Of a DNA stretch of 64,000 nt, positions 1 through 64,000 are shown in pieces. The stretch lies in assembly GCF_024346395.1 (NCBI RefSeq), contig NZ_JAGQCW010000001.1:868001-932000 (forward strand). Reading direction: 5' to 3'. A model generated the notes under the pieces. The model ran no database searches. It was not told where the DNA came from and saw only the letters and a list, made by a program, of their open reading frames with translations. The first letter of the stretch is position 1; every line of letters starts with the position of its first letter. The stretch comes from Cyanobium sp. AMD-g. Lineage in GTDB: Bacteria; Cyanobacteriota; Cyanobacteriia; PCC-6307; Cyanobiaceae. The position numbers were made by a program, and so were the translations under genes.

Positions 1-1
1 T

Positions 2-328
2 CGGGCCCTCGGCTCCGACTACGTCGAGGCGGCCCGCAGCCGCGGCCTGAGCGAACGGCGCGTGGTGCTGCACCATGCCCTGCCCAACGCCCTGCTGCCG
101 GTGCTCACGATCACCGGCATCACAGTGGCCTCCCTGATCGGCGGCGCCCTGCTGATCGAGGTCACCTACTCCTGGCCCGGCATCGCCTTCCGCCTGCAGG
201 AAGCCATCGCCCAGCGCGACTACCCCCTGGTGCAGGGCATCGTCGTGGTCGTGGCGGCCCTGGTGGTGCTGGTGTCCGTGCTTGTCGACCTGGTGGTGGC
301 CCTGCTGGACCCACGCATCCGCTTCTGA
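2..328 (+). CDS. ABC transporter permease, DppB/OppB type (3' part only)
   Basis: The reading frame is open from the left edge, so the N-terminal part lies outside the window; 108 residues remain. The visible part opens with the cytoplasmic coupling loop of binding-protein-dependent permeases (DYVEAARSRGLSERRVVLHH), which docks on the ATPase. Two hydrophobic segments follow, and the protein ends in the usual DPRIRF-like tail. This matches the C-terminal third of inner-membrane permeases of the dipeptide/oligopeptide/nickel family. The substrate cannot be told from this fragment. The next gene is convergent and its stop lies two bases after this one. Confidence 0.85.
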   Translation, partial: RALGSDYVEAARSRGLSERRVVLHHALPNALLPVLTITGITVASLIGGALLIEVTYSWPGIAFRLQEAIAQRDYPLVQGIVVVVAALVVLVSVLVDLVVALLDPRIRF

Positions 329-330
329 GT

Positions 331-1935
331 TCAGGGCTCAAGGCCAGCCTTCCAACGCCGGGCGGCGGCGGCGTCGAGCACATCAAGGGTGACCCCCTGG
401 TGCACCCGCCTCTGGGCAGGCAGCAGCAGGGGCTGCTCCAGGGTGTGGAGGTACTCGGTGGTGAGGCGCAGCAACGCCGATTGCACCCTGGCCGGATCCA
501 CCCCCACCAGCTCCGCATCGAGCCGGAACAGCACCTCATCGGTGGGCATCAGCCGCACGGGGGAGAAGTGACTGCCGCCCTCCACCATCACCAGGCGACT
601 GCGGGGATCCCGCCCCTGGAGAAACAGGCGCAGCTGCTCCTCCAGGGGCGGCGTCACCAGATCGAGGCTGCCCCCCACCATCAGCACCGGCACCCCAAGC
701 GAGGCCAGGCCCCGACGGGGCCAGAGCAGGCTGCCGAAGCCGTTGAGCAGCACCAGGCCGCGCAGGTCGGCGGGGGCGGCGGAGCGCTCCGGCAGCTGGG
801 TGCTGGGAAGCTGGCACTGCAGCAGCCGGGAAGGGTTGGCGATCGGCAGCCGATCGAGGGCCTTGCGGCAGCGCTCCCCCAGGCCGGGTTCCGGCACCAC
901 CCCGGCCGCCAGCAGGGCGGAGAGGCCCCCCATCGAATGGCCGAGCAGCACCACGCCCTTGCCCTGCACCGGCAGCTCACCCCGGCGCTGGGCCGCGAGC
1001 ACGGCCTTGATGTCGGCCAGGCGGATGGCCAGGGTTTCGGCTCCCGGCGGGGGCCGCTGGCCGTCGAGGGCGGCCTTGAGGGCGGGGCCATCGCTGCCGG
1101 GGTGCTGCACCACCACCACAGGCCAGCCCCGTTCGGCCAGCTCACCGGCCAGCCAGCCGAGCTGGTCGGCATTGCCCCCCAGCCCAGGCATCATCAAGAG
1201 CCAGGGCCGGTCTGGGGCCACGCTCCCCCGCAGACCCGCCCTGGTCGGCGCCGGCCAGATCTCCAGGGGCAGAGGCTGGGGGCGGTGCGCCACCAACAGC
1301 CCCTGCCGGCGGGGCCTCAGGGAGGTGCGTTCGCCGAAGGCGAAGGGAACGGTGCGGCGCTCCGGCAGCTTCAGGGCCTGGAGGCGCCGCAGGGCCTGGC
1401 GCTGCAGGTCGATCTGCTGACGCCACTGCAGGGCCAGATCGTAAAGGCCATCGAGCTGGAGGCTGAGCCGCTGCACCGGCATGGCCCGCAGCAGGCCGAT
1501 GGTGGAGACATCCTGACGGGTCTCCAGCAGACGCCGGAGGGTGGTCTGCAGCACCACGGTGGAGCTGCGACCGTCGGAGGTGGTCAGCAGCTCACCCAGG
1601 CGGGCCAGCATCTGGCTTCCCGCCCAGCTGTCCAGCAGCTGCTGGCCGAAGCTGGTGTCCCGCAGCAGGGGGGCACGCAGCAGGATCTTCAGGTCCTGGC
1701 GACTGCGCGGATCCAGCAGATCCAGCCAGACCGCCAGGTCGCCGCCGGCGTCGGAGCGCCCGCCCTGGCTACTGGACCAGCCATCGAGCTGCTCCAGGTT
1801 CACCGGCAGCTCCAGGCCATCGAACCGCAGCTCCAGCAGCTCCGCCGCACCGGCCGCCGGCGCCAGACCCGGCGCCGTGATCAGCAGACTGGCCAGCAGG
1901 CCCTTGAGTTGGCGATGGCGGCGTGAAACAGGCAC
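331..1935 (-). CDS. Exported alpha/beta hydrolase with N-terminal DUF1400-like domain
   Basis: 534 residues from a GTG start. Residues 1-30 form a signal peptide (basic start, hydrophobic core, AGA-A end). Residues about 31-165 resemble the cyanobacterial DUF1400 helical domain. Residues about 240-500 form an alpha/beta hydrolase fold with the nucleophile elbow GHSMGG (Ser334) and a late GGSHFSP segment that can supply the catalytic His. The likely role is an ester or lipid hydrolase in periplasm or envelope; substrate unknown. The GTG start overlaps the start of the divergent MFS gene by 13 bases, so the two promoters must lie inside each other's coding sequence, or one start is further in. 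Confidence 0.8.
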   Translation of the reverse strand: MPVSRRHRQLKGLLASLLITAPGLAPAAGAAELLELRFDGLELPVNLEQLDGWSSSQGGRSDAGGDLAVWLDLLDPRSRQDLKILLRAPLLRDTSFGQQLLDSWAGSQMLARLGELLTTSDGRSSTVVLQTTLRRLLETRQDVSTIGLLRAMPVQRLSLQLDGLYDLALQWRQQIDLQRQALRRLQALKLPERRTVPFAFGERTSLRPRRQGLLVAHRPQPLPLEIWPAPTRAGLRGSVAPDRPWLLMMPGLGGNADQLGWLAGELAERGWPVVVVQHPGSDGPALKAALDGQRPPPGAETLAIRLADIKAVLAAQRRGELPVQGKGVVLLGHSMGGLSALLAAGVVPEPGLGERCRKALDRLPIANPSRLLQCQLPSTQLPERSAAPADLRGLVLLNGFGSLLWPRRGLASLGVPVLMVGGSLDLVTPPLEEQLRLFLQGRDPRSRLVMVEGGSHFSPVRLMPTDEVLFRLDAELVGVDPARVQSALLRLTTEYLHTLEQPLLLPAQRRVHQGVTLDVLDAAAARRWKAGLEP

Positions 1936-3146
1936 AGGGATGGGCCAGGGCGCGGTCCTGGTTCACCCAGTTTCCAGCAGCCCTGCGCGAAGTCGCCCTG
2001 ATCCGCGCGATCGCCATGCTTGGAGCCGGTGGCGTGCTCTATCTGACGCCGATGGTGTTCCACCAGGCGCACTTCAGCGCCGGTCGGGTGACCGAAGGAC
2101 TGGCCCTGGCGGCGGTGGCGGGCACCCTGGGCCGGATCCTGAGTGGGGTGCTGCTGGATCGGGGCCTGAACTGTTCGGTGCCGGTGCTGCTGGCGGCCCT
2201 GATGGCCATCGCCGGCGATCTCCGGCTGATGGGCACCGGCTCCTTCGGCGGCTACCTGCAGGGGCAGGTGTTGCTCGGCATGGCCATGGGGTTCTACTGG
2301 CCCGCGGTGGAACTGGCGGTGCCGCTCAGTTGCGCGCCGGTGAGCTCGGGGCGGGCCTTCGCCCTGACCCGCAGCGCCGATGCCCTCGGCATCGCCAGCG
2401 GTGCCGTGGTGGGGGCCGTGCTCGCCGGTCGGGGATGGCTGCGGGGCATCTATGCCGTGGACATCGGCTGCATGCTCCTGTTGCTGCTGGTGCTGCGGCG
2501 CCAGGGCCTTCCGGATCCCAGATCCAGGGAGGCCCTGGCCCACCCCAGCCCCTGGGGCCACTGGATCCCAGGGCTCGCGCCGCTGCTGGCCGTCGCGGTG
2601 CTGGCCACGGCGATGCCGGCCCTGATGCAGAGCGCCCTGCCGCTGGAGCTGGTGCGGGGCAGCCTGCAGCGGCGTGCCCTGCCGGTGAGCCTCGGCGCCC
2701 TCACCATCGGCCTGCAGCTGGGCCTGGTGCTGCTGCTCCAGTGGCCGGTGGGTCAGGCCCTGGCCCGGCGGCCGGTGACAACCGGTCTGAACCTCAGCCT
2801 GCTCAGCTTCGCCGCCGGCAACCTGCTGCTGGCGGCCTCGGCCTTCAGCGAGCGGGGCCTGGCGCTGCTGCTGCTGGCCCAGCTGCCGCTGGCCTTCGGG
2901 GTGACCGCGTTCCTGCCCACCGCTACGGAAGCGGTGGTGGAACGCTGCCCGCTGGAGCACCAGGGGCTGGCCATGGCGCTGCTGTCCCAGTGTTTCGCCA
3001 TCAGCGGTTTCGGGGCTCCACTGCTGGCCGGTCGGCTGCTCGACGGCCAGGGGCACGGGGCCGGGCTTTGGCTGCTGATGGCCCTGGCCTGCCTGGGGGG
3101 TCTGCCGCTGGTGCGGGAGCTAGGCCCCCGCAGGACCTTCGGCTGA
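1923..3146 (+). CDS. Major facilitator superfamily transporter
   Basis: 407 residues, about 12 hydrophobic segments, and an MFS-like loop (LSGVLLDRGLN) after the second helix. It is an inner-membrane secondary transporter of unknown substrate. The only in-frame starts near the 5' end are GTG 1923 and ATG 2016. The latter would cut into the first membrane helix (begins near residue 25), so GTG 1923 is preferred. Its 3' end overlaps the stop of the small convergent gene at 3120 by 27 bases. Confidence 0.8.
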   Translation: MKQAQGWARARSWFTQFPAALREVALIRAIAMLGAGGVLYLTPMVFHQAHFSAGRVTEGLALAAVAGTLGRILSGVLLDRGLNCSVPVLLAALMAIAGDLRLMGTGSFGGYLQGQVLLGMAMGFYWPAVELAVPLSCAPVSSGRAFALTRSADALGIASGAVVGAVLAGRGWLRGIYAVDIGCMLLLLLVLRRQGLPDPRSREALAHPSPWGHWIPGLAPLLAVAVLATAMPALMQSALPLELVRGSLQRRALPVSLGALTIGLQLGLVLLLQWPVGQALARRPVTTGLNLSLLSFAAGNLLLAASAFSERGLALLLLAQLPLAFGVTAFLPTATEAVVERCPLEHQGLAMALLSQCFAISGFGAPLLAGRLLDGQGHGAGLWLLMALACLGGLPLVRELGPRRTFG

Positions 3147-3341
3147 GGCGGCCGCCTGCTTCTCGACCCAGGCCTCGTGGGGCAGGGGCTCGGTGCCGTA
3201 CTCCCAGTCGTCGTAGTCCGGATCGTTGCGGATGCGGCGGTGGATCTCCTTCTGGGCCTCGAAGTTGTGGGGGTGCTCGGTGGCCTCGCCCGCGGCGTCG
3301 GGCAGGGGAGACGGGGTCTCGGGATGGTCCGTTGCTGCCAT
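3120..3341 (-). CDS. Small acidic conserved-looking protein
   Basis: 73 residues from ATG 3341 (MAATDHPETPSPLPD). It is hydrophilic and acidic, with no membrane segment or signal. The centre is a charged stretch, EIHRRIRNDPDYDDWEYGTE, with tryptophan and tyrosines that look selected. It lies downstream of the AttH-like gene on the same strand, with 34 bases between, and its end overlaps the MFS gene. The frame stays open upstream, but the extension is low-quality sequence. Function unknown. Confidence 0.55.
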   Translation of the reverse strand: MAATDHPETPSPLPDAAGEATEHPHNFEAQKEIHRRIRNDPDYDDWEYGTEPLPHEAWVEKQAAASAEGPAGA

Positions 3342-3375
3342 GGCCCTGCGCTCCTGATGGAGCCATCCTCGCCGA

Positions 3376-4545
3376 TCACCCACCCCGCAGGCTGTCGAGG
3401 CGGTCGGCGTAGCCCGTGAGTTCGCCGTAGCCCCGACCCCGCAGCGGTTGCTCACCGCGATGGCCCCCGTAGCGCAGGGCCCCCTCCCAGTAGGTGGCCG
3501 AGGCGGTGCTCAGCTCCTGGTCGGCCATCTGGGGGGTGATCACCAGTTGCACGTCCAGCCGCGGAATGGCGAGCGTCCAGGCCGCGGGGTAACGGGCGCC
3601 GCTGCGGGGGCTGCGCCAGGTGGCCGTGACCGTGAGGTCGTAGTCCTCGGCGCCCAGTTCCACCTCCCCGTCGGCATCGATCCAGCGGCCACCGCTGAAC
3701 GGTTCCTTGCCGCCATCCTCGCGGCGCAGGCCGTAGAGCATCAGGGCGGAGCCGTCCTCAAACTGGGCGGAGAACCAGTCCCAGCCGACGGTGCCCGGGC
3801 TCAGGGCGCTGGTGGAGAACTCATGGTCCTTCCAGCTGACACCGTGGACGGCATGGTCGTGGCCCGCCACCGTGATCGTGCCCTCGGTGGGCTGCTGCAC
3901 CAGGGAGTAATAGTGCGAGGCATTGCCTGGTTCGGGCCCCTTGCGGCTGAGGCCGTCCTGGCCCTGGAGCACGGGGGGCCGGCTCTGGCGGAGGGTCAGG
4001 TCGATGGCCATGGCCCCGGTGGAGGCCTGCAGCCGCGCCCGCTCGGGCCCCTCGGCGCTGATGCGCCAGTCGTTGAGCCAGACCGCATAGGGATCGGCCT
4101 CGGCCCCGGCCAGGCCCAGGGCGCCGCGGGCGAAGCGCTCCTCCTGCAGGAAGGTGTCGGTGGCGATGTCGCTGACCGTGAAATGGGCCGAATACACCTG
4201 GGGAGTGCGCCAGGCCGACCCACGGCCCCTGGAACCCTGCTCCGGGGGCGCCTCGGGCACGAGGGCCTGACGGAAGATCGTGAACTGGTAGCCGAAGGCC
4301 CGTCCTGCCTCGGTTTCCAGGTTGCCCGTGTAGTACCACCACTCGGTCCGGTGGTCGGGATGGGCGCCGAAATCGGCGGGGAAGCGCCATTGGCGGGGGG
4401 TGAGGGCCCGGGCGAAGCCCTCGGGCGCCGGCACCTCCCCCCATTGGATGCGGCTGCTGGCCCCGGCTGGGGAGGGGCCGGCCAGGCCGAGCAGCAGCAC
4501 GGCGGCCAGGGCCAGCAGGGAACGCAGGGGGTGGCGGTGCTTCAT
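3376..4545 (-). CDS. AttH/CrtC-like exported lipocalin-fold protein of an AttEFGH-type ABC system
   Basis: 389 residues. Residues 1-30 are a signal peptide (RSLLALAAVLLLGLAG core). The mature part carries hallmarks of the carotenoid 1,2-hydratase/AttH family: HRTEWWYYTGNL near residue 64, a GYQFTIFRQ strand, and a VSWKDHEFSTS segment. Despite similarity to CrtC, carotenoid hydration is not implied. The ATG overlaps the stop of the upstream permease by four bases, and the ATPase precedes that, giving the E-F/G-H order. The likely role is an extracytoplasmic partner of the ABC exporter; cargo unknown. Confidence 0.8.
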   Translation of the reverse strand: MKHRHPLRSLLALAAVLLLGLAGPSPAGASSRIQWGEVPAPEGFARALTPRQWRFPADFGAHPDHRTEWWYYTGNLETEAGRAFGYQFTIFRQALVPEAPPEQGSRGRGSAWRTPQVYSAHFTVSDIATDTFLQEERFARGALGLAGAEADPYAVWLNDWRISAEGPERARLQASTGAMAIDLTLRQSRPPVLQGQDGLSRKGPEPGNASHYYSLVQQPTEGTITVAGHDHAVHGVSWKDHEFSTSALSPGTVGWDWFSAQFEDGSALMLYGLRREDGGKEPFSGGRWIDADGEVELGAEDYDLTVTATWRSPRSGARYPAAWTLAIPRLDVQLVITPQMADQELSTASATYWEGALRYGGHRGEQPLRGRGYGELTGYADRLDSLRGG

Positions 4546-7166
4546 TCCTGCCGCAAGGCCTCACTGATGCTCATCCGAGCAAGCCGCTGGGCCGGATAGA
4601 GGCCCGCCAGCACGGCGGCCCCCACCGCGATCAGCAGCGATTGGATGAAGAAGCGCGGCTCCAGGGCGATCTGCAGGGTCCAACCGAAGGAGCGAACGTT
4701 GATGACATGCACCAGCACCCAGGCCAGCACGAAGCCCAGGGGCATGGAACAGGCACCGGCCAGCAGCCCCATCAGACCGGTCTCCAGGAGGGTGAGGCGG
4801 CCCAGCTGCCGGGGTGTCATGCCGGTGGCCCGCAGCACGGCGAACTCCCGGCCCCGCTCCAGTTGCAGGCTCATCAGGGTGCTGAAGATACCGATGAAGG
4901 CCACCACCACCGTCAGCAACTGCAGCGCGCCGGTGATGGCGAAGGTGCGATCGAAGATCTCCAGTGAGCCCTGGCGCAGGGAGCCGTTGGTCTGCACCAG
5001 CAGGCTCTGGCGGGAACCGAAGCCCTGCCGCAGCTCTGCCGCCACCGCATCGGCATCGGCGCCAGGGGCCAGGAACAGGCCGAGGGAGGCCACGCTGTCG
5101 TCGTGCCAGAGCTCCGCCACCTGGGCGCGGTCCATCAGCACGCTGCCGCGATCGGAGGAATAGTCGTAAATCACGGCGATCACCGGGAAGCTCCTCTCGC
5201 CCTCGGGGGTTTCAAGCCTGACCTGCTCGGGGATGGCGCTCTGGCCGTCGCGCAGGTAAACGGCCTCGGAAAGGATCACCCCCTCTCTGGCCTCCAGGGC
5301 GGCGAAGGGGTCGTCCAGACCCGGGCGGACCCAGGCGTAGGGACGGCGGCCGGCGGAGACATCGCCCCCGGCGGCGATCAGGGTGATGTTCCGGTCCTGG
5401 TCGACCAGGTGCACATCGAAATTGTTGTAGGTGACCATGGCCCGCAGGTCGGGACGCCCGGCGATGGCACCGACGATGGCGGGGTCCACCTTGCCGAGCA
5501 CCCGGTTGGCCGTGGTGCTGGGGGGGGAGACGAACAGATCGGCCTGCAGGGTCTGGTCGAGCCAGGTGACCACCGTCCCCCGGAACGAGCCGATCATGAT
5601 CGAGAGGCCCACGATCACGGACACCGCCACCATCAGGGCCGCCACCGCCACCGCCGTGCGGCTGAGGGAGCGCAGGATGTCGCGGGGGGCGAGGCGGGCC
5701 ACCACCCCCAGGCCCCGGCTGGCCCAGCCCAGGCCCTGCATCGCAGCGACCAGCACCGGCGGCATCAGCAGGGCCGCACCCATCAGCAGGGCGAACAGGC
5801 CGGCGAAGGCGGGCACCAGGCCACGGCTGTCCCAGCGCAGCAACAGCACTCCCAGGCTGCCGCAGAGGAGCGCCGCCAGCAGGAACCCGGGCAACAGCCG
5901 CTGCCAGCCTGCCTCCAGGCTGGAACGCTGCAGGGTCATCTGGGGCGGTGTGGCCATCGCCTCCCAGGCGGGCAGGGCCGAGGCCAGCAGCGCCGAAGCC
6001 ACCCCCACCAGCATCCCCTTGGCCAGGGTGAACCCCGACAGGCTGATCTGCCGCACCGAGACCACGAAGTAGAAGTCGTTGATCGTCTGGGTGATCAGGC
6101 CGACGACGCTGCGCCCCAGCAGCACCCCCAGCACCAGGCCCAGAAGGGACCCCACCAGGCTGAACAGGGCCGCCTCGCCCAGGATCAGGGTGAACAGCTG
6201 GCCCCGGGTCACCCCCAGGCAGCGCAGCACCCCGAACAGGCTGCGGCGCTGCACCACGCTGAAGGTGACGGTGTTGTAGATGAGAAAGATGCCCACCACC
6301 ATCGCCAGCAGGCTCATGGCGGTGAGGTTGAGCTCAAAGGCGGCGGTCATCTGCTGCACGGCATTGCCGCGGGCCGCCGCCGACTCCAGCTTCAGCCCCC
6401 GGGGCAGCCATTCGCGAAGCGCCGCCTCCTGGGCGGGGCCCTCCAGGATCAGATCGATCTGTCCCACCGCCGGTACCGCCTCAGCGCCGGTGGGATCGAG
6501 CAGGTCCTGGGCGGTGGCGATGTCGACCAGCAGCAGCGTCTCCAGGCCACGTCGCTCGAGGGACGAATCACTGCTGACACGGCCCACCAGCTGCAGGGCC
6601 GTCGTCCGTCCGGCCAGATCGAGATGCAGGCTGCCGGAGCCGTCGGCGGCGCCGGGATGGAGGCCGAAGCGTTCGGCGGTCTCGGTGGCGATGACAGCCG
6701 TGCCGGGTTGGGTGAGGAAGGGCACGAAGCCATTGCCGCCACTCTTCTGACGACCTCCATCGCCGCCCAGAAAGCCCCGGAAGGGGGCCTCGCTGAACAG
6801 ATCGACCCCCACCAGCCGCACCAGTTCACCGTCCAGTTCCTCGGCCCGGCCGTAGGCCTCGATCACCGGGGCGGCGGGAATCTCCGGGAAACGGCGGCGC
6901 AGCTCGACAAAGGTGTTCTCAGGGACACCGCCGGGCCCGATCGCCACCAGCCGATGGGTGGTGCGGCCGGTGATCGCGTCGGTGGACAGGGAAAAGGCCC
7001 GCTGGGCTGAGCCACTGGCCAGATCGATCGACACCAGCATCGCCACCCCCAGGGCGATGCCCAGGATGCAGAGCAGGTACTGCAGGGGACGACGACGCCA
7101 GCGGCGAGCCGCCAGACGCCAGAGGGGCCCGTTGCGGACCTCGGGCAAGGGACTCGCTGCGCTCAT
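4542..7166 (-). CDS. FtsX/MacB-type ABC permease, two-module (AttF/AttG-like)
   Basis: 874 residues. One N-terminal membrane helix (about 22-45) is followed by a large periplasmic MacB-like domain, then three helices (about 280-400) forming the first FtsX core. A second linker and periplasmic domain follow, then a second FtsX core at the C-terminus (about 735-865). This is the duplicated LolC/AttFG architecture, which extracts or moves lipophilic molecules rather than pumping through a channel. It overlaps the ATPase gene upstream and the AttH-like gene downstream by four bases each, which indicates translational coupling. Confidence 0.85.
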
Positions 7167-7882
7167 GCCGTCACCGGCGCAGCCGCAGCATCGGCTTCCA
7201 GCAGATGGCCCTCCTGCACCCGCAGCACGCGGTCGGCCTGCGCGGCGATGGCGGCGTTGTGGGTGGCCATGATCAAAGTCCGACCCTGCTGGCGGGTGAG
7301 GGCGACCAGCAGCCGCAGCACCTGCTCACCGGTGTGTTCATCCAGGTTGCCGGTGGGTTCGTCGGCCAGGATCAACAGGGGCTGGTGCAGCAGGGCACGG
7401 GCGATGGCCACGCGCTGCTGCTGGCCTCCCGACAGGCGGTCCGGCATGGTCGAGGCCCGGTCGGCCAGCCCCACCTGGCCGAGCAGATCGAGGGCCGCCA
7501 TCTCCAGGGCCGGCCGCGGCAGACCTGCCAGCTCGCTGGGCAGGGTGACGTTCTCCAGCACCGACAGGGTGGGGATGAGGTTGAAGAACTGGAAGATGAA
7601 GCCGATGCGATCGCGGCGGAAGAGCGTTCGCCGCCGCTCATCGAGGGCCGTAAGGTCCACCCCGCCGATGCACACGCTGCCGGAGGAGGGGCTGTCGATG
7701 CCACCGATCAGATGCAGCAGGGTGCTCTTGCCGCTGCCGCTCTGGCCGAGCAAAACAACGAACTGGCCGGGGGGGATGGTCAGGTCGACGGACTCCAGCA
7801 CCGTGCGCTCCGTGTCGCCTTCCTGAAAGCGCTTGCACAGCCCCCGCAGTTCGATCGCAGGCCGGGAGTGGGGATCAGTCAT
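7163..7882 (-). CDS. ABC transporter ATP-binding protein (LolD/AttE-like)
   Basis: 239 residues from ATG 7882 (an in-frame GTG lies one codon upstream). Walker [10 protein letters not shown] is near residues 46-54, the signature LSGGQQQR near 146, and Walker B with DEPTGNLD near 170. This is the MacB/LolD subfamily that drives FtsX-type permeases. It is the first gene of the operon with the permease (4542-7166) and the AttH-like protein. About 100 bases separate it from the upstream glycosyltransferase, so the operon probably starts here. Confidence 0.9.
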
Positions 7883-7991
7883 CACAGCGCGTTATCGGTG
7901 TACTTCCAGCAGGAGCGGACCCAATGCAAGCAAACTCCCTTGCCAACCGATTAAAGATAGGGAATCAGTGGCCAGGCCGAGAGCCAAGCCC

Positions 7992-8996
7992 TCACCCGTC
8001 GAAGCGTGTCACCCTCCACAGGAGCTGCAGCGATCTCTGCAGCAACCGGGAGGTCCTCCGAAAGATGAACCGAGCACCGCGATAGAGCAGGTCATTGAGC
8101 CCATCGACGCGATGCATGACGGACTGCCTTATCCGAAGCAGGAAGAGCTGCAAAGGCTGGGGGAAAAGTGATCTAGGCTCATACAATCTTGCATAGGAGA
8201 TGCCAATTCTGTTGAATTCAGCCAATAGCGCCGGCACCATCTCCCAGCCTTCAGGGTTAAGAAATCGTCGAACGTAATCGAACTTTCCTTCGAGCAGGTC
8301 TTCAGCACAATGATGGTTGAAGTCCCGCTTATTCTGGTAGGCCCGCAACGATCTCCTGGAGAAATCTGTCAACACACACGAAAGATGCTGCCTACTGCTG
8401 ACTCTATGCAGCCCGTAGGGCTTGTAATGAAACTCGAAGTAGATGATGTTGGTGGTCGCCTCGCCTGACCCAAGGCGCGATTTGGCGTGGTGATAACCAT
8501 GGTCTAGAGAACCGCAAGCACCTTGAGCGAAAAAACATTTTGGACTGCAATTTGTAACGGAGTAAAGATGCATTCTACACGGGTTATGCCAGAACTTGTG
8601 CCGAATGAGAAGCACATCCCTGCTCCCTATGTACGGCTGCAGAACCCTTTCGATATCACGCCTTTGACAGGATATTCCCGAGTCCGTCTGACAAGCCAGA
8701 AACTCGTCGCAATCCAGTAAAAAATAAAAGTCAAAGGGATTGGAATGATCTAACTGTTGAATGAAGTTGGCGATCAGGGGTCCACGCTCGCGGTATTCAT
8801 GTCGACTTGAATACTCCCATATAACATTGGCACCGTTGCTCCTTGCACGCTGAAGTGACTGGATAACAGAAGTAGACTTTGATCCATTATCGAAGATGAA
8901 TAGATTCTCAGGACCCAGCAGATCGGCATGATAAAAAAACCAGGGATCAAACAGGATCGTCTCATCCTTTTGCATCATTACGCAGGCAATTCTCAT
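7992..8996 (-). CDS. Family-2/92-like glycosyltransferase, probably acquired
   Basis: 334 residues. The N-terminus (RIACVMMQKDETILFDPWF) and the FIFDNGSKS and FYFLLDCDEF blocks are typical of the Glyco_tranf_2_4/GT92-like group; LLDCDEF supplies the DxD-type metal site. It has no signal peptide or membrane helix. It probably adds a sugar to an envelope polysaccharide; donor and acceptor unknown. Base composition is visibly AT-richer than the neighbours, codon use differs, and an AAAGGAG ribosome-binding site lies 13 bases before the ATG. It stands alone between two high-GC operons, which suggests horizontal gain. Confidence 0.8.
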   Translation of the reverse strand: MRIACVMMQKDETILFDPWFFYHADLLGPENLFIFDNGSKSTSVIQSLQRARSNGANVIWEYSSRHEYRERGPLIANFIQQLDHSNPFDFYFLLDCDEFLACQTDSGISCQRRDIERVLQPYIGSRDVLLIRHKFWHNPCRMHLYSVTNCSPKCFFAQGACGSLDHGYHHAKSRLGSGEATTNIIYFEFHYKPYGLHRVSSRQHLSCVLTDFSRRSLRAYQNKRDFNHHCAEDLLEGKFDYVRRFLNPEGWEMVPALLAEFNRIGISYARLYEPRSLFPQPLQLFLLRIRQSVMHRVDGLNDLLYRGARFIFRRTSRLLQRSLQLLWRVTRFDG

Positions 8997-9009
8997 GTCA
9001 ATTCACCCT

Positions 9010-9016
9010 CTCCTTT
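9010..9016 (-). promoter_or_regulatory. Strong Shine-Dalgarno site of the glycosyltransferase
   Basis: Reads AAAGGAG on the minus strand, 13 bases before ATG 8996. This site is stronger than is usual in the window and supports the chosen start. Confidence 0.4.
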
Positions 9017-9083
9017 GGGTTGAAGGATAATCAAAAGGTGCGCATGCAGCCAGCCCTGGCCTAACAAGCGGCCGAAGCACGGG

Positions 9084-9977
9084 TCAGAACGGCTCCATGA
9101 ACCAGCGGGCCAGGGCCGACACATCCTCGTCGCCGTGGCCGGCCGCGATCAGGTCGTCCTCCATCGCCGCCACCTGCCGCGCCACCGGCAGCTCCAGGCC
9201 TCCGGTGGTGGCGGCCTCCAGGGCGATCGCCAGATCCTTGCGGTGCAGGCGCAGCCGGAAGCCGAGCGGGAACTCGCCCCGCAGCATCGAACCGCCGCGG
9301 TGCTCCAGGGCCCAGGAGCCTGCGGCCCCGCCGAGCAGCGCCTGACGGACCGCCTCCATCGGCAGGCCCAGGCGCTGCCCCAGGGCCAGGGCCTCCGCCA
9401 CCGCGGCGTAGCCGCCCGCCACCAGCACCTGGTTGACGGCCTTCGCCTCCTGGCCGGCCCCCACCGGGCCGAGGTGGGTGACCGTTCTGCCCACCGCCTC
9501 CAGCACGGGACGGGCCCGCGCAAGGTCGGAGGCCTCACCCCCCACCAGCACCGACAGGGTTCCCGCCCGGGCCCCCTCGGTGCCACCGGTCACGGGCGCA
9601 TCGAGATAGGCCACGCCACGCTCGGCCAAAGCGGCAGCCACCGCGCGGGAGGACGCCGGCGCGATGGTGGAGAAATCGATCACCAGGGATCCGGGGCGCA
9701 GGCCCGCCAGGGCAGCGTCGTCGGCAACACCCCCCCGCCCCAGCAGCACCTCCGCCACGGCGGTGTCGTCGCTCAGGCAGAGCGCCAGCACGGCGGCGTC
9801 CTTCGCCGCCTCTGCGGGCGTGAGGGCCCTGCGGGCCCCGGCGGCGGCCAGGGGCCATTCCCGCTCCCGGTGGCGGTTGTGGACCGTGAGCGCAAAGCCC
9901 TTCGCCAGAAGGTTGGTCGCCATCGGAGACCCCAGCTCCCCCAGGCCGATGAACGCGACGGGTAAGGCCACGGGCAC
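9084..9977 (-). CDS. NAD(P)-dependent beta-hydroxyacid dehydrogenase (3-hydroxyisobutyrate dehydrogenase family)
   Basis: 297 residues from GTG. The Rossmann motif GLGELGSP is at about residues 11-18, the substrate-binding DAPVTGGTEGA near 125, and the catalytic-lysine segment AKAVNQVL near 177. Length and order match 3-hydroxyisobutyrate, tartronate semialdehyde and glyoxylate/succinic semialdehyde reductases. In a photoautotroph with photorespiration the last two are reasonable substrates, but the sequence alone does not decide. The stop of ychF lies five bases upstream of this start, so the pair may be cotranscribed. Confidence 0.88.
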   Translation of the reverse strand: MPVALPVAFIGLGELGSPMATNLLAKGFALTVHNRHREREWPLAAAGARRALTPAEAAKDAAVLALCLSDDTAVAEVLLGRGGVADDAALAGLRPGSLVIDFSTIAPASSRAVAAALAERGVAYLDAPVTGGTEGARAGTLSVLVGGEASDLARARPVLEAVGRTVTHLGPVGAGQEAKAVNQVLVAGGYAAVAEALALGQRLGLPMEAVRQALLGGAAGSWALEHRGGSMLRGEFPLGFRLRLHRKDLAIALEAATTGGLELPVARQVAAMEDDLIAAGHGDEDVSALARWFMEPF

Positions 9978-9982
9978 TCCGC

Positions 9983-11074
9983 TCAGACGTTGAACAGGAA
10001 CTCCATCACATCGCCCTCGGCCACCACGTAGTCCTTGCCTTCGCTGCGCAGCCAGCCCCGGTTGCGGGCCTCGGCCAGGGTGCCGGCCTCCAGCAGCTGG
10101 CCGTAGGCGACGGTCTGGGCCCGGATGAAGCCCCGCTCGAAATCGGTGTGGATCACACCGGCGGCCTGGGGGGCGGTCATGCCGGCGGTGATCGTCCAGG
10201 CGCGGGTTTCCTTCTCGCCGGTGGTGAAGTAGGTGCGCAGACCCAGCAGGCGGTAGGTGGCACGGATCAGGCTCTGCAGGCCGCCTTCGTTCACCCCCAG
10301 GCCGGCCAGGTAGTCGGAGCGCTCCTCAGCAGCCAGGTCGACCAGTTCGGCCTCCACCTGGGCGGAGATGCGCACGGCTTCGGCCCCCTCCCGGGCGGCC
10401 AGCGCCTCGACGGCGTTCACCCAGGCGTTGCCACCGGCGAGGTCGTCCTCGCTCACATTGGTGGCGTAGATGATCGGCTTGGCGGTGAGCAGGCCGAGGT
10501 TGCGCACCAGGGCCTGCTCCTCCTCGCTCAGGGACACCCGGCGGGCGGCGCCGCCCTGCTCCAGTTCCGCCTGCAGCCTGGCCAGGGCGGCGTCTTCGGC
10601 GGCAGCCTCCTTGCTGGTGCGCATCTGTTTCTTGAGCCGGTCGCGCCGCTTCTCGATCTGGGCCAGATCCGCCAACCCCAGCTCCAGGTTGATGATCTCG
10701 GCATCCCGCTCCGGATCGACGCTGCCGGAGACGTGGATCACGTCGTCGTCCTCGAAGCAACGCACCACGTGGACGATGGCGTCCACCTCACGGATGTTGG
10801 CCAGGAACTTGTTGCCCAGCCCCTCCCCCTGGCTGGCCCCCTGCACCAGGCCGGCGATGTCCACGAATTCAACGCGCGTCGGCACGATCTCCTTCGAACT
10901 GGAGAGGTCGGAGAGCTTCTGCAGGCGCTCATCGGGCACCGCCACCACCCCCACGTTGGGCTCGATGGTGCAGAAGGGGAAGTTGGCCGCCTGGGCCTGG
11001 GCGTTGGCCACCAGGGCATTGAAGAGGGTCGATTTGCCCACGTTGGGCAGCCCGACGATTCCGGCTTTGAGCAT
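9983..11074 (-). CDS. ychF: Redox-regulated ATPase YchF (Obg-like)
   Basis: 363 residues, the usual length. P-loop GLPNVGKST at residues 8-16, switch [10 protein letters not shown] near 73, and the altered G4 motif NVSE, which makes YchF prefer ATP over GTP. A helical insert lies in the middle, with a TGS domain at the C-terminus ending EFLFNV. It is cytosolic, binds ribosomes and is linked to oxidative stress control. ATG 11074 follows a 170-base gap shared with the divergent adaptor gene. Confidence 0.95.
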
Positions 11075-11244
11075 CGGCGAAATCTAGGGGTCACCGTGCC
11101 AGGGCCCGTTCGGTCTCCCGCCGCCCACAGCAGCTGCCCAGGCAAGCGAAACTGTCGGCAGCGAAACGCCGGCCCATTCCCGCCATCACTCCCCTGCCGC
11201 CGGCTCCCACTCCGACCCGGAGCCCGGCGCCGCCGGCCACTCCC

Positions 11245-12351
11245 GTGGCGGCGAAGCGTCGTTCCCGTCGTCGCCTCTGGATCGGCCTGGCGGTGGGGCT
11301 GGCCCTGCTGGCCTCCGCCGGGATCTGGCAACGGCAACGGATGCAAGCCGGCCGCGACCTGGCCCCCTTCACCGTGGTGGCCCGCGAAGGATCCCTGCCC
11401 GGGGTCATCACCGCCAGCGGTGAACTCGATGCCGTCCAGCGGGTGAACGTCAGCCCCAAGCGTCAGGGCATCCTGCTGCAGTTGCTGGTCGACGAAGGCG
11501 ACACGGTGCGCAAGGGTCAGCCCCTGGCGCTGATGGATGACGGCGACCTGCGCGACCGGTTGATGGAACTGCAGGCCAACGTGCAATCAGCGGAGGCCGA
11601 ACAACGCCGCAGCGACAGCGAACTGCGCCGCAACGAACCCCTGTTCGGCCAGGGGGCCATCAGCCTCGACACCATGAATCGCTTCCGCTCCGAGGCGGAG
11701 GTGCGGCGGCTGGCCACCGCCGCGGCCCGCCAGCGGTTAAGGCAGCGGATGGTGGAGAAGAACGAGCTGATCGTGCGGGCCCCCTTCGACGGGGTGATCA
11801 GCCAGCGCTACGCCGAACCCGGCGCCTTCGTCACCCCCACCACCACCGCGTCAGCCACGGCCGGCGCCACCAGCTCCTCGATCGTCGAGCTTTCCGAGGG
11901 ACTGGAGGTGGTGGCCAAGGTGCCCGAGAGCGACATCGGCCGGCTGAAGGTGGGCCTGCCCGCCAGCGTGCGGGTCGATGCCTTCCCGGACCGTCGCTTC
12001 CAGGCCCGGGTGCGCCAGATCGCCCCCAGGGCCGTCAAGACCAACAACGTCACCTCCTTCGAGGTGAAGCTTCAGCTGGTCGATCCAGCGCCGGAACTGC
12101 GCATCGGCATGACCGCCGACATCGACTTCCAGACCGGCACCCTCCAGGCCAGGACCGTGGTACCCACCGTGGCGATCGTCACGGAGGACGGCCGTCCTGG
12201 TGTGCTGCTGGTGGGCAAAGGTCAGGAACCCACCTTCCAGCCGGTGGAGCTGGGAGCGAGCAGCGGCAAGGACACCCAGATCCTCACGGGCCTGGAGAGC
12301 GGCACCAGGGTGTTCATCGATCTGCCCCCCTGGGCCAAGAAGCGTCCCTAG
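11245..12351 (+). CDS. HlyD/AcrA-family periplasmic adaptor (membrane fusion protein)
   Basis: 368 residues from GTG 11245. One N-terminal membrane helix follows RRSRRR (residues about 10-27). Then come a lipoyl half (VTASGELDAVQRVNVSPK), a coiled hairpin rich in Glu/Arg (about 90-160), the second lipoyl half (VRAPFDGVISQRY) and a beta-barrel domain. Such adaptors bridge an inner-membrane ABC or RND pump to the outer membrane. No pump gene is adjacent. The frame stays open about 90 bases upstream with a Pro/Thr-rich reading but no ATG/GTG/TTG, so a rare start further out cannot be excluded. Its stop and that of wecB share CTAG. Confidence 0.85.
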   Translation: MAAKRRSRRRLWIGLAVGLALLASAGIWQRQRMQAGRDLAPFTVVAREGSLPGVITASGELDAVQRVNVSPKRQGILLQLLVDEGDTVRKGQPLALMDDGDLRDRLMELQANVQSAEAEQRRSDSELRRNEPLFGQGAISLDTMNRFRSEAEVRRLATAAARQRLRQRMVEKNELIVRAPFDGVISQRYAEPGAFVTPTTTASATAGATSSSIVELSEGLEVVAKVPESDIGRLKVGLPASVRVDAFPDRRFQARVRQIAPRAVKTNNVTSFEVKLQLVDPAPELRIGMTADIDFQTGTLQARTVVPTVAIVTEDGRPGVLLVGKGQEPTFQPVELGASSGKDTQILTGLESGTRVFIDLPPWAKKRP

Positions 12352-13469
12352 GCGGCGCCCATGCCCAGGTAGCGGCGCGCCGCCTCCACGATCCGGCCGC
12401 TGGCCGCGCCATCACCGAAGGGATTGTGGGCATGGGCCATGGCCTGGTAGGCCTCCTGGTCCTCCAGCAGCCGGCTGCCCTCCGCCAGGATGTCGCCACT
12501 GTCGGTGCCGATCAGCTTCGCGGTGCCGGCCGCCACCGCCTCGGGCCGTTCGGTGGTGCGGCGCAGCACCAGTACGGGCTTGCCCAGGGCCGGGGCCTCT
12601 TCCTGCAGGCCGCCGGAATCGGTCAGAAGCAGGGTGCAACCGCGCATGGCGGCAACGAGCCGGTCGTAATCGAGGGGTTCGGTGAGGAAGGCGCGGGGAT
12701 GGGAGCCGAGCAGGGCCTGCAAGGGCTCGCGCACCGTGGGGTTGCGATGCAGGGGTAGCAGCAGGGCGGTGTCGGGGAAGCGCTCCAGCAGGGCGAGGAA
12801 GCCTTGGCCGATGTCGAGCAGCCGCTCGCCCCAGTTCTCACGGCGGTGCACCGTGGCCAGCAGCACCCGCTGGTTCTGCCAGTCGAGCCCCGGCAGGTCC
12901 CAGTCGGGAGCGGTGCGGGCCATCAGCAGCAGGGCATCGATCACGGTGTTGCCGGTGGTGAGAATCTCGCCCACCACCCCCGAGGCCTTCAGGTTCGCCG
13001 CCGACTGGGTGGTGGGGGCGAAGTGGAGGCGGGCCAGTTGGGAAATCAGGCGCCGGTTGGCTTCTTCAGGGAACGGATCGAGCAGGTCGTTGGTGCGCAG
13101 GCCGGCTTCCACATGGCCAACGGGGATCTGCTCGTAGAAGGCGGCCAGGGCACTGGCGAACGCGGTGGTGGTGTCGCCCTGGACCAGGACGAGGTCGGGA
13201 CGGTGCGCCTCGAACTCCTCCTTCAGCCCCTGCAGCGCCGCGCAGGTGACATGGGTGAGCGTCTGTTTCGGGGCCATCAGGGCCAGGTCGTGGTCGGCGC
13301 TCAGGCCGAACAGCCGCATCACCTGGGTGACCATCTCGCGGTGCTGCCCCGTGAGCACCACCCGAGTGCGGAACTCCTGCGCCCGCTGAAAAGCCAGGAT
13401 CACCGGCGCCAGCTTGATGGCCTCCGGGCGCGTGCCCAGAACGATGCTGACCAGGGGCTGTGGAGACAC
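12348..13469 (-). CDS. wecB: UDP-N-acetylglucosamine 2-epimerase (non-hydrolysing)
   Basis: 373 residues. GTRPEAIKLAPVI at about 12-24, HVEAGLRT near 128, and LLTDSGGLQEEAP near 278 are the diagnostic blocks. It interconverts UDP-GlcNAc and UDP-ManNAc for surface polysaccharide synthesis in the cytosol. It is monocistronic here and tail-to-tail with the adaptor gene. UDP-ManNAc could feed the glycan island at 34.6-41 kb, though nothing local links them. Confidence 0.93.
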   Translation of the reverse strand: MSPQPLVSIVLGTRPEAIKLAPVILAFQRAQEFRTRVVLTGQHREMVTQVMRLFGLSADHDLALMAPKQTLTHVTCAALQGLKEEFEAHRPDLVLVQGDTTTAFASALAAFYEQIPVGHVEAGLRTNDLLDPFPEEANRRLISQLARLHFAPTTQSAANLKASGVVGEILTTGNTVIDALLLMARTAPDWDLPGLDWQNQRVLLATVHRRENWGERLLDIGQGFLALLERFPDTALLLPLHRNPTVREPLQALLGSHPRAFLTEPLDYDRLVAAMRGCTLLLTDSGGLQEEAPALGKPVLVLRRTTERPEAVAAGTAKLIGTDSGDILAEGSRLLEDQEAYQAMAHAHNPFGDGAASGRIVEAARRYLGMGAA

Positions 13470-13547
13470 GGGCCTGTGCGGGTGATTGGATCCTAGGGAG
13501 CCCCCGATCGCCCCTCTCCAACGGCAGAGGCCGCAGCTCCACGCTGA

Positions 13548-13577
13548 TGTTCACAGAGGCGAATCCGCACCTAGAGT
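13548..13577 (+). promoter_or_regulatory. Candidate promoter of pilT
   Basis: TGTTCA and TAGAGT separated by 18 bases, about 59 bases before the pilT ATG. The hexamers are only moderate matches to the sigma-70-type consensus, so this is a weak prediction from spacing and position. Confidence 0.3.
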
Positions 13578-13635
13578 TTTGGCTTAGAACCGAGCCCTTC
13601 AACTGGATCGCCCATCCGTTTTGTCGAGTTCTTCC

Positions 13636-14793
13636 ATGCCACAGGCGCCGCCTCCACCCCCTCCCGTGGGCGTCAACCCGGCGATGGCGGTCCGGTCGGT
13701 CCAGGGTCCGCCGATGGCCGCCGATGGCGGATCTCCGCCGACACTGGAGCAGATCGTTCGGGTGGCCTTCGAACGCAATTTCTCCGATGTTCACCTCGGC
13801 GTTGGTGAACAACCCAGATTCCGCTATCGGGGCGACATGATTCTGGCCGGTTTGGATGTAACCGATGCCGGCACATTCCGAGACTGGCTGCGGGAGATCA
13901 TGGAACCCGCACAGATTGACCGCTTCGTCCAGCAGAAGGAGCACGACGGATCCTTCGCTTTCGGCTTCGTGCGGGTAAGGGTCAACCTGCTTGAATCGCT
14001 GCAGGGCCCGGCGATGGTGCTGCGGTTGATTCCGCAGAATGTTCCCACCATTGATGAGCTCAACCTGCCCCAGGTGCTCAAGGATCTGGCCCAGCGGCCG
14101 AAGGGCATGCTCCTGGTCACCGGACCCACCGGTTCAGGCAAGAGCACCACCCTGGCGGCGATGATTGACCACATCAATCGCACGATGAATCGCCATATCC
14201 TCACCATCGAGGATCCCGTCGAATTCGTGCATCAGAGCCGTGAGTCCCTGATTCGCCAGCGAGAACTGGGCACCCACACCAAGTACTTCAAGACAGCCCT
14301 TCGGGCGGCGCTCCGGGAGGATCCCGATGTGATCCTGGTGGGAGAGATCCGCGACCAGGACACCCTCACCACCGCGATCGAAGCCTCCCAGACCGGCCAC
14401 CTGCTGCTGGGGACCCTGCACACCAACTCAGCCGTGCGCTCCGTCGAGAGGATGCTGGGGATGTACCCACCCGATGAGCAGGACATCGTCCGGCGGGCCG
14501 TGGCTGATTCACTGCTGGGGGTGATCTCCCAGGGACTGATCAAAACGGTGGATGGCAAGCGGGCGTCATACCACGATGTGTTCATCAACACCGACGCCTG
14601 CAAGGACTACATCCTGAGGGCCAATCTTGATGAAATCGAAGCGATCATGGCCCGCAGCGGATTTGACGGCATGATCACTGCCAATCAATATCTGGCCAAT
14701 CTGGTTGCGGCCGGAAAGGTGAACCCTGAAGAAGCTCTGGCGGCCAGCCTCAGACCCGGTGAACTGGCCCAGACCCTGCGGGGTCGGACCTGA
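13636..14793 (+). CDS. pilT: Type IV pilus retraction ATPase PilT
   Basis: 385 residues from ATG 13636 (a TTG lies five codons earlier). A Pro-rich leader of about 35 residues precedes the PilT N-domain. Walker A GPTGSGKST is near residues 163-171. The Asp box, Walker B (DPDVILVGEIRD) and His box (TGHLLLGTLHTNSA) follow in order. The hexameric motor depolymerises pili for twitching, phototaxis or DNA uptake. No pilB/pilC is in view. Its stop and the stop of the convergent Hlip gene sit inside one 12-base palindrome. Confidence 0.92.
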   Translation: MPQAPPPPPPVGVNPAMAVRSVQGPPMAADGGSPPTLEQIVRVAFERNFSDVHLGVGEQPRFRYRGDMILAGLDVTDAGTFRDWLREIMEPAQIDRFVQQKEHDGSFAFGFVRVRVNLLESLQGPAMVLRLIPQNVPTIDELNLPQVLKDLAQRPKGMLLVTGPTGSGKSTTLAAMIDHINRTMNRHILTIEDPVEFVHQSRESLIRQRELGTHTKYFKTALRAALREDPDVILVGEIRDQDTLTTAIEASQTGHLLLGTLHTNSAVRSVERMLGMYPPDEQDIVRRAVADSLLGVISQGLIKTVDGKRASYHDVFINTDACKDYILRANLDEIEAIMARSGFDGMITANQYLANLVAAGKVNPEEALAASLRPGELAQTLRGRT

Positions 14794-14801
14794 GGCCTCA
14801 G
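14790..14801. repeat. Perfect 12-base palindrome across two convergent stop codons
   Basis: CTGAGGCCTCAG contains TGA of pilT (14791-14793) and, on the other strand, TGA of the Hlip gene (14798-14800). It has no loop and no flanking T-run, so it is not a classical terminator. Confidence 0.6.
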
Positions 14802-14995
14802 CCCCCAGCCAGGCGTACGAGCAACAGGACGCCCAGGCCCACGGAGAGCCCAAGCATGGCCAGGCGGCCATTCCAGATCTCGGCCTGGGGGGTGAAGCCG
14901 CGACGCCAGGCGTTGAGTTCCTGCTGGGACACGGGTTCCGTGTCGCTGAGGGACGTTTCAACCTGCTCGATGGGCAGGGGGTTCGCGGGGGCCAT
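14798..14995 (-). CDS. High-light-inducible protein (Hlip/SCP)
   Basis: 65 residues. Hydrophilic N-terminus, then the single chlorophyll-binding helix with EIWNGRLAMLGL, the ExxNGRxAM-type Chl a/b-binding motif, ending in a thylakoid membrane segment. Hlips dimerise, bind chlorophyll and beta-carotene, and quench excess energy during light stress and photosystem II assembly. Length and motif are typical. It lies between pilT and tsaD, with 39 bases to the tsaD stop on the same strand. Confidence 0.92.
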   Translation of the reverse strand: MAPANPLPIEQVETSLSDTEPVSQQELNAWRRGFTPQAEIWNGRLAMLGLSVGLGVLLLVRLAGG

Positions 14996-15034
14996 GGGGC
15001 CGGACCATCAAGCGATCCACCCACATTAAGGGCA

Positions 15035-16090
15035 TCAAAAGGGAGGTTGTTGCCCGTAGAGCGTGCCGGCCTGCTCCAGGGGGAGCCGGGCCGCCACCCC
15101 CAGGGCGATCCCGCTGCGCTCGCCGGCGTCGAAGCGCTCGATCGCCGCCAGGCCCACCATGGCGGCGTTATCGGTGCAGTAGGCCAACGGCGCGACACGC
15201 CAGCCAAGGCCCCGGGCGGCGGTGGCTTCGGCCATTCCTCGCCGCAGACGCCGGTTGGCGGCCACGCCCCCCACCAGCACGATGGTCTGGAGGCCCGCTT
15301 CGACGGCGCAACGGCAGCTGCGCTCCACCAGCACTTCGGCCACCACCTGCTCGAAGCTTGCTGCCAGGTCGGCCACCGGCAGGCTGCCCCCCGCTTGGCT
15401 GAGGGTCTGCACCTGGCGCAACACGGCCGTCTTGAGGCCGCTGAAACTGAAGTCGTAGGGATGGAAGCCCCCCTGGGGCAGGGAGACCCTCCCCTTGGGA
15501 AAGCGGAAGCGGCCCGGATCGCCGTTCATCGCCGCCGCCTCGATCGCCGGCCCACCCGGGTAGCCCAGCCCAAGCAAGCGGGCCACCTTGTCGAAGCATT
15601 CCCCGGCGGCATCGTCACGGCTGCGCCCCAGGCGGACGTAGCTCCCCGGAGCCTCGACCCTCACCAGCTCGGTGTGGCCACCGCTCACCAGCAGCACCAG
15701 GTAAGGCCCCTCCGGCAGCGGCTCACCCAGGTGCACCGAGCAGAGGTGGCCCTCCAGGTGGTGCACCCCCAGGAACGGCTTGTCATGCAGCCGCGCCAGG
15801 GTGCGCGCCGTCACCGACCCCACCAGCAGGGCCCCCGCCAGGCCCGGGGCGACCGTGGCGGCGATGGCATCGAGGTCGGCCATGGCCAGACCGCTCTGCT
15901 CCAGCACCTGGGCGATCAGGGCCGGCAGCGCCTCGACATGCCGACGGGAGGCGATCTCCGGCACCACCCCGCCCCAGCGGGCGTGCTCCTCCATCTGGGA
16001 GGCAACGGCCCCCGCCAGCACCCGCCGTCCGGACACGATCGCCGCCGCCGACTCGTCACAACTTGTTTCGAGGGCCAGAACCGTGCTCAT
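15035..16090 (-). CDS. tsaD: tRNA N6-adenosine threonylcarbamoyltransferase TsaD
   Basis: 351 residues. It opens with [15 protein letters not shown] (ASKHA ATPase start). The metal site is HHLEGHL near residue 114, and SGGHTELV and the late CTDNAAMVG block are present. It transfers threonylcarbamoyl from TC-AMP to A37 of ANN-decoding tRNAs, working with TsaB/TsaE, which are not in this window. It is divergent from psaF with a 73-base gap. Confidence 0.95.
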
Positions 16091-16163
16091 GCTCCCTGGA
16101 GAGCTCCCCTACTGTCCGCACGAGCCATCCTGCCCCGCGGCAGTTCCACCGCGGCCCCTCTCC

Positions 16164-16673
16164 ATGCGCCGTCTTCTCCCCAGTCGTTCCTTCGCCATCA
16201 GGGCCTTCGCCCTTGTGGCGTCCGTGTTCCTGCTCTTCGGCTTCGCCCCCTCGGCCCGGGCCGACATCGGCGGACTCACCCCCTGCAGCGAGACTCCCCG
16301 GTTCCAGCAGCGCGCCGCCGGAGCCAAGACCGATCAGGCCAAGGCCCGCTTCGCCATGTACGGCCAGGCCCTCTGCGGTACCGATGGCCTGCCCCACCTG
16401 ATCGTCGACGGCCGCTGGAATCACGCCGGTGACTTCACGATCCCCGGCATCGCCTTCCTGTACATCGCCGGCTGTATCGGCTGGGCCGGCCGCGTTTACC
16501 TGCAGGCCATCCGGGGCGACAAGGACGCCAACATGAAGGAGATCCAGATCGATCTGGCCCTGGCCTTCAAGAGCACCCTGGCTTCCGCCACCTGGCCCCT
16601 GGCGGCCTTCAAGGAACTCACCAGCGGCAAGCTGCTCGAGGATGACAGCAAGGTGACGGTCTCCCCCCGCTGA
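16164..16673 (+). CDS. psaF: Photosystem I subunit III (PsaF)
   Basis: 169 residues from ATG 16164. The signal peptide ends at SARA (residue 33), so the mature protein begins DIGGLTPCSE, the classical PsaF N-terminus in the thylakoid lumen. One membrane helix lies around residues 95-115 (IPGIAFLYIAGCIGWAGR). PsaF is a peripheral-core PSI subunit near the plastocyanin/cytochrome c6 docking side. psaJ follows after 90 bases and is surely cotranscribed. Confidence 0.97.
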   Translation: MRRLLPSRSFAIRAFALVASVFLLFGFAPSARADIGGLTPCSETPRFQQRAAGAKTDQAKARFAMYGQALCGTDGLPHLIVDGRWNHAGDFTIPGIAFLYIAGCIGWAGRVYLQAIRGDKDANMKEIQIDLALAFKSTLASATWPLAAFKELTSGKLLEDDSKVTVSPR

Positions 16674-16763
16674 GGGGGCGCCCAACCCTCCCGCCAAGCC
16701 TTTCCTCACTGCCCCCAGCGTCCTGCTGGACCCTGGTCACTCCCCTTCCGCACCGTCCTTTCC

Positions 16764-16880
16764 ATGAAGAAGTTCCTCACCACCGCCCCGGTGTTCGCCG
16801 CCATCTGGTTCGGCATCACCGCCGGGATCATGATCGAGTTCAATCGTTTCTTTCCCGACCTGCTGTTCCACCCGCTCTGA
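16764..16880 (+). CDS. psaJ: Photosystem I subunit IX (PsaJ)
   Basis: 38 residues, [17 protein letters not shown] then [20 protein letters not shown]; one membrane helix. Length and sequence are those of PsaJ, which binds next to PsaF in PSI. The gene ends 27 bases before a good terminator, closing the psaFJ operon. Confidence 0.97.
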
Positions 16881-16906
16881 AGCGGGATGGAGAACCACAT
16901 CACCAG

Positions 16907-16929
16907 GGCGGCCCACGGGTCGCCTTTTT
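16907..16929 (+). terminator. Rho-independent terminator of psaFJ
   Basis: GGCG-GCCCACGGGT-CGCC can fold as a GC stem (one G-T pair) closed by a four-base loop, followed directly by TTTTT. It sits 26 bases after the psaJ stop and before the convergent gmk stop. Confidence 0.75.
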
Positions 16930-16938
16930 CATGGCCGT

Positions 16939-17526
16939 TCAGGGCTGCGGGGTCGCCGCGGCGTCAAGGCCCACGAGGCGCTCCAGTTCGGCCACCGCCG
17001 CCTCCAGATCGCCGTTGACCAGGACCGCATCAAACTCAGCCTCCGCCTCCAGTTCCACCCGGGCCCGGGCCAGGCGCTTCTGGATCGCCTCCTCGCCATC
17101 GGTGCCCCGGCCCCGGATGCGGCGCTCCAGTTCCTCAAAGCTGGGCGGCTTGATCAGCAGCTGGAAGGCCGCCGGAAACGTGCGCCGCACCTGACGGGCC
17201 CCCTCCAGTTCGATCTCCAGCAGCACCGGCTGGCCCTTGGCGAGATGCTCTTCCACCGGCCCCCGGGGGGTGCCGTACAGGTGTCCGGCGAAGGCGGCCC
17301 ATTCCAGAAAGCCGTCCGTGGACACCCTTTGCTCGAAGTCGGGCCGGGTCAGGAAGAAATAGTGCTGGCCATCGATCTCCCCGGCGCGGGGGGTCCGGGT
17401 GGTGGCTGACACCGACAGCCAGAGACCTGGATGGCGCTGCAGCAGCCGGGCCACCAGGGTGCCCTTGCCCACCCCGCTGGGGCCGGTGATCACCGTGAGT
17501 CGACCGGAGGAGGGGGGAGCTGGCAT
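16939..17526 (-). CDS. gmk: Guanylate kinase
   Basis: 195 residues from ATG 17526. P-loop GPSGVGKGT near residues 15-23, the GMP-binding block [19 protein letters not shown] near 42-60, and [14 protein letters not shown] near the C-terminus. It phosphorylates GMP/dGMP in the cytosol. The frame continues upstream without a better start. It is divergent from the RqcH-like gene with about 76 bases between starts. Confidence 0.94.
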
Positions 17527-17602
17527 GGATCGCTGACGCTGGGGCGCACAGTAGGGGTGGACCGCATTGGAGGCGATGGCCCCATCCCCGCCCATCCAGG
17601 CC

Positions 17603-19279
17603 ATGGATGTGACCAGCCTGCGCGCCGTGCTGGTCGAGATGCGCCGCGGCCTGCTGCCCAGCCGCTTCGAGAAGGCCCAGCAGCCCGATGCCCATCGGTT
17701 GCAGCTGGGCCTGCGCAGCCTGCAGGGAACCCTGTGGCTGGAACTCAGCTGGCTGGCGGAGGCGCCGCGCCTGCTGGCCGTCGAGCCGCCGCTGCGGCTG
17801 GGGGATGGCAGCACCCTGGCCCAGCAACTGCAACACGGCCTGCGGGGGCTGGCCCTGGTGAGCCTGGAGCAGCAGGGCTGGGAGCGGGTGGTGGCCCTGG
17901 GCTTCGCCCCCAGACCCGGAGAGCCGATCGCCAGGCAGCTGGTGCTGGAGGTGATGGGGCGCCACAGCAACCTGTTCCTGCTGGATGAGGACGGGCGGGT
18001 GATCACCCTGGCCCGCCAGGTCCGCCAGGACCGGTCCCGCCTGCGGCCGATCGGCACCGGCGATGCCTACGTGCCTCCGCCGCCCATGGCCGGCGAACCT
18101 CCGCGGCTCCAGGAGGATTTCGCCTCCTGGCAACGGCGCCTCAGCCTGTTGCCCCAGACGGTCGGCCAGGCGCTGATGGGCGCCTACCAGGGGGTCGGCC
18201 CAGCCCTGGCCCGCCAGTTGGCAGACGCCTGGCTGGCCTTGCCAGTGCAAACCCTCCAAGTCGCGCAGTGGCAACAGCTCTGGCAGCGGTGGCGCCTCTG
18301 GCTGGAGACGGTGGAGCAGGAACGGTTCGCCCTGGGCTGGGGCGGCCCGAGCGACTACCGCTGCTGGGATCCCGGAGCAGCGGCGACCGCGGCCACCCCC
18401 TGGGTGATCAACCGGGGACTGGCGGGCTACTACGACGATCGGCTGGGCCATCGGGAGCTGGAACAGCGGCGGGCGAGCCTGCGGCAGCGCCTCCAGACCG
18501 CCGCGGCACGGGAGCGCCGCAACGCCGACCAGCAGCAGGCCCTGCTGGCGGCGGTGCCCGGCAGCGAAGCGATGCAGCGCCGGGCCGATGGCCTGCTGAG
18601 CCTGCCGGCGCCCTCCAGGGATCAGGTCGATGAAGCCCAGCGCCTCTACCGAGCGGCCCGCAAGCTGCGTCGCTCCGTGGCCGCGATCACCCCCCGGCTG
18701 GAGCTGCATCAGCAGCGGCTGGCCGCCATCGACACCAGCCTCACCTTCCTGGAGCAGGCGGAGAACGGGGCCCAGCTCGCCGCTGTCGAGGAGGACCTGC
18801 CCGTCCTACTTCCCGCCCGGGAGGGCCAGGGGCCCGGGCCGTCCCGGCGGGTCCGGCGCGGGGCGGCCGGCAGCGCCCCTGCCCCGCTGGAACTTCGCAG
18901 CAGCGGTGGCCTGCGCCTGCAGGTGGGCCGCAACCATCGCCAGAACGAGTGGATCAGCCTGCAGCAGGCCCGGCGCGGCGATCTCTGGTTCCATGCCCAG
19001 GAGTGCCCGGGCAGCCACGTGGTGCTGAAGGGCTCAGAGGGCACCCCCAGCGACGAGGACCTGCGGGAGGCGGCCGACCTGGCGGCCCACTTCAGCCGGG
19101 GCCGGGCCAATGGCCGGGTGCCGGTGGTGATGGTGCCCACCAGCGACCTGCAGCGCATCGCCGGTGCCGGCCCCGGCACGGTGCGCCACCGCGGCGGCAC
19201 GGTGCTGTGGGCGGTGCCCGATCGGGCCGCTGGCCTGCTGGCGGAGCCCCCTAGGCTGCCGGGATCGGAACAGCCATGA
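17603..19279 (+). CDS. RqcH/NFACT-family ribosome quality-control protein
   Basis: 558 residues from ATG 17603 (an ATG 12 codons earlier is possible). N-terminal NFACT-N segment with [13 protein letters not shown], a long Glu/Arg-rich coiled middle (about 280-400), and a C-terminal NFACT-R domain with [16 protein letters not shown] and [12 protein letters not shown]. Family members bind stalled 50S-peptidyl-tRNA and add alanine tails; older names call them fibronectin-binding proteins. Its TGA overlaps the ATG of tatC (ATGA). Confidence 0.88.
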
Positions 19280-20034
19280 GCGACTCCATCCCCGAGGACA
19301 ATTTCCCCGGCGAGGTGCAGATGAGCCTGGTGGAGCACCTTGAGGAGCTCCGCCGTCGCGTCCTGCGCAGCCTGCTGGCGGTGGTGGTCGGTGCCGCCGT
19401 CTGCCTGGTGGGGGTGCGGCCGCTGGTGAAGCTGCTGGAGGTGCCGGCCGAAGGCATCCGCTTCCTGCAGCTGGCGCCGGGCGAATTCCTGTTTGTGTCC
19501 TTGAAGGTGGCCGGCTACGCGGGGCTCACCCTGGCCCTGCCCTACGTGCTCTTCGAGACCCTGGCCTTCGTTCTGCCGGGGCTGACCCGGCGGGAGCGGC
19601 GGCTGGTGGCCCCCGCCGTCGCCGGCTCCACGGTGCTCTTCGCCGCCGGTCTGGCCTTCGCCTGGTGGGCCCTGGTGCCGGCCGCCCTGCGCTTCCTGGT
19701 GTCCTACGGCGCCGATGTGGTCGAACCGATCTGGTCGATCGAGCGCTACCTCGACTTTGTGCTGCTGCTGATGGTGGCCACGGCCCTGGCCTTCCAGCTG
19801 CCGGTGCTGCAGCTCCTGCTGGGCGCCCTGGGACTGATCGACTGGCGCACGATGCTGGGGGCCTGGCGCTGGGTGGTGCTGGCGGCGGCCCTGGCCGGTG
19901 CGGTGCTGACGCCCTCCACCGATCCGATCACGATGCTGCTGCTCACCGGGGCGATCACGGCCCTTTACCTGCTGGGGGTGGCGCTGGTGGCCCTGGCCGA
20001 GGGGCTGCGGACCACCGCGTCGCCCTCCACCTGA
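19276..20034 (+). CDS. tatC: Sec-independent translocase subunit TatC
   Basis: 252 residues with six membrane helices. The N-terminal LVEHLEELRRRVLRS is the signature that reads twin-arginine signals, and FETLAFVLPGL in the middle is conserved. It forms the Tat receptor in thylakoid and plasma membranes. A physiological client, the Rieske protein with an RR leader, is encoded about 470 bases downstream. The start overlaps the previous stop. Confidence 0.95.
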   Translation: MSDSIPEDNFPGEVQMSLVEHLEELRRRVLRSLLAVVVGAAVCLVGVRPLVKLLEVPAEGIRFLQLAPGEFLFVSLKVAGYAGLTLALPYVLFETLAFVLPGLTRRERRLVAPAVAGSTVLFAAGLAFAWWALVPAALRFLVSYGADVVEPIWSIERYLDFVLLLMVATALAFQLPVLQLLLGALGLIDWRTMLGAWRWVVLAAALAGAVLTPSTDPITMLLLTGAITALYLLGVALVALAEGLRTTASPST

Positions 20035-20043
20035 GGCTCCGGC

Positions 20044-20373
20044 TCAGAGCATGAACTCGCTGGCGCGCCCCGCCGGCAGCTCGAGGGGCAACGACAGGGC
20101 CTTGCCCAGACGGGGCTTGTCCGTGGTGGTCTGGAGCCAGTGGCGCACCTGGGCGGCAACACCGAGGCCGTTGAGGGAGCCCACCAGCTCCTCGAGGTGC
20201 GCCTCGTAGGCCTCGGGGGTGAGCGGGAAGGACTGCTGCTCGAGGTAGCCCCACATCACATGCAGATACAGACGACCACGACGCTGCACCAGCTGCAGGT
20301 CGTAGGAGGCCTGCCAGCGCGTTCGCAGCAACTCCAGCAGTTCCTCCCGGCGAAGCGGCTCAGCTGAGGTCAT
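20044..20373 (-). CDS. DUF3067 family protein
   Basis: 109 residues from ATG 20373. [37 protein letters not shown] is the characteristic core of DUF3067, a family of cyanobacteria and plastids with no firm function. It is soluble, with no signal. It is tail-to-tail with tatC (nine bases between stops) and head-to-head with petC. Confidence 0.8.
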
Positions 20374-20456
20374 GGCGGCAGGCGCACTCCACAACAGCAT
20401 GTTGCAGGCGGCCTCCGGCGGGTGCGACTCGGACCCGGGCCGGGAAGGGCAAGGTT

Positions 20457-20462
20457 CATAAT
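20457..20462 (+). promoter_or_regulatory. Possible -10 element of petC
   Basis: CATAAT, 38 bases before the petC ATG, is the only AT-rich hexamer in the gap between DUF3067 and petC. There is no convincing -35 box. Confidence 0.3.
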
Positions 20463-20499
20463 GGGCGCCACGTCAATCGGTCACACCGCGCCGTTCCCT

Positions 20500-21057
20500 A
20501 TGACCCAGATTCCTGCGGCCTCCTCGAACGGCGGTGGTGCTGATGTGCCTGGAATGGGCCGCCGGCAGTTCATGAACCTGCTGACCTTCGGCTCCGTCAC
20601 GGGGGTGGCCCTGGGTGCCCTTTACCCCGTGGTCAACTACTTCATCCCGCCGAAAGCCGCCGGCAGCGGAGGCGGCGTCACCGCCAAGGACGAGCTTGGC
20701 AACAGCGTCACCGCCACCGGCTGGCTGGCCACCCACAAGGAAGGTGACCGCAGCCTGGTGCAGGGTCTCAAGGGTGACCCCACCTACCTGCTGGTGGAGG
20801 GTGGCGAGGCCATCGGCGACTACGGCATCAACGCCATCTGCACCCACCTGGGCTGTGTGGTGCCCTGGAACAGCGGCGCCAACCGGTTCATCTGCCCCTG
20901 CCACGGCAGCCAGTACGACGCCACCGGCAAGGTGGTGCGCGGCCCTGCGCCCCTCTCCCTGGCCCTGGCCCACGTCAGCGTCGAGAACGACAACGTGTTC
21001 CTCAGCCCGTGGACCGAAACCGACTTCCGCACCGGCGAGAAGGCCTGGTGGGCGTGA
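20500..21057 (+). CDS. petC: Cytochrome b6f Rieske iron-sulfur subunit
   Basis: 185 residues from ATG 20500. A twin-arginine anchor ([14 protein letters not shown] at 21-22) leads into one membrane helix. The [2Fe-2S] ligands lie in CTHLGC (114-119) and CPCHGS (132-137), and the two cysteines C119 and C134 can form the stabilising disulfide. It oxidises plastoquinol on the lumenal side of b6f. It is followed by petA after 58 bases in the conserved petCA operon. Confidence 0.97.
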
Positions 21058-21115
21058 TCGGCGCCTGAATCTCCCTCCCCCGCTTCCCTCTCCGACGCCC
21101 GCCACCTCCACCCCC

Positions 21116-22057
21116 ATGCGCCGCTTCCTCTCCCCCCTGTTCGGCACCCTCCTCACCCTCAGCCTTTCGGTGGGCGTGCTGCTCCTGGGGGCCAGCCCCA
21201 GCTGGGCCTATCCCTTCTGGGCCCAGCAGAATTACGCTTCCCCGCGTGAAGCCACCGGCAAGATCGTCTGCGCCAACTGCCATCTGGCCAAGAAGGCCAC
21301 CCGGGTGGAAGTGCCCCAGGCGGTTTTCCCCGACACGGTCTTCAAGGCGGTGGTCGAAATCCCGTATGACACTTCGGTGCAGCAGGTGTCCGGCAACGGC
21401 AGCCCCGCCGGCCTCAACGTGGGCGCCGTTGTGATGCTCCCCGACGGCTTCACCCTGGCGCCCCAGGACCGGCTCAGCGATGAGCTCAAGGAGGAAACCG
21501 CTGGGGTCTACTTCACCCAGTACAGCGACGATCAGCCCAACATCCTTCTGGTGGGACCGATCCCCGGTGACCAGCACCAGGAGATCGTGTTCCCGATCCT
21601 GTCCCCCGATCCGGCCACCGACAGCGCCATCCACTTCGGCAAGTACCAGGTCCATGTGGGTGCCAACCGCGGCCGCGGCCAGGTGACCCCCCAGGGTGAG
21701 AAGACCAACAACACCGTCTACACCGCTCCCGCGGCCGGCACCGTCAGCGCCATCACCACCGCTGAAGACGGCAGCACCGTGGTGGAGATCACCGGGGCTG
21801 CAGGTGCTGTCAGCGAAACCGTCCCCTCCGGACCCAGCCTGATCGTGGCCGTCGGCGATGTGGTGGAGGCCGGTGTCCCCATCACCAACGACCCCAACGT
21901 CGGCGGCTTCGGCCAGATCGATGCCGAGGTGGTGCTTCAGAACCCGGTCCGCATCTACGGCCTGCTGGCCTTCTTCGCCGCCGTGGCCCTGGCCCAGATC
22001 ATGTTGGTGCTCAAGAAGCGCCAGGTGGAGAAGGTCCAGGCGGCGGAGGGCTTCTGA
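21116..22057 (+). CDS. petA: Cytochrome f
   Basis: 313 residues. The signal peptide ends ASPSWA and the mature N-terminus is YPFWAQQNY, whose Tyr amine is the axial heme ligand. CANCH (52-56) is the covalent heme site. A C-terminal membrane helix (about 278-298) ends in a basic KKRQVEKVQ tail. It passes electrons from the Rieske centre to plastocyanin/c6. The stop TGA overlaps the presumed CTG start of lgt. Confidence 0.97.
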
Positions 22058-22914
22058 GCGCCCTTCTCGGCCTCTTCACCTCCCCGGGACCCCTGATCTT
22101 TCAGCTGGGTCCCGTCTCCGTTCGCTGGTACGGCCTGCTGATCGCCCTGGCCGTGCTGCTGGGACTGCTCCTGGCCACCCGTCTTGGACGCAGCAGGGGC
22201 ATCGATCCCGGCCTGATCGCCGATCTCCTGCCCCTGATGGTGCTGGGGGCCGTGCTCGGCGCTCGGACCTATTACGTGGCGCTGGAATGGCGCCAGTTCC
22301 ACACCAACTGGCTCGATGCCTTCGCCATCTGGCGTGGGGGCATCGCCATCCACGGCGCCCTGATCGGGGGAACCCTGGTCACCCTGCTCTTCTGCCGCTG
22401 GCGCCGCCAGCCCTTCTGGCCGTTGCTTGATGTGCTCGTGCCCGCCGTGGCCCTGGGCCAGGCGATCGGTCGCTGGGGCAACTTTTTCAACTCCGAGGCC
22501 TTCGGGCTGCCCACCAATCTCCCCTGGGCCCTCACCATTCCGATGGCCAACCGGCCCTCTGAGTTCCTGGAGCAGGCCTCCTTCCACCCCACCTTTCTCT
22601 ACGAATCCCTCTGGAATCTGGGGGTCTGCGGCCTGCTGCTGCTCCTGTTCCGCCTGGGCAGCCAGGGCCGGCTGCGGCTGCCCGCCGGAGCGCTCAGCTG
22701 CGTTTACCTGATGGCCTACAGCAGTGGCCGCTTCTGGATCGAGGGGCTGCGGCTCGATCCCCTCTGTCTGTTTTCCCAGCCGCCCTTCTGCGCTGGTGGT
22801 CTGCGCATGGCCCAGCTGATGAGCCTGCTGCTGATCGCCTTGGGGGGAGCGGGTCTGCTCTGGCTCTACCGCTTCCGACGTCCCCTCCCCGACCCCTCCG
22901 GCCTGACCGCATGA
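22054..22914 (+). CDS. lgt: Prolipoprotein diacylglyceryl transferase
   Basis: About 286 residues if translation starts at CTG 22054, inside the petA stop (CTGA). Homologous sequence ([21 protein letters not shown]) runs from there. The first standard start, GTG 22153, would delete the first helix and the conserved RWYGL, so it is unlikely. IHGALIGG and [13 protein letters not shown] carry the active-site His and Arg/Asn. It adds diacylglycerol to the lipobox Cys of lipoproteins. Its end overlaps cobM by four bases. Confidence 0.85.
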
Positions 22915-23675
22915 CAGCCACCGTTCAGATCGTCGGAGCCGGCCCCGGCGCCCCGGACCTGCTCACCCTGAGGGCCGCTCGGGCCATCGAGGCAGCCGAG
23001 GTGCTGGTCTGGACCGACTCCCTGGTGAGCCCCCAGATCGCTGCCCTGGCGTCACGGGAGTGTGAAACGGTCCGCACCAGCACGCTCACCCTCGAGGAGG
23101 TCATGGCGGTGGTGATCGAGCGGGCCAGCCAGGGACGGCGGGTGGTGCGCCTCCACGACGGTGACCCCTGCCTCTACGGCGCCTTGCAGGAGCAGATCTG
23201 CCGGCTGGCCGACGCCGGCCTGGCGGTGGAGGTGGTGCCGGGCCTGAGCGCCTACCAGGCCACCGCCGCCGCCCTGGGGGCCGAGCTGACCATTCCCGGC
23301 CGGGTCCAGACGATCGTGCTCAGCCGGGCAGGCGGCCGCACCGGCGTGCCGGAGCGCGAATCCCTGGCCCGTCTCGCCGCCCTGCAGGCCTCCCTGTGCC
23401 TCTACCTCAGCGCCCGCCACGTGGAGGAGGTGCAGAGCGAGCTGCTGCAGCACTACCCGGCGGACACGCCGGTGGCGATCGGTTACAGGGTCAGCTGGCC
23501 CGACCAGTGGCTCACGGTGGTGCCCCTGGACGCCATGGCCCGCGTCAGCCGGCAGCGGAACCTCATCCGCACCACTCTCTACGTGGTGAGTCCGGCCCTG
23601 CGGGCCGCCGACGGGGCCCGATCCTTGCTCTATTCCGCCAGCCACAACCACTTGTTCCGCGGCGGCGCCGAGTGA
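22911..23675 (+). CDS. cobM: Precorrin-4 C11-methyltransferase
   Basis: 254 residues. The SAM-binding [11 protein letters not shown] is at about 9-19, [12 protein letters not shown] near 78, and a [17 protein letters not shown] block near 105. This is the CobM/CbiF signature among tetrapyrrole methylases. It methylates C11 in corrin-ring synthesis. It is coupled to lgt by an ATGA overlap and to the AlkB-like gene by GTGA. A cobT-like gene lies at 56.4 kb. Confidence 0.92.
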
Positions 23676-24253
23676 GCGCGGCCACCCCCTGCCTGCGCCA
23701 CTGGCGGGGCTGGGTGGGGGCAGCGGAAGCCGATGCCTGGCTGGAGCGGCTGCAGCAGGGGGTGCCCTGGAAGCAGGAGTTCATCAGCGTGTACGGCCGC
23801 CGTCACGCCATGCCCCGGCTCACCTGCTGGATGGCGGATCCGGGCTGCGGCTATCGCTACTCCGGGTTGGAGAATGCCATCGAACCCTGGACACCCTTGG
23901 CCGCCGCCATCCGCCGACGCGTTGCGGCAGCTGCCGCCCAGGAGTTCAATTCCCTGCTGCTGAACTACTACCGCGACGGCCGAGATGCCATGGGCTGGCA
24001 TGCGGATGACGAGGCTGAGCTGGATCCGGAAGCCCCGATCGCCTCCCTCAGCCTGGGGGCCAGCCGCAGCCTGCGTTTCCGTCCCCGCCAGCGGGACACC
24101 GCTCCCACCCTGGCAGTGGAACTGGGCCATGGAGATCTGTTGTTGATGGACCCGCCCACCCAGCGGCACTGGCAGCACGGCCTGCCGCGGCGCCTGAGGG
24201 TGGAAACCCCGCGGCTCAACCTGACCTTCCGGAGGGTGCGGCTGCCGGCCTGA
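23672..24253 (+). CDS. AlkB-like 2-oxoglutarate/Fe(II) dioxygenase
   Basis: 193 residues from GTG 23672, which overlaps the cobM stop. The core LLLNYYRDGRDAMGWHADDE gives the Fe-binding HxD. A later His in RHWQHGLPRR completes the triad, and RLRVETPRLNLTFR gives the 2-oxoglutarate-binding Arg and the second conserved Arg. PRLTCWMADPGCGYRYSG is the substrate lid seen in ALKBH2/3-type and plant-type proteins. It likely repairs N-alkylated DNA or RNA bases by oxidative demethylation. Confidence 0.88.
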   Translation: MSAATPCLRHWRGWVGAAEADAWLERLQQGVPWKQEFISVYGRRHAMPRLTCWMADPGCGYRYSGLENAIEPWTPLAAAIRRRVAAAAAQEFNSLLLNYYRDGRDAMGWHADDEAELDPEAPIASLSLGASRSLRFRPRQRDTAPTLAVELGHGDLLLMDPPTQRHWQHGLPRRLRVETPRLNLTFRRVRLPA

Positions 24254-24361
24254 TCACGGGCCTGCAGGGACCGCCACGGGGGGCGTCCGCCTCAGGCATC
24301 CGGGCAGCGGCAGGATGGCAACAATGGAGGCACTGTTCGTCTGAGCGGAGTTCCGAGGGCG

Positions 24362-25018
24362 ATGGCCAGTCCCTGCCGTAGCCGACACCGGCGGCTCCTC
24401 CCGATGCTGCTGAGCGTGACTCTGCTGGGAGGCGGCTGTCAGTTCACGGGGGTGAGTGAGGCCGGCCGGGAGCGCTGCCGCAGGCTGGGTGCCGACGCTG
24501 GCCATCCCCTGGCGGCCGCCCTGAGCTACGTCCGCTGCCTGCCCAACGCTGATGCCACCCTGGCGGCCGAGAAGGCGGCCGAGAAAGCCGCCACGGCCCG
24601 ACGGGCGGCCCTGGAGGCCTGCCGCAGGCGGCAGGGCACCATCACCACCTTGATGGCGTCGCTGCGGCAGGCCGAGCAGGAGCTGGCCGCAGCGCGCAGC
24701 AGCCGGTTCAGCCCCTCGGTGGCGCCACCCCAGCCCCTGGATGCCGGCCAGGAATCCCGCTATCGCCCCGAAGACCAGCGGCTCGACCGGGACCGGTACG
24801 AGGCCGCCCTCGCGGCCTGGGAACAGCAGGTGGCCTCCCAGCGGTTCCAGTGGCGCCAGCAGCGCGCCGAGCGCATCGAGGCTGCCCAGGGACGTCTGGA
24901 CCGGGACGCCCAGGCCCTCAGGCAGCTCAAGCCCGATCTTTTCAACGGTCCCGCCAGCATCGAGTTCGACCCAACGGCACTCAAAAGGGTGAGCGCCGGC
25001 TGTGACGGCGCCAGCTGA
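24362..25018 (+). CDS. Putative lipoprotein with coiled-coil, unknown function
   Basis: 218 residues. Basic start and hydrophobic core end in the lipobox LLGGGC (Cys at about 27), so Lgt/LspA processing is expected. The mature part is rich in Ala, Arg, Glu and Gln (AEKAAEKAATARRAALEACR), indicating a helical or coiled region across about 60-200, with four further cysteines. No family recognised. The 108-base gap before it holds nothing I recognise. Confidence 0.6.
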   Translation: MASPCRSRHRRLLPMLLSVTLLGGGCQFTGVSEAGRERCRRLGADAGHPLAAALSYVRCLPNADATLAAEKAAEKAATARRAALEACRRRQGTITTLMASLRQAEQELAAARSSRFSPSVAPPQPLDAGQESRYRPEDQRLDRDRYEAALAAWEQQVASQRFQWRQQRAERIEAAQGRLDRDAQALRQLKPDLFNGPASIEFDPTALKRVSAGCDGAS

Positions 25019-25024
25019 GGGGAT

Positions 25025-25054
25025 TTGACAGTGTGATCGGCGACCGTGTAGGAG
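25025..25054 (+). promoter_or_regulatory. Candidate promoter upstream of tRNA-Val
   Basis: A perfect TTGACA (25025-25030), then 18 bases and TAGGAG as a weak -10. It sits about 85 bases before the tRNA in the gap after the lipoprotein gene. Confidence 0.35.
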
Positions 25055-25137
25055 GGTTCAGGCCGTTGGGCCTGGTCGAAACCTCTGCCGTGGAAAGATC
25101 CTCTTTCAGGCGATGCCGAGGTGCCGACAGCAATGAT

Positions 25138-25209
<72 letters not shown>

Positions 25210-25344
25210 TGTCTTCTTTCCAGCCTTTCGGCTCGTAGTGTCTTCCTACGCAAATGGCTGGTCGTCCCCTGGACCGCTCGTCATACTGCTGGCGACGCAG
25301 CGCTTCAGGAGTCCCTGCCCTTGTTCGAATCTCCTGCCGCGACC

Positions 25345-26109
25345 ATGGCCGCAGACGACTGGAGCGCACCGATCCCCCAGCTCGTCCAACTGGGCGAAAA
25401 GCTCGGCCAGGCCCGTCGCAACCAGGGCCTCAGCCTGGAGGAACTGGCCGACCGGTTGCGGCTGGGCAGCGAACAGCTGACGGCCCTTGAGGCCGGGGAC
25501 CACACCCACCTGCCGGAAGCCGTGTTCGTGGTAGCTCAGGCCAAGCGGGTGGCGGGCGCCCTTGGTATCGACGTGAGCCAGCAGATCAGTGATCTGCAGG
25601 GGAGCCGCCTGATGCGTGCCAAGGGCCGCCCGGCCCCCGTCGCGCCCCTGCAGCGACGCCCCCCCACCGCCCCCGCCCGCCAGGGCCGCTCCCTCGGCTG
25701 GCTGGGGGGGGGCCTGCTGCTGCTGGGCGGCGGCGGCCTTGCGGTGGCCGCCCTGCAGGGGAAGATCTCTGCCCCGCAGGCATCCCGACCCCCATCACCG
25801 GCCGCGACCACCAACCCAGGGCTGGCTCCGGCCCAGACGGTGGCCGCTGGGGCGCCCTCTGGGGCGGAGGCGCTGGTGCTGCAGAGCAGCCAGCCCAGCT
25901 GGCTGGAGGTCCGCAATGCGGCCGGTGTGACCCTGTTCCGCGGCACCTTCACCGGCGAGAAGCGTTTCCCCATGGGACAGGGCCTCAGGGTTCTGGCCGG
26001 TCGGCCCGACCTGGTGACGGCCACCGCCGGCAGCCAGTCCCCCCAATCCCTGGGACGGATCGATCAGGTGGTGTGGCGCAGCTTCAGGGCGACGCCTGCC
26101 GCACCGTGA
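25345..26109 (+). CDS. RodZ-like protein: HTH domain, one membrane helix, DUF4115-like tail
   Basis: 254 residues from ATG 25345. Cro/C1-type HTH at about 18-75 (LGQARRNQGLSLEELADRLRLG), then a basic Pro-rich linker and one membrane helix (about 118-138, GGGLLLLGGGGLAVAAL). A Pro/Ala/Thr stretch is followed by a C-terminal beta domain (about 175-254) like RodZ/DUF4115. It probably links MreB-type shape control to the envelope rather than acting as a DNA regulator. Its 3' end overlaps the convergent ppx/gppA gene by 26 bases. Confidence 0.8.
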   Translation: MAADDWSAPIPQLVQLGEKLGQARRNQGLSLEELADRLRLGSEQLTALEAGDHTHLPEAVFVVAQAKRVAGALGIDVSQQISDLQGSRLMRAKGRPAPVAPLQRRPPTAPARQGRSLGWLGGGLLLLGGGGLAVAALQGKISAPQASRPPSPAATTNPGLAPAQTVAAGAPSGAEALVLQSSQPSWLEVRNAAGVTLFRGTFTGEKRFPMGQGLRVLAGRPDLVTATAGSQSPQSLGRIDQVVWRSFRATPAAP

Positions 26110-27718
26110 GCCTCAGGCCCGTGGCCTCCAGCACCAGATCGGCATAGGAGCGGAGACTCCATTCCTCCAGGCTCAGATCCTGGGGGGTGTCACCGGGCTG
26201 CGGCGCATGCGGCTGCAGGCTGATCGTGAAGCCCCGGGTCTGAGCGGTCCGCTCGGCGTCCGCCGAAACGCTGATCGCCTCGATACCGGGGGCGGGTCTG
26301 CGGTCGAGGGCGGCCGCCAGCCGCAGCAGCAGGGCCATCGTGAACACGGTGTGGCGGTGCTGCCCGGCCTCGATCAGCTGCCACGACTCGTGGCGCTTCT
26401 TGGGCAGGCTGCGCCGGTGGTACCGGGCGATCGCCGCCACCATCAGGTGCTCGGCCTCGGAGTAACCGAGCAGCTCCCCGTGGCGGATCAGATACCAGGT
26501 GTGCTTGTGATAGGCGGCGATGTTGACGTGCTTGCCGCAGGCATGGAGCTGGGCCGCCGCCCACAGCAGGGCGCGGCCTTCGCCGTCGTCATCGTGCAGC
26601 AGGCCCCGGGTCTGGTCGTAAAGGCTGAGGGCATGGCTGGCCACCCGGTCGGCCCGGCCCGTGTCCACCCCGTAGGTGCGGGCCAGATGCAGGACCGTGC
26701 GGCGACGGATCGTGCTCTGGAAGCTGAAGCGATCGACGAGCAGGCCGTTGCGCAGCATCCAGTCGACGATCAGACCTTCCCGCAGGGCCCGCTCACAGAC
26801 CACCAGTTCCCGGACCTGGAGGATCTCCATGGTGGTCTGGAGGATCAGGGCGCCGGGAACGATGATCTCGGCCCGGCGTTCGTTGATGGCGGTGAGGGCG
26901 CGGCGCTGCTCCGGCGTCATCGCCACCAGCCGCTCGACGATGCCATCGAGGCGGGCCCGGCCCAGGCGGTAACCGTCGAGCTTCAGGGGCGGGTTGGGAT
27001 CCTGGGCGGAGGCCAGAGCCGCCATCGCCATGGCGGTGCCGCTGGTGGCCACCAGCACGGGCTTCTCCCCCGGCCGCAATTCCCGTTTCACCTCGGCGAC
27101 GGCCGGATCCATCGCCCCCTGGATGTAAGCCTCGAGAAAGCCGCGGCGGGCCGGCGTCAGGGGGTCCTCCCGGCAGAACTCCCGCTGCAGCCGCACCGCA
27201 CCGATGCGGGTGCTGGTGAGGGCGCGGGCATCGCGGCCATCGGCGAGCACCAGCTCGGTGGAACCGCCACCGATATCAAGGATGAAGTAAGGCTGATCGC
27301 CGAAGGAGAGACCCGAGAGCACCCCCAGGTAGATGAGTCGGGCCTCCTCCGGACCGCTGACCAGGTCGACCACCAAGCCCAGCTGGTCCTGGAGCCCCTG
27401 CAGGAACGAGCGGCCGTTCGGAGCTTCCCGCACGGCACTGGTGGCGGCGGTGACGATCTGCTCCACCCCATGGCTGGTGGCCAGATCGCGGCAATGGCGC
27501 AGGGTCAGGAAGGCGCGCTCGATCGCCTCGGGCGTCAGGTCGCCGGAATCCGGATCCCTCTCCCCCAGCCGGGTGGTGGATTTCTCCGCCAGCACCACCG
27601 AGAAGCTGCGCAGGACCGGATCGATCGCCGCGACCAGCAGGTGAATGGAATTGGTGCCGATGTCGATGGCCGCCACCCGCCGTTCCGCGGTACCGGCGGT
27701 GTCGGGGATCGGGGGCAT
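26084..27718 (-). CDS. Exopolyphosphatase / pppGpp phosphohydrolase (Ppx/GppA)
   Basis: 544 residues from ATG 27718. AIDIGTNSIHLLVA starts the first ASKHA lobe, ILDIGGGSTELVLADG marks the second phosphate loop, and a C-terminal HD-like helical domain follows (HACGKHVNIAAYHKHTWYL). It cleaves terminal phosphate from polyphosphate and/or pppGpp. Which activity dominates is not readable here. The frame remains open upstream of the chosen ATG, but that part reads like low-complexity shadow sequence. Confidence 0.9.
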   Translation of the reverse strand: MPPIPDTAGTAERRVAAIDIGTNSIHLLVAAIDPVLRSFSVVLAEKSTTRLGERDPDSGDLTPEAIERAFLTLRHCRDLATSHGVEQIVTAATSAVREAPNGRSFLQGLQDQLGLVVDLVSGPEEARLIYLGVLSGLSFGDQPYFILDIGGGSTELVLADGRDARALTSTRIGAVRLQREFCREDPLTPARRGFLEAYIQGAMDPAVAEVKRELRPGEKPVLVATSGTAMAMAALASAQDPNPPLKLDGYRLGRARLDGIVERLVAMTPEQRRALTAINERRAEIIVPGALILQTTMEILQVRELVVCERALREGLIVDWMLRNGLLVDRFSFQSTIRRRTVLHLARTYGVDTGRADRVASHALSLYDQTRGLLHDDDGEGRALLWAAAQLHACGKHVNIAAYHKHTWYLIRHGELLGYSEAEHLMVAAIARYHRRSLPKKRHESWQLIEAGQHRHTVFTMALLLRLAAALDRRPAPGIEAISVSADAERTAQTRGFTISLQPHAPQPGDTPQDLSLEEWSLRSYADLVLEATGLRLTVRQASP

Positions 27719-27846
27719 GGGGGTCGGCCCGGGCAGCGGCGGCGCCACTTTGCCACCGGCCGCCCCATCGCCAGCGGGCGGGAACGCCGTCGTCAGGAGT
27801 TGGATAGGGTGCCGGGATCCAACCGTTGCGAACGGTGAACGTCCCG

Positions 27847-28740
27847 ATGGCCCCAGGCCGTGTCCAGGCCTGGCTGGAGCTGCTGCGCTGGCACAAGCCC
27901 AGTGGCAGGCTGATCCTCCTGATTCCCGCCGGCTGGGCCCTGTGGCTCGGTCCCGCCGTGCCACCTCCGGCCCTGCTGGTGGCCTGGATCGTGCTGGGGG
28001 GTCTGGCGGTGAGCGGCGCCGGCTGCGTGGCCAATGACCTCTGGGACCGGCGCATCGATCCCCTGGTGGAGCGCACCCGCCACCGGCCCCTGGCCGATGG
28101 CCGCCTCGGGGTGGGCACCGCAACCGTCCTGCTGCTCCTCTGCCTGGTGGTGGCCCTGGCGGCCCTGCTGGCCCTGCCAGCCGCCAGCCGGGTGCTCTGC
28201 GTGGGGCTGGCCCTGGCCACATTGCCCCTGGTGCTGCTCTATCCCTCCGCCAAGCGCTGGTTCGCCTATCCCCAGCTTGTGCTGGCGCTGTGCTGGGGTT
28301 TCGCCGTGCTGATTCCCTGGGCGGCCGCCCAGGGGGGTCTGCAGGGCAGCCTGGGCGGCTGGCCCCTGTTGCTCACCTGGCTGGCGGCGGTGAGCTGGAC
28401 CTTCGGCTTCGACACCGTCTACGCCATGAGCGACCGGGACGACGACCGGCGCCTCGGGGTGCGCAGCAGTGCCCTGAGCCTGGGGGCCAGGGCGCCCCTG
28501 GCGGTGGCCCTCTGCTACGGGCTCACCTGCGCGGGCCTGGCTCTGGGGGTGCTGCTGCAGGGACGGGCCGGGCTGCCGTTCTGGCTGCCATGGGCCGTCG
28601 CCACCCTGGCGATGCAGCAGCAGGCGGCCCGACTGCGTCTCCCCGACCTGCCCCGCAGCGCCTACGGCCGGCACTTCGCCGTCCAGGTGTGGCTCGGGGG
28701 TCTGCTGCTGCTGGCCGTGATCCTCTCCACCAGCACCTGA
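27847..28740 (+). CDS. UbiA-family 4-hydroxybenzoate polyprenyltransferase
   Basis: 297 residues from ATG 27847, with eight to nine membrane helices. The first Asp-rich motif is NDLWDRRID (about 61-69) and the second DRDDDRRLG (about 197-205); both bind Mg-prenyl diphosphate. WHKPSG at the N-terminus is typical of the 4-hydroxybenzoate group. In cyanobacteria this enzyme starts plastoquinone synthesis from 4-hydroxybenzoate. It is divergent from ppx/gppA, and the S66 peptidase follows six bases after. Confidence 0.88.
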   Translation: MAPGRVQAWLELLRWHKPSGRLILLIPAGWALWLGPAVPPPALLVAWIVLGGLAVSGAGCVANDLWDRRIDPLVERTRHRPLADGRLGVGTATVLLLLCLVVALAALLALPAASRVLCVGLALATLPLVLLYPSAKRWFAYPQLVLALCWGFAVLIPWAAAQGGLQGSLGGWPLLLTWLAAVSWTFGFDTVYAMSDRDDDRRLGVRSSALSLGARAPLAVALCYGLTCAGLALGVLLQGRAGLPFWLPWAVATLAMQQQAARLRLPDLPRSAYGRHFAVQVWLGGLLLLAVILSTST

Positions 28741-28746
28741 TCCGCC

Positions 28747-29709
28747 ATGAACGCCGGACTGCCACCCCGCCAGCCACTTCTCCTCCAACCCCCTGCCCTG
28801 CAGGCGGGCGACCGGGTACGACTGGTGGCCGCCAGCTCCGCCCTGGGGGATCTGGCGCGGCTGCAGGCGGGCCTGGCGGTGCTGACCAGCTGGGGCCTGG
28901 AGCTGGATGACGATCCCACCCGGCTGCCGGCACGCCGCTGGGGCTACCTGGCGGGCCAGGACGCCGAGCGGGCCGGCGATCTGCGGCCCAGCGGCGACCC
29001 GGAGAGCTCACCAGCCCTGCTGGCCTGCGTGCGGGGTGGCTGGGGGTCGGCCCGGCTGCTGGAGCGCCCGCTGGAGACGGCAGGCGGCTGGCTGCTGGGG
29101 TTCTCCGATGTGACCTCCCTGCTCTGGCACCGGCTGGCCATGGGCCGCGGGGGCGCCATCCATGGCCCCCTGCTCACCACCCTGGCGGGCGAACCGGCCT
29201 GGAGCCAGGAGCGGCTGCGGGCCCTGCTGTTCGGTGAGCCGCTGGGCGACCTGGACGGGGAGAGCTGGGTTGGCGGCCAGGCCGAGGGCCCGCTGCTGGC
29301 CGCCAACCTCACGGTGGCGACCCACCTGCTGGGCACGCCGCACCTGCCGGATCTGGACGGGGCGATCCTGGTTCTCGAAGACGTGGGGGAAGCGCCCTAC
29401 CGCCTCGAGCGGATGCTCACCCACTGGCGCCTCTGCGGGGCCCTGCAACGCCTGGGGGGCATCGGCTTCGGCAGCTTCGAGGGCTGCGACGACCCCGGGG
29501 AGGCCGACGGCGACTCGCCCCGGTTCAGCCTGGAGCAGGTGCTGCGGGAGCGGACCGCCGATCTGGGCATCCCTGTGCTGGCGGGCTTGCCGGTGGGCCA
29601 TGGCCCTGTCAATGCCGCCCTGCCCCTGGGCGTGCGCGCCCGGCTCGACGGCGACCGGGGCCGGCTCAGCGTGGTCGCTGCCGGGCCTGGGTCCGTCAGC
29701 TGCCGGTGA
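28747..29709 (+). CDS. LD-carboxypeptidase, peptidase family S66
   Basis: 320 residues. VRGGWGSARLLE and GFSDVTSLLW (the serine nucleophile lies in GFSD) are followed by a C-terminal half with LEDVGEAPYRLERML (Glu) and GLPVGHG (His), giving the Ser-Glu-His triad of LdcA. It trims the terminal D-Ala of tetrapeptides in murein recycling. No signal peptide is present, so it should be cytosolic. It overlaps the next convergent gene by 14 bases. Confidence 0.9.
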   Translation: MNAGLPPRQPLLLQPPALQAGDRVRLVAASSALGDLARLQAGLAVLTSWGLELDDDPTRLPARRWGYLAGQDAERAGDLRPSGDPESSPALLACVRGGWGSARLLERPLETAGGWLLGFSDVTSLLWHRLAMGRGGAIHGPLLTTLAGEPAWSQERLRALLFGEPLGDLDGESWVGGQAEGPLLAANLTVATHLLGTPHLPDLDGAILVLEDVGEAPYRLERMLTHWRLCGALQRLGGIGFGSFEGCDDPGEADGDSPRFSLEQVLRERTADLGIPVLAGLPVGHGPVNAALPLGVRARLDGDRGRLSVVAAGPGSVSCR

Positions 29710-30766
29710 GCTTCTCCTCGTCGATGACGGTGCGACCCACCAGCTGACCATCCTTCAGCAGCTGGCTCAACCGCCAGCGGCGGCGGCCGTCGGGGCTGCA
29801 GCTGATGATCTCGTGGATGTCGGGATCACCTGGATCCCGGGCCCGCATCACCAGCAGGCTGCCGGCGGTCGGCTGCTCGCCCGGCAGGTCCATCGCCCAG
29901 CCCTGGTAGCGCTCGCTGGCGAACCACACCCGGCCGGAATGGATCTCGCCATGGGCCTCGAAGCGGCGCAGCGGGGCCTCCTCAGGACCATGGAGGTTGC
30001 GCTGGTGGTAACGCCAGCGACCTCCCTCCTGGAACACCCGGATGGCGATCGTGCTTGGGAAGCTCTCGAGCAGCCCTCCCGCGGCGTCATAACGCCGGAA
30101 GCTGCCCCGCCACACGCCCTGTTGCCCCACCAGGGCGGGCAGATCGTCCCCGATGGGACCCTCCACCCGATCGAACAACAGCCAGCTGAAGCCGTCGACC
30201 TCGCCCCGCACCGAGCCATCGGCCAACCGCAGGCTGCGGTCCCGGTACCAGAGCTGGTCGGGATGGAGGAGCATTTCGAACTCGGCGCAGACCTCGCCGT
30301 CCTGGGGATGGCGGTAGCGGCAGGCCCCGGGATCCATGCGGGCGCGGAAGCGGTCGAAGGCAGGCTCCGCCTCGAAGAACAGGTCGCAGCCCGGATGGCG
30401 GTCGAAGGCCTCCGGTCCCAGGGTCTGCACCTGGGCTGCCGCCAGCACCGGGCGGTCGTAGGTGGGCCCGCCCCGGAAGAACAGCTGCTCGGCCCGGACG
30501 CTGCCGCGATGCGGATCCAGACCGAGCACCACCACCCGCTGGCGGTGGGCCAGCTGCGGGGCGCTGGCGCGGAACTCCTGGAAGTAGAGCACCAGCGCGC
30601 CGAGCTGGGGCGCCTGCAGCCGCACCACCTCCATGGTGCGCAGCTCGCGGGTGAGCTCAGGCGCCTCCGGACCGCCCCTGGCCACCGTGGCGGCCACCTG
30701 GCGCCGGTTGTGGAACGACCCCTGCCAGCGGCAGGCGATCGTCTCGAGCTGGGCGGCGGCGTCCAT
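29696..30766 (-). CDS. CpcT/CpeT-like lyase domain fused to a DUF3598-like domain
   Basis: 356 residues. Residues about 5-200 resemble the CpcT/CpeT bilin-lyase family: HRQRVVVL at 74-81, EQLFF at 93-97, PGCDLFFE at 125-132, GEVCAEFEMLLHPDQLW, and a GFSWLLFDR strand at the end. Residues about 210-350 look like a second lipocalin-type domain of the DUF3598 kind (GVWRGSFRRYDAAGGLLESF). It may attach or handle phycobilins on phycobiliproteins. Normal lyases of this family are about 200 residues, so this one carries an extra domain. Domain names are from pattern recognition only. Confidence 0.65.
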   Translation of the reverse strand: MDAAAQLETIACRWQGSFHNRRQVAATVARGGPEAPELTRELRTMEVVRLQAPQLGALVLYFQEFRASAPQLAHRQRVVVLGLDPHRGSVRAEQLFFRGGPTYDRPVLAAAQVQTLGPEAFDRHPGCDLFFEAEPAFDRFRARMDPGACRYRHPQDGEVCAEFEMLLHPDQLWYRDRSLRLADGSVRGEVDGFSWLLFDRVEGPIGDDLPALVGQQGVWRGSFRRYDAAGGLLESFPSTIAIRVFQEGGRWRYHQRNLHGPEEAPLRRFEAHGEIHSGRVWFASERYQGWAMDLPGEQPTAGSLLVMRARDPGDPDIHEIISCSPDGRRRWRLSQLLKDGQLVGRTVIDEEKLTGS

Positions 30767-30774
30767 GGCTGGTC

Positions 30775-31482
30775 TCAGGTGCCGCGGGAGGCCAGCACGG
30801 CGCTGGCGATCGTGAGATCGAAACGGGTGGTGAGCTTGATGTTGGACGGCGGCGCCTCCAGCACCCGCACCGGCAGCCCCAGCCGCTCGTAGAGGGCCGC
30901 ATCGTCGGTGACGCTCCAGCCCTCACGCTCGGCCCGTCCATGGGCCTGGCGTAGCTGGGCCACCCCGAACCCCTGGGGCGTCTGGGCCGCCCAGAGGCCG
31001 CTGCGTTCGGGGGTGGCGGTGATCAGACCCCTGCCATCCACCTGCTTGATGGTGTCGGTGACGGGGGTGGCGGCGATGATGCCGGCCCCCTCGGCCATGG
31101 CCTCGGTCAGGGCCGTGGCGCAGCGCTCCAGCAACTCCGGTTCCGCCAGACAGCGGGCGCCGTCATGGATCAGCACCGCCTCGGCATCGGCCGGCAGGGC
31201 CTCCAGGCCACGGCGCACCGAGGCCTGGCGGGTGTCCCCGCCGACGATCCAGGCCACCGGTTCAGCCAGGAAGCGGCCCGGCGCGGCCGCGGCCAGGATC
31301 GCCGCGATCGCCGCTTCGTCCTCGGGCCGGCCCATCACCCCGATCCAGCGGATCGCCCCGCAGGCCAGGGCGGCATCGAGGGTCCAGGCCAGGACGGGGC
31401 GGCCGGCCAGGGGCAGCAGCAACTTGTTGGTGGCGGCGCCCATGCGGCGCCCGCTGCCGGCGGCGGCGATCAGCAAATGCAC
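30775..31482 (-). CDS. ispD: 2-C-methyl-D-erythritol 4-phosphate cytidylyltransferase
   Basis: 235 residues from GTG 31482 ([15 protein letters not shown]); an ATG 14 codons upstream is an alternative. The CTP-binding AAGSGRRMG with K26-type lysine (ATNKLLLPL), [10 protein letters not shown] in the middle and the late [11 protein letters not shown] are diagnostic. It couples MEP to CTP in the MEP isoprenoid pathway, which feeds carotenoids, phytol and quinones. It lies head-to-head with the GT9-like gene. Confidence 0.93.
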
Positions 31483-31561
31483 AAGCGATGGGCCGCCCGG
31501 GCGGAACACTGGAATCCTCTCCATACAATCAGGCCGCCAGGCCCGCCCGACCCAACGCCCG

Positions 31562-32404
31562 ATGCGCGCACTGTTTCTGATCCCGGGCGATGGCGCCAAC
31601 CAGTTGCAGGCGCTTCCCGCCGTGGCGGCCACCGCCGAGCAGCTCCGGTTCCAGATCCAGGTGGTCTGCCACCCCTCGCTGGCCGCTCTCTGGAAACTGT
31701 TGCCGGCGGTGGAGAAGGTCATCCCCTTCAACTTCGGCGACGCCACCCTGGCCGACTGGGCCAACCTGCTCGGATGCGTGCGGGAGCCCGATTTTCAGGC
31801 CTGCATCAACCTGGCCAGGGGCCGCCAGGTCGACCTGATGCTCTCGATGAGCCACATCCCCAACCGCATGGCCGCCGGGGGCTTCTCCGCCACCGAGACC
31901 GTGCAGGTGCCCCAGGGTCTCTGGCCCGCCCAGGCCCTGGAGGCCTACCTGCGGCCGATCGGGGTCAGCCTCGATGCCGCCGCCTTCCGCCTCAGCCTGC
32001 CGAAGGCCGCCCTCGATGAAGCGGTCGCCACGTTGCCGGCCGGCGAGGGGCCGATGCTGCTGCTGGCCCCCTCCAGCGGCCCGGACGACTGGCCTGCCGC
32101 AGCCTGGAAGGAGCTGCCCGGCCGCATCGCCGCCACCCTCCCCGGCCTGCGCTCCCTGCAGGTGCCCCCGGCCGCTTCGGCCCACCTGCCCGACCGGGCC
32201 GCCCTGGTGGCCGCCAGTGATGTGGTGCTGGCCAGCGATGCGGTGACCATCGAACTGGCTCTACTCAGCGGCACCCCGGTGGTGGCCCTGGGTCGCAGCA
32301 GCGACAGCCTGCCGGCCCGCAGCGGAGTACAAGGGCTGGGTTCCCCCGGCCAGCTGCGTGACCTCCCCTCCAGCGACGTGCTCAAGGCCCTCGGCCTGGG
32401 CTGA
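31562..32404 (+). CDS. GT9/heptosyltransferase-like protein
   Basis: 280 residues. It opens [20 protein letters not shown], the GT9 (ADP-heptose:LPS heptosyltransferase) N-terminal pattern. The C-terminal half has [20 protein letters not shown] and [23 protein letters not shown], the nucleotide-sugar side. It is short for the family and the usual D-D-S/T-G-xH motifs are eroded, so enzymatic activity is uncertain. TACAAT at 31524-31529 may be its -10 box. Confidence 0.7.
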
Positions 32405-32413
32405 GGGGCGCCC

Positions 32414-34331
<1,918 letters not shown>

Positions 34332-34595
34332 TGACGGGTCACCGTGCCGCAACAGGCCTTCGCCAGGCCATGGCCAAGCCTGAGCCTGAAGCGGCGCTGA
34401 CAAGCTTTGCCCGGGCAGACCATCCACTGGTTAAATCATCAATTCGCGCAGTTGCCAAAAACCTGCTCCAGAACCCCTGCAGAGATTGACTGTGACGGCA
34501 ACCGCACTGGTGCTGACAGCTCCAGAGGGAACTGCAGCCATCCGGGAAGGAAGGAGAAATCCAGTGCTGAGAGGAATCCTGGTGTCACCCCTGAA

Positions 34596-35984
34596 TCAGT
34601 TTCCGGCTAAAGACGGGATGCTTCTGCGCTGAAAACGATGGCCTGTCACCAGCATCAGCAGAGCTCCAGCGTAAAATGGAACAACAAAAAATTCTATCGC
34701 AAGCTCGCAGAACCCGCTGATTGCCGCGAAGTCACTGAGACCATTATAATGTAAATGCGGGAACAGAAGAAAGATCATTGATGTCGCGACCAGAATCCAT
34801 GCAAGAGCGTATTGGCGCGGATTCAAGTCAGCGCGGCGGTCGACCATGCTGAGCAGGAGCAACAAACTAGGAAGCATATAAATATGCTTATAATCATAGG
34901 AGACTGTCAATATGTAGCATCCCAGCCACGTCCAGCTGTTGATCAGGAAGAATGTCTGCGAGAATCGATCGAAAAAGCTATCTCCGATTACCCGAAAGCG
35001 ATGCTGTAGAGCCGAATGCAATCTCAGCCTCACAGCGAGAACTGCACCGAACACAAGCGCCAGCAGCTTCGAAATGATCAGTCCTCGTATCACCCAGCGC
35101 GCAGAATCAACACCAATCTGTTGTACAAGCGAGACGTTTATATAGCCGATTGCTTTCAGTCCGAAACTATTCATGCCTCCCTCACCATGCGGCAAGGGCG
35201 AGGCAAGCATCCAAGGCAGTGATAGGGCAAGTCCGACCACGCAACCAAAAAGAACCGCCGCCTTCACCGCATGACTTACTCTCCAGCCATGGCTCTTGGT
35301 AACCTGCCCAAACGCGAGCCAACCAACAAAGCCGGCCGCTGGATAAAGCTTGAGAGAAACGGCAAGCAATGTCAACAAAGCGGAAGGCAGCCAAGAGACA
35401 CGATTCCTCAAGCAGATGCAGGCCGCCGTGGCAGTGAGCAACAGGAATATCAGGCTATCTACATTACCTCGTTCGAGCACAAGTTGCGCAGGGAAACTCA
35501 CCAAGATTATGGATAACCAAAGCGGCCATGCCCAAGCTGACCGGAGCAAACCTTTGGAGACACCCAGGAGAACGATGACAAACGCAACTCCGCTGAAAAC
35601 TGCCAACGCCGCGCTCTGTCGAGAAGGAAACCGCAGCCAGCGGAGCAACCAAGTTGCCATCGGCGGATAGCCACTGTCTGGGTAACCACCACCATGCGTG
35701 CCGTACCCATAGGTTGCACAGCTTGCAGCAGCAGACTGATATATCGTCTGGAGTTTAGTTCCACATTCTCCAATCACCGTAATCCATTTCAAGTCTGCGA
35801 AAGCAGGTTGGATCCGCATCTCTCCAAGAATCAAGAACGACTGTTCTTGATGATCACCACCTATCGCGTATCCGACCAAGGATGAGCCCAGATACCACAG
35901 ACACCCAGCCAAGAGACAATAGGCAGCAATTGATGGCAGCTTGCTGCAAAGTCTGCTCTGTGGGCTGACTTCACGGAGTGGCAT
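34596..35984 (-). CDS. GT-C membrane glycosyltransferase (DUF2029/GT87-like)
   Basis: 462 residues from ATG 35984. The frame is open 62 codons further to 36170, but that extension is Thr/Ser/Arg-rich without family features. About ten membrane helices. A long first extracytoplasmic loop carries YPDSGYPPMATWLL, and VLERGNVDSLIFLLL is the typical GT87 block. Such enzymes use polyprenyl-phosphate sugars to glycosylate lipids or glycans outside the membrane. It is divergent from the SDR operon. Confidence 0.75.
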   Translation of the reverse strand: MPLREVSPQSRLCSKLPSIAAYCLLAGCLWYLGSSLVGYAIGGDHQEQSFLILGEMRIQPAFADLKWITVIGECGTKLQTIYQSAAASCATYGYGTHGGGYPDSGYPPMATWLLRWLRFPSRQSAALAVFSGVAFVIVLLGVSKGLLRSAWAWPLWLSIILVSFPAQLVLERGNVDSLIFLLLTATAACICLRNRVSWLPSALLTLLAVSLKLYPAAGFVGWLAFGQVTKSHGWRVSHAVKAAVLFGCVVGLALSLPWMLASPLPHGEGGMNSFGLKAIGYINVSLVQQIGVDSARWVIRGLIISKLLALVFGAVLAVRLRLHSALQHRFRVIGDSFFDRFSQTFFLINSWTWLGCYILTVSYDYKHIYMLPSLLLLLSMVDRRADLNPRQYALAWILVATSMIFLLFPHLHYNGLSDFAAISGFCELAIEFFVVPFYAGALLMLVTGHRFQRRSIPSLAGN

Positions 35985-36577
35985 TGTTGATGCTTTATGC
36001 GTTTCTACGATAGCCTTGCGGATCCATTGTGAAAACCGACCGGAAATGGTCCATGTTTTTTGTGGTGCCCTTTCATTCAGGCTGACGTTTCCCGTAAGGG
36101 GAGAGGGGCGCTTGGTTTGCTTTCCCACCAGATGGAATGGCTCAGTCAGCTCGCTGATCACCGAAACCACTCAACACCTGCCCAAAAGTGTCGGAGGATA
36201 CCGGAGATTGTGCTTCCAGACCAACCTTCCGAGTTGATCAGCCGCCTACCGACCAGGCACCTGTGCGCTGGAAGACAGCCGCTGAGGTGGGCGCCTGCTG
36301 GCGGCTCAAGAAGCCTGCGAACGGATGAAGGGGACTGCCAGAGTTGCCGTGTGCAATGAACGGCTGTGCTCAATGGCCAAATGCCCAAACAGCCTCTATA
36401 AAACCAGGACAAACACGGATACCAACATGCTGCCCCCGCCCGACAGCCTGGACGGCTCAAACGTCGGGAATCATACGGCGGTCTTGGCCAACGGGATTGC
36501 CGCGTCCCAACTTAACATTTTAACAAATAAGTTCGCAGATCCGCAACAGTTGACTTCGTAAATTCACATTCCTCTTC
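35985..36577. other. 593-base AT-rich divergent intergenic region
   Basis: Between the GT-C gene and the SDR gene. Short open frames occur (e.g. 36325-36561) but have no family features or good start context. Promoters in both directions are expected. One weak inverted pair, AGCCGC...GCGGCT, is seen near 36280-36311. No transposon ends recognised. Confidence 0.5.
36497..36526 (+). promoter_or_regulatory. Candidate promoter of the SDR operon
   Basis: TTGCCG, 18 bases, TAACAA, inside an AT-rich patch about 52 bases before the SDR ATG. A weak consensus match, chosen mainly for position. Confidence 0.25.
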
Positions 36578-37630
36578 ATGTCATCGTCTTCGACAAGTCG
36601 TCCGGTTGACCCACAACCCACAGCCAAAGCCGCTCAGATGACCTCAACCGATGAACTCTGGTCCAGCAAGCGCATCCTCATCACGGGTGGCGCTGGATTC
36701 ATCGGATCCACTCTGGCACTTCGTCTTGCAGACCTCGGGGCTCAGGTAACGGTGATTGACAGCCTGGTTCCTGAATATGGCGGTAACCTCTTCAACCTGC
36801 GGGAATGCGAAGATCGCATCCGCATCAATTATTCCGATATTCGCGACACGTTCTCCCTAAAACCATTACTGACAGACGTCGACATTCTCTTCAATCTTGC
36901 AGGGCAGACCAGTCATATGGACTCGATGAGTGAACCACATACCGATCTCAACATCAACTGTGGCGCCCAACTTAATCTTCTCGAAACCTGTCGACGCATC
37001 AACCCCACCATCCGCATCGTGTTTGCCAGCACGCGGCAAATCTATGGCAAGCCCCACTACCTGCCAGTAGACGAAGCCCATCCAATTTCCCCAGTCGACA
37101 TCAATGGCATACACAAATATGCTGCTGAACAGTATTATGGCCTCTATCACAGTCTTTACGGAATCCGATCCTGCATCCTCCGGCTCACCAATACCATCGG
37201 GCCTCGAATGCGCATCAAGGATGCTCGACAGACCTTCGTCGGAATCTGGATCCGCCGCCTCCTGGAGGACGATCCAATCGAGGTCTGGGGTGGCGAACAG
37301 CTCAGGGACTTCAATGATGTCGAAGATGTGGTCGACGCCCTGCTCACCGCAGCCTGGAACGCGAGCAGCTACGGGCAGGTCTACAACCTGGGAAGTGTGC
37401 AGAGAATCAGCCTGCGGCAGTTAGCCGAGCTGATGATCAGCCTTCATGGCGCCGGCGACTTGGTGATCAAGGACTATCCAGAGGAGCGTCGCAAGATCGA
37501 CATCGGTGACTACTACTCCAGCCATGATAAGTTCAGTGAAATTACGGGCTGGAGCCCTAGGATCCCTCTCGAGCAGACACTGGAGCGCACTCTCGCCTTC
37601 TACCAGTCGCACCGGGCTCCCTATCTCTGA
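36578..37630 (+). CDS. NAD-dependent epimerase/dehydratase (extended SDR) with altered catalytic motif
   Basis: 350 residues. The Rossmann GGAGFIG is at 37-43, FNLAGQTSH near 105-113, and the active-site Ser/Thr in FASTRQIYG (149-157). The usual Tyr-x3-Lys is replaced by Asn176-Gly-Ile-His-Lys180. The rest of the fold, including LRLTNTIGPR and DFNDVEDVVDA, is intact. It probably converts a sugar nucleotide for the island's pathway. It is the first gene of a plus-strand operon; DegT follows after 25 bases. Confidence 0.82.
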   Translation: MSSSSTSRPVDPQPTAKAAQMTSTDELWSSKRILITGGAGFIGSTLALRLADLGAQVTVIDSLVPEYGGNLFNLRECEDRIRINYSDIRDTFSLKPLLTDVDILFNLAGQTSHMDSMSEPHTDLNINCGAQLNLLETCRRINPTIRIVFASTRQIYGKPHYLPVDEAHPISPVDINGIHKYAAEQYYGLYHSLYGIRSCILRLTNTIGPRMRIKDARQTFVGIWIRRLLEDDPIEVWGGEQLRDFNDVEDVVDALLTAAWNASSYGQVYNLGSVQRISLRQLAELMISLHGAGDLVIKDYPEERRKIDIGDYYSSHDKFSEITGWSPRIPLEQTLERTLAFYQSHRAPYL

Positions 37631-37655
37631 TCTGATCTCCTCCACGCCCCTGTCC

Positions 37656-38843
37656 ATGGACTCAGTTGCAAGCATGACCCTGCGGGAACGCTGTAATTTC
37701 CCGCTGTTGGACTGCCAGCACTACCGCCAGGCCATCCACGCCGCAGTCGAGAGGGTCGTTGATTCTGGGCAGACGATCCTTTCGGACGGTGTGCGCGGCT
37801 TCGAGGAAGGCTTCGCCGCATGGCTCGGAGGAGGACTCTCGGCCGAGCACTGCCTGGGTGTGGGCAATGGCACCGATGCCCTGGAGCTGGCGATGCGCTG
37901 CGCCGGAGTGGAGCCAGGCGAAGGTGTGATCGTTCCCTCCTTCACCGCCTATGCCACCGTGGCGGCGATCCTGCGCGTCGGCGCTCAACCCATTTTCGTC
38001 GACGTTGAACCTGGACGGCCGGTGCTGAGTTTGATGGAGGTGGAACGCCGGGTGGCGGAAAAGGAGACATCCCCCAGGATCCGAGCCGTCATTGCGGTGC
38101 ATCTCTATGGAGAAGCCTGCGATTTGCACTCCCTGCGCGAACTCTGTCACCGCCACTCCCTTGCCCTCATTGAGGATTGCGCGCAGGCCACAGGAACGAT
38201 TTATGCAGGCAACTCGATCGGCACTTGGGGGGATTTCGCCGCCTTCAGTTTTTATCCCACGAAGAATCTGGCCGCCCTAGGCGATGGGGGCATGCTTGTG
38301 ATTGGCAAGCAGGCGGAGGCAGCTCTTCTGGCGAAGGCCCGGCGCATGCGGCTCTACGGTTGGAACGATCGGAGAGAAGCCGTGCAATTTGGTGCGAATA
38401 GCCGCCTGGATGAGGTGCAGGCATGGATTCTCAGTGGCAAACTCGCGGATTTGGACGAAAAGATCAAAGCCAGAAGAAGACTCGCCCAGAAGTATCGAGA
38501 ACATCTTTCTTCCTGGGTTGGCGAGATGGGCATCACCCTTCCTGAGGAGGGGAGGAACTGGTCACACAGCTATCACCTTTACGTGATCACGGTTGACCCA
38601 GCGAAGCGGCAGGAGATTCTGGCCAAGGGCGCTTCCGCTGGTATTCCCTATGCGGTTCATTACCCACTTGCCTGCCACCAGCATTCCTATATCGCTCAAC
38701 AGCCTGGCGTTCTGCAACATCCTCTGCCCCACAGCGAACGCTTGGCCGACAGCGTTCTGTCCCTGCCTTTGAACCCCTACCTCACGGACGAAGATGTTCA
38801 TACGGTGAGCAGGCATCTGCATTCCGTCCTTGCTGACCTGTAG
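37656..38843 (+). CDS. DegT/DnrJ/EryC1/StrS-family sugar aminotransferase
   Basis: 395 residues from ATG 37656. GVGNGTDALELAM (about 68-80) binds PLP phosphate, IEDCAQATG has Asp174 for the pyridine nitrogen, and FSFYPTKNLAALGDGG has Lys203 for the Schiff base. The C-terminal HYPLACHQH block is typical of sugar aminotransferases. It converts a keto-sugar nucleotide into an amino sugar with glutamate as donor. The partner SDR is directly upstream and the GT2 directly downstream. Confidence 0.92.
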   Translation: MDSVASMTLRERCNFPLLDCQHYRQAIHAAVERVVDSGQTILSDGVRGFEEGFAAWLGGGLSAEHCLGVGNGTDALELAMRCAGVEPGEGVIVPSFTAYATVAAILRVGAQPIFVDVEPGRPVLSLMEVERRVAEKETSPRIRAVIAVHLYGEACDLHSLRELCHRHSLALIEDCAQATGTIYAGNSIGTWGDFAAFSFYPTKNLAALGDGGMLVIGKQAEAALLAKARRMRLYGWNDRREAVQFGANSRLDEVQAWILSGKLADLDEKIKARRRLAQKYREHLSSWVGEMGITLPEEGRNWSHSYHLYVITVDPAKRQEILAKGASAGIPYAVHYPLACHQHSYIAQQPGVLQHPLPHSERLADSVLSLPLNPYLTDEDVHTVSRHLHSVLADL

Positions 38844-38848
38844 TTGCG

Positions 38849-39838
38849 ATGACAACACCTCCCTGCATCGCTTTCAGCCTGATCATTCCTATTTACAGGA
38901 GCGCCTCCATCATTGAGCGCCTGATTACGCGCCTTGAGGCGCTTGATTTTGCGCAACCATGGCAGGTCATCTTCGTAGATGATGGCAGTCCGGATCAGAG
39001 CTATACCCTGCTCATGCACAGACTTGGTTCATCACCCCTAGCAGCCTTGGTCGTACGTCACACCCGCAACTTCGGCGAACATCAAGCGGTCCTCACCGGC
39101 TATCGTCATGCCGAGGGAGAGTATTTCATCAACATTGACGATGATCTGCAGAATCCTCCCGAAGAAGCCCTTCGCTTGCTTGAATATGCAAACACAAATG
39201 AGCTTGACGTTGTCTACGGCAACTATATCGTCAAGAAGCACAATCTATTCCGCAATGCTGGCAGCGGCTTCGCCAATCTTACCGCCCGCCTGCTGCTTGA
39301 TCTGCCGGACTCTTACTATCTCTCAAGCTTCCGCTGCGTGAGTCGACTGATCGGAAAGAAAGTCGCCGAGAATTGTAGTCCCTACGTCTATATTGATGGT
39401 CTGCTTTCCCAATCGACCAATCTGATCAGCAGCCTGGATGTGCGCCATGATCCACGCGATGACGGCACAAGTGGCTACAACCTTCGCCGGCTGATTCGAC
39501 TCTGGCTGGTGATTCTTACCAGCTTTTCGTTAATGCCGCTCCGATTTGCCACCCTTGTGGGCCTAGGGGCTGCTGCACTTGGTGGGCTGAGTATCCTGTA
39601 CATCCTCGTCAGGGCCGCCTTCGGCGCAGTGGAGGTGGTGGGATGGCCGTCGGTGATCTCTGCAATTCTCTTCTTCGGCGGCATTCAGTGCCTGCTATTG
39701 GGTGTGATGGGGGAATACATTGGCCGCGTTTATCTTACGGTGTACGGCAAACCACAGGCCCATATCCGCTCGGTGGAATGGTGCGGCAATCTCGCACTGC
39801 CTCTGAATCGGCAGCCGTCCCGATCCACGGAAGCCTGA
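38849..39838 (+). CDS. Polyprenyl-phosphate glycosyltransferase, GT2 (ArnC/GtrB-like)
   Basis: 329 residues. GT-A fold with VDDGSPDQS (43-51) and the metal motif INIDDDLQNPPEE (95-107). Two C-terminal membrane helices (about 217-240 and 252-275) end in GEYIGRVYLTVYGKPQ, the hallmark of the ArnC/GtrB/DPM1-like group that loads a sugar onto undecaprenyl phosphate. GtrA follows with a TGATG overlap, the usual partner order. Confidence 0.9.
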   Translation: MTTPPCIAFSLIIPIYRSASIIERLITRLEALDFAQPWQVIFVDDGSPDQSYTLLMHRLGSSPLAALVVRHTRNFGEHQAVLTGYRHAEGEYFINIDDDLQNPPEEALRLLEYANTNELDVVYGNYIVKKHNLFRNAGSGFANLTARLLLDLPDSYYLSSFRCVSRLIGKKVAENCSPYVYIDGLLSQSTNLISSLDVRHDPRDDGTSGYNLRRLIRLWLVILTSFSLMPLRFATLVGLGAAALGGLSILYILVRAAFGAVEVVGWPSVISAILFFGGIQCLLLGVMGEYIGRVYLTVYGKPQAHIRSVEWCGNLALPLNRQPSRSTEA

Positions 39839-40299
39839 TGAACCGGGTCCCCCGGATGCGAAAGATTCCCCTTCTTCGCTTCACCGTGGTGCGCTTCGGC
39901 ATCGTGGCTTTGCTTGGCGAGGGCCTGTACTTTCTTCTCTACGGCCTGTTCCTGACCCTCACTGGCAGCACCTCTGCCACCCTCGCCCTCGCCGGTGGAC
40001 TCTGCATTCTCGTCAACGCCTATTCCCACTCCCGGCTCACCTTCCGGGTGCGGTTCAGCAAGCGATTGCTGCTGGGCTACATGCAGATCCAACTGTTCGG
40101 GTTCGGTCTGGCTTTCTTCAGTGGTCTTGCCCTTGAACAAGCGGGCACCGGCAAGTGGTGGATCGCCCTGATCACCTATGCACTCTGGAGCACGGCCTCC
40201 TTTATTCTCACCAGGGTCTTGTACAGGAGCCAAGCCAACAGCCCAACATCAGATCTTGCCAACCATTCTCCAGATACGGTGAACCCCCATGCAGATTGA
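39838..40299 (+). CDS. GtrA-like membrane protein, putative lipid-sugar flippase
   Basis: 153 residues from ATG 39838, which overlaps the GT2 stop. Four membrane helices (about 18-38, 42-60, 80-100, 112-132) with the family's N-terminal FTVVRFGIVALLGEGLYFLLY. GtrA proteins are thought to flip polyprenyl-phosphate-linked sugars. The last 11 bases overlap the methyltransferase start. Confidence 0.85.
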   Translation: MNRVPRMRKIPLLRFTVVRFGIVALLGEGLYFLLYGLFLTLTGSTSATLALAGGLCILVNAYSHSRLTFRVRFSKRLLLGYMQIQLFGFGLAFFSGLALEQAGTGKWWIALITYALWSTASFILTRVLYRSQANSPTSDLANHSPDTVNPHAD

Positions 40300-41017
40300 T
40301 GAGTACCGGAAGCTTGCCGAAACGGAAGATGGCATGTGGTATTTCCATGCTCTCAATCAGCGCATGCTTCTTCCCTTACAGCCCTGGCGGGGCAAACCGG
40401 CTCGCGTTCTCGACGCCGGATGCGGGACGGGCGGGCTGATTCGGACCCTCTCCAGTCAAGAACCCCAATGGACCATCACCGGGCTCGACTTTTCGCCGAT
40501 CGCCTGCTCCCTGGCCCGCGAGAGCACATCAGCCGAGACGGTGGAAGGCTCCATCACGGAACTGCCCTTTCCTGGGGCGAGCTTCGACATCGTCACCTGC
40601 GCTGATGTCCTTTCCCAGGTACCGGACGGATCGATGGCTCTGCGGGAATTCGAGCGCGTTCTGAGGCCGGGCGGTGTTGTGGTGATCAACGTGGCCGCCT
40701 ATGGCTGGATGTGGTCCTACCACGATCAGACTTGCGAAACACGCCATCGCTACCGCAGAAGTGAACTGCTGCGCATGGTGCGAGCCTGCGGTCTGCGACC
40801 CCTCCAGGCAAGCTACGCCAATATGTTCGTTTTTCCGCTCATCATTGCGCGCAGGAAAATCCTTCCCCCCAAAGCTGCAACAAGCGATGTGCAGCAGTAT
40901 CCGGCTGCGGTGAACAGTTTTTGTGGTGCGATGGCGCGCCTTGAGCACGCCTGGTTGCGCCGGGGTGGATCTTTCCCGACCGGTTGCTCAGTTTTCCTGG
41001 CCGCCAGCAAGTCCTGA
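40289..41017 (+). CDS. SAM-dependent class I methyltransferase
   Basis: 242 residues. Motif I LDAGCGTGG (41-49), ITGLDFSP (motif II), ELPFPGASFDIVTCADVL and a LRPGGVVVINV post-motif. This is a Methyltransf_11-type enzyme. CETRHRYRRSELLRMV resembles family members acting on lipid-linked or sugar substrates. It closes the island operon and may methylate the glycan. Confidence 0.88.
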   Translation: MQIDEYRKLAETEDGMWYFHALNQRMLLPLQPWRGKPARVLDAGCGTGGLIRTLSSQEPQWTITGLDFSPIACSLARESTSAETVEGSITELPFPGASFDIVTCADVLSQVPDGSMALREFERVLRPGGVVVINVAAYGWMWSYHDQTCETRHRYRRSELLRMVRACGLRPLQASYANMFVFPLIIARRKILPPKAATSDVQQYPAAVNSFCGAMARLEHAWLRRGGSFPTGCSVFLAASKS

Positions 41018-41105
41018 AGGGATGGCGTTCGGGGGCGGGGAGATCGGCAGATGCCGGAGCCCATTTGTACAGGCCAGCTCCGTTCAAGCCATGGCGAAGG
41101 GCTGA

Positions 41106-41348
41106 TCAGGATTCCGGTGCCAGGGGCTGGCCGAGGTCTTCCCGCAACTTACGGATGCGCTGCAGCAGGCGCAGCCGCCGGCTCCGGGCCGTGAGGGTGA
41201 GGAACAGCCGGATCGGCACATAGACAAGGGCCATCAGCAGGCCGAGGGCGGCGATCAGCAGAAACACCATGCCGTCGGCGCTGGTACTGGGTGCCAGGGC
41301 CGACTCGGTGGCCGCGCTGTCGAGGGTCTGCTGCAGCAGGTCTTCCAT
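41106..41348 (-). CDS. Small single-helix membrane protein, unknown
   Basis: 80 residues from ATG 41348. Polar N-terminus, one hydrophobic helix (about 27-50, MVFLLIAALGLLMALVYVPI), then a basic amphipathic tail (SRRLRLLQRIRKLREDLGQ). No family recognised. It is divergent from groEL2 with a 135-base gap, so both promoters should lie in that gap. No CIRCE-type repeat was found there. Confidence 0.6.
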   Translation of the reverse strand: MEDLLQQTLDSAATESALAPSTSADGMVFLLIAALGLLMALVYVPIRLFLTLTARSRRLRLLQRIRKLREDLGQPLAPES

Positions 41349-41393
41349 CCTGTGAAGGTACCTCCTGCGACGGGGGGCCGCAGCCGAGCCTGA

Positions 41394-43142
<1,749 letters not shown>

Positions 43143-43180
43143 GCACCCTGGGGGCCGCCACGGGCCGGTTGGGCTGGGGC

Positions 43181-43885
43181 TCAGCCGGCCATCGCCTTCA
43201 CGTAGGCGGCCACCTGCAGGTCCACACCCGTGATCGCCGTTCCCACCACAACGGCATCGGCGCCACCGTCCAGGGCACGGGACGCCTGGTGCTGGCTGGC
43301 GATCCCCCCTTCGCAGATCAGCGCCACAGCCTCTGGAAGGTCACGGCGCAAAGGCCCCAGCAGCTCCCAGGCCGGGGGCTGCAGCGAGGCGGTGGCCTCG
43401 GTGTAGCCGTAGAGGGTGGTGCCGACCCATGGGCAACCCAGGGCCGCCGCCCGCAAACCGTTCGAGACGCTGTCCACATCCGCCATCAGCGGAGCGCCCA
43501 GATCCGTGCGGGCGCGCCTGATCAGGTCCTCCAGCGCCTGGCCATCGGGGCGTGGACGCTCGGTGGCATCGATGGCCACCACATCGGCTCCAGCCGCCCA
43601 GACGGCACGGATCTCCTCCCAGCCGGGGGTGATGTACACGGCGCTGTCCGGGAATGTGCGCTTCCAAAGCCCCACGATCAGGGCCCCGGGGCAGCGGCGG
43701 CGCACCGCACCGATGTGCTCCGGGCTCTCGAGCCGCACCCCGGCGGCCCCCTGGCGCAGGCTGGCCTCCGCCATCGCGGCGATCACGGCCGGATCGCGCA
43801 TGGGCGAACCCTCCGGTGCCTGCACCGACACAATCAGGCGGCCGTTCAGGGCGGCGCGTTCAGGCAGGGGACGGGACGACGGCAT
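43181..43885 (-). CDS. nanE: N-acylglucosamine-6-phosphate 2-epimerase (NanE-like)
   Basis: 234 residues from ATG 43885 (a GTG four codons earlier is possible). TIM-barrel blocks: LIVSVQAPEGSPMRD, GLWKRTFPDSAVYITP (Lys), VVAIDATERPRP, LMADVDSVSNG and CEGGIASQHQA. It converts ManNAc-6-P to GlcNAc-6-P. It opposes groEL2 in a convergent arrangement and lies 21 bases after an unknown gene on the same strand. No other sialate genes are nearby. Confidence 0.88.
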   Translation of the reverse strand: MPSSRPLPERAALNGRLIVSVQAPEGSPMRDPAVIAAMAEASLRQGAAGVRLESPEHIGAVRRRCPGALIVGLWKRTFPDSAVYITPGWEEIRAVWAAGADVVAIDATERPRPDGQALEDLIRRARTDLGAPLMADVDSVSNGLRAAALGCPWVGTTLYGYTEATASLQPPAWELLGPLRRDLPEAVALICEGGIASQHQASRALDGGADAVVVGTAITGVDLQVAAYVKAMAG

Positions 43886-43906
43886 GGACGGCGGCACAAG
43901 GGATGA

Positions 43907-44404
43907 TCAGCTGGCGCGGCGATGCTGGGGATCGCCGGACAGCCAGGAGCGCAGCCCGGCCAGGGTGGAGGGCGCCGGGGCCGGGGGTGTGCCCGGGGGA
44001 AGGACGCTGAGGCGGGAGGCCTCGGGCAGGGACGTCGCAGCGGGCACGGGCTCGGGGACCAGTGTGAGGTGAGCCGTCGCCTCCACGGCAGGCAGCGGCG
44101 GCGTTGAGAAGGCCGCTTCCAGGGCCGCAAAGGCATCGTCCACGCCAGGAGCCATCGGATTGGGGCGATCCAACCCAGGGGCGGTGGGGACAACGGCCGG
44201 TCCCTCCAGGTGCTGGCGGAGCCACTCGCCGGCCTCACTGCCCTGCTGGGCGATCAGGCTGCCGGTACGGAACTGCTCAAGCGAACCAACCCCGTGGCGG
44301 TGGGCCCACAGGCGAATCAGACGGGCCGTGGCGGAGTTATCCCTGCGGTGGATGGCCTCGAGCAGCAGGTTGGAGAGCTCGGGCCGGGTGGGGGGCAGGG
44401 ACAC
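43907..44404 (-). CDS. Protein of unknown function, ordered N-terminus and Pro-rich tail
   Basis: 165 residues from GTG 44404. Residues 1-65 look helical and structured (ELSNLLLEAIHRRDNSATAR; LWAHRHGVGSLEQF). Residues about 70-150 are Pro/Ala-rich and probably disordered, with a short LAGLRSWLSGD end. No family recognised. It lies between an ABC-2 exporter and nanE on the same strand. Confidence 0.5.
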   Translation of the reverse strand: MSLPPTRPELSNLLLEAIHRRDNSATARLIRLWAHRHGVGSLEQFRTGSLIAQQGSEAGEWLRQHLEGPAVVPTAPGLDRPNPMAPGVDDAFAALEAAFSTPPLPAVEATAHLTLVPEPVPAATSLPEASRLSVLPPGTPPAPAPSTLAGLRSWLSGDPQHRRAS

Positions 44405-44414
44405 GGAAGGGGCG

Positions 44415-45278
44415 TCAGGTGAGCTTGCGATCCAGCATCGGGCGGATCAACAGGAACAGACCCGCCGCCAGGCCCGCCAGGATCGCGAGGCAGGTAGCCG
44501 CATTGAGGGACCCGTAGGGCGCCACCAGCACCACGTCGGTGAGGCGGAACGACCCCGCGTAGGCGGCGCGAATCGGTTCAATCGCGAAGGTAAGGGGATT
44601 CAGGGCCGCCAGCCAGCCCAACCAGGGGGGCATGAAGGAAATCGGCGCCAACGCGGTGCTGGCGAACAGCAGGGGAAGGTTGGCCACGAAGATCACGGCG
44701 ATCAGTTCGATGTGGCCCGGCAGGGCGAAGGCCAGGCCGAGGCTGAGGGCGGTGACAGCGAAGACGAGCAGCAGCAGGGTGACCAGCACCAGCAGCAGCC
44801 CCGCCCCACCGGGCCAGCCATAGCCCAACAGGGCGGCGGTGGCCATGATCGCCAGGCTCTGCACCAGGCTCAGGCTGGTGATGTAGAGCACCGAGGCGAA
44901 GACGATCGAACTGCGGGAGCGCAGCGGCGCCACCAGCAGCCGGTTGAGGAAGCCGAACTCGCGGTCGAACATCACCGGCAGGCCGGCATTGAGGGCGGCA
45001 CTGAAGGCGGTGAACACGATCACCCCGGCCCCCAGGAAGCGGCCATAGCTGATGCCCCCAGGCAGCAGGCCCTCGGGGGCGTTGGCGAACAGGGCCCCGA
45101 ACAGCACCAGCCAGATCAGGGGCTGAAGCACCCCGGCCACGAGGGTGGACGGACGCCGGGCCAGCTGGACGAACAGGCGACGGGTGAGGGCGAGGGTCTC
45201 CTGGGAGATCTCGGCGAAGGCCGAGGGCTCCGTGCTGGCGGAGGGGATGGGGGCGAGGGAGGGACTGGCGCTGGTCAT
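44415..45278 (-). CDS. ABC-2 type exporter permease
   Basis: 287 residues, about six membrane helices. FNREFGFLNRLL-like loop (MFDREFGFLNRLLVAPL) near residue 98, then AVTALSLGLAFAL and SFMPPWLGWLAALNPLTF, typical of DrrB/NodJ-type permeases. It works with the ATPase upstream (22 bases away). The cargo is unknown; such pairs export drugs, lipids or polysaccharides. Confidence 0.9.
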   Translation of the reverse strand: MTSASPSLAPIPSASTEPSAFAEISQETLALTRRLFVQLARRPSTLVAGVLQPLIWLVLFGALFANAPEGLLPGGISYGRFLGAGVIVFTAFSAALNAGLPVMFDREFGFLNRLLVAPLRSRSSIVFASVLYITSLSLVQSLAIMATAALLGYGWPGGAGLLLVLVTLLLLVFAVTALSLGLAFALPGHIELIAVIFVANLPLLFASTALAPISFMPPWLGWLAALNPLTFAIEPIRAAYAGSFRLTDVVLVAPYGSLNAATCLAILAGLAAGLFLLIRPMLDRKLT

Positions 45279-45300
45279 GGGGAATCAGGGAATCGGGTCG

Positions 45301-46323
<1,023 letters not shown>

Positions 46324-46361
46324 GCCGGGATCAATCGCGAAGGGCCGGAAGCGACGTCAAT

Positions 46362-47357
46362 CTAGGCAGCTGCCGTGGGGGCCAGATGGAGCGCGGCGGC
46401 CACCAGGGCGGCCGGGGCCCCGGCGCTGGCCAGGGGGGTGCGCGCCAGCACCAGCAGCAGGCAGATGCCGAAGAGGTAGAAGATCGACCAGCGGAACATG
46501 CTCCGGGCCCGGCGGGGATCGCTTGGATCCTCGAGCAGGCTGGCGCTGAGCTGGAGCAGCCTGGCGTTGAAGGGCAGCACCAGCAGGCCGTAGAGCCAGC
46601 CGCCGCTGGGCAGGGCCACCACACCGGCCAGGCTCATCGCCACCGTGACCCAGCTGTAGCGGCGGATCGCCCCGGCCGTGACCTCCAGGCCCTTCACCAC
46701 GGGCAGCATCGGGATGCCGACGGAGCGGTAATCCTCATGCAGGAGCAGGGCCAGGGCCCAGAAATGGGCCGGTGTCCAGACCATCACCAGGCTGAACAGC
46801 CACCAGCTGCTCCAGCCCAGGTGGCCGGTGGCGGCGGCCGCCCCCACCAGGGGGGGAATGGCGCCGGCGATGCCGCCGATGACGATGTTCTGGGTGGTGC
46901 GGGGTTTGAGCAGGGCCGTGTAGAGCAGCACGTAGCTGCAAAGCCCCAGCAGGGCCAGGGAGGCGGCCAGGGCGTTCACCCCCAGGACGAGCACCAGCAC
47001 AGAGGCGACCGTGAGTCCGACGGCCAGGGAAAAGGCCTGGCGCTGGGCCAGCCGGCCCGACGGCAGCGCCCGGCGACTGGTCCGCTGCATGCGGCCATCG
47101 AGTTCCTGCTCCCAGAGACAGTTGAGAACGCCGGCCGCCGCCGAGGCCATCGAGCCACCCACCAGGGTGCAAACCAGTCGCACCGGATCGAGGGGCCAGG
47201 CGGCCGTGAGGGCCATGCCCGCCACCGTGGTGGCGAGCAGCAGCGGGATCAGCCGCGGCTTGGCCACCTCGAGCCAGGCCGGCAACTTCACCGAGGGTCG
47301 GATGGCAGCCGGCGCCGGAGACGCGGCGATGGCCGACACGGCACTGACACTAACCAT
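46362..47357 (-). CDS. ctaB: Protoheme IX farnesyltransferase
   Basis: 331 residues from ATG 47357; UbiA-type membrane enzyme with about nine helices. The first Asp-rich motif is [16 protein letters not shown], and the second is in [19 protein letters not shown]. It makes heme O from heme B for the aa3-type oxidase next door. The start overlaps ctaA by eight bases. Confidence 0.95.
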
Positions 47358-48315
47358 GGGCCACCTCAAGACGGGTAGGAACGGAAGGGGACAGGAACGA
47401 CAATCCCCAGAGACCACCCAGCACTCCCACCAGAAGGGCGGCGGTGAGCTGGTGGGCCACGGTGACGGCGGGAACGGCCAGCTGGAGTCGCAGGGTGAGC
47501 ACCCCGAGCACCACCTGGAGCACCACCAGGCCGGCGGCGACGAAGGCCAGACCCCTCGGGCGGCCGTGGCCGGCCGGGAGAGCCAGGGAGGCAGCAGCCA
47601 GGAGCAGCACCGCGACGGCGGCCGGGTAGGCCCCTTGGCGGTGCAGGAACAACCAGCGGCAACCTTCCCCGGCCTGGACACAGAGATCCGCGGCCCAGCG
47701 GCTGGCCATGGCCCCACCCAGCAGGCACTGGGCAGCGACGAGCGTGGCGGCCAGCACCGGCAGAGGGCTCCACCAGCTCGGCAGGGACCTGGATGCGGCA
47801 GCGGCAGCCTGCGGCGCAGGGCGCTCCAGGCCCTGATGCATGGCGCTCATCAGCAGCACCAGGGTGAGGGCGGTGGCCAGATGCAGGGTGACAGTGGGCG
47901 CGGCCAGCTGGCTGAGCACGGTGAGGGCCCCCAGCCCCCCCTGCACCGCCACCAGGGCCAGGGCCAGGCCGGAGGTCCAGGGCAGCCAGCCCGGGAAGCG
48001 GGTCCGGAAGCGCAGGCTGAGGGCGAACAGCAGCAGCAGGGCAACGCCCACCAGGAAAGCGTCGAGCCGGTGGAACCACTCCAGGAACACCTGCAGGTTC
48101 CACTGACGACCCGGCCAGAGCACCCCGTAACAGAGGGGCCAGTCCGGGCAGGCCAGGCCCGCTTCCATCACCCGGGTGGCACCGCCGATCGCCACCAGGG
48201 CCACGAGGGCGACGACAAGGTGGGCGGTGAGCAGGGGCACCAGGCGCAGGGGCCAGTTGGCCCCCTCTGAGGACCGTGGCCGGGACAGGATTTGCGCGGA
48301 GGGCGCCACGGCCAT
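47350..48315 (-). CDS. ctaA: Heme A synthase
   Basis: 321 residues with eight membrane helices in two four-helix bundles. [20 protein letters not shown] near the first loop (paired Cys), EWFHRLDAF (heme His), [17 protein letters not shown] and [11 protein letters not shown] give the ligand histidines. It oxidises heme O to heme A. First gene of ctaAB, divergent from ctaCDE across 198 bases. Confidence 0.95.
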
Positions 48316-48358
48316 GAAGCAGGTGCTCTTCGGGCACCCAAGTTAGCGGCCATTCAAA

Positions 48359-48378
48359 GATGTGCGAATCAGCACATC
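48359..48378. promoter_or_regulatory. Inverted repeat in the ctaA-ctaC divergent gap
   Basis: GATGTGC, six bases, GCACATC: perfect 7-base arms. The heptamer GTGCGAA at 48362 recurs at 48379, 17 bases on, and a palindromic GAAATTTC lies close behind. Position between two functionally linked divergent operons suggests an operator, not proven. Confidence 0.5.
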
Positions 48379-48513
48379 GTGCGAACTGAATGTGAAATTT
48401 CTCCGAAATTGCTTCTCTGGCTACAACGAACGCACGGCCCGCGAACGGCCTTCCATAAGCTGTTGAGCTCAGGAGCGCTCCACCCTCCCGAGTGCCGTCC
48501 CGCCGCCGCCACC

Positions 48514-49392
48514 GTGCCGATTCCCTCCTCCCTGGTCACCCTGCTGGTGGGCATGGCGCTCGTCCTGTCCGGCCTCTGGGTGGGCTACAACGTCGACCTC
48601 CTCCCGCTCGCCGCCAGCGCCAACGCGCCCGTCTACGACTCCCTGTTCCGGGTCCTGTTCAGCATCGGCACGATCCTGTTCCTGGGCATCGTCGGCCTGG
48701 TGGTGTTCAGCCTGGTGCGTTTCCGCCGTCGGGCCGGCGACCAGACTGACGGTCTGGCGATCGAAGGCAACCTGCCGCTTGAACTGGTCTGGACGGCGAT
48801 CCCGGCAGTCGTGGTTCTGTTCGTGGGTCTTTACAGCTACGACATCTACCAACGGATGGGGGGCATGAGCAGCCTCAACGACCATTCCGCCATGCACCGG
48901 ATGCCTTCGATGGAAACCATGGAGGCCTCCGTCACGTCCGCCGAGCCAGGTCAGGAGCCGTCAGCCAGGGTCTGGGGGGGCATCGGCACCGGGGCCGGGG
49001 AAACCAATGTGCTGCCGGTGGAGGTGACGGCCATGCAGTTCGCCTTCATTTTCCACTACCCGGAAGGGGACATCACCAGCGGTGAACTGCACGTGCCCAA
49101 TGGCCGGCCTGTTGAGCTGCGCATGAAGGCCAACGACGTGATCCACGCCTTCTGGGTGCCCCAGTTCCGGATCAAGCAGGACGTGATCCCCGGCCAGCCC
49201 ACCGTGCTCACCTTCACCCCGACCAAGGCGGGCAGCTACCCCATCATCTGCGCCGAGCTCTGCGGTCCGTACCACGGCGGCATGCGTTCCACCGTGGTGG
49301 TGCACGAACCGGATGCCTACGACGCCTGGCTGCAGAAGAACAGCCCCGTGGCGGCCACGGTCGCCAGTGCCCCGAGCACCCCCACCGCCTGA
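48514..49392 (+). CDS. ctaC: Cytochrome c oxidase subunit II
   Basis: 292 residues from GTG 48514. Two N-terminal helices (about 6-28 and 45-68), a third hydrophobic stretch near 88-108, then a cupredoxin domain. CuA ligands are in CAELCGPYHGGM (Cys246, Cys250, His254, Met257) with an upstream HAFWVPQF His. A Met/His-rich linker (about 114-135, RMGGMSSLNDHSAMHRM) precedes the domain. It accepts electrons from c6/plastocyanin. First gene of ctaCDE. Confidence 0.95.
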   Translation: MPIPSSLVTLLVGMALVLSGLWVGYNVDLLPLAASANAPVYDSLFRVLFSIGTILFLGIVGLVVFSLVRFRRRAGDQTDGLAIEGNLPLELVWTAIPAVVVLFVGLYSYDIYQRMGGMSSLNDHSAMHRMPSMETMEASVTSAEPGQEPSARVWGGIGTGAGETNVLPVEVTAMQFAFIFHYPEGDITSGELHVPNGRPVELRMKANDVIHAFWVPQFRIKQDVIPGQPTVLTFTPTKAGSYPIICAELCGPYHGGMRSTVVVHEPDAYDAWLQKNSPVAATVASAPSTPTA

Positions 49393-49438
49393 TCGTCCGC
49401 TCTCCAGGTTTTCCCTCCGCCCGATCGTTCCAGCCCCG

Positions 49439-51106
49439 ATGACCGTCGCTTCCCCCAACGACTTCCAGGACAGTCTCCAGCCCCAGGGCTGGTTGCGCTA
49501 TTTCAGCTTCAGCCTCGACCACAAGGTGATCGGGATCCAGTATCTGGTGACCGGCTTCCTCTTTTATTTCATCGGCGGTGCCCTGGCGGGGGTGATCCGG
49601 GCCGAGCTGGCCAGCCCAATCTCCGATTTCGTCAGCCGCGAAACCTATAACGAAGTTCTCACGCTGCACGGCACCGTGATGATCTTCCTGTGGATCGTGC
49701 CGGTGGTGAATGGCGGCTTCGGCAATTACCTGATTCCCTTCTATGTGGGTGCCAGGGACATGGCCTTTCCCAGGCTCAATGCCGTGGCGTTCTGGATGAT
49801 TCCGCCGGCCGGCATTCTGCTGATCGGGAGCTATTTCATCACCGGGGCCGCCCAGTCCGGCTGGACCGCCTACCCCCCGCTGAGCCTCACCACTCCCGCC
49901 CTGGGGCAGGTTGTCTGGATCGTGAGTGTGCTGCTGCTGGGGGGCAGCTCCATCTTCGGCGGCATCAATTTCATCGCCACCGTTCTCAAGCTGCGGCGGC
50001 CAGGGCTGAAGCTGATGCAGCTGCCGATGTACTGCTGGGCGATGCTCGGCACCAGCATCCTGGTGGTGCTCTCCACCCCCGTGCTGGCCGGCACCCTGCT
50101 GCTGCTCAGCTTCGACATCGTGGCCCACACAGGCTTCTTCAACCCGGCCCTGGGTGGAAATGTGGTGGTCTACCAACACCTCTTCTGGTTCTATTCCCAC
50201 CCGGCGGTCTACATCATGGTGCTGCCGGCCTTCGGCTTGGTGAGCGAAATCCTGCCCATCCACTCCCGCAAGCCCCTGTTCGGCTACACCACGATGGTGT
50301 ACTCCATCCTGGCCATCGTCGTGCTGGGTCTGGTGGTCTGGGCGCACCACATGTTCACCAGCGGCACGCCTCCGTGGATGCGCCTGTTCTTCACGATCGC
50401 CACCTCGTTCATCGCCGTGCCGACCGGCATCAAGTTCTTCAACTGGTTGGCCACGCTCTGGGGCGGCAAGCTGGCACTGAACAGCGCCATGCTTTTTTCC
50501 TGCGCCTTCATCGTCAATTTCGTGTTCGGTGGGATCACCGGAGTAGCCCTGGCCCAGGTTCCCTTCGACATCCACGTCCACGACACCTATTTCGTGGTCG
50601 GCCACTTCCATTACATCGTCTATGGCGGCACGGTGTTCGTGATTTTCGCCTCCATCTACCACTGGTATCCGAAGTTCACCGGACGGATGCTCAATGAGGA
50701 TCTGGGTCGCCTGCACTTTCTGCTCACCTTCGTGGGCTTCAACCTCTGTTTCGCCCCCCAGCACTGGCTGGGCCTGAACGGCATGCCCCGCCGGGTGGCC
50801 GAGTACGACCCCAGCTTCACCACCCTCAACCAGATCAGCAGTGTGGGGGCCTTGCTTATGGCCATCAGCAGCCTGCCCTTCCTCTACAACGTCCTGGTTA
50901 GCGCCTTCAAGGGCCAGGTGGCCGGCGACAACCCCTGGAACGCCCTCACCCCTGAGTGGCTCACCTCCTCACCGCCGCCGGTGGAGAACTGGATCGGTGC
51001 AGCGCCTCTGGTGGAACACCCCTACGGTTACGGCGTTGACGAAGACGCCCTGAGTGTGGAGGCCGCCACCGGCAGGGACCTCTGGAGCGGCACCGGTCGC
51101 CGCTGA
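49439..51106 (+). CDS. ctaD: Cytochrome c oxidase subunit I (A2-type heme-copper oxidase)
   Basis: 555 residues, 12 helices. LTLHGTVMIF holds a low-spin heme His. YSHPAVY (252-258) holds CuB His254 and the cross-linked Tyr258, WAHHMFTSG the two further CuB histidines, and FVVGHFHYIVYGG the heme a and a3 ligands. The YSHP form, lacking the Glu of A1 enzymes, marks subfamily A2. It is the terminal O2 reductase, and proton pumping is expected. Confidence 0.97.
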   Translation: MTVASPNDFQDSLQPQGWLRYFSFSLDHKVIGIQYLVTGFLFYFIGGALAGVIRAELASPISDFVSRETYNEVLTLHGTVMIFLWIVPVVNGGFGNYLIPFYVGARDMAFPRLNAVAFWMIPPAGILLIGSYFITGAAQSGWTAYPPLSLTTPALGQVVWIVSVLLLGGSSIFGGINFIATVLKLRRPGLKLMQLPMYCWAMLGTSILVVLSTPVLAGTLLLLSFDIVAHTGFFNPALGGNVVVYQHLFWFYSHPAVYIMVLPAFGLVSEILPIHSRKPLFGYTTMVYSILAIVVLGLVVWAHHMFTSGTPPWMRLFFTIATSFIAVPTGIKFFNWLATLWGGKLALNSAMLFSCAFIVNFVFGGITGVALAQVPFDIHVHDTYFVVGHFHYIVYGGTVFVIFASIYHWYPKFTGRMLNEDLGRLHFLLTFVGFNLCFAPQHWLGLNGMPRRVAEYDPSFTTLNQISSVGALLMAISSLPFLYNVLVSAFKGQVAGDNPWNALTPEWLTSSPPPVENWIGAAPLVEHPYGYGVDEDALSVEAATGRDLWSGTGRR

Positions 51107-51151
51107 TCACCCCACCGCTTTTTCCATCCTGCCTCCTTCGTCCCTCGAGCC

Positions 51152-51754
51152 ATGACCAGCCTCGCCACCAGCACCAGTGCCACCGAAGCGGTCACCGCCG
51201 AGGCCCATGAGGGCCATGCGGATCTGAGGCTTTTCGGCCTGGCCACCTTCCTGGTGGCCGACGGCATGACCTTCGCCGGCTTCTTCGCCGCCTATCTCAC
51301 CTTCCGTGCGGTGAACCCACTGCCGGCGGGATCCACCTACGAACTGGAACTGCTGCTGCCCTCGATCAACACCATGCTGCTGCTGGTGAGCAGTTACACC
51401 TTCCACCGCTCCGGCCGCAATCTGCTCCTGGGCCAGATGGGCCCCTGCCGCGCCTGGCTGCTGCTCACCGCCGGCCTCGGAGCCGCCTTCCTGGCCGGGC
51501 AGATGGTGGAGTACTTCACCCTGCCCTTCGGCCTGACCGACAACCTGTTCGCCAGCACGTTCTATGCCCTGACGGGCTTTCACGGGCTGCACGTCACCCT
51601 CGGGGTGATCTGCATCCTGCTGGTCTGGTTCCAGACCCGCAATGGCGGTCGTGTCACCAGCGCCGCCCCCTTCGGCCTGGAGGCTGCCGAGCTCTACTGG
51701 CACTTCGTCGACGGCATCTGGGTGGTCCTTTACGGGATTCTTTATCTGCTCTGA
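51152..51754 (+). CDS. ctaE: Cytochrome c oxidase subunit III
   Basis: 200 residues, five helices, the short bacterial form. LFGLATFLVADGMTFAGFFAAYL at the start and FYALTGFHGLHVTLGV plus LYWHFVDGIWVVLY near the end are conserved. It stabilises proton uptake in subunit I. Last gene of ctaCDE; 45 bases after ctaD. Confidence 0.95.
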   Translation: MTSLATSTSATEAVTAEAHEGHADLRLFGLATFLVADGMTFAGFFAAYLTFRAVNPLPAGSTYELELLLPSINTMLLLVSSYTFHRSGRNLLLGQMGPCRAWLLLTAGLGAAFLAGQMVEYFTLPFGLTDNLFASTFYALTGFHGLHVTLGVICILLVWFQTRNGGRVTSAAPFGLEAAELYWHFVDGIWVVLYGILYLL

Positions 51755-51765
51755 TTCCCTGACTG

Positions 51766-51795
51766 TTGCCTGTTCAGCACAGCGATCGGCACAAT
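51766..51795 (+). promoter_or_regulatory. Candidate promoter of the cyAbrB gene
   Basis: TTGCCT, 18 bases, CACAAT, ending 29 bases before the ATG. Four of six matches in each hexamer. Confidence 0.35.
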
Positions 51796-51824
51796 CGTTT
51801 CAGAAGTCTGCGTCTGACCGGCTG

Positions 51825-52253
51825 ATGGGTGCCCAGAAAGGACCAGCCAATGAGGACAACTCAGCCGCAACCGTGATGCTGGAGGGCCAGGCCCTGCTGG
51901 ACAAGGCCCGCTCCCTCAGCAACCGCCCTGAGGACCAGATCGCCCGGGCCTGCGGTTATGTCGGGCCGAGCGGCAGGGTGCTCAAAAAGAACTTTTACCG
52001 GGCCCTGGTGGCAGCCAAGGGCTACACACTGCCCTCGGGTGGGCCCAGCGCCAGCGGTGCCAGTGGGCTCAGCAAGGGACGTCAGGCCGAGTTCCGCACC
52101 CGCGTGCACGGCAACGGCAACCTGCTGATCGGTCAGGCCTACACGCGGCGCATGGGCCTGGAACCGGGTCAGGAGTTCAGGATTGAGATCCACAAGGAAA
52201 CCGGTTCGATCTGGCTGCTGCCCCTTGATGGGGCGGGAAACGCCCTCCCCTGA
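51825..52253 (+). CDS. cyAbrB-type transcriptional regulator
   Basis: 142 residues from ATG 51825. The N-terminal helical part (LEGQALLDKARSLSNRPEDQIARACGYV) and the C-terminal AbrB-like beta domain (VHGNGNLLIGQAYTRRMGLEPG) are the cyanobacterial cyAbrB layout, with DNA binding at the C-terminus, unlike Bacillus AbrB. These proteins act globally on nitrogen and carbon genes. It has its own candidate promoter after ctaE. Confidence 0.88.
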   Translation: MGAQKGPANEDNSAATVMLEGQALLDKARSLSNRPEDQIARACGYVGPSGRVLKKNFYRALVAAKGYTLPSGGPSASGASGLSKGRQAEFRTRVHGNGNLLIGQAYTRRMGLEPGQEFRIEIHKETGSIWLLPLDGAGNALP

Positions 52254-52264
52254 GCCGGTCGCCG

Positions 52265-52855
52265 TCAGTCCGCTTCCGGGTGAAAGCTGGCGCTGAAGCG
52301 CAGCAGGTCGATGCCGCTGAACAGGAAACTGATCCCCACCAGGGTTCCCACCACCCAGAGCAGGCTCCAGAACTTGAGTGTGAGGATGACCAGCCCCAGG
52401 GCCAGCGTCACCAGGCCGTTCACCAGACCCCAGCGCCAGCCGGCGATCTGCCGATGGGAGGTGGCGACCAGCACCTCCACCACCCCCTCCACCACGAACA
52501 CCACGCCGATGGCCAGGGCCAGTCCGGCCATCGGAATCGCCGCCGCCGCCGGACCGGAGGCCATCTGCTGGATCATCCACACCCCCAGGATCAGGAACAG
52601 GGTGGCGGTCACGAGGCGCCAGAAGGTGATGGCCTTGCTCAGCCCCGGAGAGCGCAGCATGGAGCTGATCCAGCCCACCAGGCCTCCCACCAGGAAGGCG
52701 ATGGCCACCACGGCGGTGACCCACTTGGAGGCCACCACGGGGAACACGAGGGCCAGCACCCCCAGCACCAGGAGCAACACTCCCTCCGCCAGGGTGAAGG
52801 CGCGCAGGGCCGACCCCATGGCCTGGCGGGAGGAGGGAGCCTCGGGTATCAGCAT
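52265..52855 (-). CDS. HdeD-family membrane protein
   Basis: 196 residues from ATG 52855 (or the ATG 12 codons in). Six membrane helices in three pairs, each with the repeated G-x-x-L-x-x-x-G pattern of HdeD (GVLLLVLGVLALVFPVV; LALAIGVVFVVEGVVEVLVA; GLVNGLVTLALGLVILT). The role is unknown outside E. coli acid resistance. It is convergent with cyAbrB, 11 bases between stops. Confidence 0.82.
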   Translation of the reverse strand: MLIPEAPSSRQAMGSALRAFTLAEGVLLLVLGVLALVFPVVASKWVTAVVAIAFLVGGLVGWISSMLRSPGLSKAITFWRLVTATLFLILGVWMIQQMASGPAAAAIPMAGLALAIGVVFVVEGVVEVLVATSHRQIAGWRWGLVNGLVTLALGLVILTLKFWSLLWVVGTLVGISFLFSGIDLLRFSASFHPEAD

Positions 52856-52937
52856 CTGTGCCGTTGACGCTGTCTTCAGCGTGACAAAAGAGCCAGCCGC
52901 TGACAACGGGCGTTGACGACTCGCAGCATCCGCCGGG

Positions 52938-53579
52938 CTAACCCCAGCCGTGCTCGGCCAGCCAGGCGGAGGAGAGCGTCGCCTCCGGCGCGGCCGTTGC
53001 AGCTGGCCGCAGCAGCTGTTCGGTGTACTTCGCGAGCAGATCGGCCTCCAGGTTGACCTTCTCACCCACCCGGCGCCCCGCCAGGGTGGTGGCGCTCCAG
53101 GTGGTGGGAATCACGGCGATCCAGAAGCGGCTGCCATCGGCCACGCAGCCGGCCACCGTCAGGCTGATGCCATCCAGCGCCACGCTCGCCTTCTCGCACA
53201 CATAGCGGCCGTAGGCGGGATCCTGCCAGGCCACCTCCAGCCGCCAGGAGTCCGGCTGCCGCTGGATGGCCGTGATCTCCCCGAGGCCATCGACGTGACC
53301 GCTGACCAGGTGGCCGCCGAGGCGGTCGACCAGGCGCAGGGCCGGCTCCAGGTTCACCCAGCCGCCGCCCGCGGCCCGCTCGGCCAGGGTGCTGCGACCC
53401 AGGGTCTCCTCGCTGACATCGGCCCGGAAGCCATCGGCGAACAGCTCGGCCACCGTCAGGCAGACCCCGTCGACGGCCACGCTGTCCCCCAGAGCCAGGG
53501 GGCCGAGATCGGTGCGCACCCGCACACCGGCCGGACTCCGCTCCAGCCTGCCGATGGTCTGCACCAGTCCGGTGAACAT
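52938..53579 (-). CDS. ribE: Riboflavin synthase, alpha subunit
   Basis: 213 residues from ATG 53579 (MFTGLVQTIGRLE). Two lumazine-binding repeats, each with a GDSVAVDGVCLTV / KASVALDGISLTV block (about 34 and 130), and HLVSGHVDGLGEI between. It dismutates 6,7-dimethyl-8-ribityllumazine to riboflavin. It is divergent from the DUF151 gene with a 68-base gap. Confidence 0.95.
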   Translation of the reverse strand: MFTGLVQTIGRLERSPAGVRVRTDLGPLALGDSVAVDGVCLTVAELFADGFRADVSEETLGRSTLAERAAGGGWVNLEPALRLVDRLGGHLVSGHVDGLGEITAIQRQPDSWRLEVAWQDPAYGRYVCEKASVALDGISLTVAGCVADGSRFWIAVIPTTWSATTLAGRRVGEKVNLEADLLAKYTEQLLRPAATAAPEATLSSAWLAEHGWG

Positions 53580-53647
53580 CCCTGAGACGGCGGCACTGGC
53601 CATAATCGTTTCACGGGAACCATCACGTGTGAGGAGCGGGCCCGACC

Positions 53648-54208
53648 ATGGTTGAAATGCGTGTCGCCGGGATCGCCCTGGATGCGGCCAGCCGAAGCCC
53701 GATCGTCCTGCTGCGGGACCCTGCCGGCCGCAGGCAGGTGCCGATCTGGATCGACCAGGCCCAGGCGCAGAACATCCTCTCGGGCCTGAACAAGGAACGG
53801 CCGCCCAGGCCCCTCAGCCACGACCTGATGGCCACCCTGCTCGAGGCCGGCGGCCTGCATCTGGAGCGGGTGATCATCCATGCGATCGAGGACAACACCT
53901 TCCGGGCGGTGCTCAAGCTTCAGGACGGCAGCGAAGGTGGCATCGAGCTGGACGCCAGGCCCAGCGATGCCATCGCCCTGGCCCTGCGCACCGACAGCGG
54001 CATCTGGATGCTGGAGGAGGTGGTGGCCGATGCCTCGATCCCAGTCGACGCGGAGGCGGATGCCGAAGACCAGGAGGATTTCCGCCGCTTTCTCGACCGC
54101 ACCAGCCCGGCCGACCTGATCCGCCACATCGGCCGAACGGTCGCCGAGTCCGATCCCGGCCCGGATGAAGCCCCAGAGACCCCGGAGGAGGGCGGCCCTG
54201 GCGCCTGA
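53648..54208 (+). CDS. Bifunctional nuclease family protein (DUF151)
   Basis: 186 residues. The core MRVAGIALDAASRSPIVLL, IWIDQAQAQNI, and ELDARPSDAIALALR match the BFN/DUF151 family, for which DNase and RNase activity was shown in a plant homologue. An acidic, probably disordered tail (about 155-186) follows. Its last 44 bases overlap the start of the aldo/keto reductase. Confidence 0.88.
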   Translation: MVEMRVAGIALDAASRSPIVLLRDPAGRRQVPIWIDQAQAQNILSGLNKERPPRPLSHDLMATLLEAGGLHLERVIIHAIEDNTFRAVLKLQDGSEGGIELDARPSDAIALALRTDSGIWMLEEVVADASIPVDAEADAEDQEDFRRFLDRTSPADLIRHIGRTVAESDPGPDEAPETPEEGGPGA

Positions 54209-55373
54209 CCCCCAGGCCCCGCCCCTGCCGGCGGCACGGCGACCGTTTGGCCGCGGCAGGCCGGTGTCAACGTTCACCCTCGGCACGATGCGGGCTCTGG
54301 ACTCCCCGGAGGCCACCGACGCCGTGCTGGTGGCGGCCCTGGCGGCCGGGATCAACCACATCGAAACCGCCCCCGCCTATGGCCCGGCCGAGGCCTTCCT
54401 CGGACGGGCCCTGCATCGGCTGGGGGAGCGGGATCCGGCCGGCCTCTCCGCCCTGGTGCTCACCAGCAAGCTGCTGCCGGGTCCGGGCCTCGATGAGGGC
54501 CGCAGCCAGCTGCGGGCCTGCCTGCAACGGCTGGGGATCAAACGGCTCGACAACCTGGCGGTGCACGGCCTCAACCGGCCGGAGCATCTGGACTGGGCCC
54601 TGTCAGGGCCAGGTGCCGAGCTGCTGGCCTGGGCCACCGGCGAGGGGCTGGTGGGCCAGGTGGGCTTCAGCAGCCACGGCGACACGGACCTGATCGAATC
54701 GGCCCTGGGCAGCGGCCGCTTCAGCTTCTGCAGCCTGCACCTGCATCTGTTCGACCAGGAACGGCTGCCCCTGGCCCGCCAGGCCCTGGCGGCAGGCCTC
54801 GGCGTGATGGCCATTTCCCCGGCCGACAAGGGCGGCCGTCTCTATGCCCCCCCCGACGAGCTGATGGCCGACTGCGCCCCCTTCGCGCCGCTGGAGCTCG
54901 CCTACCGCTTCCTGCTGGCCGAAGGGATCAGCACGCTCACCCTGGGGGCCGCCCGGCCGGAGGACCTGGCCTGGGCGGTTCGCCTGGGCGCCGCCGCCGC
55001 TGTCCTCAGTGCCCCCGAACGCCAGGCGCTCGCGGCGACGCTGGCACGCCTGGAGGCGGCCGGGAGGGAACGCCTCGGAGCCGACCGCTGCGGCCAGTGC
55101 CGCCAGTGCCTGCCCTGCCCCAACGCCGTTCCGATCCCCGCCCTGCTGCGGCTGCGCAACCTGGCGGTGGGCCATGGCATGGAGCCGTTTGCGAGCGAGC
55201 GCTACAACCTCATCGGCCGGGCCGGCCACTGGTGGGAGCAGGTCGATGCCTCCGCCTGCGGCCGCTGCGGCGCCTGCCTGCCCCGCTGCCCGCTCCAGCT
55301 GCCGATCCCCGATCTGCTGGCCGACACCCACCGGCGGCTGGCCGCCGCGCCACGCCGCCGCCTGTGGAGCTGA
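54165..55373 (+). CDS. Aldo/keto reductase with C-terminal ferredoxin-like cysteines
   Basis: 402 residues. AKR barrel at about 35-300 (LGTMRALDSPEATD, HIETAPAYG with the catalytic Asp/Tyr region altered, VGFSSHG). Then two four-Cys motifs: CGQCRQCLPC (Cys309/312/315/318) and CGRCGACLPRC (Cys365/368/371/375), room for up to two [4Fe-4S] clusters. This is the Fe-S AKR group of unknown substrate. The Arg-rich 5' end lies inside the DUF151 gene, so a later start is possible. Confidence 0.85.
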   Translation: MKPQRPRRRAALAPDPQAPPLPAARRPFGRGRPVSTFTLGTMRALDSPEATDAVLVAALAAGINHIETAPAYGPAEAFLGRALHRLGERDPAGLSALVLTSKLLPGPGLDEGRSQLRACLQRLGIKRLDNLAVHGLNRPEHLDWALSGPGAELLAWATGEGLVGQVGFSSHGDTDLIESALGSGRFSFCSLHLHLFDQERLPLARQALAAGLGVMAISPADKGGRLYAPPDELMADCAPFAPLELAYRFLLAEGISTLTLGAARPEDLAWAVRLGAAAAVLSAPERQALAATLARLEAAGRERLGADRCGQCRQCLPCPNAVPIPALLRLRNLAVGHGMEPFASERYNLIGRAGHWWEQVDASACGRCGACLPRCPLQLPIPDLLADTHRRLAAAPRRRLWS

Positions 55374-55389
55374 GGCTCTGAAGACCGCT

Positions 55390-56412
55390 TCAAGCGCCCT
55401 GGGCAGGGGCGGCGCCATCCCACAGCTGCTGCAGCCTGCGGCGCTCGGCGGCCGCCATCGGCGTCAGGCTGAAGCAGCGCTCCAGCACCGGCTGGGGGGG
55501 CAGCAGCAGGGCGGCGACCGCCGCCGGGAAATCGGCCAGGGCCCGCTGCAGCTGGTCCCTGGGCAGGGGCGGCACCCAGCCCCCCGCCAGCAGGGCCGGC
55601 AGCAGGGGGGGCTCCAGCGCCTCCCCCAGCCACTCCAGGGGCGGCTCCGGATGGGGACCGGCCGGTCGCAGCAGCAGATTCCAGCTCAGGGGAGAGCCGC
55701 TCTCGGGCAGCAGCACCTGCAGCCGGGGATCGCGGCGCAGCAAGCCCACCACCCGCTGGCGGGGCAGCACGGCGGCTTCGGCTTCGCCGGTGAGCAGCAG
55801 GCTCAGGCCATCCCGTTCGTCGTAGGCCAGGGCTGAGCGCCGCAGTCGCCGCAGCCGTTCCGGGTCCTCCCCCACCAAGGCGAACGTCACCCGGGGGGAG
55901 GAGGGCAGCACCAGGCGCCCGGCCAGGCTGGGGTCAAGCAGCAGATCCCAGCCCTCGGACCGGCGCCGGGCCAGGTCGGGCCGGCTGCGCAGCACCAGCA
56001 CCCAGGGGCCGTAGGACCAGGGGAAGGCCAGGGGGCCGCCACCGGGTGGACCATGGAGCCGGGCCAGAGGGGCCGCCATCGGCTCGAGCCGCTCGACCAG
56101 GGCCGGGGTGCCGATGGGCTGCAAGTTGTCGGGCCTGAGCTCGCCGGCCCAGCCATCGCTGAGCTGCACCAGGCCCGTCAGGGGAGCGGCCGCCCGGGCC
56201 AGCACCTGGGCAGGATCCTCCAGGAGCTGGCTGCGCCAGGGCTTGGGCAGGCGGCGGACCCAGGCGGCGGGCAGATCGCCCCGGCTGCCCAGCAGCAGGG
56301 GCTCCTGGCGGTCGCAACCGGCCAGCAGGGTAAGCGCGGAGGCGGCACCGAGACGCAGCAGGGTGCGGCGGCTGAGGCCCGGGGATGGTGGTGGGGGGAA
56401 GGGGGCGCCCAT
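55390..56412 (-). CDS. Extracellular solute-binding lipoprotein, PotD-like
   Basis: 340 residues. Leader SRRTLLRLGAASALTLLAGC has both a twin-Arg pair (15-16) and a lipobox with Cys33, so Tat export followed by lipidation is likely. The rest looks like a type II periplasmic binding protein (YGPWVLVLRSRPDLAR, LPSSPRVTFALVGEDP, GEAEAAVLPRQRVVG). No permease or ATPase is adjacent. It begins immediately after the cobT-like stop, so it belongs to that operon. Confidence 0.7.
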   Translation of the reverse strand: MGAPFPPPPSPGLSRRTLLRLGAASALTLLAGCDRQEPLLLGSRGDLPAAWVRRLPKPWRSQLLEDPAQVLARAAAPLTGLVQLSDGWAGELRPDNLQPIGTPALVERLEPMAAPLARLHGPPGGGPLAFPWSYGPWVLVLRSRPDLARRRSEGWDLLLDPSLAGRLVLPSSPRVTFALVGEDPERLRRLRRSALAYDERDGLSLLLTGEAEAAVLPRQRVVGLLRRDPRLQVLLPESGSPLSWNLLLRPAGPHPEPPLEWLGEALEPPLLPALLAGGWVPPLPRDQLQRALADFPAAVAALLLPPQPVLERCFSLTPMAAAERRRLQQLWDGAAPAQGA

Positions 56413-57573
56413 TCAGCGGACCGTAGGCGGCGGCGGCCCCAGCAGCGTGGCGCAGGCCTGGTCGCAGAGGTGGGCCAGGGCCGGGCTGGAGCGGCCGCTG
56501 AGCTGCCACAGCAGGGCCAGCCCGCCCGCCCCCACCCCCTCCTTGACGTAGCCCCGCTCGTAGGCCGCCAGGGCCGGATGGCAGGGATCGGTGAAGCGCA
56601 GGTCGGCCGCGAAGGCCAGGGGCTCCACCCCCCAGCGCTCACCGATGCGGCGCAGCAGCAGGGCCAGATCGCTGCCCGCCTCGTCGGCCACCCAGGCGGT
56701 GGTCCCCAGGGCGGTGCAGGCGGCGATCGCGGATCGCAGGGAAGGGGGTGCCAGGGCCAGGGCCAGGGCCAGCACCGCCGCCATCTGGCTGCCGCCGGCC
56801 AGCAGCACTGGCCTGCCATCAGCGGCGGCGGCCAGCACCATGGCGGCAGCCAGGGGCTGCATCGGATCCCCGAGGGCAGCGGCCACCCGTGCCCCAGCGG
56901 CCCCATCCCCTGCCACGGCGTCCTCCAGGCCCGCTGCCCGCAGCCCCCGTTCCACCAGCGCCCCCTTGCGGCCATGGTCAGGGTGGCGCAGGCTGCCGCT
57001 CACCAGCCCGTGGGCCTCTACCCCCAGCCCCACCAGCACGGCCAGGGCGGTACTGGTGCCCCCGGGAACACATTCCGCCAGCAGCAGGGGGCGCCCGGGG
57101 GAGAGGCGCTCGCCCCAGCGGCGGCCCAGGGCCAGCAGGGCCTCCAGCCGCCCCGGATCGAGGGCCTGGCCGCCGCTGAGGCAGCGGGCCGGGCCGCCCC
57201 CGGCCAGCCCCGGCAGCCGCAGGTGGGCCACCGACGGAGCCACCGGGCAGCCCAGGTCGGCCACCTGGGGGTCCAGGGCCAACTCCCGCAGCACCACATG
57301 GCTGATCAGGGCGGGAGACACCCCGGCCGGCAGGGGCGGCAGGGCATGGGGACGCTCCCCGGCGGGGCCGAGCACCAGCAGTTCGGCATCAGCCGCCGCC
57401 GTGCGGAGACGGGAGCTGGGGGTGGCTCCGGCGGCGGAGATGCCGGGAACGGCGGCGGTGTCGGTGGCCGCCAGAAGCACCAGCACCTCGCTGTGGCACC
57501 AGCCCTGCCGCCAGGGTCCGCACCAGCGGTCGGCGGCAACCGCGGAACCGCAGATCCGCCGCAACGGGCTCAA
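56413..57573 (-). CDS. CobT-like nicotinate-nucleotide:base phosphoribosyltransferase
   Basis: 386 residues if started at TTG 57573, which overlaps the DUF2232 stop (TTGA); TTG 57564 is an alternative and no ATG/GTG fits. GISAAGATPSSRLRTAAADAE, LAECVPGGTSTALAVL and the C-terminal YVKEGVGAGG (catalytic Glu) match the cyanobacterial CobT group (TIGR00303-like). It should activate the lower-ligand base of cobamides. Confidence 0.82.
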   Translation of the reverse strand: MSPLRRICGSAVAADRWCGPWRQGWCHSEVLVLLAATDTAAVPGISAAGATPSSRLRTAAADAELLVLGPAGERPHALPPLPAGVSPALISHVVLRELALDPQVADLGCPVAPSVAHLRLPGLAGGGPARCLSGGQALDPGRLEALLALGRRWGERLSPGRPLLLAECVPGGTSTALAVLVGLGVEAHGLVSGSLRHPDHGRKGALVERGLRAAGLEDAVAGDGAAGARVAAALGDPMQPLAAAMVLAAAADGRPVLLAGGSQMAAVLALALALAPPSLRSAIAACTALGTTAWVADEAGSDLALLLRRIGERWGVEPLAFAADLRFTDPCHPALAAYERGYVKEGVGAGGLALLWQLSGRSSPALAHLCDQACATLLGPPPPTVR

Positions 57574-58226
57574 AGGGGGTCGAGGGCCACCAGACCGCGC
57601 AGGGCGGGCGGCGGTTCGCTGATCGGCAGATCGAGCCTTGGGAAGATCCAATAGGCCACGGCATGCAGGGCCAACACCACGATCAGGTTCTGCAGCAGCA
57701 CCAGCAGCAGGGCCGCGACCTGCACCTGGGCCAGGTCGAAGCCTCCGGCCAGGCCCACCACCCCCGCCAGTCGGTCGAGCAGGTTGGCGGCTGCGGTGGT
57801 GATCACCACCCAGAGGTTCTCGCCGACCAGCACCGAGAGCACCGCCACCCGCACCAGGAAGCCGCCGGCCCCGATCAGGGCGCCAACCCCCAGGGTGAGC
57901 CACCAACTGCTGCGGCGCCGCCAGCCCCAGCCCAGCCAGAGGGAGAGCAGGCCGTAGGGGAACAGCACCAGGGGGCCGCGGATCGGCCCCATCAGCGCCA
58001 CCAGCAGCAGGGCCGTCACCGTCACCCCCTCCAGGGCGCAGCGCCAGCCGTGGCGCAACTGCAGCAGGGCCAGGGGCAGGGGCAAGGCAAGGCGGAACAG
58101 GGGACTGCCCACCGGCAGGTAGTAGAGCGCCACCCACAACAGGGCGGTGGAGGCCGCCAGGTAGGCGGTGTCCATCAGCTGGCGCGCCTGGCGAGGGCTC
58201 AGCTGCCGCCGGGAGGGAGGGGTCAT
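57570..58226 (-). CDS. DUF2232 (YybS-like) membrane protein
   Basis: 218 residues with six to seven hydrophobic helices. The N-terminal RQLMDTAYLAASTALLWVAL, the middle RHGWRCALEGVTVTALLLVALMGPIRGP and the last helix pair fit the DUF2232 family. Function unknown. It lies between a lipoprotein gene and the cobT-like gene with one-codon spacing or overlap, so it may serve cofactor or envelope functions. Confidence 0.75.
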   Translation of the reverse strand: MTPPSRRQLSPRQARQLMDTAYLAASTALLWVALYYLPVGSPLFRLALPLPLALLQLRHGWRCALEGVTVTALLLVALMGPIRGPLVLFPYGLLSLWLGWGWRRRSSWWLTLGVGALIGAGGFLVRVAVLSVLVGENLWVVITTAAANLLDRLAGVVGLAGGFDLAQVQVAALLLVLLQNLIVVLALHAVAYWIFPRLDLPISEPPPALRGLVALDPL

Positions 58227-58230
58227 CGGC

Positions 58231-58731
58231 TCAGCGCGGCGCCGGCGCCGGACGGGAGGTGGGGGCCGCGCCGCTGCTGGTGGGGGCCGTGTTGCCGTTG
58301 GCAGGGGTCTCCGTGGCCGGCGTGCCGGCCGCTGGCATGCGCTCGATCGTCTCCACCTCGAACGGCACCCCGGCGGCCCGCAGCGCCCTGGTGACCACCT
58401 CGGCCGGGGCGGAGGGATCCGCCAGGGGCAGGCGGATGGTGACGCGGTAGGGGGCTGGTCGGACGGCCGGCGCCGCGGGAGTCACCGGGGTGGCCGGGGC
58501 CGCAGGGCGGGCGATGGGTTCCGTGGCCGCAGGGCGGTCCGGGGCGGCCGGGGATGGCGCTGGGGTGGCGGGCCTGGGGGTGGTGGCCGGGGGGGAGGCT
58601 GGAGCGGCCGGGGCGCGGGAAAAGCTGCGCGACAGGGCGTCGCCGAAGGCCGTCCCACCGCAGGCCGAGAGCAGCAGGGGCAGCATCAGCAGGGTTCCCG
58701 CCAGCGGAAGGGAGGGGCGGGGTGGTGCCAT
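58231..58731 (-). CDS. Pro/Ala-rich putative lipoprotein
   Basis: 166 residues. Leader with lipobox LLLSACGG (Cys at about 24). Residues about 38-90 are Pro/Ala/Thr-rich, probably a wall-spanning disordered arm. A small folded stretch, PYRVTIRLPLADPSAPAEVV to GVPFEVETIERM (about 92-132), precedes another Thr/Pro tail. Its ATG shares one base with the topA stop. No family recognised. Confidence 0.65.
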   Translation of the reverse strand: MAPPRPSLPLAGTLLMLPLLLSACGGTAFGDALSRSFSRAPAAPASPPATTPRPATPAPSPAAPDRPAATEPIARPAAPATPVTPAAPAVRPAPYRVTIRLPLADPSAPAEVVTRALRAAGVPFEVETIERMPAAGTPATETPANGNTAPTSSGAAPTSRPAPAPR

Positions 58732-61460
58732 CAGCTGCCTGCGGGTTTGATCACCCGCACGGCGCTGGCCCGCAGCCGTCCGGACTTGGTGGTGGCGGGG
58801 GGCTTCTTGGCGGCGGCTGTCTTGGGGGTCGCCTTCTTGGCGGCCGTCGCCTTGGTGGCGGGCTTGGCGGCAGCCCTGGTGGCGCTGCGGGCCTTGGCAG
58901 CGCTCTTGCTGGTGGCAGCCTTGGCGGCCAGCAGTTCCACCGCCTGCTCCAGGGAAATGGTGTCGGCGGTGGTGCCCTCCGGCAGGGAGGCGTTCACCTT
59001 GCCCTGCTTGACGTACAACCCGTAGGGACCGTCGAACAGCTGGATCGACTCCTCCGAGCCCTCCGGCGCCCCCAGATCCTTGAGGGCCGTGCGACCGCCG
59101 CGGCCCTTCTTGGGCATGGCCAGCAGCTCCAGGGCCCGGCTCAGTCCCACGGCCAGCACATCGTCTTCAGCCTTGAGGGAGCGGTAGTCCTTCTCGCCCT
59201 TGCCCTTGTCGTGGACCACGTAGGGACCGAAGCGCCCCAGCCCGGCCTGCACCTTGCCGCCATCGGGGTGCTCGCCCAGGTGGCGGGGCAGCCGCAGCAG
59301 CCCCAGGGCGTCCTCCAGGCTGAGGTCCTCGGGCTTGACGCCCTTGGGCAGGGAGGCCCGTTTGGGCTTGGGCACCTCCTCGCTCACCTGGCCGCGCTGG
59401 ACGTAGGGGCCGTACTGGCCGAACAGCAGATACACCTGCTCACCGGTCTCGGGGTCCTCGCCGAGGGACTCGGGACCCTCGGCCTTCTGGCGCAGCAGCA
59501 GCTCGGCCTTCTCGGCATCGAGATCGGCCGGCGTGATCTCCTGGGGCAGGGTGGCTTTGAGCAGCTCCTCGCTGCCGTCGTCGGCCACCCGCTTGGTCTC
59601 GAGGTAGGCACCGAAACGGCCGATGCGCACCACGCAGGGCAGACCCTCCAGCACCACCGTGCGGGAAATGCCGGGGTCGATGTCGCCCTCCCGTTGCTGC
59701 ACCTGGGTCTCCAGGCCCTTCTCCCCTTTGTAGAAGCCCTCCAGATAGGGCAGCCAGGAGACCTTGCCGGTGGAGATCTCGTCGAGGGTGTGCTCCATCT
59801 TCGAGGTGAAGGCCGTGTCCACCAGGTCGGGGAAGTGCTCCTCCAGCAGGGCCGTCACCGCGAAGGCCGTGAAGCTGGGGGTGAGGGAATTGTTCTGCAG
59901 GGTGGCGTAACCCCGGTCGACGATGGTGCCGATGATGCTGGCGTAGGTGGAGGGGCGGCCGATGCCCTCTTTCTCCAGGGTCTTGACCAGGGCCGCCTCG
60001 CTGTAGCGGGCGGGGGGCTGGGTCTGGTGGCCGAGGGCCTCCACTGCCCGGCAGATGGGGGCATCACCGACGGCGAGCGACGGCAGCAGCACCTCCTGGC
60101 CCTCCAGGGCCGCATCGGGGTCGTCGCTGCCCTCCACGTAGGCGCGGAAGAAACCGGCGAAGTCGATGCGCTTGCCGCTGGCCCGGAAGGTGGCGCCCGC
60201 CGCTTCGATATCGACGGCCAGCAGGGTGAGCCGGGCGTCGGCCATCTGGCTGGCCACGGTGCGTTTCCAGATCAGCTCGTAGAGAGCCAGATCGCGGCCA
60301 TCAAGGCCGGAATCCTTGGGCGTGCGGAAGCTCTCGCCGGCGGGCCGGATCGCCTCGTGGGCCTCCTGGGCGTTGCGGGCCTTGGTGCTGAACTGGCGCG
60401 GCGCCGGGCTGAGGAACTCCTTGCCGTACATCGCTCCGACGCAGTTGCGCGCCGCCGTCAGGGCCTGGTCGGAGAGGTGCACCGAGTCGGTGCGCATGTA
60501 GGTGATGAAACCCCGCTCGTAGAGGGCCTGGGCCGTGCGCATGGTGTCGCGGGCCGAGAGCCGCAGCTTGCGGTTGGACTCCTGCTGCAGGGTGCTGGTG
60601 GTGAAGGGGGGCACGGGCTTGCGCACCGTGGGCTTCTCCTCCACCGCCGCCACCCGCCAGGGGGAGATTTCCACGGAGGCCTTGAGCGCACCGGCCTCGG
60701 CCTCGCTGAGCAGCTTCACCTTGCTGCCGGGCTTGAGGCCGCCGGTGGTCTCGTCGAAGTCGGAGCCGCCGGCGATGCGCTCGGCCCCCACGTGGGTGAG
60801 CTTGGCTTCGAAGGGCGAGGACGTCTGCTCCAGGCGGGCCTTGAGATCCCAGTAGCTGCCGCTGCGGAACGCCCGCCGGGCCCGTTCGCGCTGCACCAGC
60901 AGCCGCACCGCCACCGACTGGACCCGGCCGGCGGAGAGTCCCCAGGCCACCTTCTTCCAGAGCAGGGGCGACAGGGTGTAGCCCACCAGGCGATCGAGGA
61001 TGCGGCGGGTCTCCTGGGCATGGACCAGCTCCATGTCGAGGTCGCGGGTCTGGTCGAGGGCGCGGCCGATGGCCTCCTTGGTGATCTCGTGGAACACCAT
61101 CCGCTTCACCGGCACCTTCGGCCCCAGGAGCTGCAGCAGGTGCCAGCTGATGCTCTCGCCTTCCCGGTCTTCGTCCGTGGCCAGCAGCAGCTGATCGGCA
61201 TCCTTGAGGGCATCCTTGAGCTCCTTCACCACCTTTTTCTTGTCCTTCGGCACCACGTAGAGGGGCTCAAAGGCGTTGGCGGTGTTGACGCCGAGGTTGG
61301 CCCACTTCTCTCCCTTGTGGGCCGCAGGAATCTCGCTGGCGTTGTTGGGCAGATCACGCACATGGCCCATCGACGCCTCCACACGGAAGGTCTTGGGCAG
61401 GAACGCCCGGATGGTGCGGGCCTTGGTGGGGCTCTCGACGATGACCAGGGTGTGGGCCAC
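58731..61460 (-). CDS. topA: DNA topoisomerase I
   Basis: 909 residues from GTG 61460. TOPRIM domain [10 protein letters not shown] with [11 protein letters not shown]; catalytic Tyr near residue 320 in TYMRTDS; then several C-terminal Topo_C repeats ([34 protein letters not shown]) instead of Cys4 zinc fingers. A Lys/Ala tail of about 60 residues ([17 protein letters not shown]) ends the protein. It relaxes negative supercoils. It heads a five-gene minus-strand run. Confidence 0.95.
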
Positions 61461-61581
61461 GGGAAGGCGCGATACCGCTTCCTTCTTTATCGCATCGGCG
61501 GACCCGGCGGGTATCGGGGCACCAGACCGCCCCCCCAGATGGCGGCTACAGTCCGCCACATCGCGTGCCTCCCCGAACCCT

Positions 61582-63186
61582 GTGGCAGACCTGTTTCTGG
61601 CAGCAGCGAGCTCCGTCACCACGGCCGCATCCGCCGCCGAGGCCATTGCTTCCGGTCTGGGCACCGGCGCCCTGGCCCTGCAGCTGAATGCCGGGGCGAT
61701 CGCTCCGGAAGTGGCCGTCCTGCTCACGCTGGTGGTGTGCCTCGTGGTCGACCTGGCCGGAGAGAAAGCCGCCAGCCGCTGGGTGCCGCCGATCTGTTAC
61801 GGAGGCCTGGGGGCTTCCCTGGTGCTGCTGGCCCTGCAGTGGGACAGCCCCCTGGAGCCCTCCTTCCTCGGTTCCTTCCTGGCCGACAACCTGGCGATCG
61901 CCTTCCGGGCGGTGGTGGCCGCCTCCACCTTGATCTCCCTGCTGCTGAGCTGGCGCTACGTGGAGCGCAGCGGCACGCCGATGGGGGAATACGCCGCGAT
62001 CCTGCTGGCCGCCACCCTCGGGGCCATGTTCCTGTGCGGCTCCACCGACCTGGTGAGCATCTTCATTTCCCTGGAAACCCTCTCGGTCGCCAGCTATCTG
62101 CTGGCGGGGTACATGAAACGGGATGCGCGCAGCTCCGAGGCGGCTCTGAAATATCTGCTGGTGGGATCGGCCGCCGCCGCGGTGTTCCTCTACGGCGCCT
62201 CCCTGCTTTACGGCCTCAGCGGCGGTGCCACCAGCCTGGCCACGATCGGCCTGGCCCTGCAGACCAGCGCCTCGCCGATCACGGCCCTGGCCCTGGTGTT
62301 CGTGCTGGCCACGGTGGCGTTCAAGATCGCGGCGGTTCCTTTTCACCAGTGGACCCCCGACGTCTATGAGGGTTCCCCCACGCCGGTGGTCGCTTTTCTG
62401 TCGGTGGGCTCCAAGGCCGCCGGTTTCGCCCTGGCGGTGCGGCTGCTGGTGGGCTGTTTCGAGAGCTTCGATGCCCAGTGGAAGTTCCTGTTCACCGTGC
62501 TGGCGGTGCTGAGCATGGTGCTGGGCAACGTGGTGGCCCTGGCCCAGACTTCAATGAAGCGGATGCTGGCCTACAGCTCCATCGGTCAGGCCGGCTTCGT
62601 GATGATCGGCCTGGTGTGCGGCACCGAGGACGGCTTCTCGGCAATGGTGCTCTACATGGCGGCCTATCTGTTCATGAACCTGGGCGCCTTCGCCTGCATC
62701 ATCCTGTTCTCTCTGCGCACCGGCAGCGACCGCATCGCTGACTACGCCGGCCTTTACCAGAAGGATCCCCTGATCACCCTGGGGCTGAGTCTGTGCCTGC
62801 TCTCCCTCGGTGGCATCCCGCCGATGCTGGGCTTCTTCGGCAAGATCTACCTCTTCTTCGCCGGCTGGGCCGACCATCAATACCTGCTGGTGGTGGTAGG
62901 TCTGGTCACCTCCGTGGTGTCGATCTACTACTACATCTCTGTGATCAAGATGATGGTGGTCAAAGAACCCCAGGAGGCCTCCGATGTGGTCAAGGCCTAC
63001 CCCGCCATCACCTGGAATCTGGCGGGCATGCAGCCCCTGCGGGCCGCCCTGGTGGGCTGCGTGGTGATCACCGCCGTAGGCGGCGTCCTCTCCAGTCCCC
63101 TGTTCGACTGGGCCAGCTCCACCGTGGCCGGCACCCCGATCCTGCAGCAGGCCATCGCCGCCGCGGCCATCGCTCCACTGGGCTGA
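61582..63186 (+). CDS. ndhB: NDH-1 subunit 2 (NdhB)
   Basis: 534 residues from GTG 61582, about 14 helices. [55 protein letters not shown] and [15 protein letters not shown] are the antiporter-like core with conserved Glu/Lys/His. It is a proton-pumping membrane subunit of photosynthetic complex I used for respiration, cyclic flow and CO2 uptake. Divergent from topA across 121 bases. Confidence 0.96.
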
Positions 63187-63204
63187 GTCCCTAGCCTGGT
63201 GGCC

Positions 63205-63888
63205 ATGGATCTCCCCAACCCACCGGTGGCCGAACTGGTCCGCGTCTCCAAGGTCTACGGCACTGGTGACACCGAGGTCCGGGCCCTCGACGACCTCTCC
63301 CTGACCGTGCAGCAGGGCGACTACCTGGCAGTGATGGGGGCCAGCGGCTCCGGCAAGAGCACGGCGATGAACATCCTCGGCTGCCTCGACCGGCCCACCT
63401 CCGGCAGCTACCGACTGAACGGCACTGATGTGGAAAGCCTCGATGACGACGCGCTGGCCGACCTGCGCAACCAGCAGCTGGGATTTGTGTTCCAGCAGTT
63501 CCATCTGCTGCCCCAGCTGAGTGCCATCGACAACGTGATGTTGCCGATGATCTATGCCCGCGTCCCCAAGGAGGAGCGACGCCGGCGGGCCCTGGCCGCC
63601 CTGGATCGGGTGGGCCTCTCCCACCGGCTGGAGAACAAGCCCAACCAGCTCTCCGGCGGCCAGCAGCAGCGGGTGGCCCTGGCCCGGGCGATCATCAACG
63701 ACCCGGCCATGCTCCTGGCCGATGAGCCCACCGGCGCCCTTGATTCCCACACCACGGAGGAGGTGCTCAGCCTCTTCGGTGATCTCAATGCCCAGGGCAT
63801 CACGATCCTGCTGGTGACGCACGAAAGCGAGGTGGGCGCCAGGGCCGACCGGGTGGTGCACTTCCGCGACGGCCGCATCAGCGGCTGA
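63205..63888 (+). CDS. ABC transporter ATPase, LolD/MacB/DevA type
   Basis: 227 residues from ATG 63205 (GTG two codons earlier). Walker A GASGSGKST near 43-51, signature [14 protein letters not shown] near 145, Walker B LLADEPTGALD near 168, H-loop VTHES. It should drive an FtsX/MacB-type permease. No such gene follows within the window, but an HlyD adaptor stands alone at 11.2 kb. Nothing supportable is seen in 63889-64000. Confidence 0.9.
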   Translation: MDLPNPPVAELVRVSKVYGTGDTEVRALDDLSLTVQQGDYLAVMGASGSGKSTAMNILGCLDRPTSGSYRLNGTDVESLDDDALADLRNQQLGFVFQQFHLLPQLSAIDNVMLPMIYARVPKEERRRRALAALDRVGLSHRLENKPNQLSGGQQQRVALARAIINDPAMLLADEPTGALDSHTTEEVLSLFGDLNAQGITILLVTHESEVGARADRVVHFRDGRISG

Positions 63889-64000
63889 GCACGCCCCTCA
63901 ACGCAACGGCGGCGGCAGGCCAGGACTCAGCCGCGTGAAGGGCGTCCCGCCGGCAGGGGCAGCGTTTCACCGGGCAGAGGCAGGGGCGAGCGGGGCCGTT

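What the first reader, a model, noticed from the sequence alone, without database searches (positions are those of the whole stretch)
34596..41017. Candidate complete pathway for decorating a surface glycan with an amino sugar
The island encodes each step of a make-load-flip-transfer scheme: SDR and DegT (amino sugar nucleotide), ArnC/GtrB-like GT2 with two C-terminal helices (loading on undecaprenyl phosphate), GtrA (flipping), a divergent GT-C GT87-like enzyme (transfer outside) and a methyltransferase (capping). It parallels the Arn system for aminoarabinose but with unrelated transferase and an unusual SDR. Composition and position suggest gain by transfer. Such a system could change phage or grazer recognition.
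Basis: inference. Interest (0 to 1): 0.65.

Follow-up and report, generated by a model that had tools for sequence, protein, structure and literature searches.

The report
Amino-sugar make, load, flip island
A small island in a picocyanobacterial genome carries five linked genes that probably make an amino sugar, hang it on a membrane lipid and flip it outwards; its first enzyme belongs to a widespread, unnamed enzyme group that lacks the usual catalytic tyrosine, while the last transfer step is not secured by the gene next door.

Summary
The six genes are real and lie in a low-GC insert (0.560 against 0.697) between fabG and groEL2. Six of six genomes chosen for comparison have an empty site there. 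The five plus-strand genes (SDR, DegT, GT2, GtrA, MT) are spaced like an operon.

Across related loci SDR-DegT is a near-fixed pair (63 of 68). MT goes with the GT2 (23 of 26 GT2-bearing loci, 4 of 43 others), and so does GtrA (15 of 26, 0 of 43). The GT2 is of the ArnC/GtrB type, so make-load-flip holds as inference.

The GT-C is not a conserved partner: intact only here among 42 genus genomes, frameshifted in one sister, a remnant in another, absent from others with the cassette at this site. Its predicted fold is nearest PimE (GT87), not ArnT. "Complete pathway" is not shown.

The most interesting part is the SDR. In 87 of 87 family members Asn replaces the catalytic Tyr, and the motif TRQ...Nx3K matches no class in a 2022 table of nucleotide-sugar dehydratases. 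It may be a new SDR class coupled to an aminotransferase. Substrate and product are unknown.

The parts
34332..41104 (.). Insert (island) between fabG and the small membrane-protein gene before groEL2
   Evidence: Empty site in G148, G132, G062, G035, G048, G004; junctions printed; GC 0.560 against 0.697. By eye, no target-site duplication and no integrase gene.
34596..35984 (-). GT-C membrane glycosyltransferase, GT87/PimE-like, 462 aa (long form starts at 36170)
   Evidence: Pfam GT87 19.5 bits, under cut-off 25; predicted fold nearest PimE 9dm5, Z 20.9, rmsd 4.9, 349 aligned; ArnT Z 10.8.
36578..37630 (+). Extended SDR of the nucleotide-sugar type with Asn in place of the catalytic Tyr
   Evidence: PF01370 162 bits; 87 of 87 family members have Asn176; model pLDDT 84 with canonical fold.
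37103..37105 (+). Codon of Asn176 (AAT), aligned with the Tyr of YxxxK
37656..38843 (+). DegT/DnrJ/EryC1/StrS sugar aminotransferase
   Evidence: PF01041 320 bits; nearest solved 7b0d and 2oga, then 7n63, 8e75, QdtB 3frk and WbpE 3nyu.
38849..39838 (+). GT2 polyprenyl-phosphate sugar transferase (ArnC/GtrB type) with C-terminal membrane helices
   Evidence: Nearest solved ArnC 9bhc E 8e-39, later GtrB sll0501 5ekp; DDDxQ and RxxGxSxY kept in 42 of 42 homologous segments, duplicate loci included; PHROG GtrB-like.
39838..40299 (+). GtrA-type small membrane protein, probable lipid-linked sugar flippase
   Evidence: PF04138 19.3 bits here, under cut-off; 4 of 4 relatives also match, best 1.3e-9.
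40289..41017 (+). Class I SAM methyltransferase that goes with the GT2
   Evidence: PF08241 82 bits; near in 23 of 26 GT2-bearing loci against 4 of 43 others; GT2-GtrA-MT trio without SDR-DegT in G157.

Best explanation
The island is an amino-sugar export cassette lying between fabG and groEL2. Making: the Tyr-less SDR oxidises a nucleotide sugar to a keto sugar and the DegT enzyme aminates it. Loading and flipping: the GT2 moves the amino sugar from its nucleotide to undecaprenyl phosphate on the inner face, GtrA flips the lipid-linked sugar, and the methyltransferase modifies the sugar at or near the lipid-linked stage. A GT-C enzyme outside then attaches it to a surface glycan or another acceptor. 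The neighbouring PimE-like GT-C is a candidate for that last step in this strain only, comparable to the variable third component of Gtr systems. Shown here: gene identities, linkage, the Asn substitution, the insert, and the lack of conservation of the GT-C. Inferred: every reaction, the identity of the sugar, and the acceptor.
For: SDR-DegT pairing in 63 of 68 loci; with a tighter cut, 61 of 68 against 2 of 18 for other SDRs in the same loci. GT2 with MT: 23 of 26 against 4 of 43; with GtrA: 15 of 26 against 0 of 43 (in the stricter set, 20 of 21 against 3 of 37 and 13 of 21 against 0 of 37). GT2 matches under 1e-100 in 7 of 151 family genomes, all among the 10 that carry the SDR at 53% identity or more. 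GT2 nearest to ArnC and GtrB. GtrA relatives. Same site in several genomes and empty sites. GT-C fold of the polyprenyl-P-sugar type.
Against: No substrate, product or acceptor is known. The loci are not independent: 14 of the 21 GT2-bearing loci are picocyanobacterial. G165 and G168 have SDR-DegT-GT2 with neither GtrA nor MT near. Outside the window's clade the MTs are only 27 to 36% identical and lie elsewhere in the gene order. In G157 making and loading genes lie on different contigs of a draft genome. In G090 an IS3-type element interrupts DegT. Loci without GT2 often have other transferases (GT4-like by eye), so the sugar may be used in the cytosol there. At 1e-30 the GT2 search hits 17 of 151 genomes, the extra ones at about 28 to 33% identity.
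Confidence: 0.6

Rival explanations
1. One reading: the six genes form one dedicated pathway and the adjacent GT-C is the acceptor-specific last transferase.
For: It lies inside the same insert, divergent from the operon. Its fold is nearest PimE, which uses a polyprenyl-phosphate sugar donor (PMC12041525 passages). Gtr systems have a type-specific third transferase (PMC7389260 passages).
Against: Homologue in 1 of 26 GT2-bearing loci; frameshift in G113, remnant in G005, a sequence-unrelated 8-helix protein in G090, none between fabG and SDR in G165 and G181. Relatives at 25 to 35% identity elsewhere in the genus: 9 of 11 regions show no other island homologue.
Confidence: 0.25
2. The GT-C is an unrelated or decaying passenger and the last step is done by another GT-C elsewhere in the genome.
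For: The pattern in sister genomes; the five-gene operon stays intact without it in G005.
Against: It is intact here. The G113 frameshift is one extra G in a run of seven and could be a sequencing error or a slippage switch.
Confidence: 0.5
3. The SDR is not catalytic (a pseudoenzyme) and only assists DegT.
For: The catalytic Tyr is missing in 87 of 87 members, and no acid/base pair follows the Thr as in the 4,6-dehydratases of the review table.
Against: The NAD-binding glycines (86 or 87 of 87), Thr152, Lys180, Arg153, His113, Gln110 (87 of 87) and Gln154 (86 of 87) are kept. Tyr-less WbpM and PglF are active (PMC8987622, section 19).
Confidence: 0.12
4. The pair makes an ordinary 4-amino sugar by standard 4,6-dehydratase chemistry.
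For: The best curated name by score is LegB-like dehydratase (119 bits, cut-off 475). An SDR-DegT pair is the usual layout for such sugars (recalled).
Against: The motif TRQ...Nx3K lacks the acid-base pair and the Tyr or Met of the listed 4,6-dehydratases.
Confidence: 0.2

Closest known systems
Arn system (aminoarabinose on lipid A)
   Same: Keto sugar plus DegT-type aminotransferase, GT2 loading on undecaprenyl phosphate, flipping, transfer outside by a GT-C (scheme recalled). The GT2 here is nearest to ArnC among solved proteins.
   Different: The SDR lacks the usual Tyr. No formyltransferase or deformylase among the six genes scanned. GtrA-type protein instead of ArnE/F. The GT-C is PimE-like (Z 20.9) rather than ArnT-like (Z 10.8).
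GtrA-GtrB-Gtr(type) three-component glycosylation
   Same: GtrB-like GT2 directly followed by GtrA, with a third transferase that varies or is absent.
   Different: It brings its own sugar-making pair and a methyltransferase.
WbpM/PglF Tyr-less UDP-GlcNAc 4,6-dehydratases
   Same: Nucleotide-sugar SDRs that lack the catalytic Tyr.
   Different: They have TDK...Mx3K; here TRQ...Nx3K in a protein of 350 aa.
PimE (GT87 mannosyltransferase)
   Same: Predicted fold of the island's GT-C and its likely donor type.
   Different: No PDB sequence hit with the GT-C profile; Pfam GT87 score under cut-off; acceptor unknown.

Membership tests
Extended nucleotide-sugar SDR | Rossmann fold with glycine-rich NAD motif | tested here: met
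   Gly37, Gly40 and Gly43 in 86, 87 and 87 of 87 members; VIA Z 36.8 to 42.0 for the 50 entries listed.
Extended nucleotide-sugar SDR | Catalytic [ST]...YxxxK | tested here: not met
   Thr152 and Lys180 kept, Tyr replaced by Asn in 87 of 87; Tyr in 24 of 25 distinct other SDRs from the loci held.
NDP-sugar 4,6-dehydratase | Acid/base pair after the Ser/Thr (DE, DK or SE) | tested here: not met
   Arg153 in 87 of 87 and Gln154 in 86 of 87 (one X) against Table 1 of PMC8987622.
WbpM/PglF class | TDK...Mx3K | tested here: not met
   TRQ...Nx3K.
DegT sugar aminotransferase | PF01041 above cut-off | tested here: met
   320 bits, cut-off 19.8.
DegT acting at C3 (QdtB, WbpE) rather than C4 (ArnB); positions recalled | Nearest characterised relatives | tested here: inconclusive
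   QdtB 192 and WbpE 185 bits against 119 to 141 for ArnB-named chains, but PseC leads in NCBIfam.
ArnC/GtrB polyprenyl-phosphate GT2 | GT2 domain, C-terminal membrane helices, nearest solved relatives ArnC and GtrB | tested here: met
ArnC equivalog | NF007986 above cut-off | tested here: not met
   141 bits, cut-off 529.
GtrA family | PF04138 above cut-off | tested here: inconclusive
   19.3 bits, cut-off 26.1, for the window protein; 4 of 4 relatives also match, best 1.3e-9.
GT87 | PF09594 above cut-off | tested here: not met
   19.5 bits, cut-off 25.
GT87 | PimE-like GT-C fold | tested here: met
   Foldseek E 3.9e-6; VIA Z 20.9, rmsd 4.9, 349 aligned, next non-PimE row Z 15.3 (yeast ALG3); model pLDDT 73.7.
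Arn system | ArnT-type (GT83) transferase plus formylation/deformylation genes (recalled) | tested here: not met
   GT-C nearest PimE; no such genes among the six scanned.
Gtr three-component system | Third transferase required for surface decoration | not testable with these tools
   Needs a gene deletion and sugar analysis.

The most novel reading that the evidence does not exclude
The SDR founds a new class of nucleotide-sugar SDR (TRQ...Nx3K) that oxidises its sugar without a catalytic Tyr and hands the keto sugar to its partner DegT. This would be a widespread, uncharacterised amino-sugar pathway, found under 18 phylum-level labels, that feeds either cytosolic transferases or the lipid-carrier route.
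Probability: 0.45. Interest if true: 0.68.

Novelty: new variant of a known kind. Interest (0 to 1): 0.5.

Why it matters
An SDR group that has replaced its catalytic Tyr in all 87 members examined, and is nearly always beside one aminotransferase, is a direct and testable lead to an amino sugar of unknown structure and to a new SDR mechanism. In picocyanobacteria the cassette would change cell-surface chemistry, which could matter for phage and grazer recognition (inference). The case also shows that a neighbouring GT-C should not be counted into a pathway without a conservation test.

Tried and rejected
Looked for the GT-C as a conserved partner: rejected. Looked for a substitute GT-C beside other GT2-bearing cassettes: several multi-helix proteins lie nearby, for example PMT_2 in L104 and L122 and a sub-threshold GtrII match in L136; 6 of the 10 scanned match no Pfam family. 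Such ORFs are also common in loci without GT2 (29 of 54), so this shows nothing.

Considered that the MT belongs with SDR-DegT: rejected by the counts. Considered that the MT belongs with the GT-C, since in G174 a broken MT homologue lies beside a distant GT-C: one case only, and MT homologues without any other island homologue near exist in G185, G174 and G178.

Looked for a known name for the SDR: NCBIfam gives none above cut-off. Paper searches listed no paper that I recognised as describing it; subscription papers are mostly not held. Only PMC8987622 (passages and sections 14 and 19), PMC12041525 (passages) and PMC7389260 (passages) were opened; all others were seen as listings only. PDB codes of the nearest DegT enzymes gave no useful paper. 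The PimE catalytic residues could not be matched by sequence, because the GT-C profile finds no PDB chain. No mobile-element signature seen by eye at the junctions. Trees: the careful search did not finish; the quick tree left out 17 of the 88 rows by my own filter, so the tree with all 88 rows (quick) is the one used.

On re-checking I found that the same site is used in more genomes than I had first noted.
Full report
What is there. The window lies in contig 1 of a 3.1-Mb genome. Among the named loci its SDR is nearest to that of Synechococcus sp. CCY 0621, then an uncultured cyanobacterium and Cyanobium sp. CACIAM 14, so it is a picocyanobacterium of the Cyanobium kind (inference from these names). 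Between fabG (33579-34331) and a small membrane-protein gene before groEL2 (41427-43142) lies a stretch of GC 0.560 in a window of 0.697. It holds one minus-strand gene, the GT-C, and five plus-strand genes spaced like an operon: SDR, DegT, GT2, GtrA, MT.

It is an insert, and the site is used more than once. In six of six genomes chosen for this test, fabG is followed at once by the small membrane-protein gene and groEL2, with about 320 to 470 bases between fabG and groEL2. Three of the six are genus members without the SDR (G148, G132, G062); three are of the family, of which G035 and G048 carry the SDR elsewhere. Four genus genomes carry the five-gene cassette at this site: the window's own, G113, G005 and G090, with GC 0.56 to 0.59 against 0.70 to 0.72 in the flanks. 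A fifth, G165, has a three-gene version (SDR, DegT, GT2) between fabG and the small membrane-protein gene, without groEL2 there. On short contigs G181 shows fabG just before the SDR, G168 shows the small membrane-protein gene just after the GT2, and a contig titled Bacteroidetes (L084) shows fabG before the SDR. In the other 11 of the 18 genus genomes with the SDR (18 of 42) none of the flank genes was found in the 5 to 18 kb held. Whether the cassette was gained here or lost elsewhere cannot be told.

Relatives. A quick tree of 88 SDRs puts 22 picocyanobacterial rows, the window among them, in one group (SH-aLRT 98). Five further rows from the window's genus and family lie elsewhere, four of them together (SH-aLRT 100). 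The 18 phylum-level labels need 30 changes where 17 is the least possible; shuffles give 53.0. Labels come from record titles, mostly draft bins; two of the 22 rows bear other phylum names. A complete plasmid of Azospirillum lipoferum 4B also has the SDR-DegT pair.

Modules. One scan of a public genome set found 441 relatives and kept the best 80. With eight more from the family and genus searches I used 88 loci. Of the 68 with at least 2 kb on each side, 63 have a DegT within 2.5 kb; L104, L131, L134, L155 and L156 do not. With a tighter cut it is 61 of 68, against 2 of 18 for other SDRs in the same loci. Of 69 loci with at least 5 kb downstream, 26 have a GT2 of this type. The MT is near in 23 of these 26 and in 4 of the 43 others; GtrA in 15 of 26 and 0 of 43; the GT-C in 1 of 26 and 0 of 43. 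In a stricter set of 58 the figures are 20 of 21 and 3 of 37, 13 of 21 and 0 of 37, 1 of 21 and 0 of 37. The GT2-bearing loci without MT include L082 and L085, which are G165 and G168. Loci are not independent; 14 of the 21 are picocyanobacterial. Outside the window's clade the MT is only 27 to 36% identical, and in the other picocyanobacteria the order is mostly SDR-DegT-MT-GT2-GtrA. In 151 family genomes GT2 matches under 1e-100 occur in 7, all among the 10 with the SDR at 53% identity or more; at 1e-30 there are 17. In G157 a GT2-GtrA-MT trio stands beside genes that look like kai genes (by eye), while its SDR and DegT are on another contig. So the MT goes with the loading step more than with the making step.

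The GT-C. Among 42 genus genomes it is intact only in the window's own. In G113 one extra G in a run of seven breaks the frame at codon 330 of the long form. In G005 only a 68-residue stretch matches, about 27 residues of it after the probable start. In G090 a 415-residue protein with eight predicted helices and no sequence match lies in its place. In G165 and G181 fabG and SDR are under 200 bases apart. Distant relatives (25 to 35% identity) exist in 10 other genus genomes, and G113 has a second one. Of 11 such regions tested, 9 hold no other island homologue, one a broken MT, one a 23% SDR match. The predicted structure (mean pLDDT 73.7, pTM 0.80) is nearest PimE: Foldseek E 3.9e-6, VIA Z 20.9, rmsd 4.9, 349 aligned; ArnT reaches Z 10.8. 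PimE uses a polyprenyl-phosphate mannose donor (PMC12041525, passages). The GT-C is therefore a credible last transferase in this strain, but not a conserved part of the system.

Loading and flipping. The GT2 is nearest to ArnC (E 8e-39), then GtrB, among solved proteins and fits the PHROG family 'GtrB-like O-antigen conversion'. Its DDDxQ and RxxGxSxY motifs are kept in 42 of 42 homologous segments, duplicate loci included. GtrA scores below the Pfam cut-off itself, but 4 of 4 relatives also match, the best at 1.3e-9. GtrB-GtrA systems load a sugar on undecaprenyl phosphate and flip it (PMC7389260, passages).

The SDR. Its model (pLDDT 84) is a standard nucleotide-sugar SDR fold (Z up to 42.0). 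In 87 of 87 distinct family members (at least 50% identical over at least 300 residues) residue 176 is Asn, where 24 of 25 distinct other SDRs from the loci held have Tyr. Human UXS1 and TM0509, the nearest solved enzymes by two searches, have Tyr there. The remoter relatives checked (32 to 37% identical: L024, a phage, a plasmid) have Tyr; the plasmid one lacks the Lys. Thr152, Lys180, Arg153, His113 and Gln110 are invariant, Gln154 and Gln131 in 86 of 87; Arg153, Gln154 and Gln131 occur in none of the other SDRs. A 2022 review of nucleotide-sugar dehydratases lists one Tyr-less class, WbpM/PglF with TDK...Mx3K, and names an acid and a base for all its dehydratases but one (PMC8987622, sections 14 and 19). 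TRQ...Nx3K is not among them. So by motif this is not a known 4,6-dehydratase, and the first chemical step is open. The DegT partner is nearer to solved QdtB and WbpE than to ArnB, which are C3 and C4 enzymes as recalled, but this does not settle the position of the amino group.

How it most likely works. SDR and DegT make a nucleotide-linked amino sugar; the GT2 loads it on undecaprenyl phosphate; GtrA flips it; the MT acts on the sugar at or near that stage; a GT-C, perhaps the neighbour in this strain, attaches it outside. Gene identity, linkage and conservation are shown. Reactions, sugar and acceptor are inferred.

Verdict. As a decoration island it is a variant of known Gtr/Arn-like systems. 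The Tyr-less SDR class with its near-fixed aminotransferase partner is the part a specialist would want to test.

Noticed in passing
L016 7433-8748 (genome G090): An IS3-type element (orfA and orfB by eye) of about 1.3 kb with inverted ends sits in DegT after about codon 22, so the cassette may be broken or altered in that strain.
   Followed up: partly
L014 about 7886-7893 (genome G113): A run of seven G breaks the GT-C by one base; it may be a sequencing error, decay or a slippage switch.
   Followed up: partly
L066 742-4350 (genome G165): A lean SDR-DegT-GT2 cassette at the same fabG site, GC 0.411 against 0.537 after it, with no GtrA, MT, GT-C or groEL2 match there.
   Followed up: partly
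L203 4001-4954: A 735-kb uncultured phage codes an SDR 36% identical to this one, with the normal Tyr.
   Followed up: partly
L199 8008-10375: GT2-GtrA-MT trio beside genes that look like kai genes, without SDR-DegT near.
   Followed up: partly
L089 and L084: Contigs titled Bifidobacterium breve and Bacteroidetes group with picocyanobacterial SDRs; L089 lies in a genome of the window's own genus (G179) and L084 has fabG before the SDR as in the window's relatives, so the titles look wrong.
   Followed up: partly
window 34332-34420 and 41070-41104: A short imperfect inverted repeat (CCTTCGCC..CCATGGC against GCCATGGCGAAGG) lies near the two ends of the insert, read by eye.
   Followed up: no
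window 8001-9000: Another sharp GC dip (0.492 against about 0.70) elsewhere in the window.
   Followed up: no
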